Source: Luteibacter sp. OK325 (GTDB taxonomy: Bacteria; Pseudomonadota; Gammaproteobacteria; Xanthomonadales; Rhodanobacteraceae). From it: DNA of 64,000 bases. The stretch covers positions 62,001 to 126,000 of the forward strand of contig NZ_QAOX01000003.1 in NCBI RefSeq assembly GCF_003050935.1, written 5' to 3'. The notes beneath the pieces are model-generated. The model saw nothing but the letters and a program-made list of their open reading frames with translations. It did not search any database and was not told the origin of the DNA. Both the position numbers and the translations under genes were made by a program. Of the stretch, positions 1 through 64,000 are shown piece by piece (position 1 is the first letter of the stretch; each line of letters begins with the position of its first letter).

Positions 1-123
1 CTGCAGGAGCTGCGCGAGGGCCAGCTTCATTTTCGACGACGGCATACGTACAACCGCTTTGCCAGATGCCTGGCCATTACGGATGCGCGTAAACAGATCG
101 GCGATGGGATCAGTCATGCTCAT
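1..123 (-). CDS. rpsH: 30S ribosomal protein S8 (uS8), N-terminal part, cut by window edge
   Basis: Only the first 41 codons are inside the window. They read [20 protein letters not shown] and continue through a [13 protein letters not shown] segment, which is the conserved N-terminus of S8, the protein that binds the central domain of 16S rRNA and in enterics represses the spc operon. Two ATG codons lie in frame (123 and 117). The first was chosen because the [10 protein letters not shown] start is the common form in gammaproteobacteria. It follows rpsN by about 130 bases, a longer gap than elsewhere in this operon. Confidence 0.93.
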
Positions 124-251
124 AAGAAAACCCTTGAGAGTGCACCGATATCCGAATTACCGGAAATCTTCAAATTGTAAAGCCGACAGACGTCGGTCTG
201 CGTTGCGCAGACCGACGACTATAACAGCTTGCCCCGCCAATGGCGAGTTTT

Positions 252-557
252 TTACCAGCTAGCCTTACGCAGGCCCGGCACATCGCCGCGCATGGTGGCT
301 TCACGAAGCTTGTTGCGACCAAGGCCGAACTTGCTGTAGACGCCACGCGGGCGGCCGGTCAGGGCGCAGCGGTTACGCTGGCGCGCCGGGCTGGCATCAC
401 GCGGGAGCTTCTGCAGCTTCGTCTGGGCTTCCATCTTTTCCTCATACGAGGCAGTGGAGCTCAGGACGACCGCCTTCAGTTCGGCACGCTTGGTAGCGAA
501 CTTCTTGACGAGCTTGGTGCGCTTAACATCGCGCTGGATCATCGAGGTCTTAGCCAT
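252..557 (-). CDS. rpsN: 30S ribosomal protein S14 (uS14), zinc-free type
   Basis: This 101-residue basic protein of the small-subunit head carries the family signature [20 protein letters not shown] near residues 62-81. It has a single cysteine instead of the two CxxC pairs of the short zinc-binding form, so it is the long zinc-independent type usual in proteobacteria. It lies 13 bases after rplE and before rpsH, the standard spc order L14-L24-L5-S14-S8. Start ATG at 557 gives [10 protein letters not shown]. Confidence 0.97.
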
Positions 558-570
558 GTTCTACCTGTAA

Positions 571-1110
571 TCAGTTGCGGAACGGGAAGCTGAAAGCTTC
601 CAGCAGCGCCTTGGCTTCTTCGTCGGTCTTGGCGGTGGTGGTGATGGAAATATCCATACCGCGCAGCGCATCAACCTGATCGAAGTCGATTTCCGGGAAA
701 ATGATCTGTTCCTTGATGCCGAAGTTGTAGTTACCACGGCCATCGAAAGCACGACCCGAGACACCACGGAAGTCGCGCGTACGCGGCAGCGAGATGTTGA
801 TCAGGCGATCCAGGAATTCCCACATCTGGGCACGACGCAGCGTGACCTTGCAACCGATCGGCCAACCGTCACGGATCTTGAACGAAGCGACCGACACGCG
901 GGCCTTCGTCGTGATCGGCTTCTGGCCGGCGATCTTGGTCATATCGGCGACCGCGTTCTCGAGGATCTTCTTGTTACCGGCGGCTTCGCCGACGCCCATG
1001 TTGAGCGTGATCTTCGAGATGCGCGGGACTTCCATGACGTTCTGGTAACCGAAGCGCTCAGTGAGCTTCGACATTACCGACTCTTTGTAAAACGTTTCAA
1101 GGCGGGTCAT
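571..1110 (-). CDS. rplE: 50S ribosomal protein L5 (uL5)
   Basis: The 179-residue length is exactly that expected for L5, a central-protuberance protein that binds 5S rRNA and contacts P-site tRNA. Recognisable blocks are [20 protein letters not shown] (residues 25-44), the [19 protein letters not shown] stretch, and the C-terminal [20 protein letters not shown]. It sits 12 bases after rplX and 13 before rpsN, in the spc operon. Confidence 0.98.
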
Positions 1111-1122
1111 GACTTCGGTTCC

Positions 1123-1434
1123 TTACGCGTCGACGACTTCGCCAGAACGGAACACGCGCACTTTGCGCCCGTCCTCGAGCGTCTTGGTGCCAGCGCGCTC
1201 GCCCTTGTTCGTGGCGGAGTTGAAGAGCTGTACGTTGGAGATATGGATCGAAGCTTCACGCTCGACGATACCGCCAGGCTGGTTGGCCTGGGGGTTCGGC
1301 TTGGTGTGACGCTTGACGAGGTTGACGTTCGAGACGACAACGCGCTCTCCGTCGACACGCAGCACGTCGCCGCGCTGTCCCTTGTTCTTGCCGGTGGTGA
1401 CTACGACGTTGTCACCCTTGCGGATACGGTTCAT
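1123..1434 (-). CDS. rplX: 50S ribosomal protein L24 (uL24)
   Basis: L24 is an early assembly protein of the large subunit that binds 23S rRNA near its 5' end. The 103-residue product starts [20 protein letters not shown], which is the KOW motif (residues 3-29, with the invariant Gly of GQRG), and continues with [19 protein letters not shown], a family-specific block. It lies 13 bases after rplN and 12 before rplE. Confidence 0.97.
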
Positions 1435-1447
1435 GTCTGGCCTCCGC

Positions 1448-1816
1448 TCAGAGCACTTCAGGCGCGAGCGAGACGATCTTCATGAACTTCTCGGTGCGCA
1501 GCTCGCGGGTGACCGGCCCGAAAATACGGGTACCGATCGGCTCGAGCTTATTGTTGAGGAGGACAGCTGCGTTACCGTCGAAACGGATAACGGAGCCATC
1601 GGCGCGGCGAACACCCTTGGCGGTACGAACCACCACGGCATTGTAAACCTCGCCCTTCTTGACCTTACCGCGAGGAATGGCGTCCTTGATGGTCACCTTG
1701 ATGACATCACCAACGCTGGCGTAACGGCGCTTGGAGCCGCCGAGCACCTTGATGCACATCATTTCCTTCGCGCCGCTGTTGTCAGCTGCGGAAAGCGTGC
1801 TCTGTACCTGAATCAT
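1448..1816 (-). CDS. rplN: 50S ribosomal protein L14 (uL14)
   Basis: The 122-residue protein has the canonical start [20 protein letters not shown] and the [17 protein letters not shown] block, and ends [13 protein letters not shown]14 sits at the subunit interface and forms an intersubunit bridge with 16S rRNA. It is the first gene of the spc half of this cluster in E. coli order. Here it follows rpsQ by only 11 bases, with no visible promoter or terminator between, so the S10 and spc parts look co-transcribed. Confidence 0.98.
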
Positions 1817-1827
1817 GGCAGCTCTCC

Positions 1828-2088
1828 TTAGACTTCAGCGCGCGTGATGATTTCGACCACGCGGTGATGCTTGGTCTTCGACAGCGGACGGCATTCCGCG
1901 ATGCGCACCAGGTCACCTTCGTTCGCACCGGTCTCGTCATGTGCGTGAAGCTTCGTGGAGCGACGGATGATCTTGCCGAGCAGCCAATGCTGCACCTGGC
2001 GCTCGATCAGCACGGTCACGGTCTGGTTCATTTTGTTGCTGATGACGCGACCCGTAAGGGTACGCGCGGTCTTCTTGATTTCGCTCAT
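1828..2088 (-). CDS. rpsQ: 30S ribosomal protein S17 (uS17)
   Basis: This 86-residue OB-fold protein carries [20 protein letters not shown] near residues 10-29 and a [20 protein letters not shown] block, the S17 signature region that contacts the 5' domain of 16S rRNA. It lies 11 bases downstream of rpmC and upstream of rplN. Start ATG at 2088 gives [10 protein letters not shown]. Confidence 0.97.
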
Positions 2089-2099
2089 GTCCGCCGTCC

Positions 2100-2285
2100 T
2101 TACTTCTTAGCGCCGAGCACGAACTTCGTGCGGGCGATGTCACGCCGAACGCGGCGCAGCTGGTGCGGCTGGGTGAGCTGACCGGAGCCTTTCTGCATGC
2201 GCAGATTGAACTGCTCCTTGCGAAGGTCCAGCAGATCCTGCTTGAGCTCGTCCGCCGACTTCTGGTTGATATCTTTGCTGGCCAT
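2100..2285 (-). CDS. rpmC: 50S ribosomal protein L29 (uL29)
   Basis: This 61-residue helical hairpin protein has the [20 protein letters not shown] motif (residues 22-41) typical of L29, which sits near the exit tunnel beside L23. Its ATG overlaps the stop of rplP by one base (TAATG at 2285), so the two are probably translationally coupled. Confidence 0.96.
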
Positions 2286-2698
2286 TACATCACCGCCCTG
2301 GAGACGAACTGAGTCTGCACGGACAGCTTGGCTGCCGCCAGGCGGAACGCTTCGCGTGCCGTCGTCTCGTCGACACCTTCGATTTCATAAAGCATGCGGC
2401 CAGGCTGGATCGGGGCGACCCAGAACTCGACGCTACCCTTACCCGCACCCATTCGAACTTCGATGGGCTTACGGGTGATCGGCTTGTCCGGGAACACGCG
2501 GATCCAGAGCTTGCCGCCACGCTTGACGAAGCGCGTAATGCAACGACGGGCCGCTTCGATCTGACGTGCGGTCAACTGACCGTGCGTCGTCGCCTTGAGG
2601 CCGTACTCGCCGAAGCTCACGAGGTTGGAGTTGAATGCAAGGCCGTCATTACGACCCTTATGCATCTTGCGGTACTTGGTACGCTTAGGTTGCAACAT
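2285..2698 (-). CDS. rplP: 50S ribosomal protein L16 (uL16)
   Basis: The 137-residue length is standard. It begins [20 protein letters not shown] and contains [20 protein letters not shown] and [20 protein letters not shown], blocks that line the A-site tRNA path near the peptidyl-transferase centre. It is flanked by rpsC (11-base gap) and rpmC (one-base overlap). Confidence 0.98.
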
Positions 2699-2709
2699 GG
2701 CAACACTCC

Positions 2710-3432
2710 TTACTTGGCCGTCCGCTCGCGGCGGTTTTCACCACCATCGCGACGCGACTGCTGAGGCTGCTGTTCTTCCTTCGACTCGGCGGTAGCTGCT
2801 GCCAGATCGAAGATCTCGCCCTTATAGACCCATACCTTGACACCGATGATGCCGTACTGGGTCTTGGCTTCGGCGGTGCCGTAGTCGATGTCCGCACGCA
2901 GGGTGTGCAGCGGAACGCGACCTTCACGGGACCACTCGGAGCGGGCGATCTCGGCGCCATTCAGACGGCCGGAGACGTTGATCTTGATGCCCAGGGCACC
3001 GAGGCGCATCGCGTTACCGACCGAGCGCTTCATGGCGCGGCGGAACATGATGCGACGCTCGAGCTGCTGAGCAATCGACTCGGCTACAAGCTGGGCGTCG
3101 AGCTCCGGCTTACGGACTTCGCTGACGTTGATGTGCGTCGGAACGCCCATCATGTCGGTGACTTCCTTACGCAGCTTCTCGATGTCCTCGCCCTTCTTGC
3201 CGATCACCACGCCCGGACGGGCGGTGTGAATCGTCACGCGGGCGGTCTTGGCCGGACGCTCGATCTGGATCTTCGAGATACCGGCAGCGGCGAGCTTCTT
3301 GCGGAGCATCTCGCGGACCTTGAGGTCAGCTGCGAGATAGACCGCATATTCGCCCTTATTGGCGTACCACTTCGAGTTCCAATCCTTGGCAATGCCGAGG
3401 CGGATACCGGTGGGATGTACTTTATGACCCAT
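2710..3432 (-). CDS. rpsC: 30S ribosomal protein S3 (uS3)
   Basis: S3 forms part of the mRNA entry channel, where with S4 and S5 it takes part in unwinding of mRNA structure. The 240-residue product starts [14 protein letters not shown] and has the KH domain with [18 protein letters not shown] near residues 75-92. It ends in a very hydrophilic tail ([20 protein letters not shown]), slightly longer than in E. coli (233 residues). The tail is likely disordered. Confidence 0.98.
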
Positions 3433-3447
3433 CGTGTCTTACCCCAG

Positions 3448-3783
3448 TCAGTTGCCAACAACCACAGTAACGTGGCTGGTGCGCTTCAGGATGCGCGAAC
3501 CGCGGCCTTTGGCGCGGGCGTACATACGCTTCATCGCCGGACCTTCGTCTACGAAGATACGGACGACCTTCAGCTCGTCCACGTCGGCGCCGAGATTGTT
3601 TTCGGCGTTGGCGACGGCGGAGAGCAGCACCTTGCGAACAAGGTGAGCGGCCTTCTTGTTGGTAAAGGCGAGCACGTCGCTGGCTCGGCCCACGGGCATA
3701 CCGCGGACCAGGTCAGCCACCAGGCGTGCCTTCTGCGCCGAAATGCGGGCGCTGCGCAGGATCGCTTTGGCTTCAGTGCTCAT
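3448..3783 (-). CDS. rplV: 50S ribosomal protein L22 (uL22)
   Basis: The ATG at 3783 gives a 111-residue protein starting [24 protein letters not shown] one codon upstream is in frame but is less likely, because the ATG overlaps the rpsS stop in the coupling form TGATG. The C-terminal hairpin region ([20 protein letters not shown]) is the loop that lines the polypeptide exit tunnel and is a known site of macrolide-resistance changes. It looks full length here. Confidence 0.97.
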
Positions 3784-4055
3784 CACTTGCCCTTCTTGTC
3801 GCCGGCGTGGCCCTTGTACGTGCGGGTCACCGCGAACTCGCCGAGCTTATGCCCGACCATGTTCTCGTTGATCAACACAGGCACGTGCTGGCGGCCGTTG
3901 TGGATGGCGATGGTCAGACCGACCATCTCCGGCAGGATCATCGAACGACGCGACCAGGTCTTGATCGGACGCTTGTTATTGGCGGAAACGGCGGCTTCCA
4001 CCTTTTTCACGAGGTGCAGGTCGACAAACGGACCTTTTTTTAGAGAGCGCGGCAT
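3783..4055 (-). CDS. rpsS: 30S ribosomal protein S19 (uS19)
   Basis: This 90-residue head protein begins [20 protein letters not shown] and carries [20 protein letters not shown] and [20 protein letters not shown], all diagnostic of S19, which pairs with S13 at the subunit bridge. It is coupled to rplV downstream by a one-base overlap and follows rplB by 13 bases. Confidence 0.98.
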
Positions 4056-4068
4056 GATCGTTTCCTAA

Positions 4069-4890
4069 TTACTTGCGACGACGCACGATGAACTGCTGGG
4101 TGCGCTTGTTGTTACGCGTCTTGTAACCCTTGGTCGGGGTACCCCACGGGCTGACCGGGTGACGGCCGCCAGAGGTCTTGCCTTCACCACCGCCATGCGG
4201 ATGGTCGACCGGGTTCATCACCACGCCGCGAACCGTCGGACGGATACCCGCCCAGCGCTTCTTACCGGCCTTGCCGAGCTTGCGCAGGCTGTGCTCCGAG
4301 TTGCCGACTTCACCAATGGTGGCGCGGCATTCAACCGGGACGCGACGCATTTCGCCGGAGCGAAGACGCAGCGTTGCATAACCCTGCTCACGAGCGACCA
4401 GCTGGACCGACGCACCGGCGGAACGCGCAATCTGCGCACCCTTGCCCGGCTTCATCTCGATGCAGTGGATCGTCGAACCGACCGGGATCGAACGAAGCGG
4501 CAGGCAGTTGCCCGGCTTGATCGGGGAGTCGGAGCCCGACACGAGACGGTCACCCACCGCCACGCCCTTCGGCGCGATGATGTAGCGGCGCTCGCCATCG
4601 GCGTAGCACAGCAGCGCGATGTGCGCGGTGCGGTTCGGGTCGTATTCAAGACGCTCGACAACGGCGGCAATGCCTTCCTTGTCGCGCTTGAAATCGATGA
4701 TGCGGTATGCCTGCTTATGACCGCCGCCGCGATGACGCGTGGTGATGCGACCGTAGTGGTTGCGGCCACCCGTCTTCGACTGCGATTCGGTCAGGGGCGC
4801 GTAAGGTGCGCCCTTGTGCAGACCTTCGGTCCGCACGCTGACAGCGTCGCGGCGTCCCGGGGAGGTCGGCTTGTGAGTGATCAGTGCCAT
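4069..4890 (-). CDS. rplB: 50S ribosomal protein L2 (uL2)
   Basis: L2 is needed for subunit joining and peptidyl transfer. The 273-residue product includes the [20 protein letters not shown] block near residues 227-246, which holds the conserved histidine next to the catalytic centre. The N-terminal [20 protein letters not shown] and the C-terminal [13 protein letters not shown] are also as expected. It lies 18 bases after rplW. Confidence 0.98.
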
Positions 4891-4908
4891 CTCAATTCAA
4901 CTCCTGGC

Positions 4909-5202
4909 TCAGGCCTTGGCCGACACGTCGATCGTGTGACCGTCGGCGAGGCGCACGTAGGCTTTGCGCTTGCCCTGGCGGTTGCCAGTGCGAAAGCGGA
5001 ACGACTTGACCTTGCCCTTTGTGTTGACGAGGTTCACGTCCACGACTTTGACGTCGAAGAGGTGTTCCACCGCTGCACGGACATCGGCCTTGGTCGCTTC
5101 AGGCGCCACGACGAAAACGTACTGGTTGTTCTCAGCAAGGCGAGCCGACTTCTCAGAGATGTGCGGCGCGCGAAGCGTATTGAGCGTGCGTTCAGTGCTC
5201 AT
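4909..5202 (-). CDS. rplW: 50S ribosomal protein L23 (uL23)
   Basis: The reading frame can extend to a GTG at 5211, but the ATG at 5202 ([20 protein letters not shown], 97 residues) overlaps the rplD stop as ATGA, the coupling arrangement used repeatedly in this genome, and gives the usual length. L23 is the docking site at the tunnel exit for trigger factor and SRP. The [20 protein letters not shown] loop near the C-terminus is typical. Confidence 0.96.
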
Positions 5203-5801
5203 GCGAGCCACTCCTCGACTTTCTTGACCGCGTCCACCGTCATGACGACGAAGTCGCTACCGACGAGGCTGACCGGATTCAGGGCCAGAACGTCGACGAC
5301 GTGGATGTACGGAATATTGCGAGCGGACAGGTAGAGCGCTTCGGTGGCATCTTCCGACACCAGCAGCACACGACCCTTGACTTCGAGCTGGGCCAGCTTG
5401 GCGATCATGCCCTTGGTGCTCGGGGCTTCGATCGACAGCTCGGGGACAACCTTCAGGCGACCCTGACGGGTCAGCTCGGCAACGATCGAACGGATCGCCA
5501 CACGATAAGCCTTGCGGTTGACCTTCTGCTCGAAGCTACGCGGCTTCGCTGCGAACGTCCTACCACCACCGACAAAGATCGGAGCGCGGTAATCGCCGTG
5601 GCGAGCGCCGCCGCCCTTCTGCTTCTTGAACTTCTTGGTCGTACCGGACATCTGACCGCGAGACAGCTGAGCCTTCGTACCGGCACGGCCAGCCGCCTGA
5701 TAGGCGGTGACAACCTGGTGCACGAGGGCCTTCTTGTACTCGCCGCCGAACACTTCGTCCGACACGGTGAGCGCCTTGGCGCCAATAACGTTGAGTTCCA
5801 T
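5199..5801 (-). CDS. rplD: 50S ribosomal protein L4 (uL4)
   Basis: This 200-residue protein starts [20 protein letters not shown]. The long basic loop [20 protein letters not shown] (about residues 48-67) reaches into the exit tunnel. In E. coli and close relatives L4 also represses the S10 operon through its leader. No convincing E. coli-like S10 leader is seen upstream of rpsJ here, so that regulation is not claimed. Its stop overlaps rplW (ATGA). Confidence 0.97.
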
Positions 5802-5812
5802 GGCGTCTCTCC

Positions 5813-6454
5813 TCAGCCCTTGGTCGTCGGACGAATCACGACGTCACCGCCCGGCGCGCCAGGGACTGCGCCCTTGACTGCGATCAGGTGGCGCTCGGCG
5901 TCGACCTTGACAACTTCGAGACCCTGCTGGGTGCGATTGACCGCGCCCATGTGGCCCGACATCTTTTTACCAGGAAACACGCGACCCGGCGTCTGGCGCT
6001 GACCGATCGAGCCAGGGGCGCGATGCGACAGCGAGTTACCGTGAGTAGCATCGCCCATCTTGAAATGGTGACGCTTGATGGTGCCCTGGAAACCCTTACC
6101 CTTCGACACGCCTGCGACGTCGACCGTCTGACCGACGGTGAACACGTCGTCAGCCTTGATCTCGGTGCCGATCGCGTACTTGCCTGCGTCTTCCGCGGAC
6201 ACGCGGAATTCCCACAGGCCGCGACCCGGCTCAACCTTGGCCTTGGCGTAGTGACCCTTTGCGGGGGCCGTCAGCAGCGACGCGCGCTTGACGCCGGTCG
6301 TAACCTGCACCGCGCTGTAGCCGTCGTTTTCTTCGGTCTTCACCTGCGTCACACGATTCGGGGTCGCTTCAATCAGCGTCACCGGAATCGAGCGGCCGTC
6401 TTCGGTGAAGAGCCGGCTCATGCCGCATTTGCGGCCAACTAGTCCGATACTCAT
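5813..6454 (-). CDS. rplC: 50S ribosomal protein L3 (uL3)
   Basis: This 213-residue, early-assembling protein begins [20 protein letters not shown]. The [20 protein letters not shown] block contains the glutamine that PrmB methylates in E. coli L3, and the extended loop here approaches the peptidyl-transferase centre. It lies 20 bases after rpsJ and 11 before rplD. Confidence 0.98.
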
Positions 6455-6474
6455 CTTCGTATCCTTTATTCCGC

Positions 6475-6786
6475 TCAGCCGAGCTTGATCTGCACGTCAA
6501 CGCCAGCCGCAAGATCGAGCTTCATGAGCGCGTCCACGGTTTTGTCGTTGGGGTCGATGATGTCAAGAACGCGCTTGTGAGTACGGGTTTCGTACTGGTC
6601 GCGGGCATCTTTATCGACGTGCGGCGACACCAGAATGGTGTAGCGCTCAATCTTGGTCGGCAGGGGGATCGGGCCGAGGACCGTAGCGCCGGTGCGCTTG
6701 GCCGTCTCGACGATCTCGCTGGCCGAACGATCGATCAGACGATGATCGAACGCCTTGAGCCGAATGCGAATCTTTTGGTTCGCCAT
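6475..6786 (-). CDS. rpsJ: 30S ribosomal protein S10 (uS10, NusE)
   Basis: This is the first gene of the large S10-spc operon. The 103-residue product has the S10 signature [20 protein letters not shown] and [21 protein letters not shown]10 is both a small-subunit head protein and NusE, which pairs with NusB in antitermination. A consensus promoter lies about 180 bases upstream (6966-6994), leaving a leader of roughly 170 bases with a hairpin near its 5' end (6932-6955). Confidence 0.98.
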
Positions 6787-6931
6787 AAAAACCGTGTCCT
6801 GTTATCGAAAGAACGTTCTTGTGATTCGGAATGGCTTCTCGCCACCCCGCACAACCCATTTACCTAACTACGGGTGCCGCAACGGGCCACCCTGGAACGG
6901 TAAAACCGCCCGGAATGACCCGAAAAAGTCA

Positions 6932-6955
6932 GGCAGACCGAGTTATCGGCCTGCC
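6932..6955 (-). promoter_or_regulatory. Hairpin near the 5' end of the rpsJ operon leader, shared with the rpsL leader
   Basis: In the sense direction GGCAG-G-CCGA and TCGG-T-CTGCC form a nine-pair stem around a four-base loop, followed by TGACTTTTTC. It starts about ten bases after the expected transcription start. A nearly identical 24-base hairpin stands upstream of rpsL at 11633-11656. It could be an attenuator, a protein site or an mRNA-stability element. The function is unknown. Confidence 0.5.
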
Positions 6956-6965
6956 CAGACAGAAA

Positions 6966-6994
6966 AGTATAGAATACACAACGAATTGGGTCAA
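6966..6994 (-). promoter_or_regulatory. Sigma-70 type promoter of the rpsJ (S10-spc) operon
   Basis: On the minus strand, TTGACC (6994-6989) and TATACT (6971-6966) are separated by exactly 17 bases, five of six matches in each box. Transcription would begin near 6960, giving the rpsJ leader. Confidence 0.8.
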
Positions 6995-7144
6995 CAGAGC
7001 TTCCGCCCCGTGGCCCGTTGGCACTCTATCCGGCATCCTTGCCTGCGAACTCGAAGCACATTCCGTGCACCTCATTTCGCTGTGTGTCGGCACCTTCAGA
7101 AGGCACTCGACCGATATAACCCGACGAATATATCTGATCAGAAA

Positions 7145-7166
7145 GAAAAAAGGAAGTCCTTTTTTC
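7145..7166. repeat. Perfect A/T-rich inverted repeat
   Basis: GAAAAAAGGA and TCCTTTTTTC flank a two-base centre, giving a perfect 10-base-pair palindrome in a locally A+T-rich stretch (about 7110-7170) that stands out from the high-GC surroundings. It could act as a weak bidirectional terminator or be the remnant of an inserted piece. Confidence 0.5.
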
Positions 7167-7176
7167 ATATGTACGC

Positions 7177-7273
7177 GTAGGAGCCGATTCATCGACGAAA
7201 ACGACATGTGGGAGCCGCTTCAGCGGCGATAGCCAGGTCGCTGCCCCCATCGCCGGCAAAGCCGGCTCCCACA
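7177..7273. repeat. REP-type palindrome cluster (three units)
   Basis: Unit one is GTAGGAGCCGATTCATCGAC at 7177 with a slightly damaged stem. Unit two is GTGGGAGCCGCTTCAGCGGC at 7208. Unit three is the inverted GCCGGC-AAA-GCCGGC form ending in CTCCCACA at 7273. Units two and three with their spacer nearly match the element at 52570-52638, so they form a composite mobile or amplified unit. Confidence 0.85.
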
Positions 7274-7280
7274 AAGAACC

Positions 7281-7311
7281 AAAAAAAAACGAAGGCCCGA
7301 AGGCCTCCGTT
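7281..7311 (-). terminator. Rho-independent terminator of the rpsL-rpsG-fusA-tuf operon
   Basis: On the minus strand ACGGAGGCC and GGCCTTCGT pair around a TTCG tetraloop, followed by an unbroken run of nine or more T. One mismatch is present in the nine-pair stem. It lies about 40 bases past the tuf stop. Confidence 0.85.
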
Positions 7312-7352
7312 TTCGATACCCGGGCAGGTCACCCTGCCCTTGGCGATCGTTC

Positions 7353-8543
7353 TTACTTGTTGATCTTCGCCACGACGCCGGCGCCGACGGTACGACCGCC
7401 TTCACGGATCGCGAAACGCAGGCCTTCGTCCATGGCGATCGGGAAGCCCAGCGTGACGTTGATCTTCACGTTGTCGCCCGGCATCACCATCTCGACGCCT
7501 TCCGGCAGCTTGATCGAACCGGTCACGTCCGTGGTACGGAAGTAGAACTGCGGACGATAGTTGCTGAAGAACGGCGTGTGACGGCCACCCTCGTCCTTCG
7601 ACAGGATGTACACCTCACCCTCGAACTCGGTGTGCGGCGTGACCGACTTCGGAGCTGCCAGCACCTGGCCGCGCTCGACGTCTTCACGCTTCAGACCGCG
7701 GACCAGCACGCCGACGTTGTCACCGGCCTGACCCTGGTCGAGCAGCTTGCGGAACATTTCCACACCCGTGACCGTGGTCTGCTGGGTGTCCTTCAGGCCA
7801 ACCACTTCAGCCGCATCACCGACCTTGACGATACCGCGCTCGACGCGACCGGTCAGCACCGTACCGCGACCGGAGATGGAGAACACGTCTTCCACCGGCA
7901 GCAGGAACGGCTTGTCGATCACGCGCACCGGCTCCGGGATCCAGCTGTCGAGTGCGTCGACCAGCTTGACGATCGACGGCACGCCGATCTCGGACTGGTC
8001 GCCATCAAGAGCAAGGCGGGCCGAACCGTGGATGATCGGGGTGTCGTCGCCCGGGAACTCGTACTTCGACAGCAGTTCGCGCACTTCCATCTCGACCAGC
8101 TCGAGCAGCTCGGCGTCGTCGACCATGTCAGCCTTGTTCAGGAACACGACGATGTACGGCACGCCGACCTGACGCGAGAGCAGGATGTGCTCGCGGGTCT
8201 GCGGCATCGGGCCGTCAGCGGCCGAGCACACCAGGATCGCGCCGTCCATCTGCGCCGCACCGGTGATCATGTTCTTGACGTAGTCAGCATGTCCCGGGCA
8301 ATCGACGTGGCCGTAGTGGCGCATCGGCGATTCGTATTCGACGTGGGCGGTCGAGATCGTGATGCCGCGTGCCTTCTCTTCCGGCGCAGCGTCGATCGAA
8401 CCGTAGTCCTTGAATTCACCGCCAAAACGCTCGGCACCGATCTTGGTCAGTGCTGCCGTCAGCGTGGTCTTGCCGTGATCGACGTGACCGATGGTGCCGA
8501 CGTTGACGTGCGGCTTCTTGCGCTCGAACTTACCCTTTGCCAT
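7353..8543 (-). CDS. tuf: Elongation factor Tu, copy 1
   Basis: EF-Tu is a 396-residue GTPase that delivers aminoacyl-tRNA to the ribosome. It has the G1 loop [14 protein letters not shown] (residues 19-32), G3 [10 protein letters not shown]4 NKADM, and domains 2 and 3 to the C-terminus GVVAKINK. The encoded protein is identical to copy 2 at 24163-25353. About ten silent base differences separate the genes, seven of them in the first 120 bases. It is the last gene of the str operon, 51 bases after fusA, and is followed by a strong terminator. Confidence 0.99.
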
Positions 8544-8594
8544 GACCTGAAACCTCGAAAAAAAACGTTATAAGTTTAAGAGAAGAAGCCCTTA

Positions 8595-10718
<2,124 letters not shown>

Positions 10719-10747
10719 GGTCTTTCCTCAATCTGAAGCTGTAGTAA

Positions 10748-11215
10748 TTACCAGCGGTAATGCGAGAAGGCCTTGTTGGCCTCTGCCATACGATGCGTTT
10801 CTTCGCGCTTCTTGACGGCGCCGCCGCGGGATTCCGAGGCTTCGAGCAGTTCGGCGGCCAGCTTGCGCGGCATGGACGTCTCGCCGCGCTTGCGCGCTGC
10901 GTCGATCACCCAACGCATGGCAAGCGCCATACGACGGCCCGGACGGACTTCGACCGGCACCTGGTACGTGGCACCGCCAACGCGACGCGACTTCACCTCG
11001 ACGGCCGGGGCGATGTTGCCCAGGGCCTTCTCGACGAGCTGCACCGGCTCACCATGCTTTTCGCTGATGTGCTGGAGGGCGCCGTAGACAATGGCTTCGG
11101 CAACGGACTTCTTACCGGACTTCATCACCATATTGATGAAGCGGGCAATCAGCTGGCTTCCGTGCTTCGGGTCCGGGAGGACCACACGGGCGGGATGGGA
11201 ACCTTTACGCGACAT
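10748..11215 (-). CDS. rpsG: 30S ribosomal protein S7 (uS7)
   Basis: The 155-residue product has [20 protein letters not shown] (residues 12-31), [20 protein letters not shown] and [21 protein letters not shown]7 nucleates assembly of the small-subunit head and in E. coli represses the str operon from the rpsL-rpsG junction. That junction here is only 16 bases, so an E. coli-type S7 site in the gap is unlikely. It ends HYRW, a slightly longer tail than the shortest family members. Confidence 0.98.
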
Positions 11216-11231
11216 AATTCTTGTCCTTTGC

Positions 11232-11606
11232 TCAGCTCTTCGGGCGCTTGGCGCCGTACTTCGAGCGCGACTTGCGACGCTTGGTCACGCCGGCGCAGTC
11301 GAGACTGCCGCGAACCGTGTGGTAACGCACACCCGGGAGATCCTTGACGCGACCGCCACGGATCAGGACCACCGAGTGCTCCTGGAGATTATGACCTTCG
11401 CCACCGATGTAGCTGATGACTTCGAAACCGTTGGTGAGGCGCACCTTGGCAACCTTACGCAGCGCCGAGTTCGGCTTCTTCGGGGTGGTCGTGTAAACGC
11501 GCGTGCAGACGCCGCGACGCTGCGGGCTGCTCTGCAGGGCCGGCGACGCGCTCTTGTACGCCTTCGGGCTGCGGGCTTTGCGAACCAACTGGTTGACTGT
11601 CGTCAT
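11232..11606 (-). CDS. rpsL: 30S ribosomal protein S12 (uS12)
   Basis: This 124-residue decoding-centre protein has the conserved [20 protein letters not shown] block. Lysine 43 and the lysine in [12 protein letters not shown] (about residue 88) are both wild type, so known high-level streptomycin-resistance changes at these sites are absent. It opens the str operon after a 173-base gap from rpoC. A 24-base hairpin also found in the rpsJ leader lies 26 bases before its ATG. Confidence 0.99.
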
Positions 11607-11632
11607 GCGAAGCTATTCCTGAGAAACATAAA

Positions 11633-11656
11633 GGCAGACCGAATGATCGGCCCGCC
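11633..11656 (-). promoter_or_regulatory. Leader hairpin before rpsL, matching the rpsJ leader hairpin
   Basis: In the sense direction GGCGGGCCGA and TCGGTCTGCC pair around a TCAT loop, followed by TTTATGTTTC. On the plus strand both sites begin GGCAGACCGA. Only the loop and one stem position near the 5' end (sense strand) differ from 6932-6955. Here it lies next to the translation start, so it could affect rpsL initiation. Confidence 0.5.
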
Positions 11657-11675
11657 AGATAAGCGTTGTTGACGT

Positions 11676-11702
11676 GTGCCTCCCGCTAAGCGGGGTTGGC
11701 AC
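11676..11702 (-). promoter_or_regulatory. Stem-loop in the rpoC-rpsL gap
   Basis: In the sense direction GTGCC, then CCCGC, pair with GCGGG and GGCAC across a TTA loop, with an AAC bulge on one side and a single A on the other. A second stem, GAGGCGCA with TGCGCCTC, is at 11726-11745. Neither is followed by a T run, so they are read as possible processing or pausing structures rather than as a clear rpoC terminator. Confidence 0.35.
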
Positions 11703-11779
11703 CCATCGTCCGTGATTCCGAACACGAGGCGCATCCTTGCGCCTCATTTCGTATGTACAAGCAAAACCCGGATCGGGCC

Positions 11780-15994
<4,215 letters not shown>

Positions 15995-16019
15995 GCGTAA
16001 TCTCCGGTAGCCGCGACGA

Positions 16020-20189
<4,170 letters not shown>

Positions 20190-20359
20190 GGTGGGTACCG
20201 CCTCGGTTCAGTAGCAAAAAATAGATCGAAAATCGGAGATCGAGATTCGACTGCAGGGCATCGCTGCCCTCAACTCCCGATGTCCCATTTCCGATGGACG
20301 GAACGTGGAACGTGGATCTTCAAACACGATCGGTAGAGCAAGGCCGGGAACGGCCAAAG

Positions 20360-20383
20360 CCCGGGGGCTTACGCCCCCAGGCT
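20360..20383 (-). terminator. Attenuator-type hairpin between rplL and rpoB
   Basis: On the minus strand GCC-T-GGGGGC and GCCCCC-G-GGC pair around a GTAA tetraloop, followed by only TTT. The short T tract fits partial termination, as known for the rplL-rpoB junction in E. coli, which lowers polymerase output relative to ribosomal proteins. The rest of the 235-base gap (20190-20424) holds no gene. Confidence 0.6.
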
Positions 20384-20424
20384 CACTTGACGCTATGTCG
20401 AACTACTGGCGCGCAAAGCGCCGA

Positions 20425-20793
20425 TTACTTGAGTTCGACCGTGGCGCCGGCAGCTTCCAGATCCTTCTTGAACTTGGCAGCGTCGTCCTTCGAGGCAGCT
20501 TCCTTCACGACGCCACCGGCCTCGGTGAGGTCCTTGGCTTCCTTCAGGCCGAGGCCGGTGATGGCGCGAACGGCCTTGATCACGTCGACCTTCTTCTCGC
20601 CGGCGGACTTCAGGATCACGTCGAATTCAGTCTGTTCTTCAACAGCGGCAGCGGCCGGGCCGGCAGCAGCGGCAACCGGAGCGGCGGCCGAGACGCCGAA
20701 GGTCTCTTCGATCGACTTGACGAGTTCCATGATTTCCATCAGGGACTTGGCCTTGATGGCTTCGACGATCTGTTCGGTGGTCAGGGTGGACAT
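20425..20793 (-). CDS. rplL: 50S ribosomal protein L7/L12 (bL12)
   Basis: This 122-residue acidic stalk protein has an N-terminal dimerisation domain, an alanine-rich hinge ([18 protein letters not shown], about residues 34-51), and the C-terminal factor-binding domain with [20 protein letters not shown]. Four or more copies bind L10 and recruit translation GTPases. It follows rplJ by 47 bases. Confidence 0.98.
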
Positions 20794-20840
20794 TGTTTTC
20801 TTACCTTCTGAAATGGTTTCGGTATGGAAAGTCGACGGGA

Positions 20841-21371
20841 TCAGGCTTCGACCGGGGCTTCTTCGGCGGCGACGACGTCGCTACCACCCTGCTGGTCGGC
20901 CACGGCCTTGGCGGCGCGGGCAAACATCGCGATCGGCTCGATAAGGACGCGAGCCAGCATGGCGAGCGCTTCCTGACGGGTCGGCAGCGAGGCAAGCACA
21001 TCGACGTGGGCGGCGGGAAGCAGCTTGCCTTCCACGGACACGACCTTCGCGATCAGCTTGTCGTTGGTCTTTGCGAATTCCTTGATCACGCGCCCGGCAG
21101 CGCCGGGTTCTTCGAGCGAGAACGCATACAGCAGCGGACCGACGAGAGCGTCCTGGACGACCTCGAATTCGGTACCGGCTACAGCGCGTGCGGCCAGCGT
21201 GTTCTTGACAACTTTCAAGAAAACACCGGACTCACGAGCCTTCTTACGCATCGCGGTCATCTGAGAGACCGTGGTGCCTGCGTACTCGGCGGCGACCAAG
21301 GAGTGAGCCTTCGCAGCGACTTCTGCCAGCTCGGCGACTACTTCTTGCTTCTGGGACAGATTGAGAGCCAT
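20841..21371 (-). CDS. rplJ: 50S ribosomal protein L10 (uL10)
   Basis: The 176-residue stalk base protein starts [20 protein letters not shown] and ends in an acidic helix region that holds L12 dimers. In enterics the L10-L12 complex binds its own mRNA leader and represses this gene pair. A 344-base leader with an attenuator and a conserved-looking CGTAGATGGTGCTGCC segment lies upstream, consistent with that control. Confidence 0.97.
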
Positions 21372-21667
21372 TGCACTCCTCCAAATGAACTCCGCTCACG
21401 GCTCCTGCCGCTTGCGGTCCTGGGCGACATCGTCCTGACGTCGGGGACACGAGGTGTCCCGGGTGGTGGCCTTTCCAGATTCGAAACGAATACCAGAAGG
21501 GGCAGCACCATCTACGCAGGCCAGACCCGTGGAGGCATCCGATTAAGCGATCCCGCTAACGACGACGGCGTTTCCATGCCAACACGAGCTCCCTGCTCGT
21601 CGCCGTCGCGCGCTGAACGCGCCTACGGTCTTTGACGGCTGCACCGGACTTACGACCGGGGCTGCCT
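21372..21667 (-). promoter_or_regulatory. Leader of rplJL, probable L10-binding region
   Basis: This untranslated stretch between rplA and rplJ includes, in the sense direction, CGTAGATGGTGCTGCC (around 21501-21517), close to the CGUAGA...GGUGCUG core known from L10 leaders, followed by a GGGACAC-CTC-GTGTCCC hairpin (21444-21460) and the rplJ ribosome-binding site GGAGG. The L10-leader reading is made by eye. A covariance-model search for the L10_leader family would decide it. Confidence 0.5.
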
Positions 21668-21703
21668 TCAAAAACGTTCCTCCGCCGGGAGACCCGGCGG
21701 AGG
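21668..21703 (-). terminator. Attenuator/terminator between rplA and rplJ
   Basis: CCTCCGCCGGG and CCCGGCGGAGG form an 11-pair perfect stem with a three-base loop (21679-21703). Reading on, AACG and then five T follow. The stem is very strong but the T tract is offset and short, so partial read-through into rplJ is expected. Confidence 0.7.
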
Positions 21704-21715
21704 CCGTAAAACGAA

Positions 21716-22423
21716 TTACTTGGCCGAGGTGTTCACGGTCGAGGTATCGACCGGCACGCCCACGCCCATGGTGCTGGAGATCGCAACGCGCTGGATGTAC
21801 TGACCCTTGGCCGCGGCCGGCTTGGCCTTGAGCAGGTCGGCGACCAGTGTGTTCAGGTTGTCCGCGAGCTGGGCAGCGTCGAAGCTGGCCTTGCCGATGG
21901 TGGCGTGGATGATGCCGCCCTTATCGTTGCGGAACTTGACCTGGCCAGCCTTGGCGTTCTTGACGGCCGTGGCGACGTCGGCGGTGACCGAGCCGTCCTT
22001 CGGATTCGGCATCAGGCCACGGGGACCGAGGACCTGACCGAGCTTACCGACGACGCGCATCGCGTCCGGGGTGGCAATGACGCGGCCGTAGTTCAGATCG
22101 CCAGCGGCCATCTTCTCGGCGAGGTCGTCCATACCGACAGCGTCGGCACCGGCGGCGAGAGCGGCATCCGCCTTCTCACCCGGCGGCACGAACACGGCGA
22201 CGCGGACGGTCTTGCCGGTGCCGTGGGGCAGCAGCGAGGAGCCGCGAACACCCTGGTCCGACTTCTTCGCGTCGATGCCCAGACGGACGGAGACGTCGAC
22301 CGACTCGGCGAACTTCGCCTTGGCGTTGTCCTTGACGATCTTCAGCGCTTCTTCAAGACCGTAGGTCTTGCCGGGCTGGACGGCGGCCGTAGCGGCCTTC
22401 ATACGCTTCGTGAGCTTTGCCAT
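21716..22423 (-). CDS. rplA: 50S ribosomal protein L1 (uL1)
   Basis: This 235-residue mobile stalk protein has [20 protein letters not shown] (residues 58-77), [20 protein letters not shown] and [21 protein letters not shown]1 helps release deacylated tRNA and in E. coli represses rplKA by binding a mimic of its rRNA site in the leader. It lies three bases after rplK, so the two are coupled. Confidence 0.98.
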
Positions 22424-22426
22424 TTC

Positions 22427-22855
22427 TTAACCCTCCACTACCAGGCCCATGGAACGCGCGCTGCCGGCGATCGTACGCACGGCGGCATCCAGATCGGCAG
22501 CCGTGAGATCCGGCTCCTTCTGCTTCGCGATTTCCTCGAGCTGGGCGCGGGTGACCTTGCCCACCTTGTCGGTGTTCGGCTTGGGCGAGCCCTTGGCCAC
22601 GCCCGTGATCTTCTTGAGGAGGATCGAGGCCGGCGGGGTCTTCGTGATGAAGGTGAAGGTACGGTCCGAATAGGCCGTGATCACGACCGGGATCGGGAGA
22701 CCCGGCTCGAGCTTCTGCGTGGCGGCATTGAACGCCTTGCAGAACTCCATGATGTTCAGGCCGCGCTGACCGAGCGCCGGACCCACGGGCGGCGAGGGGT
22801 TAGCCTGGCCGGCCTTCACCTGCAACTTGATGTAACCAATGACTTTCTTTGCCAT
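22427..22855 (-). CDS. rplK: 50S ribosomal protein L11 (uL11)
   Basis: The 142-residue product has the proline-rich N-terminal [20 protein letters not shown] and the C-terminal rRNA-binding [13 protein letters not shown]11 forms the GTPase-associated centre and is needed for RelA activation and for thiostrepton binding. It is the first gene after a near-consensus promoter (22988-23016), and a stem-loop (22953-22979) forms the 5' end of the transcript. Confidence 0.98.
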
Positions 22856-22952
22856 TTAACTTTCCTCGCGAGTGCTGGCGCCTTGCGGCTCCTCGCTGTA
22901 GACCTTCCCTGGTGGTGAATGGATTCGCCTATGCGAACCCCTGAAACACGGA

Positions 22953-22979
22953 CACGCCGGAGCATAAAGCTCCAGCGTG
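22953..22979 (-). promoter_or_regulatory. 5' leader stem-loop of the rplK operon
   Basis: CACGCTGGAGC and GCTCCGGCGTG pair (10 of 11, one T-G) around a TTTAT loop, starting within about ten bases of the predicted transcription start. It is a candidate L1 target or 5' stabiliser. No similarity to the L1 rRNA site was checked. Confidence 0.5.
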
Positions 22980-22987
22980 GACCGGGC

Positions 22988-23016
22988 ATTATAGGCGTCC
23001 GATGCGGGCTATGCAA
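22988..23016 (-). promoter_or_regulatory. Near-consensus sigma-70 promoter of rplKAJL-rpoBC
   Basis: TTGCAT (23016-23011) and a perfect TATAAT (22993-22988) are separated by 17 bases. It lies between nusG and rplK, so the rplKAJL-rpoBC genes have their own start besides any read-through from secE-nusG. Confidence 0.85.
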
Positions 23017-23057
23017 CGCCCGTGCCGGATGGGTCGGGACGACCGACCAGGAGGCCC

Positions 23058-23618
23058 TTAGGCCTTCTCCACCTGGCCGAATTCGAGCTCGACCGGGGTA
23101 GAACGACCGAAAATGAGCACCGCGACGCGCAGGCGACTCTTCTCGTAATTGACTTCCTCAACGACGCCATTGAAGTCGTTGAACGGGCCTTCGGTGACAC
23201 GGACCATTTCGCCCGGCTCGAAGAGGACCTTCGGACGGGGCTTCTCGACACCTTCGCGGACCCGGCTGAGGATGGCCTCGGCCTCGGTGTCCTTGATCGG
23301 GTGCGGACGGTCGGCAGTGCCGCCGATGAAACCCATGACCTTCGGGGTTTCCTTGACCAGGTGCCAGCACTCGTCGTCGATACGCGGCGTCTTGCCGTTG
23401 GTATCGGTTTCGATCTGCACCAGGACGTAACCGGGGAAGAACTTGCGCTCGCTGCGACGCTTCTGGCCGCCGCGCATTTCGATGACTTCCTCAGTCGGAA
23501 CCAGGATTTCACCGAACTTCTCTTCCATGCCCTCGCGCACGACGCGCTCGGTCAGGGCCTTGCGAACCTGCTGTTCGAAACCCGAATAGGCGTGAACCAC
23601 GTACCAGCGTTTGCTCAT
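23058..23618 (-). CDS. nusG: Transcription termination/antitermination factor NusG
   Basis: NusG is a polymerase-associated factor that couples transcription to Rho or to ribosomes. The 186-residue product has the NGN domain ([20 protein letters not shown] near the N-terminus; GYVLVQIE), then a KOW domain with [20 protein letters not shown]. It lies eight bases after secE, the normal pairing. Confidence 0.98.
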
Positions 23619-23626
23619 GCCTTACC

Positions 23627-24022
23627 TCAATGTCCGAGTTTAAGCAGCCAATCGAGCACGACCGTCTTCAACAACCAGTCGATCAGCCCCATTAGCAGCG
23701 AGAGAATGATGACGACCACGATGATGATACCGGTGGTCTTCAACGTTTCGTCGCGCGACGGCCAGACGACCTTGCGCAACTCGAACTGCGACTCGGCGAT
23801 GAAGCCGCGCAGCTTACGGCCAGGGACCGTAAAAGCGCCGATCGCCAGGGCGGCGGCGACAGCGGCAATAACACCGATAACGCGCGCGAAAGACGGCACG
23901 TTCGGGTTATCGCTGAAATAGTAGAAACCGACGATGCCGGCGATGAGCACGATGGAAGCAAGCGTTAGCTTGCCGATGTCGGCCGGGCCCATACCCTTGG
24001 CTTGTTCTGCCTTCGTGTTCAT
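23627..24022 (-). CDS. secE: Preprotein translocase subunit SecE
   Basis: SecE is the clamp subunit of the SecYEG channel. At 131 residues this is the three-helix gammaproteobacterial form: two N-terminal membrane segments (about 19-37 and 47-65), an amphipathic region with SQFELRKVVWPSRDETLKTT, the invariant SecE motif, and a last membrane segment (about 97-121). It is encoded between tRNA-Trp and nusG. Confidence 0.97.
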   Translation of the reverse strand: MNTKAEQAKGMGPADIGKLTLASIVLIAGIVGFYYFSDNPNVPSFARVIGVIAAVAAALAIGAFTVPGRKLRGFIAESQFELRKVVWPSRDETLKTTGIIIVVVIILSLLMGLIDWLLKTVVLDWLLKLGH

Positions 24023-24035
24023 GCGCGCTCAAGAA

Positions 24036-24111
<76 letters not shown>

Positions 24112-24162
24112 ACAAATGAAACAGTAGGGATGCCGGCCCCAGGAGGGCCGGCATCACGTGTA

Positions 24163-25353
24163 TTACTTGTTGATCTTCGCCACGACGCCGGCGCCGACGG
24201 TACGACCGCCTTCACGGATCGCGAAACGCAGGCCTTCGTCCATGGCGATCGGGAAGCCCAGCGTGACGTTGATCTTCACGTTGTCGCCCGGCATCACCAT
24301 CTCGACGCCTTCCGGCAGCTTGATCGAACCGGTCACGTCCGTGGTACGGAAGTAGAACTGCGGACGATAGTTGCTGAAGAACGGCGTGTGACGGCCACCC
24401 TCGTCCTTCGACAGGATGTACACCTCACCCTCGAACTCGGTATGCGGCGTGACCGACTTCGGAGCTGCCAGCACCTGGCCGCGCTCGACGTCTTCACGCT
24501 TCAGACCGCGGACCAGCACGCCGACGTTGTCACCGGCCTGACCCTGGTCGAGCAGCTTGCGGAACATTTCCACACCCGTGACCGTGGTCTGCTGGGTGTC
24601 CTTCAGGCCAACCACTTCAGCCGCATCACCGACCTTGACGATACCGCGCTCGACGCGACCGGTCAGCACCGTACCGCGACCGGAGATGGAGAACACGTCT
24701 TCCACCGGCAGCAGGAACGGCTTGTCGATCACGCGCACCGGCTCCGGGATCCAGCTGTCGAGCGCGTCGACCAGCTTGACGATCGACGGCACGCCGATCT
24801 CGGACTGGTCGCCATCAAGAGCAAGGCGGGCCGAACCGTGGATGATCGGGGTGTCGTCGCCCGGGAACTCGTACTTCGACAGCAGCTCGCGCACTTCCAT
24901 CTCGACCAGCTCGAGCAGCTCGGCGTCGTCGACCATGTCAGCCTTGTTCAGGAACACGACGATGTACGGCACGCCGACCTGACGCGAGAGCAGGATGTGC
25001 TCGCGGGTCTGCGGCATCGGGCCGTCAGCGGCCGAGCACACCAGGATCGCGCCGTCCATCTGCGCCGCACCGGTGATCATGTTCTTGACGTAGTCAGCAT
25101 GTCCCGGGCAATCGACGTGGCCGTAGTGGCGCATCGGCGATTCGTATTCGACGTGGGCGGTCGAGATCGTGATGCCGCGTGCCTTCTCTTCCGGCGCAGC
25201 GTCGATCGAACCGTAGTCCTTGAATTCACCGCCAAAACGCTCGGCGCCGATCTTGGTCAGCGCAGCGGTCAGCGTGGTCTTGCCGTGATCGACATGACCG
25301 ATGGTGCCGACGTTGACGTGCGGCTTCTTACGTTCGAACTTACCCTTTGCCAT
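24163..25353 (-). CDS. tuf: Elongation factor Tu, copy 2
   Basis: This second EF-Tu gene is 396 residues long and identical at protein level to copy 1 (7353-8543). The nucleotide differences are silent and cluster at the 5' end (positions corresponding to 25243-25331), while the last 900 bases differ at only one or two sites. This pattern fits ongoing gene conversion. It is embedded in a tRNA-Tyr, tRNA-Gly, tRNA-Thr, tuf, tRNA-Trp array as in the E. coli tufB operon. Confidence 0.99.
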
Positions 25354-25416
25354 GAGCGCTAAACTCCGCTGGAGCCAATGAGATAGTAAAAAAGGAACCG
25401 CCGCGGACGACGAAGA

Positions 25417-25492
<76 letters not shown>

Positions 25493-25519
25493 ACGATTAC
25501 GCAGCGCGCGAAGTTACAA

Positions 25520-25593
25520 TGGAGCGGGAGACGGGAATCGAACCCGCACAATCAGCTTGGAAGGCTGAAGTTCTACCATTGAACTACTCCCGC
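25520..25593 (-). tRNA. tRNA-Gly (TCC)
   Basis: The tRNA is 74 bases long, with acceptor GCGGGAG paired with CTCCCGC, anticodon loop CTTCCAA (anticodon TCC) and an encoded CCA. It lies 17 bases from tRNA-Tyr and 27 from tRNA-Thr. Confidence 0.97.
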
Positions 25594-25610
25594 ACTGCGC
25601 GGAACTCGTC

Positions 25611-25696
25611 TGGTGGAGGAAGGTGGATTCGAACCACCGAAGGCGTAAGCCAGCAGATTTACAGTCTGCCCCCGTTGGCCGCTTGGGTATTCCTCC
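25611..25696 (-). tRNA. tRNA-Tyr (GTA)
   Basis: This 86-base class II tRNA has a long variable arm. The acceptor GGAGGAA pairs with TTCCTCC, the anticodon loop is CTGTAAA (anticodon GTA) and CCA is encoded. It is the first RNA of the tRNA-tuf-secE-nusG transcript. Confidence 0.97.
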
Positions 25697-25710
25697 AACA
25701 TAGAACGCCT

Positions 25711-25739
25711 ATTGTCGCGAGCGTCCCGGAAACTGTCAA
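25711..25739 (-). promoter_or_regulatory. Sigma-70 promoter of the tRNA-tuf-secE-nusG transcript
   Basis: A perfect TTGACA (25739-25734) is separated by 17 bases from GACAAT (25716-25711). The minus-10 box is followed by a G+C-rich stretch, as is common at stringently controlled stable-RNA promoters. The tRNA-Tyr 5' end is 15 bases further on. Confidence 0.75.
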
Positions 25740-25862
25740 TAACTTCTGCAGGCGAATCAGCGTGCAATGACGGCTTCCGGAGGCCCGGACACCCCGTCGA
25801 TACGGGCCGTCGACGGGTGGGCCGCGAAGTGTAGCGAGGTGCCTCTGTGAAGGGAAGCGTTT

Positions 25863-26348
25863 TTACGCCTCGCGGGTAGCAAGAACCAGCGGTTCCATCG
25901 CCCGGGACATCTCCATGAGCTTCAGGGCGTACTCCTGCAGGCGCAGATCCCTCTCCTCCACCGGCTTCCACGGCGGGACGGGGGTCGGCTTGCCACCGTC
26001 GGGCTTGTCGAGCGCCACGAAGACCATGACGCAGCTGGTGGCCAGGCGCTGCTCGCCGCTGCGCAGGTCGCGGGCGAGCACATCCACCGACAGATGCATG
26101 CTCGAAGTGCCCGTGTGAATAAGGCGGGCACGCACGGTGACCAGGTCGCCGATCAGGATCGGCGCAAGGAACTGGATGCCGCTGACCGAGGCGGTGACGC
26201 AATAGGCGCCGCTCCAGCCCACGGCACAAGCGTAGCCGGCCTGGTCCAGCCACTTCATCGCCATGCCTCCATGGACCTTTCCACCGAAGTTCACGTCGGT
26301 CGGCTGGGCCAGGAAACGGAATTCGACCTCACGTTGCGTGCCGGGCAT
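25863..26348 (-). CDS. Acyl-CoA thioesterase, hotdog fold (YciA-like)
   Basis: The 161-residue protein has one hotdog domain. Family features are NFGGKVHGGMAMKWLDQAGY (residues 19-38), holding the glycine-rich turn and acidic residue of acyl-CoA hydrolases, and LIGDLVTVRARLIHTGTSSM, the central strand region. Such enzymes cleave acyl-CoA to free acid and CoA in the cytosol. The preferred chain length cannot be read from the sequence. It is a single gene, divergent from the phosphatase at 26450. Confidence 0.85.
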   Translation of the reverse strand: MPGTQREVEFRFLAQPTDVNFGGKVHGGMAMKWLDQAGYACAVGWSGAYCVTASVSGIQFLAPILIGDLVTVRARLIHTGTSSMHLSVDVLARDLRSGEQRLATSCVMVFVALDKPDGGKPTPVPPWKPVEERDLRLQEYALKLMEMSRAMEPLVLATREA

Positions 26349-26449
26349 GCAATTACCTTGCTCTGAAAAGTCGCATTATGGCCTCCTGGCGGCTTGTCCG
26401 GCCGCCCCGGCCGGCATAGATTCAACCCTACGCACCCCAGGAATGCCTG

Positions 26450-28363
26450 ATGGTCCTTCGCAGCGTCGCCTCCCGACTCGCCCTGGCCGTCCTGCTGGGG
26501 TCGGCGATCGTCCTGATCGTCACGGGCGGCCTGCTGCTGACACATACCCGCGAGCAGACCCTCAGGCAGACCGAGCGAGAGGCCTCGGCCATCGCCTCTT
26601 CCGCCGCCAACCGGATCCAGGCGCGCGTCGACGGCGTCGCCAAGGTCGACCAGGTGCTGGCGAGCCTGCTCAGCTCACGGCGCGACGAGGCGCCGGCGAT
26701 CATCCACGACATCCTCGTGGCCAACCCTGAGATCGGGGACATCAGCGCCGCCTTCGTGCCCCGCGATCGATCGTCCCTGCGCGAGGACGACGCCCCGGTG
26801 GCCCGGCGAAAACCGGATGGCGGCATCGTCATGGGCAGTCGCCTCAGCGATCCCGAGCCCTACTGGAGCTCGCCCTGGTTCATTCGCGGACTGAACTGCG
26901 ACCGCGGATGCTGGCAACCGCCGTTCCGTTCGGAAGAGCGCAACGAGACCCTGGTCGGCTTCTCCATGGCCATCCCGGGGAAGAATGTTCCGGTAATCGG
27001 CGTCGCCGACGCCACCATCAGCCTTGACTGGCTGCAGAAGCTGCTCGGCGGGTTGACCAAGCCCGACCATGCCTCCGCCTTCGTACTCGACACCAACGGC
27101 GAATTCCTCGCCCACGACTGGGTGTCGTATATCGGAACACGGGGTAGCCGGCCGCTGCTTTCCGCCGTGGCCGAGAACCGCAACCCCGTACGCATCACGC
27201 CCGAGGAAGGCGGTCGCGTGAGCGAGCCCGTCTGGGTGTATTTCGTACCGATCAACGGCACGCGCTGGACCTTCGGCCTGAGCATGCCGGAGCGACAGGT
27301 GCTGGCCGACCTGCGCCACACCTACATGGTCGACATCATGCTTGGCGTACTCGCCCTGGCCGGCGTGTCACTGATCACGCTGGTAGTGACGCGCCGCTTG
27401 ATGGCACCTCTCGGTGTCCTCGCCGAGCGAGCGGAGAACGTGTCGCGCGGCGACCTCGACTTCGCCCTGCCCGTGGTTCGCCGTGACGACGAAGTTGGCC
27501 GACTCACCCGCGCGTTCGACCAGATGCGTCACCAGCTCGCCGGCCATATCGACACGGCCAAGCGCACGGCACGCGAACAGGAACGCATGGCCAGCGAGCT
27601 GGAGATCGCCCGGCAGATCCAGCTCGCGCTGATTCCCGAGGCACATTGGCTGGCCGAAGATGGCCGGCTCGAACTGCATGCGGCGCTGCGGCCCGCCAGC
27701 GCGGTCGGCGGCGACCTGTACACCTACTTCGCCCTTGGCGCACGACACGTCTGCGTGATGGTCGGCGATGTTTCGGACAAGGGCATTCCTGCCGCACTGT
27801 TCATGGCGCGCACGATCACACTCGCGCGCACGATCGCCACCCATGCGCGCTCGCCCAGCGATATCCTGGGCGCGCTCAACCGCGAACTGTGCAAGGGCAA
27901 CGACACCTGCATGTTCGTCACCCTGCTCTGCGGGGTCGTCGAGACCGAAACCGGACTGCTCGCGCTCGCCAGCGCGGGACACGAACAGCCAGTCTTGCAC
28001 GCCGGCGGCAGCACCATCCTGATCGACGTGGAAACCGGCCCCGCGCTCGGCCTCGACCGCGAAGCGCGCTACCCTGTACGTGTACTCACGTTGCTAGGGG
28101 GCGACACCGTGCTCATGTACACCGACGGCGTCAGCGAGGCGCATGCCGGAAACCAGAAGCTTTACGGCGCGCACGCGCTACTCGAAAGCGTGTCACGCGT
28201 CGAGGAAGGCGCCACGCCGGAAGCCTTCGTCGATCGCGTGCTGGATGACGTCGATGCCTATGTCGAGGGCGCTGCCGCCTACGACGATATCGCCCTGCTC
28301 GCCCTGACCTGGCACGACACCGGTGCCGAGGGAGCCCGCCTCGATGCGGCTGTGCATTCCTAA
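26450..28363 (+). CDS. Membrane-bound PP2C (SpoIIE/RsbU-type) serine phosphatase with periplasmic sensor and HAMP
   Basis: This 637-residue protein has a membrane segment at about 9-30, a large periplasmic region to about 290 (likely Cache/PDC fold, with a VIGVADATISLDWLQKLLGG block), a second membrane segment (about 294-313), a HAMP linker (LGVLAERAENVSRGDLDF), then an SpoIIE-type PP2C domain (about 390-625). Metal-binding aspartates are visible in SAVGGDLYTYFALG, MVGDVSDKG, YTDGVSE and YDDIALLAL. It should dephosphorylate the STAS antagonist encoded two genes on (28766) in response to a periplasmic signal. The stop overlaps the next gene by 20 bases. Confidence 0.9.
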   Translation: MVLRSVASRLALAVLLGSAIVLIVTGGLLLTHTREQTLRQTEREASAIASSAANRIQARVDGVAKVDQVLASLLSSRRDEAPAIIHDILVANPEIGDISAAFVPRDRSSLREDDAPVARRKPDGGIVMGSRLSDPEPYWSSPWFIRGLNCDRGCWQPPFRSEERNETLVGFSMAIPGKNVPVIGVADATISLDWLQKLLGGLTKPDHASAFVLDTNGEFLAHDWVSYIGTRGSRPLLSAVAENRNPVRITPEEGGRVSEPVWVYFVPINGTRWTFGLSMPERQVLADLRHTYMVDIMLGVLALAGVSLITLVVTRRLMAPLGVLAERAENVSRGDLDFALPVVRRDDEVGRLTRAFDQMRHQLAGHIDTAKRTAREQERMASELEIARQIQLALIPEAHWLAEDGRLELHAALRPASAVGGDLYTYFALGARHVCVMVGDVSDKGIPAALFMARTITLARTIATHARSPSDILGALNRELCKGNDTCMFVTLLCGVVETETGLLALASAGHEQPVLHAGGSTILIDVETGPALGLDREARYPVRVLTLLGGDTVLMYTDGVSEAHAGNQKLYGAHALLESVSRVEEGATPEAFVDRVLDDVDAYVEGAAAYDDIALLALTWHDTGAEGARLDAAVHS

Positions 28364-28769
28364 CCGCCTCGAAGATGTATTCCTCGCCCTCGATCGGGCC
28401 GAGCTCACGCTCGACCGTGCGGCCGTGGACAATGCCTGCCGCGCCGACGTCCGCCTCGTGCTCGAGGAACTGCTGGTCAATACCGTGCGCCACGGTTATC
28501 CCGACGGCCGCGAAGGCAAGATCGATATCCACCTCGAGATCCGCGCCGACATCGTCCGCCTGGAACTGCGTGATGACGCCGAAGCGTTCGACCCCCTCCT
28601 GCACGATCCACCCGACCTGCCCGGCGACATCGCGGATCGCGAGATCGGCGGGCTGGGACTGCACCTGGCGCGCAGCATCGCCAGTGACTTCGAATATGCA
28701 CGCGACGCACACGGCAACCGTGTCGTTATCCGCTTCGATCCATCCTTGTCCGACGAGCCTTCCTCATGA
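28344..28769 (+). CDS. Anti-sigma-factor-type serine kinase (RsbW/SpoIIAB-like ATPase)
   Basis: The ATG at 28344 (MRLCIPNRLEDVFLALDRAE, 141 residues) was preferred to a GTG 21 bases upstream. It overlaps the phosphatase gene by 20 bases. The GHKL ATP-binding fold is shown by the N box LVLEELLVNTVRHGYP (Asn46) and the G box ADREIGGLGLHLARSI. Such kinases phosphorylate a STAS antagonist and sequester a partner, often a sigma factor. No sigma factor gene is nearby, so the partner is unknown. Confidence 0.88.
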   Translation: MRLCIPNRLEDVFLALDRAELTLDRAAVDNACRADVRLVLEELLVNTVRHGYPDGREGKIDIHLEIRADIVRLELRDDAEAFDPLLHDPPDLPGDIADREIGGLGLHLARSIASDFEYARDAHGNRVVIRFDPSLSDEPSS

Positions 28770-29140
28770 CCCTGATCGTTCGCAGCGAAAGCCCGATTCC
28801 CGCCCGCACCACCGTCTGGCTCGAGGGGCGACTCGACGCGGAGACCTTTGGCGATCTCGACGCGGCCTTGCGTGACATCACGCCGCTGGTCGACAACGGT
28901 GGCACCCTGGTCATGGATCTTTCCGGCCTCGAATACATCAGCAGCGCCGGCCTGCGCAGCCTCGCGCAACTACGCAAGCAGATGCATGACCGCGATGGCC
29001 GCACGCTCCTGCTCAACCCCCAGCCGCAGGTGAAGAAGGTCTTCGACATCGTGAAGGCGGTGCCGATCGCCGAGGTGTTCGCCAGCGTGGCGGAACTCGA
29101 TCAGTACCTGGACCACATGCAGCGGCAGATCACCGGCTGA
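28766..29140 (+). CDS. STAS-domain anti-sigma factor antagonist (RsbV/SpoIIAA-like)
   Basis: This 124-residue protein is coupled to the kinase gene by ATGA. The STAS core has LVMDLSGLEYISSAGLRSLA, with the serine pair Ser59/Ser60 at the position phosphorylated in SpoIIAA and RsbV. In its dephosphorylated state it would bind the kinase and release the kinase's target. The C-terminus is slightly extended (DHMQRQITG). With the two genes upstream it makes a complete partner switch. Confidence 0.9.
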   Translation: MTLIVRSESPIPARTTVWLEGRLDAETFGDLDAALRDITPLVDNGGTLVMDLSGLEYISSAGLRSLAQLRKQMHDRDGRTLLLNPQPQVKKVFDIVKAVPIAEVFASVAELDQYLDHMQRQITG

Positions 29141-29154
29141 TCTCGCCTCGTCGC

Positions 29155-29622
29155 TCAGGCGTTGTTGGTGTCGATCAGGCCTGCGCGGAGCTTTTCCAGT
29201 TGGCTCTTGAGGCCGACAACCTCATCGATCTCGCAACCCGTCGCGCAAAAGACGTCGACGGGAACCTGACCCGCCTTTTCGCGCAGTACCCTGCCCTCAT
29301 CCGTCAGCGTGACAATGACCTGGCGCTCGTCGCGCGTTCCACGCGTGCGCTGGACCAGGCCGGCGGTCTGCAGGCGTTTCAGCAGCGGAGTGAGGGTGGC
29401 CGAATCAAGGAACAGACGTTCGCCCAACTCAGAAACCGTGATGCCATCGCCCTCCCACAGCACCAGCATGACCAGGTACTGCGGATAGGTCAGCTCCAGG
29501 TCTGCCAGCAACTGACGGTAGAGCTTGCCCATCGCCAGGTTGGCCGAATACAGCGCGAAGCAAAGCTGCCCGTCGAGGGTGCGCGGCGCTTCGATGCCTG
29601 GCGGGAGGGCGTTCTTGCTCAT
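29155..29622 (-). CDS. ohrR: Organic-hydroperoxide-sensing MarR-family repressor (OhrR-like)
   Basis: From ATG 29622 the product is 155 residues. [20 protein letters not shown] holds the reactive cysteine of OhrR (at the position of Cys22 in Xanthomonas), and a second cysteine in [10 protein letters not shown] matches the resolving-cysteine region of two-Cys OhrR proteins. A winged helix follows ([20 protein letters not shown]). An operator-like palindrome and a promoter lie directly upstream. No ohr peroxidase gene is adjacent, which is unusual. The longer reading frame back to 29745 lacks family similarity. Confidence 0.85.
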
Positions 29623-29628
29623 CACTGG

Positions 29629-29657
29629 AATGTAGGGTTGCGGATATTCAATTGCAA
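29629..29657 (-). promoter_or_regulatory. Promoter of ohrR, predicted to give a leaderless mRNA
   Basis: TTGCAA (29657-29652), 17 bases, TACATT (29634-29629). The expected start of transcription falls within a base or two of the ATG at 29622, and no Shine-Dalgarno sequence precedes that ATG. The minus-35 box lies inside the operator palindrome. Confidence 0.6.
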
Positions 29658-29667
29658 GCGATTGAAT
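29646..29667. promoter_or_regulatory. OhrR-type operator (inverted repeat)
   Basis: ATTCAAT and ATTGAAT half-sites are separated by eight bases (TGCAAGCG). This fits the AATTGAA-type palindromes recognised by OhrR proteins. It overlaps the ohrR minus-35 box and lies 64 bases before the divergent gene at 29731, so it may control both. Confidence 0.65.
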
Positions 29668-29730
29668 TGTGCCGCTGGCGCGGCCGTGGGGCCCACGTAT
29701 GATCCGGTCACGGCCAATAGGGAGCGAGTC

Positions 29731-30039
29731 GTGATTCTGGAACACCTATGGGATTTCTTCACATCAGGATGGATCGCGGACATCATCGGACTAATCGGAA
29801 ATGTCGTCCGCGTTATTCCTTACACCCTGCTCTTTCTCTTCGGCTTCCTCATGGTGCAGGGTCTCATGGCCTGCCACGCCTCGGTCGACGTGGGTAACGG
29901 GGTCGCCGCTCGCGCACTCGTCCACGGCGCCTTCCTCGATAGCCTGGGCCTTTGGTGGTCGCTCGGTGTGCCGACCGTGCTTGTCGCCTGGAAGTGGCTA
30001 GCCGAGAAGACGCGTGAGATACGCCATCGAAAGCGCTAA
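29731..30039 (+). CDS. Small membrane protein of unknown function
   Basis: The chosen GTG at 29731 is preceded by GGAGCGA. It gives 102 residues starting [20 protein letters not shown]. One strong hydrophobic segment ([20 protein letters not shown], about 31-50) and a second weaker one ([20 protein letters not shown]) precede a basic tail ([10 protein letters not shown]). No family is recognised. It is divergent from ohrR and could share its operator. A bidirectional terminator follows. Confidence 0.6.
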
Positions 30040-30182
30040 GGCAAGCGTTTAAGCACAGGTATTTCAGCAGCCACCCGCGTCTCGTCCAGAGCTTGGATGA
30101 ACGGCGGCGTTCGGTCCTGGCAGGCAAAGTATCCGGCCGTCCTGACGTTGCCCCCACGCCCGAGATATCCACGGAACTCATT

Positions 30183-30214
30183 AAAAAAGCCACGGCCCGA
30201 GCCGTGGCTTTTTC
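30183..30214. terminator. Bidirectional rho-independent terminator
   Basis: AAAAAAGCCACGGC and GCCGTGGCTTTTT surround a short CCGA centre. Runs of A on one side and T on the other make it work for both the membrane-protein gene (plus strand) and ychF (minus strand). Confidence 0.9.
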
Positions 30215-30236
30215 CATCCGGAAACAACGCCAACGA

Positions 30237-31328
30237 TCAGACGTTAAAGCGGAAGTGGAGCACGTCGCCTTCCTTCACCAGGTATTCCTTGCCCTCCAGG
30301 CGCAGGCGCCCGGCTTCCTTGGCACCCTGCTCGCCCTTGAACTTGATGAAGTCGTCGAAGGCGACCGTCTCGGCGCGAATGAAGCCACGCTCGAAATCGG
30401 TGTGAATCACGCCAGCGGCCTGCGGCGCGGTGGAACCAGCACGAACCTGCCAGGCACGAACTTCCTTCTCGCCGGCAGTGAAATAGGTCTGCAGGCCGAG
30501 CAGGCGGTAGCCGGCACGAATCAGACGGTTCAGGCCCGGCTCGTCGAACCCGAGATCCTTGAGGAATTCGTCGCGGTCGGCATCTTCGAGTTGGGAGAGC
30601 TCTTCCTCGATGGCCGCGCTGATCGGCACCACCTCGGCGCCTTCCAGCTGCGCGTGGGCGCGCACGGCGTCCAGGTGCGGATTGTTCTCGAAGCCGTCTT
30701 CCGCCACGTTGGCGATATACATCAAGGGCTTCATCGTGATCAGGAACATGTCACGGACGAGCGCCTTCTCTTCGGCGTCGAGGCCAGCGGAACGGGCCGA
30801 CCTGCCCTGGTCGAGTGCCTTCGCGAGCTTCTCGAGCACCGGCTTCTTCGCCAGTGCGTCCTTGTCGTTGGCCTTGGCCGAACGCGTGGCGCGATCGAGC
30901 GCCTTCAGCACGGCTTCGAGATCGGCCAGCGCCAGTTCGGTGTCGATGGTTTCGATGTCGGAGATCGGATCGACCTTGTTCGCCACGTGGATGACGTTGT
31001 CGTCTACGAAGCAGCGGACTACGTGCGCAATGGCGTCGGTCTCGCGGATGTGGGCGAGGAACTTATTTCCCAGGCCTTCACCCTTCGACGCGCCGGCCAC
31101 CAGGCCTGCGATGTCGACGAATTCCATGGTGGTAGGAATCACGCGCTGCGGCTTCACGATGTCCGCGAGCTGTGTCAGGCGCAGGTCGGGCACGGGAACG
31201 ATGCCGGTGTTCGGCTCGATGGTGCAGAACGGGAAATTCGCCGCGGCGATGCCCGCCTTCGTCAGCGCGTTGAACAGGGTGGACTTGCCGACGTTAGGCA
31301 AGCCGACGATGCCGCATTTGATGCCCAT
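30237..31328 (-). CDS. ychF: Redox-regulated ATPase YchF (Obg family)
   Basis: YchF is a universally conserved ATPase that associates with ribosomes and affects oxidative-stress responses. The 363-residue protein has the P loop [20 protein letters not shown] (residues 6-25), [10 protein letters not shown] in the position of the altered G4 motif (the Obg-family change that favours ATP), and the C-terminal TGS-like domain ending [18 protein letters not shown]. It is 34 bases downstream of pth, a conserved pairing. Confidence 0.97.
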
Positions 31329-31362
31329 GGCGATTCAGGTCCGATAGAAGTGATTGGTGCGG

Positions 31363-31941
31363 TCAGGCGACCGTGTGCAGGCGTTTCATCGCCTCTTCGA
31401 ACTTGCCATCCAGCGCCAGCGGCAGCACGTCGAACGCGCGCCCGATGCCGTGCATGATGGCGTCCTCGTCGGCCGCATTAGGACGGCCGAGCACCCACGG
31501 GGTGACCTTGTCCTTGTGCCCCGGATGGCCGATGCCGATCCGCAGGCGGTGAAACTTGCCGTGGCCAAGATGGGCCACGATGTCGCGCAGTCCGTTCTGG
31601 CCGCCGTGGCCACCGTCGAACTTCATGCGGACGGTGCCGGGCGGAAGGTCGAGCTCGTCGTGGGCGACGAGACACTCTTCCGGCGCGATCTTGTAGTAGC
31701 GCAGCGCCGATGCGACGGCGATGCCACTCTTGTTCATGAATGTCGCGGGCTTGAGCAGCCAGACGGTCTCGCCAGCGAGGCGCAGCTTGCAGGTTTCGCC
31801 ATGCAGCTTGCCGTCGAAGGTCCAACGCTCTCCCTGATCCATGGCCAGGGCGTCGACACACCAGAACCCGGCGTTGTGCCGGGTCCTGACGTATTCGGCC
31901 CCGGGGTTACCGAGGCCGACGATGAGACGTAGTGTTGCCAT
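31363..31941 (-). CDS. pth: Peptidyl-tRNA hydrolase
   Basis: Pth recycles peptidyl-tRNAs that drop off the ribosome. The 192-residue enzyme begins MATLRLIVGLGNPGAEYVRT, with the catalytic histidine in RHNAGFW, and has FMNKSGIAV, HDELDLPPGTVRMKFDGGHG and HLGHGKFHRLRIGIGHPGHK, all core Pth motifs. It lies between rplY and ychF. The start is separated from rplY by a REP pair. Confidence 0.97.
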   Translation of the reverse strand: MATLRLIVGLGNPGAEYVRTRHNAGFWCVDALAMDQGERWTFDGKLHGETCKLRLAGETVWLLKPATFMNKSGIAVASALRYYKIAPEECLVAHDELDLPPGTVRMKFDGGHGGQNGLRDIVAHLGHGKFHRLRIGIGHPGHKDKVTPWVLGRPNAADEDAIMHGIGRAFDVLPLALDGKFEEAMKRLHTVA

Positions 31942-31957
31942 TGTTTCATCAGGCTTG

Positions 31958-32038
31958 TGTGGGAGCCGATTTATCGGCGATGGGGCCTTCGGCTAAACCG
32001 CTTCGTTGGCTTTTCGCCGCTGAAGCGGCTCCCACACA
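31958..32038. repeat. REP-type inverted pair between rplY and pth
   Basis: GTGGGAGCCGATTTATCGGC on one side and TCGCCGCTGAAGCGGCTCCC on the other form a head-to-head pair about 35 bases apart. The two members belong to different stem classes (GCCGA/TCGGC and GCCGC/GCGGC). Confidence 0.85.
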
Positions 32039-32045
32039 GTGCCGA

Positions 32046-32699
32046 TTACTTCTTGTCGGCCGGCTTGTCTTCGGCAGCCGGCGCTTCCACGCCTGCAGCC
32101 GGTTCCGGATCGACTTCTTCCTGGACCGAGGCGACGGTCACGACGGCAACGTCGTGTTCCTTACCCAGGCCCAGTTCCGGGATTTCCACACCGGCCGGCA
32201 GCTTGAGGTCGGACAGGTGGACGATGTCGCCGGCGGAGAGCTTGGCGAGGTCGAGTTCGATGAACTCCGGGAGGTCCTTCGGCAGGCACGAGACGGTGAC
32301 TTCCGTCAGGTTGTGCGAGATGACCAGACCGGCGGTCTTGCCGGCGGGCGACTTTTCCTGGTTCAGGAAGTGCACCGGGACGGCGACCTTGAGGACTTCG
32401 TTCTCGTTAACGCGCAGGAAGTCCATGTGCAGCATGAGCTGCTTGAACGGGTGCTTCTGCCAGTCCTTGATCAGGACCTTCTGCTTCTTGCCGTCGACGG
32501 TGAGGTCGATGACCGAGGAGTAGAACGACTCGAAACGCGAGCCGAGCAGGACGTCGTTGTGCAGGACCTGGATCGCCTGCGGCGCATCGCCTGCGCCGTA
32601 CACGATACCCGGCACGTAACCGGCAAGACGCAGGCGGCGGCTCGCACCCTTCCCCTCGATCTTGCGGCTGGTAGCCGTGAGCTGATGATTCGTTGCCAT
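32046..32699 (-). CDS. rplY: 50S ribosomal protein L25, long CTC form
   Basis: The 217-residue general-stress (CTC) form of L25 has an N-terminal 5S rRNA-binding domain (ASRRLRLAGYVPGIVYGAGD) and a C-terminal TL5-type beta domain (VTVSCLPKDLPEFIELDLAK). It ends in a low-complexity tail rich in Glu, Pro and Ala (DPEPAAGVEAPAAEDKPADK). The E. coli protein has only the first domain (94 residues). It follows prs. Confidence 0.96.
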   Translation of the reverse strand: MATNHQLTATSRKIEGKGASRRLRLAGYVPGIVYGAGDAPQAIQVLHNDVLLGSRFESFYSSVIDLTVDGKKQKVLIKDWQKHPFKQLMLHMDFLRVNENEVLKVAVPVHFLNQEKSPAGKTAGLVISHNLTEVTVSCLPKDLPEFIELDLAKLSAGDIVHLSDLKLPAGVEIPELGLGKEHDVAVVTVASVQEEVDPEPAAGVEAPAAEDKPADKK

Positions 32700-32744
32700 T
32701 GGTGTTGCCTCAGTGTTGAAAGCCGCCTTCCGGCGACTGGTAAA

Positions 32745-32770
32745 GGGCTCCTCCGCGACCAGGGGAGCCC
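32745..32770 (-). terminator. Possible hairpin between prs and rplY
   Basis: GGGCTCC and GGAGCCC pair around a 12-base centre, followed by TTTACC. The T tract is minimal, so this may only weaken read-through from prs into rplY. Confidence 0.35.
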
Positions 32771-32783
32771 GAAAAACGATACG

Positions 32784-33740
32784 TCAGTCGATGTAGAGCG
32801 AGCTTACCGATTCGCCAAAGGCGATGCGGCGGATCGTCTCCGCGAGCAGTTCCGCAACCGACAACTGGCGGATTTTCGCACAGTCGCGGGCGTTGTCGCG
32901 CAACGGCAGCGTATTGGTGACTACCAGCTGGTCGAGCTGGGAGCCTTCGATGTTCTGGATCGCGGCACCCGAGAGCACCGGATGGACGCAGTACGCGACG
33001 ACCTTGCGGGCGCCCTTTTCCTTCAGTGCCGCCGCGGCGGCGCAGAGCGTGCCAGCGGTGTCGACGATGTCGTCCACCAGTACGCAGGTCTTACCTTCCA
33101 CGTCGCCGATGATGTTCATGACCGTGGCCACGTTCGCCTTCGGACGGCGCTTGTCGATGATCGCCAGGTCCGCGTCGTCGAGACGCTTGGCCAGTGCACG
33201 GGCACGTACCACGCCACCGACATCGGGACTGACCACGATCAGGTCGTCCATGCTGTGATGACGCCAGATATCGGCCAGGAGCACCGGCGAGGCGTACACG
33301 TTGTCGACCGGGATATCGAAAAAGCCCTGGATCTGGTCGGCGTGCAGGTCGATCGTCAGAACGCGGTCGGCACCTGCCGTCGCGATCATCTTGGCAGCCA
33401 GCTTCGCCGTGATCGGCACACGCGCCGAGCGCGGGCGACGATCCTGGCGGGCATAGCCGAAATACGGCATCACCGCGGTCACGCTACCGGCCGATGCGCG
33501 CTTGAGCGCATCGATCAGCACCAGCAGGTCGAACAGGTTCTCTGCGCTGGGAGCACCCGTCGGCTGGATGACGAAGACCTCCTGCTTACGAACGTTCTCC
33601 TCGATCTCGACCTGGGCCTCGCCGTCGCTGAACCGGCCGACAAGCGCCTTGCCAAGCGGAATACCGAGACGGGCGGCGACATCGTCGGCGAGCAGACGGT
33701 GCGCGTTACCACTGAACAGCATCGGGGTGGACGTATCCAC
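32784..33740 (-). CDS. prs: Ribose-phosphate pyrophosphokinase
   Basis: Prs makes PRPP from ribose 5-phosphate and ATP for nucleotide, His and Trp synthesis. The GTG at 33740, seven bases after AGGAG, gives 318 residues, the normal length. The open frame runs on upstream through tRNA-Gln but that part is not coding. Motifs are [20 protein letters not shown], the pyrophosphate loop region [32 protein letters not shown], and the PRPP loop [14 protein letters not shown]. Confidence 0.96.
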
Positions 33741-33793
33741 GTAGGAACTCCTGGCATGAGAGAGGGTTGGATCGGCTTTGCCACCGCGAACGG

Positions 33794-33870
33794 TGGCTGG
33801 GGCGGCAGGATTCGAACCTGCGCATGCGGGAATCAAAATCCCGTGCCTTAACCAGCTTGGCGACGCCCCA
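33794..33870 (-). tRNA. tRNA-Gln (TTG)
   Basis: The 77-base cloverleaf has acceptor TGGGGCG paired with CGCCCCA, anticodon loop TTTTGAT (anticodon TTG), T loop TTCGAAT and an encoded CCA. It lies between ispE and prs, a common position in this group. Confidence 0.96.
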
Positions 33871-33910
33871 ACAATTCGTTTTGCCGCAGCCCGCGGCCCT
33901 ACCGTCCTTA

Positions 33911-35299
33911 CTACCCGATGCCCGAAGCTTCGATCCGTTGCCGCGCGACATGCAGCGGCGAAGGGTCGACACCCGCTGCCACGTGGGCCCTGAAGCCCCC
34001 GGAACAACGCGAGGCGACCGCAAGGGCCGCCTCGTGGGTTCTCGTTTCCAGGAAGATGCAACCACCACTACCGGACAGGCGCGCGTGGCCGAAGCCGCCC
34101 AGCCAGTCCAGTGCAGCCGCTACCCGCGGGTGACGCGCGCGAACCACCGGCTCGAAGGCGTTCTCCGCGGAATCCCCGGAAACAAAGGATGAAATTGTCG
34201 CCCGCGGGGCATTTCGTGTCAATTCGACAGCCCGGAATAGTGCCGCCGTGGGCACGTTCTCGCGGGGATCCACGACCACGTACCAGCGTCGGGGCAGGCG
34301 CATCGGGGTCAGCTGCTCCCCCACCCCTTCCGCCCAGGCCGAACGGCCGCGGACGAAAACCGGGACATCGGCGCCGAGTTTGACCCCGAGGGCGGCCAGG
34401 GCGTCCTCGTCCAGGCCGGTACGCCAGAGCAGATTCAGCCCTACCAGGACGGACGCGGCGTCAGAGCTGCCTCCACCCAGGCCGCCGCCCATGGGTATGC
34501 GCTTGGCCACATCAATGTCCGCGCCCAGCTCGGTCCGCGTCTCCGCGGCGAGAAGACGGGCAGCGCGGATGGTCAGGTCCGCCTCTTCGGGAACCCCGCT
34601 GATCGGCGTCGGGCGGGTGATCACGCCGTCCCCCCGAATCCGCAGGCGCACTTCGTCGCCCCAGTCCAGCAGGCGGAACACCGTCTGCAACTCGTGGTAG
34701 CCATCGTCACGGCGGCCGACGATGCGAAGGAAGAGATTGAGCTTTGCCGGGGCGGGCCACGCAGTCCAGTCACCCTCTTCCAGGGGTGCCAGCGGGCGAC
34801 TCATGAACACCCGAAGGTGATCGGGGAAGCCGTTTTCGCGATCGCGCTCAAGGGCCCGGGCAAAGGCGGGTCCGTGCTTGTCGACCACGCTGAAGCCGTG
34901 CTTCGCATAGAACGGCGCATTCCACGGGACGTCGGCCAGGGTACCCAGGTCGACCCGGCGATACCCCGCCTCGCGTGCCCACTGGCAGGCATGTTCGAGC
35001 AGGGCCGCGCCGATGCCCTTGCCACCAAAGGCCGGAAGCACGTCGATCTCCGCGACGCCGATCACGTCGGGCGGCCCCTCGGTATCGAGGCAGACGAAAC
35101 CCACGATCTCTTCGTCCACCGTGGCAGCCCACACGAGCCCCCGGACGATCAGCTCACGCACGATATCGCCCGGCAGGGCCATCGACGAATAGGCGTGCCA
35201 CGCCTCGTGCCCACGAAACAGCTCGACGGCGGCCCGCTCGATGGCACAAAGGCGCTCGGCGTCATCCGCGCGGGCGCGGGAGATCTGAAAATTCATCAT
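33911..35299 (-). CDS. ispE: GNAT acetyltransferase fused in frame to 4-diphosphocytidyl-2-C-methyl-D-erythritol kinase (IspE)
   Basis: The 462-residue frame has two domains. Residues 1-170 are a GNAT fold with acetyl-CoA loop [20 protein letters not shown] and the late strand [14 protein letters not shown], ending in [10 protein letters not shown], a typical GNAT C-terminus. Residues 180-462 are a full IspE of the GHMP kinases: [20 protein letters not shown], the ATP loop [20 protein letters not shown], and the last motif [14 protein letters not shown]. IspE phosphorylates CDP-methylerythritol in the MEP isoprenoid pathway. No stop separates the two. An internal ATG (34804, residue 166) lies inside the GNAT end without a Shine-Dalgarno sequence. 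Start 35299 or 35296. Confidence 0.88.
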
Positions 35300-35339
35300 G
35301 GACCGGGGGGCTTCGACAGGGTCGGAGTATAGCGGCGCG

Positions 35340-35957
35340 CTATCGACCGAACGACCAGTTCTCGACGGACAGCCTGACCTTGTAGGGCGCTTTCTCGGCG
35401 AAAACACGGGTCGGCATGGCCGGCTGCCGCGTGGCGTCCCATTGCTTGTAGTCGACGGTCCAGCCGTCCTGGATCAGACGCGATGGCAGACGATCGGTGC
35501 CGAAGGCGATGTCCGCCGGACCGGTGTCGGCACGCAGGCCCAGGGCCCAGCGCTTCAGCTCAGCCAGCGGAATTTGCCAGCCCACGGTGCTGGCCATCAG
35601 GGATTCGGCGTCGGCTCCGCGGCGCGGGCCGCCATCGAGGCCTTCCAGCTCGGCACCGTCAGGACCACCGGTAAGCCGGAACGTACGCCCGGTGATCGGC
35701 CCGCGCACGGTGAATTCGTAGCGCTCGCCGTCCTGTCGCCAGGTCAACGTGCCGGAGTTGCTGTCCTTGCCGTCACTGACGGACAGTTTGCCTTCGAGGG
35801 TCCAGTGGTCCGCATCGGCGAGGCTGCGTTCGCGCTGCTCCTGCATGCCGAGGGTGGTGGAATCGCCCTGCAGGCGCACCGGCGCCCTCGTGGTGGCGCA
35901 GGCGGCAAGCAACAGCACCGAAAGCAGGACGACGTTTTTCTGCAGGAGCCGATTCAT
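35340..35957 (-). CDS. lolB: Outer-membrane lipoprotein receptor LolB
   Basis: LolB inserts lipoproteins into the inner leaflet of the outer membrane. From ATG 35957 the product is 205 residues with a lipoprotein signal MNRLLQKNVVLLSVLLLAAC and lipobox LAAC (Cys20). The mature part has HWTLEGKLSVSDGKDSNSGT, FTVRGPITGRTFRLTGG and WTVDYKQWD, the LolB beta-barrel pattern. The start codon and first five codons lie inside a REP palindrome. A second in-frame ATG in a neighbouring REP (35990) would add 11 residues. Confidence 0.88.
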   Translation of the reverse strand: MNRLLQKNVVLLSVLLLAACATTRAPVRLQGDSTTLGMQEQRERSLADADHWTLEGKLSVSDGKDSNSGTLTWRQDGERYEFTVRGPITGRTFRLTGGPDGAELEGLDGGPRRGADAESLMASTVGWQIPLAELKRWALGLRADTGPADIAFGTDRLPSRLIQDGWTVDYKQWDATRQPAMPTRVFAEKAPYKVRLSVENWSFGR

Positions 35958-36046
35958 CGGCGAAAAAGGTACCTGTAGGAGCCGGTTCATCGGCGAAAAG
36001 CCAACGGAGCGGTGACGCCCATTCGCCGCTGAAGCGGCTCCCACAG
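35942..36046. repeat. REP-type cluster overlapping the lolB start
   Basis: Two tandem units, GCAGGAGCCGATTCATCGGC and GTAGGAGCCGGTTCATCGGC, are followed by an inverted TTCGCCGCTGAAGCGGCTCC unit. The CAT inside the TTCATCGGC arm is the complement of the lolB ATG. Confidence 0.85.
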
Positions 36047-36067
36047 GGGTTCCAGGATGAAGGCCCC

Positions 36068-37825
36068 TCAAGGCTTGAGCTTCCGCTCGGTCCGCTCCAG
36101 GGAAGCGTTCTTCGGATCGATGCGACGCACTTCGTTGAGCACCTTGCGGGCTTCGTCCTGCTCGCCGCGGTTCCACAGCACTTCGGCGAGGTGGACGCCA
36201 ATGTCGGCATCCTTGCGCCTGAGCCAGGCGCTTCGCAGGGTGCTTTCGGCCTGGTCGAGCTGACCCTGGCGAAACTTCAGCCAACCCCAGGAATCCGCGA
36301 CCGACGGGTCGTCTGGACGCGCGCTGCGAGCGGCCTGGATCAGGCTCTGCGCCTCGCCGAGGTCGCGATCGTTGTCGGCCAGCGTGTACCCGAGCGCATT
36401 GCTCGCCTCGATGTCACCCGGTTTGATCTCAAGCACCTTGCGGAAGTCCGCCACGGACTGGTCGATCTTTCCGGCTTCCGCGTAGGCGAGACCGCGGCCG
36501 TAGAGCATGTCGGTGTCGTCGGGCTTGACGCGCAGCGCCTTGTCATATGAAGCCGCGGCGGCGTCGAACTGGCGGGCATCCATGTACAGCTCGCCGTCGA
36601 GTGCAAACGCCTTGAGCAACTGCTCGGGGCGATCCGCATAGGTCGTCTGCAGCTCGGCGACGACTTCGTGTGCGTCGTCGTCCTTGCCTTGCAGGTGCAG
36701 CACGACGGCGCTGCGCACCGAGGCGTCGTAGATGTGCGGATCGTCGTCGCTGACCGCCGCATACCAGTCGAGCGCATCTTCCTGTTTGCCAAGCAGCTCA
36801 GCCAACTGGCCCAGGGTAAAAGCGTTGTCCGACTGGACGCTGTCCGGCTGGTGGCGGATCTCTTCATAGAGGCGACCCACGGCCGCCTTGTCGTCGGCGC
36901 GGGCGGCCAGCGTCATCCGCATCGTATAGGTGTCGCTGTCCTGGGCCCCGGTGGAGAGCAGCTTCGCGGCCGCCTTTTCGTCGCCTCCCTGCGCCAGTAC
37001 GCTGGCATAGGCCAGGCGCAGACGGGTGTTCCGGGGGTCCTTGGCGACCGCCTTGGCGAAGAGCTTCTTCGCGCCCTCCTTGTCGCCAGCGCGGAATTTC
37101 TGCTGCGCGGCCCAGGCGTACGTGGTGCCGTCGTGGAAACGCGCCATGGCTCCGTCACCGACGGATTTTGCGTAGTCGTGCCGACCCAGGTTCTCGCCCA
37201 GCTCGCTCATGGCCAGCCATGCGCTGGAATCGTTGGGCAAGCGCTGCGGCGTAGCGACCCGCTCGAGCAGGACACCCGCCTGGGCAGCGTCGCGTGCACT
37301 CATCAGGGTGCGGCCGATCTCGCGCCAGGCGTCCGGGTCGCCGGTGGCGATCATGGCATTGAGCTGACGCTCCGCTTCCACGGTATCGCCCCGATCCAGG
37401 GCCACCCGCGCCCTGCCCTCGGCCAGATCCAGCGGCTTGCCGTGGAGCGCGGCCCAGCGGTCAAGCGCCTTGGTGGCGGCGGCCTGGTCGTGCACCGCCA
37501 GAGCCAGCTCGGTCGCCCGTCCGGCAACCCGGGGGTCGTCGCTCAGCTGCGCCGCGTTGCCATAAGCCTCGGCGGCGGCCTTGAGATCGTTGGCAGCCAA
37601 CGCAAAATCACCCGCCATGAGTTGGGCCTGGACGTCGCGCTCGGGGGGCAGAATGGCCACCTGAAGCCGATCGAGTGGCTGGACGCCCGTTCGGGTCGCC
37701 CTGGGCGCCTCGGGGGGCGCCATGGCACAGCCGGTAGCGACGGCCGCCAGGCTGACCAGAACCACAAGATGCCGCACTTGCTTGAACTTGGACCGACCGC
37801 TCAGCACACTAGTCTCCGTCATCAT
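36068..37825 (-). CDS. TPR-repeat lipoprotein
   Basis: The ATG at 37825 gives 585 residues with a signal peptide whose lipobox is VATGCAM (VRHLVVLVSLAAVATGC), so it is probably an outer-membrane lipoprotein. The rest is a series of TPR-like helical pairs, clearest in the C-terminal third (DADIGVHLAEVLWNRGEQDE, SNALGYTLADNDRDLGEAQS, VADSWGWLKFRQGQLDQAES). The gene is commonly found next to lolB in this order. It may help envelope assembly, but no specific role is known. Upstream in-frame starts to 37867 are less likely. Confidence 0.8.
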   Translation of the reverse strand: MMTETSVLSGRSKFKQVRHLVVLVSLAAVATGCAMAPPEAPRATRTGVQPLDRLQVAILPPERDVQAQLMAGDFALAANDLKAAAEAYGNAAQLSDDPRVAGRATELALAVHDQAAATKALDRWAALHGKPLDLAEGRARVALDRGDTVEAERQLNAMIATGDPDAWREIGRTLMSARDAAQAGVLLERVATPQRLPNDSSAWLAMSELGENLGRHDYAKSVGDGAMARFHDGTTYAWAAQQKFRAGDKEGAKKLFAKAVAKDPRNTRLRLAYASVLAQGGDEKAAAKLLSTGAQDSDTYTMRMTLAARADDKAAVGRLYEEIRHQPDSVQSDNAFTLGQLAELLGKQEDALDWYAAVSDDDPHIYDASVRSAVVLHLQGKDDDAHEVVAELQTTYADRPEQLLKAFALDGELYMDARQFDAAAASYDKALRVKPDDTDMLYGRGLAYAEAGKIDQSVADFRKVLEIKPGDIEASNALGYTLADNDRDLGEAQSLIQAARSARPDDPSVADSWGWLKFRQGQLDQAESTLRSAWLRRKDADIGVHLAEVLWNRGEQDEARKVLNEVRRIDPKNASLERTERKLKP

Positions 37826-37914
37826 CGATAGGGCGCTGCAAGAGCCAGGCGCCTTGTGAGCGCACAATGCGCCCTTAGCTTAGCCGACGCCACCGAAGCC
37901 GACTCACGCCCGTC

Positions 37915-39186
37915 ATGCCACTCATCGCCCTCGGGCTCAATCACCTCTCCGCGCCGGTCAGCCTGCGTGAACAGGTGGCATTCGATGCCACGGTGGCTCC
38001 GCAGGCGCTGGACGACCTTGTCCGTCAACCGGGTGTCGAAGAGGCGATGATCCTCTCCACCTGCAACCGCACCGAGTTGTACTGCAGTGTGACCGAAGGG
38101 TTCGAGGCCGTGCCGCGCCAGTGGTTGTCGCGTCAGCATCGATTGACCCCGCAACGGCTGGACGAGTTCCTTTACCGGCATGACGAGCAGGAAGCGGTGC
38201 GTCACATGTTCCGTGTCGCCACGGGGCTGGACTCCATGGTGCTGGGCGAACCGCAGATCCTCGGCCAGGTGAAGGACGCCTACCAGCAGGCCCGCTCGGC
38301 GCAGAGCCTTCGCGCGCCGATGGAACGCCTGCTCCAGCACACCTTCGCGGTGGCCAAGCGGGTCCGTACCGATACACGCATCGGCGCGCATACCGTCTCC
38401 GTCGCCTACACGGCCGTTCGCCTTGCCGAGCAGGTGTTCACCGACCTGCGCCAGGCCTGCGTGCTGTTGATCGGCGCCGGCGAGACGATCGAGCTGGCCG
38501 CCCGGCATCTGTCCGACAAGAAAGTCCGCCGGCTGATCGTGGCCAACCGCACGCTGGAGAACGCCCAGGAGCTGGCCGGCCGCTACAGCGGCTACGCCAT
38601 CGCGCTCGCCGACCTGCCCCGGCATCTCGCCGAAGCCGACATCGTGATCACCTCCACCGCCTCGCGCCTGCCGGTGGTCACCAGACAGATGGTGGCCGAC
38701 GCCATCGCCGCACGGCGCCGCCGCCCGATGTTCATGGTGGACATCGCCGTGCCGCGCGACATCGAGCCAGAGGTCGCCCATCTCGACGACGTCTACCTCT
38801 ATGGCATCGACGACCTCAAGCAGGTGATCGACGAGAACCGCCGCTCACGCGAGCTGGCGGCCCGCGAGGCCGACGCCATCATCGACCTCCAGGTCGATCG
38901 CTACATGGCGTGGCGCCGCGCACTGAGCCTGCGCAATCCCGCCGTGGACATGCGCGTCGCGGCCGAGGCGCAGCGCGACGAGGTGTTGGCCAAGGCCCAG
39001 GCCATGGTGGCCCGGGGTCGGTCGCCGGACGAAGCGCTCGCGTTCCTTGCCAATACCCTGACCAACAAGCTGCTCCACGCACCCAGTGCGCGCCTGCGCG
39101 ATGCCGCGCTTTCCGGCGATCTCGACCTCCTCCACGCGGCCGGCCGGCTTTATGGACTGGACCCGGACGACGACGTTTCCGCATGA
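37915..39186 (+). CDS. hemA: Glutamyl-tRNA reductase
   Basis: HemA reduces Glu-tRNA to glutamate-1-semialdehyde with NADPH, the first step of tetrapyrrole synthesis. The 423-residue enzyme starts [20 protein letters not shown], has the catalytic cysteine Cys50 in [12 protein letters not shown], the [20 protein letters not shown] block, a Rossmann NADPH domain ([15 protein letters not shown]) and a C-terminal dimerisation helix. It is divergent from the TPR gene and followed by prfA after 31 bases, a conserved pair. Confidence 0.97.
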
Positions 39187-39217
39187 TGTGCGGCTCCTGC
39201 CACATCCCGTGCCCCGA

Positions 39218-40300
39218 ATGACCCCCTCGATCCGCCGCAAACTCGAAGCCCTGGCCGAACGGTACGAAGAAATCGGCCTGCTCCTCGCACAGCCGGACGT
39301 GCTCGCCGATGGCCAGCGCTTCCGTGATCTGTCGCGCGAATACGCGCAACTGGAACCGGTGACGCTGTCGCTGAAAGACCACGACACGGCCGAGCGCGAG
39401 CTGGCCGAGTCCAGGGCCATGCTCGACGACGCCGAAATGCGCGAGATGGCGGCCGATGACATCGCGCGCATCGAAAACCACCTGCGCGCGCTCGACGCCG
39501 ACCTCCAGCTGCTCCTGCTCCCGAAGGACCCGCGTGATGATGGCAACCTGTTCCTCGAGGTCCGTGCCGGCACGGGCGGCGATGAAGCCGCCATCTTCGC
39601 GGGCGACCTCTTCCGCATGTATGCACGCTACGCCGAGCGACAGCGCTGGCACGTGGAAATCCTGCATGCCAACGAAGGCGAGCACGGCGGGTACAAGGAA
39701 GTCGTCGCGCGCATCGAAGGCCGCGGCGCGTACTCGAAACTGAAGTTCGAGTCGGGTACGCATCGCGTGCAGCGCGTGCCGGAAACCGAATCGCAGGGTC
39801 GCATCCACACCTCGGCAGCTACCGTCGCGATCCTGCCCGAGCAGGACGAGGTCAACGACATCGAGATCCGCGACGGCGACCTGAAGGTCGACACCTTCCG
39901 CGCTTCGGGTGCGGGCGGCCAGCACGTGAACAAGACCGATTCGGCCATCCGCATCACCCACCTGCCAACCGGCACCGTCGTCGAGTGCCAGGACGAACGC
40001 AGTCAGCACAAGAACCGCGCCCGCGCGATGAGCCTGCTCAAGGCGCGGTTGCTGGATGCAGAGCGCAGCAAGCAGAGCGCCGCCCAGGCCGAGTCACGGC
40101 GCCTGCAGGTCGGCTCGGGCGACCGCAGCCAGCGTATCCGCACCTACAGCTACCCGCAGGGACGGATCACCGACCACCGCGTGAACCTCACGCTCTATCG
40201 TCTCCTCGAGACGATGCAGGGCGACCTCGATGAGCTGATCGATACGCTCACGCGGGAGCATCAGGCGGACGAGCTGCAGAACCTGATTGCGGCAAGCTGA
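39218..40300 (+). CDS. prfA: Peptide chain release factor 1
   Basis: RF1 reads UAA and UAG. The ATG at 39218 gives 360 residues, exactly the family length. The open frame upstream overlaps hemA and is not used. The catalytic GGQ is in [18 protein letters not shown] (about residues 230-247), preceded by [20 protein letters not shown]. The C-terminus [17 protein letters not shown] segment ([19 protein letters not shown]) is normal. The methyltransferase gene prmC is not adjacent. Confidence 0.97.
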
Positions 40301-40464
40301 AGAGCATCGCCGCTGAAGCGGCTCCCACAAAGAGCATCGCCGCTGAAGCGGCTCCCACAAAGAGCATTGCCGCTGAAGCGGCCCCCACAAGAAGCTGCGA
40401 TCCCCCTGTGGGAGCCGCTTCAGCGGCGATAGCTTCGTGTAGGAGCCGATTCATCGGCGATGGG
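40301..40464. repeat. REP array with three exact-period 30-base tandem units
   Basis: Units at 40301, 40331 and 40361 repeat AGAGCATCGCCGCTGAAGCG plus GCTCCCACAA with a 30-base period. The third has two changes. An inverted GTGGGAGCCGCTTCAGCGGC unit (40409) and a GTAGGAGCCGATTCATCGGC unit (40439) follow. This is the largest REP array of the window and separates prfA from ppk2. Confidence 0.9.
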
Positions 40465-40531
40465 TGCTCGCGCAAAACTTACACTTCCTGCTTCACAATG
40501 CCGACCACCTCTCCCTGTGGACGGCGAACCG

Positions 40532-41308
40532 ATGGGCAAGAAGAAAAAGAAAGCCTACGAGCAAGACCTCGAGGCACTGCAGATTGAACTGGTCGGCCTT
40601 ACGCGCTGGCTGCGCGCTACCGGCAAGCGCATGCTGGTGATCCTCGAAGGGCGAGACGCCGCCGGCAAGGGCGGCACCATCAAGGCCATCACGGACAAGC
40701 TCGACACCCGCGCCGCACGCGTGGTTGCCCTGGGCAAGCCATCGCAGACCGAAGACGGCCAGTGGTTCTTCCAGCGCTACGTGACGCAGCTTCCAACCGC
40801 TGGTGAGCTCGTGCTGTTCGACCGCAGCTGGTACAACCGCGCCGTCGTCGAACCAGCCATGGGCTTCTGCACTGACGACCAGTACGACGCCTTCATGAAG
40901 GCCTGCCCGGCCTTCGAAAAGTTGCTCGCCGACGACGGCATTATCCTGTTGAAGTACTGGCTCTCGGTCGACCAGGACCTCCAGGAAGAACGCTTCGCCG
41001 AGCGCGCGGCTGATCCGCTGAAACGCTGGAAACTTTCTCCCGTAGACCTCAAGGCCCGGGAGAAATACGTCGAGATGGGCGACCTGCGCGACGCGATGAT
41101 CCAGCACACCCATACCGCCGATGCGCCGTGGTTCGTCGCCGACTTCAACGACCAGAAAGAAGGCCGGCTCAACCTGATCCGCCACCTGCTCGACCAGGTG
41201 CCCGACAAACTCACGCCCGACAAGGAATTCGACCTGCCGCCACTGAAGGGCAAGCCAAAGAAGGACAAGGTCACCGCCAAGGCGGAGAAGGTGCCGAAGG
41301 TCTACTGA
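40532..41308 (+). CDS. ppk2: Polyphosphate kinase 2
   Basis: PPK2 transfers phosphate between polyphosphate and nucleoside diphosphates, usually making NTP. From ATG 40532 the product has 258 residues. Walker A is ILEGRDAAGKGGTIKAITDK, Walker B and lid are LVLFDRSWYNRAVVEPAMGF, and KYWLSVDQDLQEERFAERAA follows. This is a one-domain (class I style) enzyme. The N-terminus MGKKKKKAYEQ and C-terminus are lysine rich. The stop overlaps that of the convergent ctaG-like gene by seven bases. Confidence 0.93.
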   Translation: MGKKKKKAYEQDLEALQIELVGLTRWLRATGKRMLVILEGRDAAGKGGTIKAITDKLDTRAARVVALGKPSQTEDGQWFFQRYVTQLPTAGELVLFDRSWYNRAVVEPAMGFCTDDQYDAFMKACPAFEKLLADDGIILLKYWLSVDQDLQEERFAERAADPLKRWKLSPVDLKAREKYVEMGDLRDAMIQHTHTADAPWFVADFNDQKEGRLNLIRHLLDQVPDKLTPDKEFDLPPLKGKPKKDKVTAKAEKVPKVY

Positions 41309-42153
41309 CGCGCCGCGGCGCGCCGTACGGGTGTCCTGCGCGGCAGGCGCCCGTTGCGCGAAAGCCTCAGCCACTGGCGCAAGGCCAGCAGGCCGCCAGC
41401 GGATTCGATCATCGCCGCGGGCACCCACATGATCACGCCGCCGATCAGCTGGCCGGTGAGTACGTTGAGAGTGAAGGCGCGGCCGCATATCTCGAAGATC
41501 GGGTAGAGATCGGTTTTCGAGAACGTGACGATGGCCCCGGCGACGATCTGCGGCGTCATGGTTATCGCTGGCGACAACACGCGAATGCCGGGTGACATCC
41601 TTCCCGGTGGCTTCGGCCGGTGATCGAGCACGATCCACCAGTACGTCAGCCCCGAGAGCACCATCGACCAGTTCATGGCGCGGTAGATCCGCCAGTCCAG
41701 CATCGCCATGGTCTGCATGTCGGGAATGAGCCAGACCAGGATCAGCGCGACGAAGAGCGCGGTGACGAACGCCGGATTGAACAGGCACGCGGCAACGATC
41801 CGCCACGCAAGCGATTGTCCGGCACGACGCAGGCGCACACGCAGCCAAAACGGCAAACCAGCGCGCAGTACCGTCCCCGGATACGCCGCGATGAGCAGCA
41901 ACGGCGCAAGATGATGCAGCAATACCTGCTGGATCCGATGCATGAAGAACTCATGCTCGGCGTAATAATCGAAATACGTGTGCAGCGCCACGTAGATGAT
42001 CGCCATACCGATCCAGAACGCCGCCTGACGCAGGGGCGTCACGCTCAGGCGCCGACTTCCGGCGATGTACGTCATGGCCGTGGCGAGGAAGACCACAAGG
42101 AATACCCAGGAAAACTCCCAGGGCACGATCCATTTCATGATGCCGGCACCCAT
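41302..42153 (-). CDS. CtaG-like (caa3-type) cytochrome c oxidase assembly membrane protein
   Basis: This 283-residue protein has about seven membrane segments. The pattern matches the caa3_CtaG family: WVFLVVFLATAMTYIAGSRR, the histidine-bearing FFMHRIQQVLLHHLAPLLLI, and ALILVWLIPDMQTMAML. Members are linked to copper delivery or assembly of terminal oxidases, but no oxidase genes are in this window. ATG 42153 lies four bases after the gldG-like stop. ATG 42138 (MKWIVPWEFS) is an alternative. Confidence 0.75.
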   Translation of the reverse strand: MGAGIMKWIVPWEFSWVFLVVFLATAMTYIAGSRRLSVTPLRQAAFWIGMAIIYVALHTYFDYYAEHEFFMHRIQQVLLHHLAPLLLIAAYPGTVLRAGLPFWLRVRLRRAGQSLAWRIVAACLFNPAFVTALFVALILVWLIPDMQTMAMLDWRIYRAMNWSMVLSGLTYWWIVLDHRPKPPGRMSPGIRVLSPAITMTPQIVAGAIVTFSKTDLYPIFEICGRAFTLNVLTGQLIGGVIMWVPAAMIESAGGLLALRQWLRLSRNGRLPRRTPVRRAAARQ

Positions 42154-42157
42154 CCGC

Positions 42158-44020
42158 TCAGACGACGCGTCGGGCGCGACGCGTGCGACGCCACCCGTAG
42201 ATCAGGCCGAGCAAGGCGACAAGGCCCGGCACCAGCACGATATTGATGAACTTCAGGCGCAGGCCCAGGGCGTCGATCTCGGCGTTGAGCTGGTGTTGCA
42301 CGTCGCGCAGCTCCTTGCCGATGGCGAGCTTGCGCTGCAGGTACTGCTCCACTTCGCGACGTTGCTCCGGCGTCGCGGTGGCCGGCCCCGCCACCCCTTT
42401 CGCCGGCTGCAGTTCCGCGAGCCGCCGCTGGGTTTCGTAGAGCTCGTTCTCGAGCTCGCGTTTCTTGACCAGGAACTTGCGATCCGCCGCTGCCTGAAGG
42501 GCCTTGACCCGGGTAAACGGCCGTTGCGAATTCACCCGTCCCCGGATCGACAGCAAGGCCGTCGAGCCACCCAGGTTGTCGACCAGATTCGCCACGAAAT
42601 CGCCGTTGTTGGCAAACGGCGTCAGCTGCTGCTGTCCGAGCAGGGGCTGCACGTCGATCCAAAGGCGATCTGACAGCAGGTCCGTGTCCGCCACCAGCAC
42701 CACCTCGCCCGGACCATTGGCGACCGCGAGGTGACCCTTCTCGCGACGTTCCGGAAAAGCGGTATGGAAGGTATCGCGCAAACGCGCGGCGAGAAGGTAG
42801 CGCTCGTGGGTCGGCTCGTAGTTGTCGAGGAGGCTGGTCGGGTCGCCCGCCGAATCGCGCACGCGCTGGGCCGGCACGATGGCCGCTTCGTCCGATGTCT
42901 GCACCAACGGGATCAGCCGGGCCTTCGTGTCCTGCGCGAGTTCGAAGAAGCCGGCCGTCGAGAAGTTGATCCGCTGCAGGCTCGCCGTCACCACGTCGTC
43001 ATGGTTCAGATCCTGCGCGCCCAGCCCGAGCATGGCCGGATGGCCGATGCTGTTGCCATTGAGTTCGATGGTCAGCGCCTGCGAGCGATCCAGCACCACA
43101 CGGGTCGGGTCGAAGACGACCCCCCAGTTCTGGAACAGACGCGGCAGATTGGAGTCGTGATCGTCGACCGTACCGTGCGAGTCGACCAGCGGCGTGGCGT
43201 CCATCTCCGCATCGGGATCGACGAAAACAACCAGATGACCGCCACGCAGCACGAACTGGTCGATCGCATACTGCGCGTCCTCCGAAAGGTGTTTCGGATG
43301 GATGAGCAGCAGCACACTGATCGAAGGATCGATGTGGGTGACGCTATCGGGGTCGATCGCCGTGACGTCGGCCAGCTGGTCGAGCTGACGCATCAGCGTC
43401 CAGGGCGCCTCGCCGATCACCAGGTTGCCTTCCACGGGCAGGGAACTCATCACACCCAGCCGCGGCTTCCTGGGCATACCCAACTCGTAGAGCAGCTTGG
43501 CGATGTCGTACTCGACAAAGGCCTCGCGCGCCGGATCGAAGAAGGGAATCGCCTGCGGTGCGGTATCGCCGGGCCCACCACTACCGACCAGGCCGAAGAA
43601 AACGCGCTCGCCGTTGCTGCCGCCGCTGGCGGGAGTGAGGCCATAACTTTCGGCAGCGTCTTCGTCGTCCGAGTAGGGCACCGGATCGATCACCCGCAGA
43701 CGGATCCGTCCGTGCGCACGGACGGCAATCTCGCGAAGCATCTCGTGCACGCGCTGCTCGTAACTGCGCAGCTGTGCAAGATCGCGCGTGGCGTGATCGG
43801 AGAAATACAGCGTGATCGTGAGCGGCTTGCGCAAGCCGTCGACGATATCCAGGGTACCCGGGGTGAGCGTGTAGATGCGGTCGGATGTGAGGTCGACGCG
43901 CGCCGTGCGCAGTGACAGCGAACTGATCGCAACCGTCACCAGGAAAAGCACGACGATGCCGAGCAGCGAAAGCCGCAGCAGGAAGGGACGGGAGAGATGC
44001 AGATGACGCGACATCTTCAT
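42158..44020 (-). CDS. GldG-like ABC transporter auxiliary protein
   Basis: The 620-residue product starts at ATG 44020, overlapping the permease stop (ATGA). There is a membrane segment near the N-terminus (LRLSLLGIVVLFLVTVAISS), a long extracytoplasmic domain of the ABC_transp_aux/GldG type (VDLTSDRIYTLTPGTLDIVD; LLLIHPKHLSEDAQYAIDQF), a coiled-coil stretch (about 510-590), and a C-terminal membrane anchor (FINIVLVPGLVALLGLIYGW) with an Arg-rich end. Related GldG works in Bacteroidetes gliding. Outside that group the transported substrate is unknown. Confidence 0.82.
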   Translation of the reverse strand: MKMSRHLHLSRPFLLRLSLLGIVVLFLVTVAISSLSLRTARVDLTSDRIYTLTPGTLDIVDGLRKPLTITLYFSDHATRDLAQLRSYEQRVHEMLREIAVRAHGRIRLRVIDPVPYSDDEDAAESYGLTPASGGSNGERVFFGLVGSGGPGDTAPQAIPFFDPAREAFVEYDIAKLLYELGMPRKPRLGVMSSLPVEGNLVIGEAPWTLMRQLDQLADVTAIDPDSVTHIDPSISVLLLIHPKHLSEDAQYAIDQFVLRGGHLVVFVDPDAEMDATPLVDSHGTVDDHDSNLPRLFQNWGVVFDPTRVVLDRSQALTIELNGNSIGHPAMLGLGAQDLNHDDVVTASLQRINFSTAGFFELAQDTKARLIPLVQTSDEAAIVPAQRVRDSAGDPTSLLDNYEPTHERYLLAARLRDTFHTAFPERREKGHLAVANGPGEVVLVADTDLLSDRLWIDVQPLLGQQQLTPFANNGDFVANLVDNLGGSTALLSIRGRVNSQRPFTRVKALQAAADRKFLVKKRELENELYETQRRLAELQPAKGVAGPATATPEQRREVEQYLQRKLAIGKELRDVQHQLNAEIDALGLRLKFINIVLVPGLVALLGLIYGWRRTRRARRVV

Positions 44021-44751
44021 CGCGTCCTCTTCAGGTCGAGGACCACGACGCTCGCAGCCAGCCACGCCACGATGGTCGCGAAGAAGTAGACCAGGTCACG
44101 CAGGTCGAGCACGCCCCGCGCGATCGCATTGGCGTGGCGCGAGATACTGATCTGGCCGAGCGCACCGATGGCCCTCGGTGGCACGGCATCCTGGAAGAAA
44201 TCGAGCACCTGCGGCTGGCCGGCGAGCAACAGCAGGAAGCACACTGCCGCGGTAAGAATGAAGGCGATGATCTGGCTGCGCGTCGCCGTGGACATGCAGG
44301 TGCCAATGGCGATGAAGGCGCCAGCCATGAGCCAGCTACCCACGTAGCCGGCGAGGATCACGCCGTTGTCGGGGTCACCGAGGTAGTTCACCGTGATCCA
44401 GATCGGAAAGGTCAACAGCAGGCAGATACCGATGAAGGCCCAGGCGGCAAGGAACTTGCCGAGCACGGCCTGCGATATCGACACTGGCAGGGAAAACAGC
44501 AGTTCCAGCGTGCCCGAGGCGCGCTCCTCGGCCCACATCGACATCGTCACCGCGGGTACGAGCACGAGATAGAGCCACGGATGCATGTCGAAGAAGGGCT
44601 GCAGGTCGGCAAGACCGCGGTCGTAAAAGTCGCCCGTGTAGAACGTGAGAACCCCGGCCATGACCAGGAAGATCACCATGAACACGTAGGCCACCGGCGT
44701 AACGAAGTAGCTCCACAGCTCGCGGCGCATGATCGCCGTTACGCCGCTCAT
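44017..44751 (-). CDS. ABC transporter permease (GldF-like)
   Basis: From ATG 44751 (MSGVTAIMRRELWSYFVTPV) the product has 244 residues and six membrane segments of the ABC-2 type, including VAYVFMVIFLVMAGVLTFYT and EERASGTLELLFSLPVSISQ, a signature of GldF-like permeases. It overlaps the ATPase gene upstream (ATGA at 44751) and the gldG-like gene downstream (ATGA at 44020), so all three are translationally coupled. Confidence 0.85.
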   Translation of the reverse strand: MSGVTAIMRRELWSYFVTPVAYVFMVIFLVMAGVLTFYTGDFYDRGLADLQPFFDMHPWLYLVLVPAVTMSMWAEERASGTLELLFSLPVSISQAVLGKFLAAWAFIGICLLLTFPIWITVNYLGDPDNGVILAGYVGSWLMAGAFIAIGTCMSTATRSQIIAFILTAAVCFLLLLAGQPQVLDFFQDAVPPRAIGALGQISISRHANAIARGVLDLRDLVYFFATIVAWLAASVVVLDLKRTR

Positions 44752-45683
44752 GCCTGTGCCCCGCGCGGCTGCGTGGTGATCTGCCGGAACACCTCGTCGA
44801 GGCGTCCCTGCTCGAGCTGGATTTCCGACACTTCGAGGTTCTGCGTACGCAACAAGGCCTGCACTTCTTCGAGGATCGGCTGACTGTTCCTGGGGAACAC
44901 CGTGACGCGGCCGTCGAGCGGATCCACTTCCACCGATGCAACGTTCGGGATGCGCGCCAGCATTTCCCGGGACACGCCGCTGCCCGCGGCACTGAACGAC
45001 ACGGCGCCGTGGTAGCGCGAGCGCGCTTCCAGCTCGGCAGGGGTCGCGTCGGCGAGCAGGCGACCGTTGGCGATGATCGCCACGCGATTGCACAGCGCGT
45101 GCACTTCTTCGAGCAGATGGGTGGAGATCAGGATGGTGCGTTCGCGCGCCATCGCGTCGATAAGCATGCGCACCGAGTGCTTCTGGTTCGGATCGAGGCC
45201 GTCCGTCGGCTCGTCCAGCATCAGCACCGGCGGGTCGTGCAGGATCGCCTGTGCAAGGCCCACGCGCCGGCGCAGCCCCTTCGACAAGGTGCCAATGGTC
45301 TGCTCGAGCACGTCTTCCAGTTCGAGCCGCATCACTACTTCGTCGAAACGACGGAAGGCGATGTCCCGGTCCAGGCCGCGCACGCGAACCATGAAGACCA
45401 GGAACTCCCGGATGGTCATCTCGCCATAGCTGGGCGCACCCTCGGGCAGGTAGCCCAGGGCCCGTTTGGCGGCGAGGGGTTCCTTGCGTACATCGTGTCC
45501 ACAAACCCGGGCCGTACCCGACGTGGGCGCTAGGAAGCCGGCAATCATGCGCATGGCGGTCGACTTGCCCGCGCCATTGGGCCCCAACAGCCCAAGCACC
45601 TGGCCCGGCTCGGCGCGCAGGGTCAGGGCGTCCACCGCAATCAGCGGCCCATAACAACGAGTAAGTCGGTCGGTCTCGATCAT
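44748..45683 (-). CDS. ABC transporter ATP-binding protein (GldA-like)
   Basis: The 311-residue product starts at ATG 45683 (MIETDRLTRCYGPLIAVDAL). It shows Walker A GLLGPNGAGKSTAMRM, the signature LSKGLRRRVGLAQAILHDPP, Walker B VLMLDEPTDGLDPN and the switch histidine in ISTHLLEE. A C-terminal extension after residue 220 contains a ferredoxin-like domain found in this ATPase subfamily. It powers the permease pair encoded just downstream. Confidence 0.9.
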   Translation of the reverse strand: MIETDRLTRCYGPLIAVDALTLRAEPGQVLGLLGPNGAGKSTAMRMIAGFLAPTSGTARVCGHDVRKEPLAAKRALGYLPEGAPSYGEMTIREFLVFMVRVRGLDRDIAFRRFDEVVMRLELEDVLEQTIGTLSKGLRRRVGLAQAILHDPPVLMLDEPTDGLDPNQKHSVRMLIDAMARERTILISTHLLEEVHALCNRVAIIANGRLLADATPAELEARSRYHGAVSFSAAGSGVSREMLARIPNVASVEVDPLDGRVTVFPRNSQPILEEVQALLRTQNLEVSEIQLEQGRLDEVFRQITTQPRGAQA

Positions 45684-45743
45684 TACTTCGCAGTGTAGCG
45701 AGCGGCCCAGCGGATAGCTCGCTGCGCTAGCTCGTGTGTCCAT

Positions 45744-45824
45744 TGTGGGAGCCGATTCATCGGCGAAAGGCCTCATTCGCAAACTGGACAGCCTGAGGGT
45801 TCGCCGCTGAAGCGGCTCCCACAC
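45744..45824. repeat. REP-type inverted pair upstream of the gldA-like gene
   Basis: TGTGGGAGCCGATTCATCGG faces TCGCCGCTGAAGCGGCTCCC with about 30 bases between. It lies between the terminator at 45836 and the ATPase gene. Confidence 0.85.
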
Positions 45825-45835
45825 AGAGCGGAGCA

Positions 45836-45870
45836 ACAAAAAAAAGCCCCGCCGTTTCGGGCGGGGCTTT
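45836..45870 (-). terminator. Rho-independent terminator of the SRPBCC-domain gene
   Basis: On the minus strand AAAGCCCCGCC and GGCGGGGCTTT pair around CGAAAC and run into a nine-base T tract. It starts about 23 bases past the stop at 45893. Confidence 0.9.
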
Positions 45871-45892
45871 CGGGTGTTGCCTGGAGCGAAAC

Positions 45893-47281
45893 TTACTTCG
45901 AGAGCGTCGGCGCGGAGGCTGCCTCGGCCGGAGCCGCAGCGGTGCCTGCCGGGGCCGGGGCCGTGCCTGCGGCGGCCGGCGCGGTGGACGAGCCGGCCGG
46001 AGCCGCGTCGTCCAGCGTCTGCGGCTTCAGGCCGGCTTCCTGCTCCGGGGTCTGCTCCGGGAGGTTGTCGCCCTGCAGCGGCAGGTAGATCTCGAACTTC
46101 TGCTCGTCGTAACCCTCGATGGTGCCGTGGTTATTGGTCGGAGCCTTCGTCTGGATGTCGTAAGCGCGGAACACCACGTCGTCGTACTTATAGCCGTGGG
46201 TCTGCGAATAGGCTTCCAGCATCTGACGCGTCTGCGGCAGGCCGGCGCCGGTGCCGGCCCAATCGGCCTTGAGGGCCTTGCCACCGAAGGCGAGCACAGC
46301 CTTGACGTTGCCGTCGACGACGACGCGACCGAGCTTGTCCTTGCTGCCCGGAGCTGCGTTGTCGCCAGCGGCCGGAGCGGCGGAGGTCGACGCTTCGGCC
46401 GGGTCCAGCGACGGGCGCTGGGCGGCGGTGAGCTCGACGTCCTGGCCGTTGATCTTCAGCGTGGTGGCGTCGATCTCGGCGGCCACGTCGAAGGTGTAGT
46501 TCTGATCGCCCCAGTTCGTGGTGATCGTGATGCGCGGGCTGGTGATGTTCACGCCCAGCTTCTTGGCGGCTGCCTGGATCTCGGCCATCGCCTTGTCCGA
46601 CGCGGTATCGACGTCGTCGAGGGTGCGTGGGGCGGTGGTGGAGACAAACAGGATCGGCTTGGCCGGCTGCTCGACGATCGACGGAACCATCTTGCTGTAG
46701 TCGATATTGGGGATCGACGCCATCAGGTTCTGCAGATTGGACAGGCTGAACTGGATCAGCGCGTCCGGATCGCCATGGATGTAGAGGTTCGAGAAGCGGT
46801 TGACCAGGTTGAAGCCGTACGAGACGTCATACGCCCAGTTGACCTTGACCAGCTTCTGGCTGCGACCGGTGCGCTCCAGCGTGATCGTGAACTTCTTGTC
46901 GGAACCGCGCCAGCCGTTGTCCAGGTTCCAGACAATGGTGCCCTTGCCGGCATCGGCGATCTGGGCGAAGCCCGGATCGATAGAGGCGATCTCGAGGGCG
47001 CCATCACCGACCTTCGGGTCGGAAGCCTTCCAGGAAATCTTTGCACCCGGGCCGTACGCCTTACCCGACAGCTCGAACTGCACCTTCGAATCGAAGGAGC
47101 GCAGCACGGTGTAGTCGGGGAAGCGACGGAAGTTGCTGAAAACGTCGTAAACCTGACGCAGATCCTTGCTGATCAGCATTTCGCGCTCAACATGTCCGGT
47201 TGAGGGCATAGCAACGCCGACCACGACACCGAGTACGGCGACGATGACGAGGGCGACAATAAATTCTAACAGACGCGTCAT
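45893..47281 (-). CDS. Membrane-anchored protein with SRPBCC and effector-binding (GyrI-like) domains
   Basis: This 462-residue protein has one N-terminal membrane segment (LLEFIVALVIVAVLGVVVGV), a polyketide-cyclase/SRPBCC domain (about 33-180: EREMLISKDLRQVYDVFSNF), then two segments resembling AraC effector-binding folds (PILFVSTTAPRTLDDVDTAS; AVLAFGGKALKADWAGTGAG). It ends in a low-complexity tail of Ala, Pro, Thr and Gly (about 425-462). Both folds bind small hydrophobic ligands. The role is unknown. It is alone in its transcript, with a good terminator. Confidence 0.75.
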   Translation of the reverse strand: MTRLLEFIVALVIVAVLGVVVGVAMPSTGHVEREMLISKDLRQVYDVFSNFRRFPDYTVLRSFDSKVQFELSGKAYGPGAKISWKASDPKVGDGALEIASIDPGFAQIADAGKGTIVWNLDNGWRGSDKKFTITLERTGRSQKLVKVNWAYDVSYGFNLVNRFSNLYIHGDPDALIQFSLSNLQNLMASIPNIDYSKMVPSIVEQPAKPILFVSTTAPRTLDDVDTASDKAMAEIQAAAKKLGVNITSPRITITTNWGDQNYTFDVAAEIDATTLKINGQDVELTAAQRPSLDPAEASTSAAPAAGDNAAPGSKDKLGRVVVDGNVKAVLAFGGKALKADWAGTGAGLPQTRQMLEAYSQTHGYKYDDVVFRAYDIQTKAPTNNHGTIEGYDEQKFEIYLPLQGDNLPEQTPEQEAGLKPQTLDDAAPAGSSTAPAAAGTAPAPAGTAAAPAEAASAPTLSK

Positions 47282-47508
47282 TCCACGGTTCTCCGAACGT
47301 CTTACGAACGGGTTTTACGCACAGCCATGGACGCCATACGCTCACCCCTGAAGAATCGGCCCGTGGCAGGGGTTCGCCCGCGCCGAAAGAGCCGATGGTA
47401 CTTGCTCGCGGCGGGGAACGCCATTGGGTCCCCTGCCCTTTTTCGCAAGCTGGTACAAGGCGATATTCGGCCGCAGCGGCCCGGCGGGGGCCGCCAATCC
47501 GCGTCGGG

Positions 47509-48150
47509 TCAGACGATACCCAGTTCCAGAGCCTTCAGAACGGCGCGTGTACGGTCGCGTACGCCAAGCTTGGAAAGGATATTGGAGACGTGGTTCTTCA
47601 CCGTTCCCTCGGCCACGCGGAGGGAATTGGCGATCTCCTTGTTGCTGTATCCGCCCGAGAGCAGGCGCAGGATCTCGGTTTCGCGCTCGGTCAGCGGATC
47701 GGGCTGTTCCAGGCTGGAGAACTGGTTCTGGATACGCCCCACCCCGGCCAGCAGTCGTTGGGTAACCATCGGGGCGACCAGCGAGCCGCCCGCGGCCACG
47801 GTACGCACCGCTTCGACCAACTGGTCGAGCGAGACGTCCTTGAGCAGGTAACCGCGCGCCCCCGCCTTGAGCCCGGCCAGCACGAGCTGGTCGTCGTCGA
47901 AGGTGGTCAGGATGATCGTCGGCGGCAATTCGTTGCGCCCACCGAGGGTCTGGAGCACGTCCAGGCCACTCATGTTCGGCATACGCAGGTCGAGCAGCAC
48001 GACGTCCGGGCGAATCTGCGGAATGGTCTGCACGGCCTGGGCGCCATCCGCGCACTCGGCCACCACACGGATGTCCCCGGCGAGATCGAGCAGCGAGCGA
48101 ATGCCCTGGCGAACCAGGTTCTGATCGTCAACGAGACAGACGGAGATCAT
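47509..48150 (-). CDS. NarL/LuxR-family response regulator
   Basis: This 213-residue regulator has a receiver domain with the phospho-acceptor Asp54 in VVLLDLRMPNMSG and Lys in GYLLKDVS, followed by a LuxR-type helix-turn-helix (LTERETEILRLLSGGYSNKE; VAEGTVKNHVSNILSKLGVR). ATG 48150 overlaps the stop of the kinase gene as ATGA. With the adjacent histidine kinase it forms a DesK/LiaSR-like two-component pair. The target genes are not evident. A 227-base gap without genes follows to 47282. Confidence 0.92.
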   Translation of the reverse strand: MISVCLVDDQNLVRQGIRSLLDLAGDIRVVAECADGAQAVQTIPQIRPDVVLLDLRMPNMSGLDVLQTLGGRNELPPTIILTTFDDDQLVLAGLKAGARGYLLKDVSLDQLVEAVRTVAAGGSLVAPMVTQRLLAGVGRIQNQFSSLEQPDPLTERETEILRLLSGGYSNKEIANSLRVAEGTVKNHVSNILSKLGVRDRTRAVLKALELGIV

Positions 48151-49388
48151 GGATGACCCTCGGAAGGAAGAGGAATTGTGGCATGGGGCGGGAGGGAAGC
48201 GGGCCATGCCGGGGTGTGGGCCAGCGTCGGCTCCTCACCCAGGGGAAGGCGTGCGGTCAGGGCGAAGCCGCCCTCCGCCCCACTGCGGAAGTCCACGGTG
48301 CCGCCAAACTCGGCCAGGCGCTCACGCATGCCGTTCAGGCCGTTGCCCGGACGGAACGACCCACTGCCATCGCCGCGACCATCGTCGTGCGCCTCAAGGC
48401 AGAGTTCATCGGGGCCGGTGTGACGGAAGGTGAGCCACAGGTGCCGTGCGTGCGCGTGACGTACGGTGTTGGTAAGGATTTCCTGCACGCAGCGCAGCAG
48501 CATCTGCGCACGGCGCGGATCTTCCACGCCGAAGCGCGGCGGCACGCTCAACTGCACCTGCAGCCCCGGCACGCCCTCGATCAGGCTACGCACGGCCTGG
48601 GTGAGATCGATGGCATCGTCCTGGCGCAGCTCACTGACCACCTCGCGCACGTCGGCCAGCAATTGCTTGGCGGTGCGCTGCGCCTTCAGGACGTGTTCCC
48701 GGGCGGTGTCGTTGGTGAGATGGCTGGCCACCTCGAGGTTGAGGCTCAGTGCCGTGAGGTGATGCCCGACCAGATCGTGAAGATCGCGCGCGATACGCAT
48801 GCGCTCGGCAATACGGGTGGATTCGGCCAGCAGGGCACGGGTGGCGCGTAGCTCGGAGTTCAGCTGACGTAGCTCCTCGCGTTCGTCGGCCTGCTGGCTC
48901 GCCACCATCGAGGCAATGAACACCAGCGCGGAAAAGCCGAAATACAGGCATGCCTGCATGGCCGAGGCGACAAGGGTGGACGGAATCTCAAGGAATACCG
49001 GGATCAACAGCAGGTGCGCCAGCACCATCCAGGCAATGCCGATGGGCAAGGTGACCAGCCATGGCACCACGGTCGCCACGATGATCAGCAGCAGCGCCGC
49101 CACGCCGCTCTTGCTGAACACGCCGATCGCCAGCGCCGTGCCGGTGAGGATGAGGAGCACCGCGATGCGGGTGAATCCGTCCACGCGCAGCCCGAGATTG
49201 CGGGTCAGCAGCCAGTACACCAGGCCGAAAACGAGATAACAGGCCGTCCAGCCCAGCAGGGCCATGTCGCCAATGGTCCCCGGGCCGTTGCCGGCCCGCT
49301 GCACCGACAGCGGCAATCCCACGCACAGGAAGACGAAGTACGTGGCGTACTTGAGGAGGCGGACGTTATTGAACTGAACCTTCGACAT
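48147..49388 (-). CDS. Sensor histidine kinase, HisKA_3 (NarX/DesK) type
   Basis: The 413-residue kinase starts at ATG 49388 (MSKVQFNNVRLLKYATYFVF). About six membrane segments fill residues 10-165 with almost no extracytoplasmic loop, suggesting it senses the membrane itself. A coiled linker leads to the phosphorylation motif RIARDLHDLVGHHLTALSLN and an HATPase region (CVQEILTNTVRHAHARHLWL; GNGLNGMRERLAEFGG). It is coupled to the response regulator downstream. Confidence 0.92.
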   Translation of the reverse strand: MSKVQFNNVRLLKYATYFVFLCVGLPLSVQRAGNGPGTIGDMALLGWTACYLVFGLVYWLLTRNLGLRVDGFTRIAVLLILTGTALAIGVFSKSGVAALLLIIVATVVPWLVTLPIGIAWMVLAHLLLIPVFLEIPSTLVASAMQACLYFGFSALVFIASMVASQQADEREELRQLNSELRATRALLAESTRIAERMRIARDLHDLVGHHLTALSLNLEVASHLTNDTAREHVLKAQRTAKQLLADVREVVSELRQDDAIDLTQAVRSLIEGVPGLQVQLSVPPRFGVEDPRRAQMLLRCVQEILTNTVRHAHARHLWLTFRHTGPDELCLEAHDDGRGDGSGSFRPGNGLNGMRERLAEFGGTVDFRSGAEGGFALTARLPLGEEPTLAHTPAWPASLPPHATIPLPSEGHP

Positions 49389-49592
49389 GGCCGCATCATA
49401 GGGCTTCGCGCCCACCGCACCACCTGATAGAAGTCACGCTCCGGCGCACGGCAAGCGCTGGCTTTACAACGGTTTTACATGTGCAACGGCGCGCCACAGG
49501 GGCGGCCGGCGTGCCATAATGCCGCGCATTCGGCGGCCCGGGGGTCGCCCGTTTTCGAACGAATCATTCCAGAACCATTAGCGGAGCAACGA

Positions 49593-50189
49593 ATGGCCCT
49601 TGCCATCCGCGACGTGCGCGAGCACGACCTGGATGCCGTGCTGGCACTCAATAACGAGGCAGGCACCGGTATCCTCGCCACGGACCGCAGCCGCCTGCGT
49701 CACCTGTACGAGATCGCGCACTACTTTCGCGTCGCCGAACAGGACGGCCGCATCCTCGGCTTTCTTATCGCCATGCGCCCGGACGCCGAATACAGCAGTC
49801 CGAATTTCCGCTGGTTCCAGGCCCATTACGAAAGCTTCGTGTACATCGATCGTATCGTGATCGCGTCCGAATCGCGCGGCCATGGGCTGGGCCGCATCTT
49901 TTATTGCGATGTACAAAGTTACGCCGAGGTACGTGTGCCGCTTTTGACCTGTGAAGTTTTTCTCGAACCACGCAACGACCAGACCGTGCTATTCCACGGC
50001 ACCATGGGCTTCCAGGAAGTGGGCCAGCAGAAGATGGGCGAGACCGGCCCGAAGGTAAGCCTGCTCGCACGCGAGCTGCCGAGTTTCCCATTCGTGCGTG
50101 AACGCTACATCGAGCAGGATGGCCTGCCCGACGTCGCATGGCTGAGCGAGCGTCAGCGTCCGATCGACGGCCTGAAGGTGGGCGCATGA
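49593..50189 (+). CDS. GNAT-family N-acetyltransferase coupled to minC
   Basis: From ATG 49593, after a GGAG site, the protein has 198 residues: MALAIRDVREHDLDAVLALN, then SFVYIDRIVIASESRGHGLG with the acetyl-CoA loop RGHGLG, and LEPRNDQTVLFHGTMGFQEV late in the fold. The C-terminal 40 residues extend beyond the core. Its stop overlaps the minC start (ATGA at 50186), so it is the first gene of the min operon. The substrate is unknown. Control or modification of division proteins is only a guess. Confidence 0.85.
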   Translation: MALAIRDVREHDLDAVLALNNEAGTGILATDRSRLRHLYEIAHYFRVAEQDGRILGFLIAMRPDAEYSSPNFRWFQAHYESFVYIDRIVIASESRGHGLGRIFYCDVQSYAEVRVPLLTCEVFLEPRNDQTVLFHGTMGFQEVGQQKMGETGPKVSLLARELPSFPFVRERYIEQDGLPDVAWLSERQRPIDGLKVGA

Positions 50190-50956
50190 ACGCCCGCGCC
50201 GAACTCGAAGCCGCCTGCGATCTCCGTTTCGGTCAGGTCGGTATCGCCTGCGTGCGCCTTCGCCGCGTGGACGCCGCCGCCCTCGTCGAGGAACTCGAGC
50301 GTCGCGTGCGCGCGGCGCCGCAGATGTTCGCCCGCGCCGCCGTCGTGCTGGACCTCTCGCATCTGCCCAAACTTCCCGACGACGGCATGGTGGATGCGCT
50401 ACTTGAAGCCATCCGCAGCGCCGGCATGCTCCCGGTGGGCATTGCTTATGGCACGCCGGAAACCGAGGCGCTCGCCGAGCGCATGAACCTCCCGCTGATC
50501 GCCAAGTTCCGTGCGCAGTACGAGCCGGGCCAGGCCGCCGCCACACCTGGCGCCGGTGCGCCCGCGCGCAGCGCACCGGCACCCGCCATGGCACCGCTGG
50601 ACCACGACGACGAACCGGGCAGCAGCACCACCGCCCAGCACCATACCGGCAGCGCCGTGCGCTCCGGCCAGCAGATCTACGCACGCGACCGCGATCTGGT
50701 CGTCACCGCGGCGGTCGCCAATGGCGCGGAAGTCATCGCCGATGGCTCGATCCACATCTACGGCAGCCTTCGCGGCCGCGCCATGGCCGGCGCGCAGGGC
50801 GACGAATCCGCACGCATCTTCTGCTCCGACTTCCGCGCCGAACTGGTCGCGATCGCCGGGCATTACCGCGTGTTCGAAGACATGCCGAAAGAATTCGAGG
50901 GCCAGGCCGTGCAATGCTGGCTCGATAATGGAAAACTCATGGTCGCGCGCCTGTGA
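50186..50956 (+). CDS. minC: Septum site-determining protein MinC
   Basis: MinC blocks FtsZ ring formation away from mid-cell. From ATG 50186 the protein has 256 residues: an N-terminal FtsZ-inhibiting domain (about 1-100), a linker rich in Ala, Pro and His (about 110-150), and the C-terminal beta-helix domain (SGQQIYARDRDLVVTAAVAN; ADGSIHIYGSLRGRAMAGAQ) that dimerises and binds MinD. The IHIYG...RGRA pattern is diagnostic. minD follows after 34 bases. Confidence 0.96.
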   Translation: MNARAELEAACDLRFGQVGIACVRLRRVDAAALVEELERRVRAAPQMFARAAVVLDLSHLPKLPDDGMVDALLEAIRSAGMLPVGIAYGTPETEALAERMNLPLIAKFRAQYEPGQAAATPGAGAPARSAPAPAMAPLDHDDEPGSSTTAQHHTGSAVRSGQQIYARDRDLVVTAAVANGAEVIADGSIHIYGSLRGRAMAGAQGDESARIFCSDFRAELVAIAGHYRVFEDMPKEFEGQAVQCWLDNGKLMVARL

Positions 50957-50990
50957 CGCGCGGTCCCACGCTTATTCGCGGAGACATCTC

Positions 50991-51803
50991 TTGACAGAAA
51001 TCATCGTCGTCACCTCCGGCAAGGGCGGAGTCGGCAAGACCACCACCAGTGCCTCCCTCGCCACCGGTCTCGCGCTCGAAGGCAAGAAAGTCGCCGTCAT
51101 CGATTTCGACGTCGGCCTGCGTAATCTCGACCTGATCATGGGCTGTGAACGGCGCGTGGTGTACGACTTCGTCAATGTCGTGCATGGCGAAGCCACCCTC
51201 AAGCAGGCCCTGATCAAGGACAAGCGTCACGAGACCCTGTTCGTGCTCGCCGCGTCGCAGACGCGCGACAAGGACGCCCTCACCCAGGAAGGCGTGGAAA
51301 AGGTCCTCGACGAGCTGACCAAGGAAGGCTTCGACTTCGTCGTCTGCGATTCCCCGGCCGGTATCGAAAAGGGCGCGCACCTGGCGATGTACTTCGCCGA
51401 CCACGCCGTCGTCGTCGTCAACCCGGAAGTCTCTTCGGTGCGCGACTCCGACCGCATCCTCGGCCTGCTCGCCAGCAAGACCCGTCGCGCCGAAAAGGGT
51501 GAAACGCCGATCAAGCAGCATCTGCTGCTCACGCGCTACAACCCGAACCGCGTTGAAGCCGGCGAGATGCTCAGCGTGAAGGACGTCGAGGACATCCTCG
51601 GTATCAGCGTCGTCGGCGTGATCCCGGAGTCGGAGAACGTGCTCGCCGCCTCGAATGCGGGTGTGCCCGTGATTCTCAACGACGATTCCAACGCCGGTCT
51701 CGCCTACAAGGATACCGTCGCCCGCATCCTCGGTCGCGAACTTCCGCTGCGTTTCATCGAGCCGGTCAAGAAGGGCTTCCTCAAGCGTGTCTTTGGAGGT
51801 TGA
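50991..51803 (+). CDS. minD: Septum site-determining ATPase MinD
   Basis: MinD is the membrane-cycling ATPase of the division-site oscillator. A TTG at 50991, after GGAGAC, gives 270 residues, the family norm. The open frame upstream overlaps minC. The deviant Walker A is [15 protein letters not shown] (residues 9-23), switch regions are [17 protein letters not shown] and [10 protein letters not shown], and the C-terminal membrane-targeting amphipathic helix is [12 protein letters not shown]. The stop and minE start are almost adjacent. Confidence 0.97.
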
Positions 51804-51805
51804 GC

Positions 51806-52075
51806 ATGGGTATTCTCGATTTCCTGAAGCGCAAACCCGAAGCCAGTGCGGGCGTGGCCAAGGAACGCCTGCGTATCATCGTGGCCCAGGAGCGCTCGAC
51901 GCGCGGCGGCCCCGACTACCTGCCACTGTTGCGTAACGAGCTGCTCGAGGTCATCCGCAAGTACGTCAACGTCGATGTCGATGCCGTGAACGTCACGCTC
52001 GACCGCGACAGCGGCCACGAGGTTCTCGAACTCTCGGTCGCCCTCCCCGAAGGCAAGCCCGCTACGTCGGCATGA
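51806..52075 (+). CDS. minE: Cell division topological specificity factor MinE
   Basis: MinE stimulates MinD ATPase and drives pole-to-pole oscillation. From ATG 51806 the protein has 89 residues: [10 protein letters not shown] (membrane-binding start), [20 protein letters not shown] (MinD-contacting helix) and [19 protein letters not shown] (dimerisation). An in-frame TTG at 51800 is less likely. The stop overlaps the next gene as ATGA. Confidence 0.96.
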
Positions 52076-52551
52076 ACGCCTCCGATCCCGCCGACGCGGT
52101 ACTCCGCGTCGGTGCCATCGGCTTCGACGAACCCCGTGCCCTGCTCGCCCGCCATGGCCTCACGCTCATCGCGGTTGTCGATGGCGAGGCTATCCCCGGT
52201 AGTTTCTGGGGCGACACCGAGGCCGGCATCATCGGCACGACGGTCTACGCCCGCGCCGACACGCCCGTGCACTCGCTGCTCCATGAGGCCTGCCACCTCA
52301 TCGTGCTTCCGGAAGACAAGCGCGCGCTGGTTCACACCGACGCCACCGATTCGATCGAAGAAGAAGACGCGACCTGCTACCTGCAGATCGTCCTCGCCGG
52401 GCAATTGCCGTCAGTCGGTTCCGCACGCCTGATGGAAGACATGGACCGCTGGGGCTACACCTACCGCCTCGGCTCGACCCGCGCCTGGTTCGAGCAGGAT
52501 GCACCCGAAGCCCAGGCGTTCCTACGCGAACGCGGACTGCCGACAGGCTGA
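52072..52551 (+). CDS. HExxH-motif protein at the end of the min operon, putative metallopeptidase
   Basis: The 159-residue product is coupled to minE by [24 protein letters not shown] carries HEACH (His71, Glu72, His75), and [19 protein letters not shown] places glutamates 21-23 residues later, resembling the third-ligand region of ImmA/IrrE-type gluzincins (pattern H-E-x-x-H then E-x-x-A). There is no signal peptide, so it should be cytosolic. No characterised homologue is recognised. It may be a protease or a zinc protein without activity. Confidence 0.7.
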
Positions 52552-52569
52552 GGGGCACGGCCCGTTCGT

Positions 52570-52638
52570 TGTGGGAGCCGCTTCAGCGGCGATAGCCAGG
52601 TCGCCTCAACCCCATCGCCGGCATAGCCGGCTCCCACA
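52570..52638. repeat. Composite REP pair between convergent genes
   Basis: GTGGGAGCCGCTTCAGCGGC followed by GATAGCCAGGTCGC and the inverted ATCGCCGGCATAGCCGGCTC unit. Arrangement and spacer nearly match 7208-7273. It separates the end of the min operon from the convergent transporter gene, where it might act as a transcription barrier. Confidence 0.85.
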
Positions 52639-52649
52639 CAAAGCTCAAC

Positions 52650-53918
52650 CTACCCTGGCTCGTTGCGCTCGATCTGCGAAACGACACTCGACGCGGCGGC
52701 CGCCTGCGTGCGCGCAAGACGGCGGCGTTCCAGCGTGGCGTAGCCGGCCCAGGCAGCCAGCCCGATCAGGCACATGCACGTGGTGCCGATGGCCAGGGTG
52801 AGCATGCTGCCGGACAGCGCCGGCGAGAGCACGCCAGCGACAATGGCCGTGAAAATCAGGCTGCCGAAGGCCTGCACCGACGACACGCCACCACGCTGTT
52901 CGGGAAACCGATCGAGCAGGAGCAGGGTCAGGGTGGGAAACGCCAGCTGTACACCGCAGCCGTAGAGCGCCAGCGGCAAGGTGGACCAGGGCACGCGCGG
53001 GTGGTCCAGCGTCAGCGCGAGGATCAGGTTCAGGGCACATGACGACAGCATCGCCGCATAACCCCAGTTCACCGTACGCGCTGCGCTTGCCCGCCCGGCG
53101 ACGCGGCCGGAGACGAAGGCACCGAAGACCATGCCACTGACCACAGGGACAAACAGCCACGGGAAGCCGTCCGCGCCCAGATGCAGAAGGTCGCGGATCA
53201 ACTGCGGCGCCGAGGCGATATAGAGGAACAGGCCGGCGAAGTTGATCGAGCTGGCGATCGCCAGCGGCCAGAACGGCAGGTCGCGCAGGATCGTCAGGTA
53301 GCCGTGCATCAGCGGGCGCGGACGGAATACCGTGCGCTTCTCCTTCGGATGCGACTCGACCAGCAGGCGCGCCACGCTCACCGTGAGCGCCACGGTGAAC
53401 GCCGCTAGGGCCCAGAAAATGCCGCGCCAGCCGTCGATGCCGAGCAGCCACGCGCCGATGATCGGGGCGATGGCCGGTGCGATGCCGAAGATCATCATCA
53501 CCTTCGACATCATCCGCTGGGCCTCTTCGCCCTGCATGGTGTCGCGCACGACGGCGCGGCCGATGACGATGCCCGCGCCACCGCACATGCCCTGGACGAT
53601 GCGGCAGCCGAGCAGGAAGCCGAAACTGGGTGCCACGGCGGCGCCGACGGAGGCCACGGCGTAGATGGCCATGCCGATCACGATCACCGGCTTGCGCCCG
53701 TATGCATCCGAAAGCGCGCCATGGAAGAGGCTCATCACCGCATAGGCCAGCAGGTACACGCTGAGCAACTGCTGCAAGGCCACTTCGCCCACGCCGAAAT
53801 CACGCCCGACATCCGGAAAGCCCGGGAAGATGGCGTCGATCGAGAAGGGCCCGATCATGGACAGGGCCGCAAGCAGGAGCGGCAGGTGGCGCCGCGGGTC
53901 GCGGGTCGCTGAGGTCAT
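52650..53918 (-). CDS. MFS drug exporter, Bcr/CflA family
   Basis: This 422-residue transporter has 12 membrane segments. LPLLLAALSMIGPFSIDAIF and FPDVGRDFGVGEVALQQLLS are typical of Bcr/CflA, followed by the MFS motif HGALSDAYGRKPVIVIGMAI and GRAVVRDTMQGEEAQRMMSK. The family exports bicyclomycin, chloramphenicol or sulfonamides by proton antiport. The actual substrate cannot be told. It is encoded alone, divergent from crcB by 90 bases. Confidence 0.9.
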   Translation of the reverse strand: MTSATRDPRRHLPLLLAALSMIGPFSIDAIFPGFPDVGRDFGVGEVALQQLLSVYLLAYAVMSLFHGALSDAYGRKPVIVIGMAIYAVASVGAAVAPSFGFLLGCRIVQGMCGGAGIVIGRAVVRDTMQGEEAQRMMSKVMMIFGIAPAIAPIIGAWLLGIDGWRGIFWALAAFTVALTVSVARLLVESHPKEKRTVFRPRPLMHGYLTILRDLPFWPLAIASSINFAGLFLYIASAPQLIRDLLHLGADGFPWLFVPVVSGMVFGAFVSGRVAGRASAARTVNWGYAAMLSSCALNLILALTLDHPRVPWSTLPLALYGCGVQLAFPTLTLLLLDRFPEQRGGVSSVQAFGSLIFTAIVAGVLSPALSGSMLTLAIGTTCMCLIGLAAWAGYATLERRRLARTQAAAASSVVSQIERNEPG

Positions 53919-54008
53919 GGACCTTCAAGGCGGTGGCAAGGGGATTTTGCGAGTATAGCTTCAAGATTTCGGTCCATAATCGTGCCATCGACCTGACCTG
54001 GAGCTACC

Positions 54009-54398
54009 GTGGGTTACACCGGTTTTCTTGCCGTCGGCGTGGGCGGCGCGCTTGGCTGCTGGTTGCGTTGGGGACTGGCCGTCATGTTCAACCCGCTTTT
54101 CCCGAACCTCCCGCTCGGTACGCTTGCCGCCAACCTTGTCGGAGCCCTGCTCATGGGCGTCACGTTGGGCGTGTTCGACCACTTCACCGCCTTGCCGGTG
54201 GAAGCGCGGCTGCTTGTCGCCACGGGATTCCTCGGCGGGCTCACCACCTTCTCGACCTTCTCGGCCGAGACCACCGGGTTACTCCTTCGCGAGCAGTACG
54301 GCTGGTTCGCCGCGCATGTCGGGTCGAACCTGGTCGGCTCCATCGTCATGACGATGGCCGGCCTCTTCATCACACGCGGAGTACTGAAGCATTTTTAA
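54009..54398 (+). CDS. crcB: Fluoride channel CrcB/Fluc
   Basis: CrcB dimers pass fluoride out of the cell. The 129-residue protein has four membrane segments, starting at a GTG preceded by GGAG: MGYTGFLAVGVGGALGCWLR, the GTLAANLVGALLMG segment with the conserved Asn, and GFLGGLTTFSTFSAETTGLL, the phenylalanine-lined pore motif. No fluoride riboswitch was recognised upstream. The next gene starts 47 bases downstream. Confidence 0.95.
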   Translation: MGYTGFLAVGVGGALGCWLRWGLAVMFNPLFPNLPLGTLAANLVGALLMGVTLGVFDHFTALPVEARLLVATGFLGGLTTFSTFSAETTGLLLREQYGWFAAHVGSNLVGSIVMTMAGLFITRGVLKHF

Positions 54399-54445
54399 GC
54401 GCCACGCCGCGCGGGGCGGCGAGAGGATCACCAGGGATCACATCG

Positions 54446-55570
54446 ATGAGCCACGATTCTTCTTCTCTCAAGGCACGGGCGCAGGCCCTGCTCGAACAGG
54501 CCGGCATCACCCTCGGCGGTAGCCGGCCCACCGACCTGGTCGTGCACGACGAACGCACGTATCCCCGCGTATTCGCCCACGGGTCGCTCGGCCTGGGCGA
54601 GGCCTATATGGAAGGCTGGTGGGACGTGGGCGATCTGCCGGCCTTCTTCGCCCGCGTGCTCGGTTCCCATGTGGACGACTCGCTGCGCACGCTCGATACC
54701 CTCATCGCGCACCTCAAGGCGCGCTTCCTCAACCTGCAGCGCGGCGAGCACGCCTGGGACGTGGGACGGCAGCATTACGACCTGGGCAACGACCTCTTCG
54801 AGGCCATGCTCGGCAGGCGCATGGTCTACTCCTGTGGCTACTGGGCCAATGCCAGCAACCTGGATGACGCCCAGGAGGCCAAGCTCGACCTGATCTGCCG
54901 CAAGCTGCGACTGCGGCCGGGGCAGCGGGTGCTCGACATCGGCTGCGGCTGGGGCGAGGCGCTGAAGTTCGCCGCGGAGCGCTATGGCGTGAGCGGTGTC
55001 GGCGTGACCATTTCGAAGGAACAGGCCGAGTACGCGCGCGAGCTGTGCAAGGGCCTGCCGATCGAGATCCGCCTGCAGGACTACCGTGAGCTCGACGAAC
55101 GCTTCGACGCCATCCTCTCGGTGGGCATGTTCGAGCACGTGGGTGGCAAGAACTACCGCACCTGGTTCGAGGTGGCGCGACGTTGCCTGCATCCCGAAGG
55201 CCTCGCCGTTCTCCACAGCATCGGCAGCAACGAGCAACCGGGCCGGCCCGATCCCTGGATCGAGAAGTACATTTTCCCGAACTCGGTGATCCCGGCGATG
55301 AGCCAGGTGGCGACCGCGCTGGAGGGGCTGTTCGTGGTCGAGGACTGGCACAACTTCGGCACCGACTACGACCGCACGCTCACGGCATGGCTGGCCAACT
55401 TCAACGAGGCGTGGCCGCGCCTGGCCGGGCGCTACGACGAACGGTTCCGCCGCATGTGGCAGTTCTACCTCGGCTGCTCGGCCGGCATTTTCCGCAGCCG
55501 GCGTGACCAGCTCTGGCAGCTCACCCTCTCGCCCCGGGGCGTCGCGGGAGGCCTGCGCGTGCCACGCTGA
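54446..55570 (+). CDS. cfa: Cyclopropane-fatty-acyl-phospholipid synthase
   Basis: The ATG at 54446 gives 374 residues, in line with bacterial Cfa. The open frame upstream overlaps crcB. The N-terminal lipid-binding part has FAHGSLGLGEAYMEGWWDVG, then HYDLGNDLFEAMLGRRMVYS, and the SAM-binding motif VLDIGCGWGEALKFAAERYG. ILSVGMFEHVGGKNYRTWFE holds the acid-base residues around the active-site bicarbonate. It methylenates unsaturated acyl chains of membrane lipids, often in stationary phase or acid stress. Confidence 0.93.
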   Translation: MSHDSSSLKARAQALLEQAGITLGGSRPTDLVVHDERTYPRVFAHGSLGLGEAYMEGWWDVGDLPAFFARVLGSHVDDSLRTLDTLIAHLKARFLNLQRGEHAWDVGRQHYDLGNDLFEAMLGRRMVYSCGYWANASNLDDAQEAKLDLICRKLRLRPGQRVLDIGCGWGEALKFAAERYGVSGVGVTISKEQAEYARELCKGLPIEIRLQDYRELDERFDAILSVGMFEHVGGKNYRTWFEVARRCLHPEGLAVLHSIGSNEQPGRPDPWIEKYIFPNSVIPAMSQVATALEGLFVVEDWHNFGTDYDRTLTAWLANFNEAWPRLAGRYDERFRRMWQFYLGCSAGIFRSRRDQLWQLTLSPRGVAGGLRVPR

Positions 55571-55582
55571 CGCCGTGACGAC

Positions 55583-55610
55583 TTCATGCCCCGTACGGTC
55601 GGGGCATGAA
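55583..55610 (+). promoter_or_regulatory. Perfect 11-pair hairpin containing the start codon of the MFS transporter gene
   Basis: TTCATGCCCCG and CGGGGCATGAA pair without mismatch around TACGGT. The ATG at 55606 lies in the 3' arm. No T tract follows, so it does not look like a normal cfa terminator. It could hide the start codon in mRNA or bind a dimeric regulator as DNA. Confidence 0.55.
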
Positions 55611-57042
55611 AGTTCAGGCGAAGGCCGGCGACGGCATCGTGGAGACCGATGTACCGGCGCGCCTGGACCGGCTGAGCTGGGGGCGGTTCCACACGCTCGT
55701 CGCCGTCGCGCTCGGCATCACCTGGCTGCTCGATGGCCTGGAAGTCACTATCACCGGTTCGATCGCGGGCGCGCTCAAGTCCAGCCCGGTACTGCATCTT
55801 ACGGACGTGCAGGTCGGCCTGGCGGGTAGTCTTTACCTGGTCGGTGCCGTCGCCGGTGCGTTGTTCTTCGGCTGGCTGACCGACCGACTGGGCCGCAAGA
55901 AACTCTTCACCGTCACCCTTGGCCTGTACCTGGTCGCGACCGCCGCCACGGCGTTCTCGCCGGACTTCGTCACCTTCGTGATCTTTCGCATGCTGACCGG
56001 CGCCGGCATCGGTGGTGAATACGCGGCGATCAACTCGGCCATCCAGGAGCTGATACCAGCCCGCTATCGCGGACATACCGACCTGGTGATCAATGGCAGC
56101 TTCTGGATCGGCGCGGCGATGGGCGCGCTGGGCGCGGTGGGCCTGCTCGACAGCCGCTGGGTCTCGGCCGAACTCGGCTGGCGACTCACCTTCGGGCTGG
56201 GCGCCATGCTCGGCCTGGGCGTGCTGGTCCTTCGCCACTGGATACCGGAGAGCCCACGCTGGCTGATGCTGCATGGGCGCATCGACGAAGCCGAGGCCAT
56301 CGTCGGACAGATCGAACAGCGCCTGGGCGTCTCGCCGCCGAAGGAACCGTTGCCGCGGTTGCGCCTGCGTCCCCACAAGCTGACCCTCGGCGCAGTCGCC
56401 AGTACCCTGTTTCGCGACTATCCGAAACGCACCGTGCTCGGCCTGATACTCATGGCCACCCAGGCGTTTTTCTACAACGCGATCTTCTTCACCTATGCCC
56501 TGGTGCTGGGCCGTTTCTATGGCGTGGCCGATAGCGACGTCGGCCTCTACCTGCTGCCATTCGCCGCAGGCAACTTCCTTGGCCCGTTGCTGCTTGGGCG
56601 GCTGTTCGACACGGTCGGGCGCAAACCGATGATTGCGATCACCTATGCCATGTCGGGGCTGCTCCTGTTCGCCACCGCATGGCTGTTCGTCCACGGCGTG
56701 CTCGATGCACGCACGCAGACCGTCGCCTGGAGCGTCGTGTTCTTCTTCGCGTCCGCAGCGGCGAGTTCCGCGTACCTCACCGTGAGCGAGAGTTTCCCGC
56801 TGGAACTTCGCGCCCTGGCCATTGCCCTGTTCTACGCCTTTGGCACGGCGCTCGGCGGCGTGGTCGGGCCGTGGCTGTTCGGCTCGCTGATCGGCACCGG
56901 CGAGCGCTCGGCCATTGGCTGGGGTTACGCGCTCGGCGCCTGCCTCATGCTCCTGGGCGCCGCTGCCGCGCTAGGCCTTGGGATCGCGGCCGAGCGGCGC
57001 GCCCTGGAGGACATCGCCGCTCCCCTGGGGCGCGCCGACTGA
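55606..57042 (+). CDS. MFS transporter, sugar/metabolite porter type
   Basis: This 478-residue protein has 12 membrane segments. GWLTDRLGRKKLFTVTLGLY and GRLFDTVGRKPMIAITYAMS are the two MFS loop motifs, and HWIPESPRWLMLHGRIDEAE is the PESPRWL signature of the sugar-porter/SP-like family. The first membrane segment has LDGLEVTITGSIAGALKSSP. The substrate is unknown. The ATG lies in a hairpin, and a GTG at codon 12 (55639) is an alternative start. The 3' end overlaps the convergent ATP-grasp gene by 72 bases. Confidence 0.87.
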   Translation: MKVQAKAGDGIVETDVPARLDRLSWGRFHTLVAVALGITWLLDGLEVTITGSIAGALKSSPVLHLTDVQVGLAGSLYLVGAVAGALFFGWLTDRLGRKKLFTVTLGLYLVATAATAFSPDFVTFVIFRMLTGAGIGGEYAAINSAIQELIPARYRGHTDLVINGSFWIGAAMGALGAVGLLDSRWVSAELGWRLTFGLGAMLGLGVLVLRHWIPESPRWLMLHGRIDEAEAIVGQIEQRLGVSPPKEPLPRLRLRPHKLTLGAVASTLFRDYPKRTVLGLILMATQAFFYNAIFFTYALVLGRFYGVADSDVGLYLLPFAAGNFLGPLLLGRLFDTVGRKPMIAITYAMSGLLLFATAWLFVHGVLDARTQTVAWSVVFFFASAAASSAYLTVSESFPLELRALAIALFYAFGTALGGVVGPWLFGSLIGTGERSAIGWGYALGACLMLLGAAAALGLGIAAERRALEDIAAPLGRAD

Positions 57043-58230
57043 GCGCAGGAAGCGTTTGCGCACCAGTGCATGAATGAAGGACAGGGCCGGCTGCGGATCG
57101 TCCCAGCGAAAGGTGTGCAGTTGGGCCCGTGCCCACTGGGTCAGCACGGACAGCCACGGCACGAACTGGCGTTTCCGAAGGGCGAGTACGGTCGGGATAT
57201 CGTGATAAAGATCGACGCAGGCCACCCCTTCCGGGTAATCGCGTGTCGCGCGTGATACCGGCAGGCCCTGCGCGTCCTGCCAGGCCATCTCGCACACGTT
57301 CATGCCGCAGCGTGCGGCGAATTCCACGTAGGTCCATGCGCGCGTATTCACCTCGATGATGCGATAGACGCCATCGCGCGGATCATGCTTGAACTCGGCG
57401 CTGAAGATGCCGCGATAATCGAGTCCGTCCAGCAGTCGACGCAGATCACGGATCGCGTCCGGCAGGATCGCCAGCGGCACGGAGTGACAGCACGAGCTGT
57501 TGCCGAAGTCAGGCGGCGACATGCGCAGGCGCCGCCGCGCGAATACGCCGGTGTAGGCACCGTTCCGGTCACGGAAACCGTCGACGAAGAAGTGCTCGCT
57601 GGCCGGGCCGGGCACGTACTCCTGGGCCATGACGCTGAAACCCTGTGCGTGCAGGCGTGCCCATACCTCACGAAGCGCCTCGGGCCGGTCGACCCAGAGG
57701 CCTTTCACCCCGGTAACGTCGCTGAACCTCTGCGAGTTCACCGGCTTGACGAAGACCCGGTCCATCGAATCGAACGGAATCGCCTCGATGTCATCCAGGC
57801 AGGCGATGCGATACGTACGGGGATGCGGAATCTGTGTCGCCGCCAGGTATCCGGCGAAAATCGCCTTGTCCTGCAGCAGCTCCTGCGCGTCGCGGCTCGA
57901 TGTACTGATCAGGAAGCGATCGCCGAGATCGGTCGAGGGCAGGTCGGTGAGCCAGAGCGCCGCGTCGTCCGCACCGGCAATGATCACCGCCTTGTCCAAG
58001 GGCATCGCCCTCAGGGCGGCCAGCGCATGGTCGCCCGGCTGACCATCCCAGGGCAGATTGCCGGGGGTCGGCCGGTACCAGCGTGAACGGGTAACGATAT
58101 CGCGCGGTGGGCAGGCCACATAGGCAGGAATGCCGGCGAGCTGAAGACTGCGAAGAATACCCAGCGCAGTAGGCCCGCGCCCCATCACGATCGCGGGCAC
58201 CCGCTCCCGCTCGTCGCCGCACTTTGCCAT
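56971..58230 (-). CDS. ATP-grasp carboxylate-amine ligase-like protein
   Basis: The 419-residue protein begins with a Rossmann-like region (VPAIVMGRGPTALGILRSLQ), followed by an ATP-grasp fold: RVFVKPVNSQRF (ATP-binding lysine), GFSVMAQEYVPGPASEHFFV, and the metal-binding IFSAEFKHDPRDGVYRIIEV followed by NTRAW (acidic residue plus Asn). Such enzymes join an acyl-phosphate intermediate to an amine and often act in surface polysaccharide or secondary metabolism. The specific substrates are unknown. It overlaps the convergent MFS gene at its 3' end. Confidence 0.82.
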   Translation of the reverse strand: MAKCGDERERVPAIVMGRGPTALGILRSLQLAGIPAYVACPPRDIVTRSRWYRPTPGNLPWDGQPGDHALAALRAMPLDKAVIIAGADDAALWLTDLPSTDLGDRFLISTSSRDAQELLQDKAIFAGYLAATQIPHPRTYRIACLDDIEAIPFDSMDRVFVKPVNSQRFSDVTGVKGLWVDRPEALREVWARLHAQGFSVMAQEYVPGPASEHFFVDGFRDRNGAYTGVFARRRLRMSPPDFGNSSCCHSVPLAILPDAIRDLRRLLDGLDYRGIFSAEFKHDPRDGVYRIIEVNTRAWTYVEFAARCGMNVCEMAWQDAQGLPVSRATRDYPEGVACVDLYHDIPTVLALRKRQFVPWLSVLTQWARAQLHTFRWDDPQPALSFIHALVRKRFLRSVGAPQGSGDVLQGAPLGRDPKA

Positions 58231-58331
58231 ACCGCCCCCTGTGGCGGGTTTCGACGCCGGAATGGCGCACCCTGCAGCAGGAATGTGACATCGGTTCCGG
58301 CGACCAGATAGATCGCCACACGGCCTATGCC

Positions 58332-59252
58332 CTATTGGAGGGCACTGCGCTGCTCAGCCAGTGCGGCGTCGATGGCAGCATCCATCGCAAGCGCGCCCGC
58401 GCGCAGGGAAGCGCTGTCGATCAGGTCGAGCACGTTCGCCACCGCGGCCGACGAGGTTGCGATGGACGGCGGCGCGACAGATGGCTTCGCCGGCGCTGCA
58501 TCGAGGACTTCGGCGCTCGTTACGGTCGCGTACTTCACGATCTTCACCGGACGCCCGTTGGCATCGAAGACCGGGTTGTAGGTGGCCTGGACCCAGACCA
58601 CCACATGGCCCTTGGCCAGGCGACGATACAGACCCGCATCGTGGAGGCCGGAGCGCAAGCGCCGCCAGAAGCCGATATACGCATCCGAACGACTCTCTTG
58701 CTCATCGACAAAAACACTGTGGTGCTTGCCGACGATCTCGTCGAGGCGGTAGCCGGTGAAGCCGAGAAACACGTCGTTGGCATCCAGGATCATGCCATCG
58801 AGCGAGAACTCGACCACGCCCTGGGTATGATCGACCGTGTCCACGTGATGCTCCCGCGTGACGATGGCCGCCCGCTCGTCGGAGATGTCGCAGGCATACA
58901 GCAGCACGGAGGAAATCCGTCCGCGGCGACCGGCCAGGGGAATGTAGACGGCCTGGAACCAGGCCTCCCGGCCCGATGCGCCTTTGGCGCGATACGTACC
59001 GGCGACCTGTTCCCCGCGGTTCAGGGCGCGCCAGAGGTGTTCGGCATCATCCACCATGAAGAACTGGCTGTGCGGCTGGCCTACCACGGCCTCGGCGCGC
59101 AGGCCCAGTGCGGCAAGGAAGCGTTCATTGACCGAGCGCACCACGCCGTCGAGGCCGAGCTCGACGACCGACTGGCTGCGCGAGAGTGCGGCGATGATCG
59201 CGCGCTCCGTGCGGGCGCTGCGCCTGCCGCGCACCCATCCGAACATACCCAT
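58332..59252 (-). CDS. Double PAS-domain protein without an output domain
   Basis: From ATG 59252 (MGMFGWVRGRRSARTERAII) the product has 306 residues. PAS 1 (about 20-130) includes VVELGLDGVVRSVNERFLAA and the linker RAKGASGREAWFQAVYIPLA. PAS 2 (about 135-250) includes VVEFSLDGMILDANDVFLGF and GKHHSVFVDEQESRSDAYIG, resembling the N-terminal half of PAS-containing methyl-accepting chemotaxis proteins. After PAS 2 there is only a short Ala/Ser-rich helix region. No kinase, GGDEF or MCP domain follows. It is cytosolic. Confidence 0.82.
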   Translation of the reverse strand: MGMFGWVRGRRSARTERAIIAALSRSQSVVELGLDGVVRSVNERFLAALGLRAEAVVGQPHSQFFMVDDAEHLWRALNRGEQVAGTYRAKGASGREAWFQAVYIPLAGRRGRISSVLLYACDISDERAAIVTREHHVDTVDHTQGVVEFSLDGMILDANDVFLGFTGYRLDEIVGKHHSVFVDEQESRSDAYIGFWRRLRSGLHDAGLYRRLAKGHVVVWVQATYNPVFDANGRPVKIVKYATVTSAEVLDAAPAKPSVAPPSIATSSAAVANVLDLIDSASLRAGALAMDAAIDAALAEQRSALQ

Positions 59253-59341
59253 CGTCGCGCCCCGTACTGCAATGTGATTCAAACTGGCTTATCGGCCGGA
59301 GGCGGTCCGGGCTTTAGCCGGACGATACCAGTTTCGTCATT

Positions 59342-59632
59342 TCACATCTGCCCGTCAGCCACGGCGAAGGGGACGACGCCGGGTTCGCGGGCCTCCAGGG
59401 ATGCCGGACGCCGGGCTGGCGGCGCCGGACGCGGGAGCGAGGGCGACGTGCGCCCCAGGGTGATGTTCTTCGAGGCGCGCACCTCCCTGTTCGCGAAGGT
59501 CCAGATCTCGCCGCTTTCGGTAATGAACACGGTCCAGTAGAGATCCGACTCCGGGCCATAGTCGATCAGGAAATGGGCGAAGCCTTCGCCCTTGGGGGTG
59601 TTCATGGGAAGTGGTGGATTCAGTTGCAGCAT
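59342..59632 (-). CDS. Small hypothetical protein
   Basis: ATG 59632 follows a clear GGAGGA site. The 96 residues include a folded-looking part (GEGFAHFLIDYGPESDLYWT; ESGEIWTFANREVRASKNIT) and a proline-rich end (LPRPAPPARRPASL). No family is recognised. The good ribosome-binding site and biased codon use support it as a real gene. There are no neighbours in an operon. Confidence 0.6.
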   Translation of the reverse strand: MLQLNPPLPMNTPKGEGFAHFLIDYGPESDLYWTVFITESGEIWTFANREVRASKNITLGRTSPSLPRPAPPARRPASLEAREPGVVPFAVADGQM

Positions 59633-59785
59633 GGTGTCCTCCTCGTGGGCCGATTAGCCCCAAAGCCGCGTGGGGCCAGAGTGAACGTGCCGTCGATCAC
59701 GCATCACCGGACGCGGACACCACTTTTCGCTGCGGGTGGGTAACATGGCCCCATCCGAGAGAAGGTTCACCAGGGGATATAGGGC

Positions 59786-59995
59786 GTGCAGGCACGTAAT
59801 TTCGCGGTATCGGTTGTCCAGCCCGGTGGCAAGGTCGCCATCGAAATCGAATTCAATGAGAAAATCCACGGTATTTCCGGCGACACGCTATGGCTGTCCC
59901 TGGAGGACGATGCCAGCCTGGAGGACGCCGAGGCCCTGCGCTCGCTGCTGGAGCGGGTGGGTCACCGCCTCACGGTAACGAACGTACGCGCCTGA
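59786..59995 (+). CDS. Small hypothetical protein
   Basis: A GTG start with AGGGGAT about ten bases upstream gives 69 residues, MQARNFAVSVVQPGGKVAIE onwards, with an acidic helix (WLSLEDDASLEDAEALRSLL). The pattern looks like a small alpha/beta protein. No family is recognised. Its 3' end overlaps that of the convergent membrane-protein gene by 26 bases, so one of the two could be annotated slightly wrong. Confidence 0.5.
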   Translation: MQARNFAVSVVQPGGKVAIEIEFNEKIHGISGDTLWLSLEDDASLEDAEALRSLLERVGHRLTVTNVRA

Positions 59996-60413
59996 CCTGG
60001 GCAGTCGCGGTGTCCGCGACCGCGGTCACCGCCACGGCCAACGGCACCACCACCGGCGCCAGCCGATGGTTTACGCCATGCACCTTGCCGCAACCGAGGC
60101 AGTGGCGGGTCATGCCGAGCCCGCGACGGGATGCCCGCGCGGTGCTCAACAGGCAACCGCAGACATAGCAGCTGGCGATCGCGCCGCGGTCCCACAGCCT
60201 CACCCGGACCGCCTGCGCGGCCACCCAGCCAATCGCCCCGATGACCGCGCCGGCAACGATCCAGCCCGGCAGGTCGGAATACAGGGAAAGGATGCCTAGT
60301 TGGCCGGGCACTTGCTGCACGGCTTTCATCGCTGCCGCCGCGACTGCCCCCAAGCCGAGTATCACCAGGCCCGGCGAGAACATTCGGAAATACATACGTC
60401 CGGCGTACGACAT
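59970..60413 (-). CDS. Membrane protein with a two-CxxC zinc-ribbon-like region
   Basis: The 147-residue product starts at ATG 60413 after GGAAGGGG. It has two or three hydrophobic segments (PGLVILGLGAVAAAAMKAVQ; LPGWIVAGAVIGAIGWVAAQ; APVVVPLAVAVTAVAD). Between the second and third are CYVCGCL and, about 25 residues on, CLGCGKVHG, a spacing that fits a zinc ribbon or redox-active cysteines. No family is assigned. Confidence 0.58.
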   Translation of the reverse strand: MSYAGRMYFRMFSPGLVILGLGAVAAAAMKAVQQVPGQLGILSLYSDLPGWIVAGAVIGAIGWVAAQAVRVRLWDRGAIASCYVCGCLLSTARASRRGLGMTRHCLGCGKVHGVNHRLAPVVVPLAVAVTAVADTATAQVRRVRSLP

Positions 60414-60502
60414 GTGGCGGCCCCTTCCCCAGCCGGATGCTCCCGGCGGGGTCAGGTTGGAGCTTACGGGGTCTAGCCGCCGTGAACGAAAACGAAGGTC
60501 GG

Positions 60503-62935
60503 TCAGCCCGCTGCCGCACCGAAGGACGGCGGTCGGTCGGCTTTCGCCTTGCCGAACGACTCGTTAGGCGTCTCGCCCATGACGAAGGTCAAGCTACCGC
60601 CGGCGGCCAGGTCCTTATGGGCGATCCAGCTTTTCGTCCAGGGCTGGCCGTTCCAGCTGACCGACTGGATATACGGACGGCCCGGGCCGTTGTCCTTTGC
60701 CTCGATCACCAGCGTTCGTCCACCACCGACCTGCACCTCGGCACGGTCGAGCAGCGGGCTACCGAAAACGTAGTGGGTGCTGACCGGGTCGACGGCGTAC
60801 AGGCCCATCGCGCTGATCACGTACCAGGCGCTCATCTGGCCGCAGTCCTCATTGCCGGGAAGGCCATCGGGCTCGGGCAGGTACATCGATTCCAGCAGCA
60901 TGCGCACGCGTGCCTGGGTTTTGTAATGCGACCCGGAGTACGCATAGAGGTAAGGCATGTGATGGCCCGGCTCGTTACCGAAGGCGTACTGGCCGACCAT
61001 GCCGGCGATGTCCGGCGGCGCGTTGTCCGGTAGCGCAGGATCCGCGTTGAAGAGGCCGTCGAGCTTGGCCTCGAAGGCAGTCTCGCCGCCGAACAGCGCC
61101 ATATAGTTGTAGACGTCGTGCTGGTTGAGGAAGGTGGCCTGCCAGGCGTTCGATTCGGTGAAGTCACGCCAACGCTTCGAATGACCGATCGCGATCGGGT
61201 CGAAGGGCAGCAACCAACTGCCGTCGTCCGCGCGAGGGCGGACGAACTGCGTGTCCTTGTCGAACACGTTGCGGTAGTTCTGCGACTGCGTACGCAGGAG
61301 CGTCGCGTCCTCCGCATGGCCAAGCGCATCGGCCATGTGCGACACGGCCCAGGCGTCATACGAGTATTCGAGGGTCTTGCTGGCCGCCTCGCCTTCCTTG
61401 TCGCTGGGGATATAGCCCTTCGCGCGGAAAGCAGGAAGCCCGAAGTAGTCGTCCTGCAGGGCACGACGACGAAGCACCGGCCAGGCCTTGGCATAGTCGA
61501 TGCCAGTGAAACCCTTGGCCTGCGCCTCGGCGATCACCGGTGCGCAGTGGTAGCCGATCATGCACACCGTTTCGATGCCCTGGAGTGGCCACACCGGCGC
61601 GCCGCTCGGGCTCTCCACCGCGAGCCGTACGAGGCCATCGACGAGGTCGGGCACACGCTCGGACTGGTACAGCGTGAACAGCGGATGTTCGGCGCGGTAC
61701 GTGTCCCACAGCGAATACGTGCTGTAGTTGTGCCGGCCTTCGGGCAGCGTATGGACGGCTTTGTCCATGCCGCGATAGCGACCATCGAAGTCACTGAACA
61801 CCGTCGGCGCGAGCATGGTGTGGTACAGCGAGCTATAGAACGTGCGCTTGATCTTGTCCGACGAGGACTGGATGCGAATGCGGGAAAGCTCATGTTCCCA
61901 CTCGGCTTCCGCCGAGGCGCGGACCCCGTCGAAGTCCCAGCCCGGGATTTCGCTGTCGAGGTTGCGCATCGCGCCATCGATGTCGACACCCGAGATGCCA
62001 ACCTTGACAAGCAGGGGCTCGCTCGACGCCTTGTCGAAATGCAGCGCCGCCTTCAGCTGGTCGCCCTTGACCGTGGTGGTGCCCTTCGGCAGCGCTTTGT
62101 CGTCGCTATACAGCGTGGCGTTCACGATCGGCCGCGACAGCTTCATGGCGAAGTAGATCACGCGCCCGGTCGCCCACTGGTAAACACGGCGGCCACCGAC
62201 GACGGTGTCGTTGCCGACGATGGTGAGTTCCACGTCGCTGAGCCGGGTCGGCGTCTCTATGTTGTCCTGGTAGCCATGCGCGAGGTCGACGATCAGGTGG
62301 GCATCACCGTCCTTCGCGAAGGTGTAGCGATGGATGCCCGCACGCAGCGTAGCGGTCAGCTCGGCAAGGATGTCGTGCTCGGTGAGCTTCACCCGGTAAT
62401 AGCCCGGATGCGCCTGTTCGCCCGTGTAGTGCGAGCGGTAGCCCTTGGCATGCGTGCGGAAGCCCATAGCCGGCTTCTGCCCGCCCTTATGCTTCGCATC
62501 GAAGCGCGACACGTAGTTCACGCCGTCGTAGTCGCGATCGCCCGGCTGCAGGTGCACCGTGCCCATCGCCGGCATGACCAGGAAGTCGAGCATGTCGGCC
62601 GCACCGGTGCCGGACAGATGGGTGTGCGAGAAACCCATGATCGAACCGTCGCCCTGGTGGTAGCCGGACGAACCGTCCCACTCGGCGTTGTTCGTGTCGG
62701 GACTCAGCTGGACCATGCCGAACGGCCGCGTCGCACCCGGGTAGGTGTGACCGTGGCCGTCCGTTCCGACGAAGACGTCGACGTAACGCAAGACACTATC
62801 CGCAGCGGTGCCGCCGCTGGCGGATGGCGCGTTCAGGCCTTTGTGTACGCCACCGGCCAGTGCGGTGAGGGAACCGAGCTGACCGACGGCCGACACAGCG
62901 GCCATCCCTTGCAGAAAACGTCGACGGGTAACCAT
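60503..62935 (-). CDS. Glycoside hydrolase family 92 alpha-mannosidase, Tat-exported
   Basis: The 810-residue enzyme begins with a twin-arginine signal (TRRRFLQGMAAVSAVGQLGS). GH92 motifs are FVGTDGHGHTYPGATRPFGM, GFSHTHLSGTGAADMLDFLV, GNEPGHHMPYLYAYSG (holding the likely general acid Glu) and GNEDCGQMSAWYVISAMGLY (catalytic Asp and calcium region). Family members are calcium-dependent exo-alpha-mannosidases, mostly cleaving alpha-1,2 links of N-glycans or fungal mannan. Linkage specificity here is inferred. It lies 24 bases after the GH125 gene. Confidence 0.93.
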   Translation of the reverse strand: MVTRRRFLQGMAAVSAVGQLGSLTALAGGVHKGLNAPSASGGTAADSVLRYVDVFVGTDGHGHTYPGATRPFGMVQLSPDTNNAEWDGSSGYHQGDGSIMGFSHTHLSGTGAADMLDFLVMPAMGTVHLQPGDRDYDGVNYVSRFDAKHKGGQKPAMGFRTHAKGYRSHYTGEQAHPGYYRVKLTEHDILAELTATLRAGIHRYTFAKDGDAHLIVDLAHGYQDNIETPTRLSDVELTIVGNDTVVGGRRVYQWATGRVIYFAMKLSRPIVNATLYSDDKALPKGTTTVKGDQLKAALHFDKASSEPLLVKVGISGVDIDGAMRNLDSEIPGWDFDGVRASAEAEWEHELSRIRIQSSSDKIKRTFYSSLYHTMLAPTVFSDFDGRYRGMDKAVHTLPEGRHNYSTYSLWDTYRAEHPLFTLYQSERVPDLVDGLVRLAVESPSGAPVWPLQGIETVCMIGYHCAPVIAEAQAKGFTGIDYAKAWPVLRRRALQDDYFGLPAFRAKGYIPSDKEGEAASKTLEYSYDAWAVSHMADALGHAEDATLLRTQSQNYRNVFDKDTQFVRPRADDGSWLLPFDPIAIGHSKRWRDFTESNAWQATFLNQHDVYNYMALFGGETAFEAKLDGLFNADPALPDNAPPDIAGMVGQYAFGNEPGHHMPYLYAYSGSHYKTQARVRMLLESMYLPEPDGLPGNEDCGQMSAWYVISAMGLYAVDPVSTHYVFGSPLLDRAEVQVGGGRTLVIEAKDNGPGRPYIQSVSWNGQPWTKSWIAHKDLAAGGSLTFVMGETPNESFGKAKADRPPSFGAAAG

Positions 62936-62959
62936 GAATCGCTCCAGCTCAATGCCGCG

Positions 62960-64000
62960 TCAGACGCGGCGCAGGGAATCGGGATGCTTATCGGCGAGGT
63001 GGACGACCAGCTCGCCGAACAACGTATTGGCCCACGCGAACCACACGCGGGTGAACTGTTTCGGATCGTCCTGATCGAACGCCTCGTGCATGAAGCCGGT
63101 ACCGGCATGCGTGGTCTTCAGCCAGTGCAGGCATTGTCGCTGCTCGGCGACGTCGTCCGTGGTGAACGCCTTCATCATGATCGACATCGGCCAGATCATG
63201 CGCAGGCCTTCGTGCGGACCGCCGACGCCTTCGCCGGCGCTGCCCTTGAAGAAGTACGGGTTGTGCGTGCTCCACACGCGGTCACGCGTACGCTGGTAGC
63301 GCGCATCGTGCGGCGCGCTCTCCAGGTAAGGCATGGCGAGCAGGCTCGGCACATTGGCGTCGTCCATGAACAGCTGGTTGCCGTAACCGTCCACTTCGTA
63401 GGCCCAGTAGTCGCCGGCCGGATCCTTGATCACGCCGTACTGCTCGACCGCCGCGGCGATCTCGTCGGCCAGTGCATGGCACTCGTCGGCGAATCCCTGG
63501 TCGCCGTAGAAGCTGCCGTGCATCTGGGCGAGACGACGCAGCGTCACCACGGCGAACAGGTTGCCCGGGATGTTGAATGCATAAACGGTGGCATCGTCCG
63601 ACGGACGGAACATCTGGTGGATCATGCCCACCGGGCGGGTCGGCTGGCCGTAGCCTTTCAGGAACTGGCTCTCGGTCGGATTGGGCGACTGCCGCTGGAA
63701 GTGATAAGGGCCCGGACCGTCCTTGCGCTGCTGCTCGCGGAAGGTCGTGACGATACGACGCGTCGAGGCGCGCCATGCGTCGTCGAAGGGCTCGCGGTCG
63801 CCCGTGGTCTGCCAGTAACCGTGCGCAAGGCGCACCGGGTAGCAGAGTGAATCGATTTCCCATTTGCGCTCGGCCACACCCGGATGCATGTCGGTCTGGT
63901 CGGCCTGCGCCCAGTCCAGCTTGCTCTTGCCCTTGGGATCGGGAAGGAAGGCATTGGCGTAGGGATCGATGGCGATGCAACGGGCCTGGCGGCGGATCAG
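62960..64000 (-). CDS. Glycoside hydrolase family 125 exo-alpha-1,6-mannosidase, 5' end outside the window
   Basis: The frame is open to the window edge (at least 346 residues). [60 protein letters not shown] and [20 protein letters not shown] are the core motifs of GH125 (formerly DUF1237), which holds inverting exo-alpha-1,6-mannosidases. A within-frame ATG at 63889 is not the start, because the conserved sequence continues upstream ([20 protein letters not shown]). It forms an operon with the GH92 gene, suggesting stepwise breakdown of branched mannose chains. Confidence 0.92.

Follow-up and report, generated by a model that had tools for sequence, protein, structure and literature searches.

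In Luteibacter sp. OK325, and widely among its relatives in the Rhodanobacteraceae, the sequence for IspE, which is essential and has been studied as an antibacterial target, forms the 3′ part of a single reading frame whose 5′ part encodes a GNAT acetyltransferase. Taken as a whole, the arrangement is probably best explained by two self-sufficient enzymes residing in one chain, with the GNAT half having a function that is most likely independent of IspE. This judgement derives from comparison of genomes in which the MEP pathway has been lost: there GNAT is kept under selection while IspE mostly decays, which argues for a GNAT job that does not involve IspE. The product would be a bifunctional single chain, made at full length and with both halves active, its N-terminal acetyltransferase acting on a substrate of its own and its C-terminal IspE performing the ordinary step of the MEP pathway, such that neither half would require the chemistry of the other.

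The in-frame fusion that a first-pass annotation had proposed at 33911..35299 of the window (the whole stretch of DNA analysed, 64,000 nucleotides) is real. One stop-free frame of 462 residues, on the minus strand (which that annotation had left unnamed), contains both domains at scores over their cut-offs (Table 1). Pfam Acetyltransf_1 is matched over residues 53-136 (60.7 bits; cut-off 20.7) and the NCBIfam ispE equivalog TIGR00154 scores 245.8 bits (cut-off 138.7), with the Pfam models GHMP_kinases_N and GHMP_kinases_C also being matched; the GNAT domain extends from residue 1 to ~169 and IspE from ~178 to 452. Within the IspE half K186, [12 protein letters not shown] (271-282) and D311 are all intact, and K186 and D311 are kept in 76/76 aligned rows from outside the set of MEP-less genomes considered below. 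The catalytic or ATP-site roles of the Lys of PAKLN, of the twelve-letter loop and of the Asp of GADVP are presumed here from E. coli IspE. A second, stand-alone ispE was looked for in the OK325 genome and rejected, the other TIGR00154 match being of only 26.8 bits and far below cut-off, so that the fusion gene is the sole ispE over cut-off. Each of the five MEP genes searched for (dxr, ispD, ispF, ispG and ispH) is over cut-off in that genome, and HMG-CoA reductase has no match there. Gene order 3′ of the fusion is tRNA-Gln, prs, then rplY, pth and ychF, and by eye there is a -10-like hexamer, TATACT, at 35326-35331 (minus strand) in the short stretch that separates lolB from the fusion gene. 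The predicted structure of the OK325 protein has a mean pLDDT of 92.3 and a pTM of 0.92; as a freely hinged two-domain protein is expected to give a lower pTM, the model suggests that the GNAT and IspE domains are in a fixed relative arrangement.

Table 1. The fusion gene of Luteibacter sp. OK325, its parts and its neighbours (window coordinates)
Feature	Position	Strand	Remarks
GNAT-IspE fusion ORF	33911..35299	(-)	462 aa; ATG 35299, stop 33913-33911
GNAT acetyltransferase domain, PA2271-like, residues 1-169	34793..35299	(-)	Pfam, alignment, Foldseek
Linker, ~residues 170-177	34769..34792	(-)	Alignment; residues 171-180 mean pLDDT 94
Internal ATG (Met166)	34802..34804	(-)	Inside last GNAT strand (163-169); without Shine-Dalgarno sequence
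IspE (4-diphosphocytidyl-2-C-methyl-D-erythritol kinase) domain, residues 180-452	33944..34762	(-)	TIGR00154
lolB, upstream neighbour of fusion gene	35340..36098	(-)	Stretch tested, not exact gene start
tRNA-Gln (TTG), downstream neighbour of fusion gene	33794..33870	(-)	
prs (ribose-phosphate pyrophosphokinase), downstream	32784..33758	(-)	Stretch tested, not exact gene start

Long open frames arise easily where GC content is high, and the real test of the fusion is therefore its conservation. When 233 Rhodanobacteraceae genomes were searched with the GNAT domain, and then with the whole fusion protein, a GNAT match was found in 145. In 143 of them its E was 3.4e-43 or better, while G355 and G412 have distant GNAT matches only and are outside the count of 143. 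Both domains are in one frame in 137/143 GNAT-carrying genomes, counting as fused G140, whose two match pieces lie in one stop-free frame; contig ends cut the G105 protein at residue 413 and cause that of G336 to start at residue 23. The six unfused carriers all belong to genus code g7, a Dyella subgroup, and outside the MEP-less set no genome was seen with the fusion split. With the same frame in so many genomes, sequencing or assembly error as the source of the fusion is ruled out. The comparison with related Rhodanobacteraceae that had been proposed as a check also gives a junction of nearly constant length. The gap between GNAT and IspE matches is 21-27 bases in 59 fused loci (two of which are the same place), and, of the 93 aligned rows left after collapsing identical ORFs (87 fused and 6 GNAT-only), the fused ones have a junction stretch of 14 residues in 82 cases and 13 in 5. 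The suggestion that such an arrangement is unusual for IspE is borne out, the fusion being a true single-frame one, but it is Rhodanobacteraceae-wide rather than specific to OK325. Named carriers, among the matches listed, are Luteibacter, Rhodanobacter, Dyella and one Frateuria MAG, and the nearest same-genus relative of the OK325 fusion is the protein of Luteibacter sp. dw_328 (G339; 94% identity). One row, L048, has a stop within the match range, the match overrunning the end of its own frame of 463 residues. At E 1e-60 a match to the fusion protein is absent from G373 (g11, 99% complete) and from four other genomes outside g79. A contig labelled Candidatus Eremiobacteraeota (L114, from G320) bears a Dyella-like GNAT-IspE fusion, and its public label is probably wrong. 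Fused proteins are already in public databases, where the names shown give the kinase alone; a limited literature search, on titles and the starts of abstracts, found no description of an IspE–acetyltransferase fusion, which does not establish absence from print. That the N terminus of IspE is joined to a second enzyme in this family matters both for annotation and for work with the enzyme.

The most informative genomes are the 17 that are MEP-less, comprising 16 of g7 (including D. dinghuensis, G312; D. mobilis, G315; D. acidiphila, G309; and D. lipolytica, G169) and one Rhodanobacter MAG (G400). Among 57 genomes tested, HMG-CoA reductase is present in 20, these being all 16 of g7, G400, G115 and both of the g79 genomes tested. 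Neither ispG nor ispF was found in any of the 17, ispH is in one (G320, a MAG), and ispD is over cut-off in none, the match in G400 being of 144 bits (under cut-off) and those in the others of at most 38.9 bits. Dxr is over cut-off in 1/17, with five more having diverged open frames (all g7) and a further one a split Dxr; searches of G400 yielded no Dxr, ispF, ispG or ispH, and just the sub-cut-off ispD. In the same searches OK325 itself (G000), G115, G085 and G396 had ispD, ispF, ispG and ispH over cut-off. G115 has HMG-CoA reductase and MEP genes together, and its IspE is normal, so that decay does not follow from HMG-CoA reductase alone. In D. dinghuensis a 783 aa HMG-CoA reductase–GHMP kinase fusion (contig L172, 6217-8568, minus strand) neighbours a mevalonate diphosphate decarboxylase (9691-10770) and a Nudix protein (5622-6326), apparently a mevalonate cluster in a gammaproteobacterium. 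Both g79 genomes, G250 and G264, have HMG-CoA reductase, no match to Dxr or GNAT and no IspE over cut-off, and in G264 ispF, ispG and ispH were not found either; g79 is apparently a further mevalonate-using lineage of the family. Two Dxr matches over cut-off per genome are a feature of G085 and G298 (g5).

All 17 MEP-less genomes keep GNAT, which in each differs at 1-4 of 56 near-invariant positions (reference set of 75 rows, L062 being omitted). The fate of the IspE half is varied. Of the 16 g7 genomes, 6 have no IspE half or just a remnant of one, 6 have it in frame but catalytically ruined, and 4 have it with motifs intact or nearly so. Downstream of GNAT no IspE was found in G246, G311, G313, G316 and G317, and in G060 a remnant of it follows in another frame; these six GNAT-only proteins stop 2-3 residues past the position of Leu170. 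The ruined state, with an open frame and a destroyed ATP loop, is repeated outside g7 by the Rhodanobacter MAG, whose GNAT is changed at 1/56 and whose IspE at 44/133 positions, giving seven such rows in all (L023, L025, L027, L029, L031, L037 and, from G400, L041). In these, Asp280 and Gly277 are each changed in 7/7 and Asp311 in 4/7, each of these changes being found in 0/76 rows outside the MEP-less set. The four g7 rows with motifs intact or nearly so are L030, L034, L036 and L038; in L034 the conserved DGYH is without its Tyr201 and His202. One of them, L030 of D. lipolytica, has a nearly intact IspE of 276.9 bits along with a Dxr of 437.1 bits in a genome that is 99% complete. A full-length IspE half is thus still in frame in 11/17 MEP-less genomes, despite ispF and ispG being gone from all. 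The course of events envisaged is that a Dyella subgroup with a mevalonate pathway lost the MEP pathway while selection retained GNAT, and that most IspE halves then decayed as in-frame, kinase-dead tails or were cut after the last GNAT strand.

Estimates of omega (GY+F3X4, with ranges from 20 bootstraps) allow selection on each half to be viewed separately. In g1 the values are 0.051 (0.029–0.069) for GNAT and 0.069 (0.053–0.077) for IspE, in g5 0.032 (0.016–0.045) and 0.074 (0.049–0.085), and in g11 0.101 (0.073–0.138) and 0.121 (0.074–0.148), the point estimate for GNAT being below that for IspE in all three and the bootstrap ranges overlapping in g1 and g11. For the six GNAT-only rows GNAT is at 0.062 (0.041–0.075), for the three motif-intact g7 rows L030, L036 and L038 at 0.084, with IspE at 0.125, and for the six ruined g7 rows at 0.078 (0.044–0.095), with IspE at 0.276 (0.237–0.309). 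Across all 16 g7 genomes, purifying selection on GNAT is strong (omega 0.06–0.09), and from these values it is constrained about as an essential enzyme is, with or without IspE. Ruined IspE appears relaxed yet not free, and in part the restraint may predate pathway loss.

Why dead halves persist at all is pertinent. The seven ruined tails are changed at 28-44 of 130-135 near-invariant IspE positions, and have 0 stops where ~24 would be expected under neutrality, a count that is indicative only, as the lineages are related and stop-bearing lineages would fall in another class; this suggests that a ruined tail must stay foldable, and it may be for foldability that it is retained. The model of the D. 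mobilis protein, which has a ruined tail, has pLDDT 91.5 and pTM 0.91, a confidence similar to that for OK325, although the inclusion of intact IspE rows in its alignment biases the model towards the IspE fold. L136, with a stop codon, and L169 were omitted from the alignment used for structures. Tentatively, kinase-dead IspE in MEP-less Dyella and in the Rhodanobacter MAG might be a pseudo-kinase scaffold or an obligatory folding tail for GNAT, with fusion to a needed gene having shielded IspE from loss of the type suffered by ispF and ispG. If so, what was once an essential enzyme of metabolism now serves an acetyltransferase as an accessory domain. MEP-less Dyella are, in effect, a natural experiment on the fate of one half of a fusion once its pathway disappears, and the questions of whether fusion protects a gene from loss, and whether a dead half can be recruited as a scaffold, become testable in a few named species.

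On a different account, one that also deserves some minority credence, the joining was neutral and the ruined Dyella tails are pure hitch-hikers that are merely not yet erased. Tails have been lost in at least two events (in L035, and in a five-member clade of the GNAT tree) with no obvious change in GNAT, as this account would have it, and unfused Dxr likewise lingers as a diverged open frame in 5/16 g7 genomes, so that survival is not special to the fused gene. However, neither the lack of stops, for what an indicative count is worth, nor an omega for the ruined tails that is not near 1 is what mere delay in erasure would give.

Against independence of the two halves is the persistence, in 4/16 g7 genomes and despite loss of the pathway, of IspE motifs that are intact or nearly so. 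An unlikely explanation is that a second, MEP-independent activity retains IspE in some MEP-less Dyella. The high score of the D. lipolytica IspE, in a genome where ispF, ispG and ispH were not found, nor ispD over cut-off, would accord with it, as would the low IspE omega in L030, L036 and L038, but 7 other MEP-less genomes have a destroyed ATP loop, and two of the three low-omega rows come from less complete genomes (86 and 91%).

A link of isoprenoid flux to acetyl-CoA or to protein acetylation, which the first-pass annotation had raised, is unsupported as the main role. In such regulatory coupling, GNAT would sense acetyl-CoA, or acetylate IspE or other proteins, and so tune MEP flux. Functional coupling of this sort would be in keeping with the rigid predicted arrangement of the domains, with a fusion that was not seen split outside the MEP-less set, and with the sheer number of genomes that remain fused; but with GNAT in all 17 MEP-less genomes, and IspE there absent or a remnant in 6, ruined in 7 and intact or nearly so in 4, and with GNAT in the six that have no full IspE being as constrained as given above, coupling is a weaker reading than that of independent enzymes and has a low probability.

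Two independent enzymes in one chain presuppose that there is one chain. The first-pass annotation had placed the ATG at 34804 within the C-terminal strand of GNAT, lacking a Shine-Dalgarno sequence, and considered it a poor start for separate synthesis of IspE; its position and lack of a Shine-Dalgarno sequence are confirmed, and the wider comparison agrees with the rest, none of the 87 fused rows reaching an anti-SD energy of -6 ahead of the internal ATG. The median there is 0.1, that for background codons being -3.0 (8.9% of them reach -6). For the upstream start the median is -2.5 and 5.7% reach -6, a rough figure, the start taken by the script not being a start codon in L012, L031, L037, L049, L062 and L090; as this is no better than background, the SD test is one-sided. 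The internal Met is in 87/87 fused rows and also in all 6 GNAT-only proteins, and GNAT explains its conservation. Nor is synonymous conservation raised near the internal ATG, at +0.024 for the block 159-170 and -0.037 for 171-182 in a test that omitted L062 (odd start and an insert in IspE) and nine MEP-less rows. Internal translation of IspE is, from these comparisons, unlikely, and the notion that the halves are translated separately, from this ATG or one nearby, with the fusion nominal, can draw on the ubiquity of the Met among aligned fused rows but has very little to recommend it when that Met is just as conserved in proteins without IspE, lies in a GNAT strand and is flanked by neither anti-SD complementarity nor raised synonymous conservation.

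As to how the two halves came together, a tree of the IspE domain (44 fused and 17 unfused rows) needs one change only and is compatible with a single origin, the support being weak (SH-aLRT 77) in a tree with several long branches and a chosen outgroup that no single branch sets apart. At 12 of 13 unfused loci a LolB-like frame stops 2–41 bases short of the IspE match, the thirteenth (L175) being cut by its contig end, and in L063, L174, L066 and L068 this frame extends over the nearest start codon for ispE; LolB similarity was tested for L063 and L066 and judged by eye for the others. A GNAT gene beside ispE and unfused was looked for in outgroups and not seen, a LolB-like frame adjoining ispE in those 12 loci. 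Stand-alone PA2271-like GNATs are present in 14/149 Xanthomonadaceae genomes, and in a GNAT tree six of them, with two distant rows of the family, fall outside the fused group. The simplest history, we infer, is one in which an ancestor of Luteibacter, Dyella and Rhodanobacter acquired a PA2271-like GNAT gene, inserted once between lolB and ispE and joined in frame to ispE. GNAT and IspE trees are in conflict for L052, which, like the weak support for one origin, counts against this account. The GNAT halves of L052 (G327) and L057 (G194) cluster (97*) and the IspE half of L052 clusters with genus g3 (99*), an apparent case of recombination where the two domains meet or close by.

The IspE half closely resembles known IspE. 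With E. coli 1oj4 and K. pneumoniae 8ckh it has 48-50% identity and a TM of 0.94 (by target; for 1oj4, from Foldseek with the predicted OK325 model), and Lys186, the ATP-site loop given above and Asp311 are kept as in those enzymes. The difference is at the N terminus, which is free in known IspE and bears a GNAT of ~169 residues in OK325. For the GNAT half, sequence comparison (E 1.3e-20) and Foldseek (34% identity; TM 0.89 by target) agree that the closest solved relative is PA2271 of Pseudomonas aeruginosa (9cr5), with which it has [10 protein letters not shown] in common. PA2271 is a stand-alone, 174-residue chain whose P-loop begins with Gln, whereas the fusion GNAT has Gly there and IspE attached; among the papers listed in a literature search for PA2271 no function for this GNAT was found, and 57 plasmid records of relatives of the fusion GNAT, all of <60% identity, revealed none.

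That first place bears on the chemistry. G95 and G97 of the P-loop, N127 and Y131 are invariant in 93/93 aligned rows. The GNAT P-loop consensus is Gln/Arg-x-x-Gly-x-Gly (PMC4964394); the first position is G92 in 75/76 rows outside the MEP-less set, and with the Gln/Arg missing the use of acetyl-CoA by the fusion GNAT is not certain. Gly is also there in 8/8 stand-alone relatives, so that it predates the fusion and is no sign of decay after it. The stand-alone GNATs of Xanthomonadaceae are similar to the fused one in other ways, with 38-45% identity over almost the whole domain and, in the six examined, G92, G95, G97, N127 and Y131 as in the fusion; they are away from ispE in 12 of the 14 genomes, those in which both places were located. 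A fused GNAT has a counterpart in PatA (Rv0998) of M. tuberculosis, which has a cyclic-nucleotide domain and a GNAT-like domain (PMC4964394). The nature of the partner differs, however: that of PatA is a sensor controlling acetylation, whereas that of the OK325 GNAT is a metabolic kinase, which in the MEP-less lineages GNAT has outlived.
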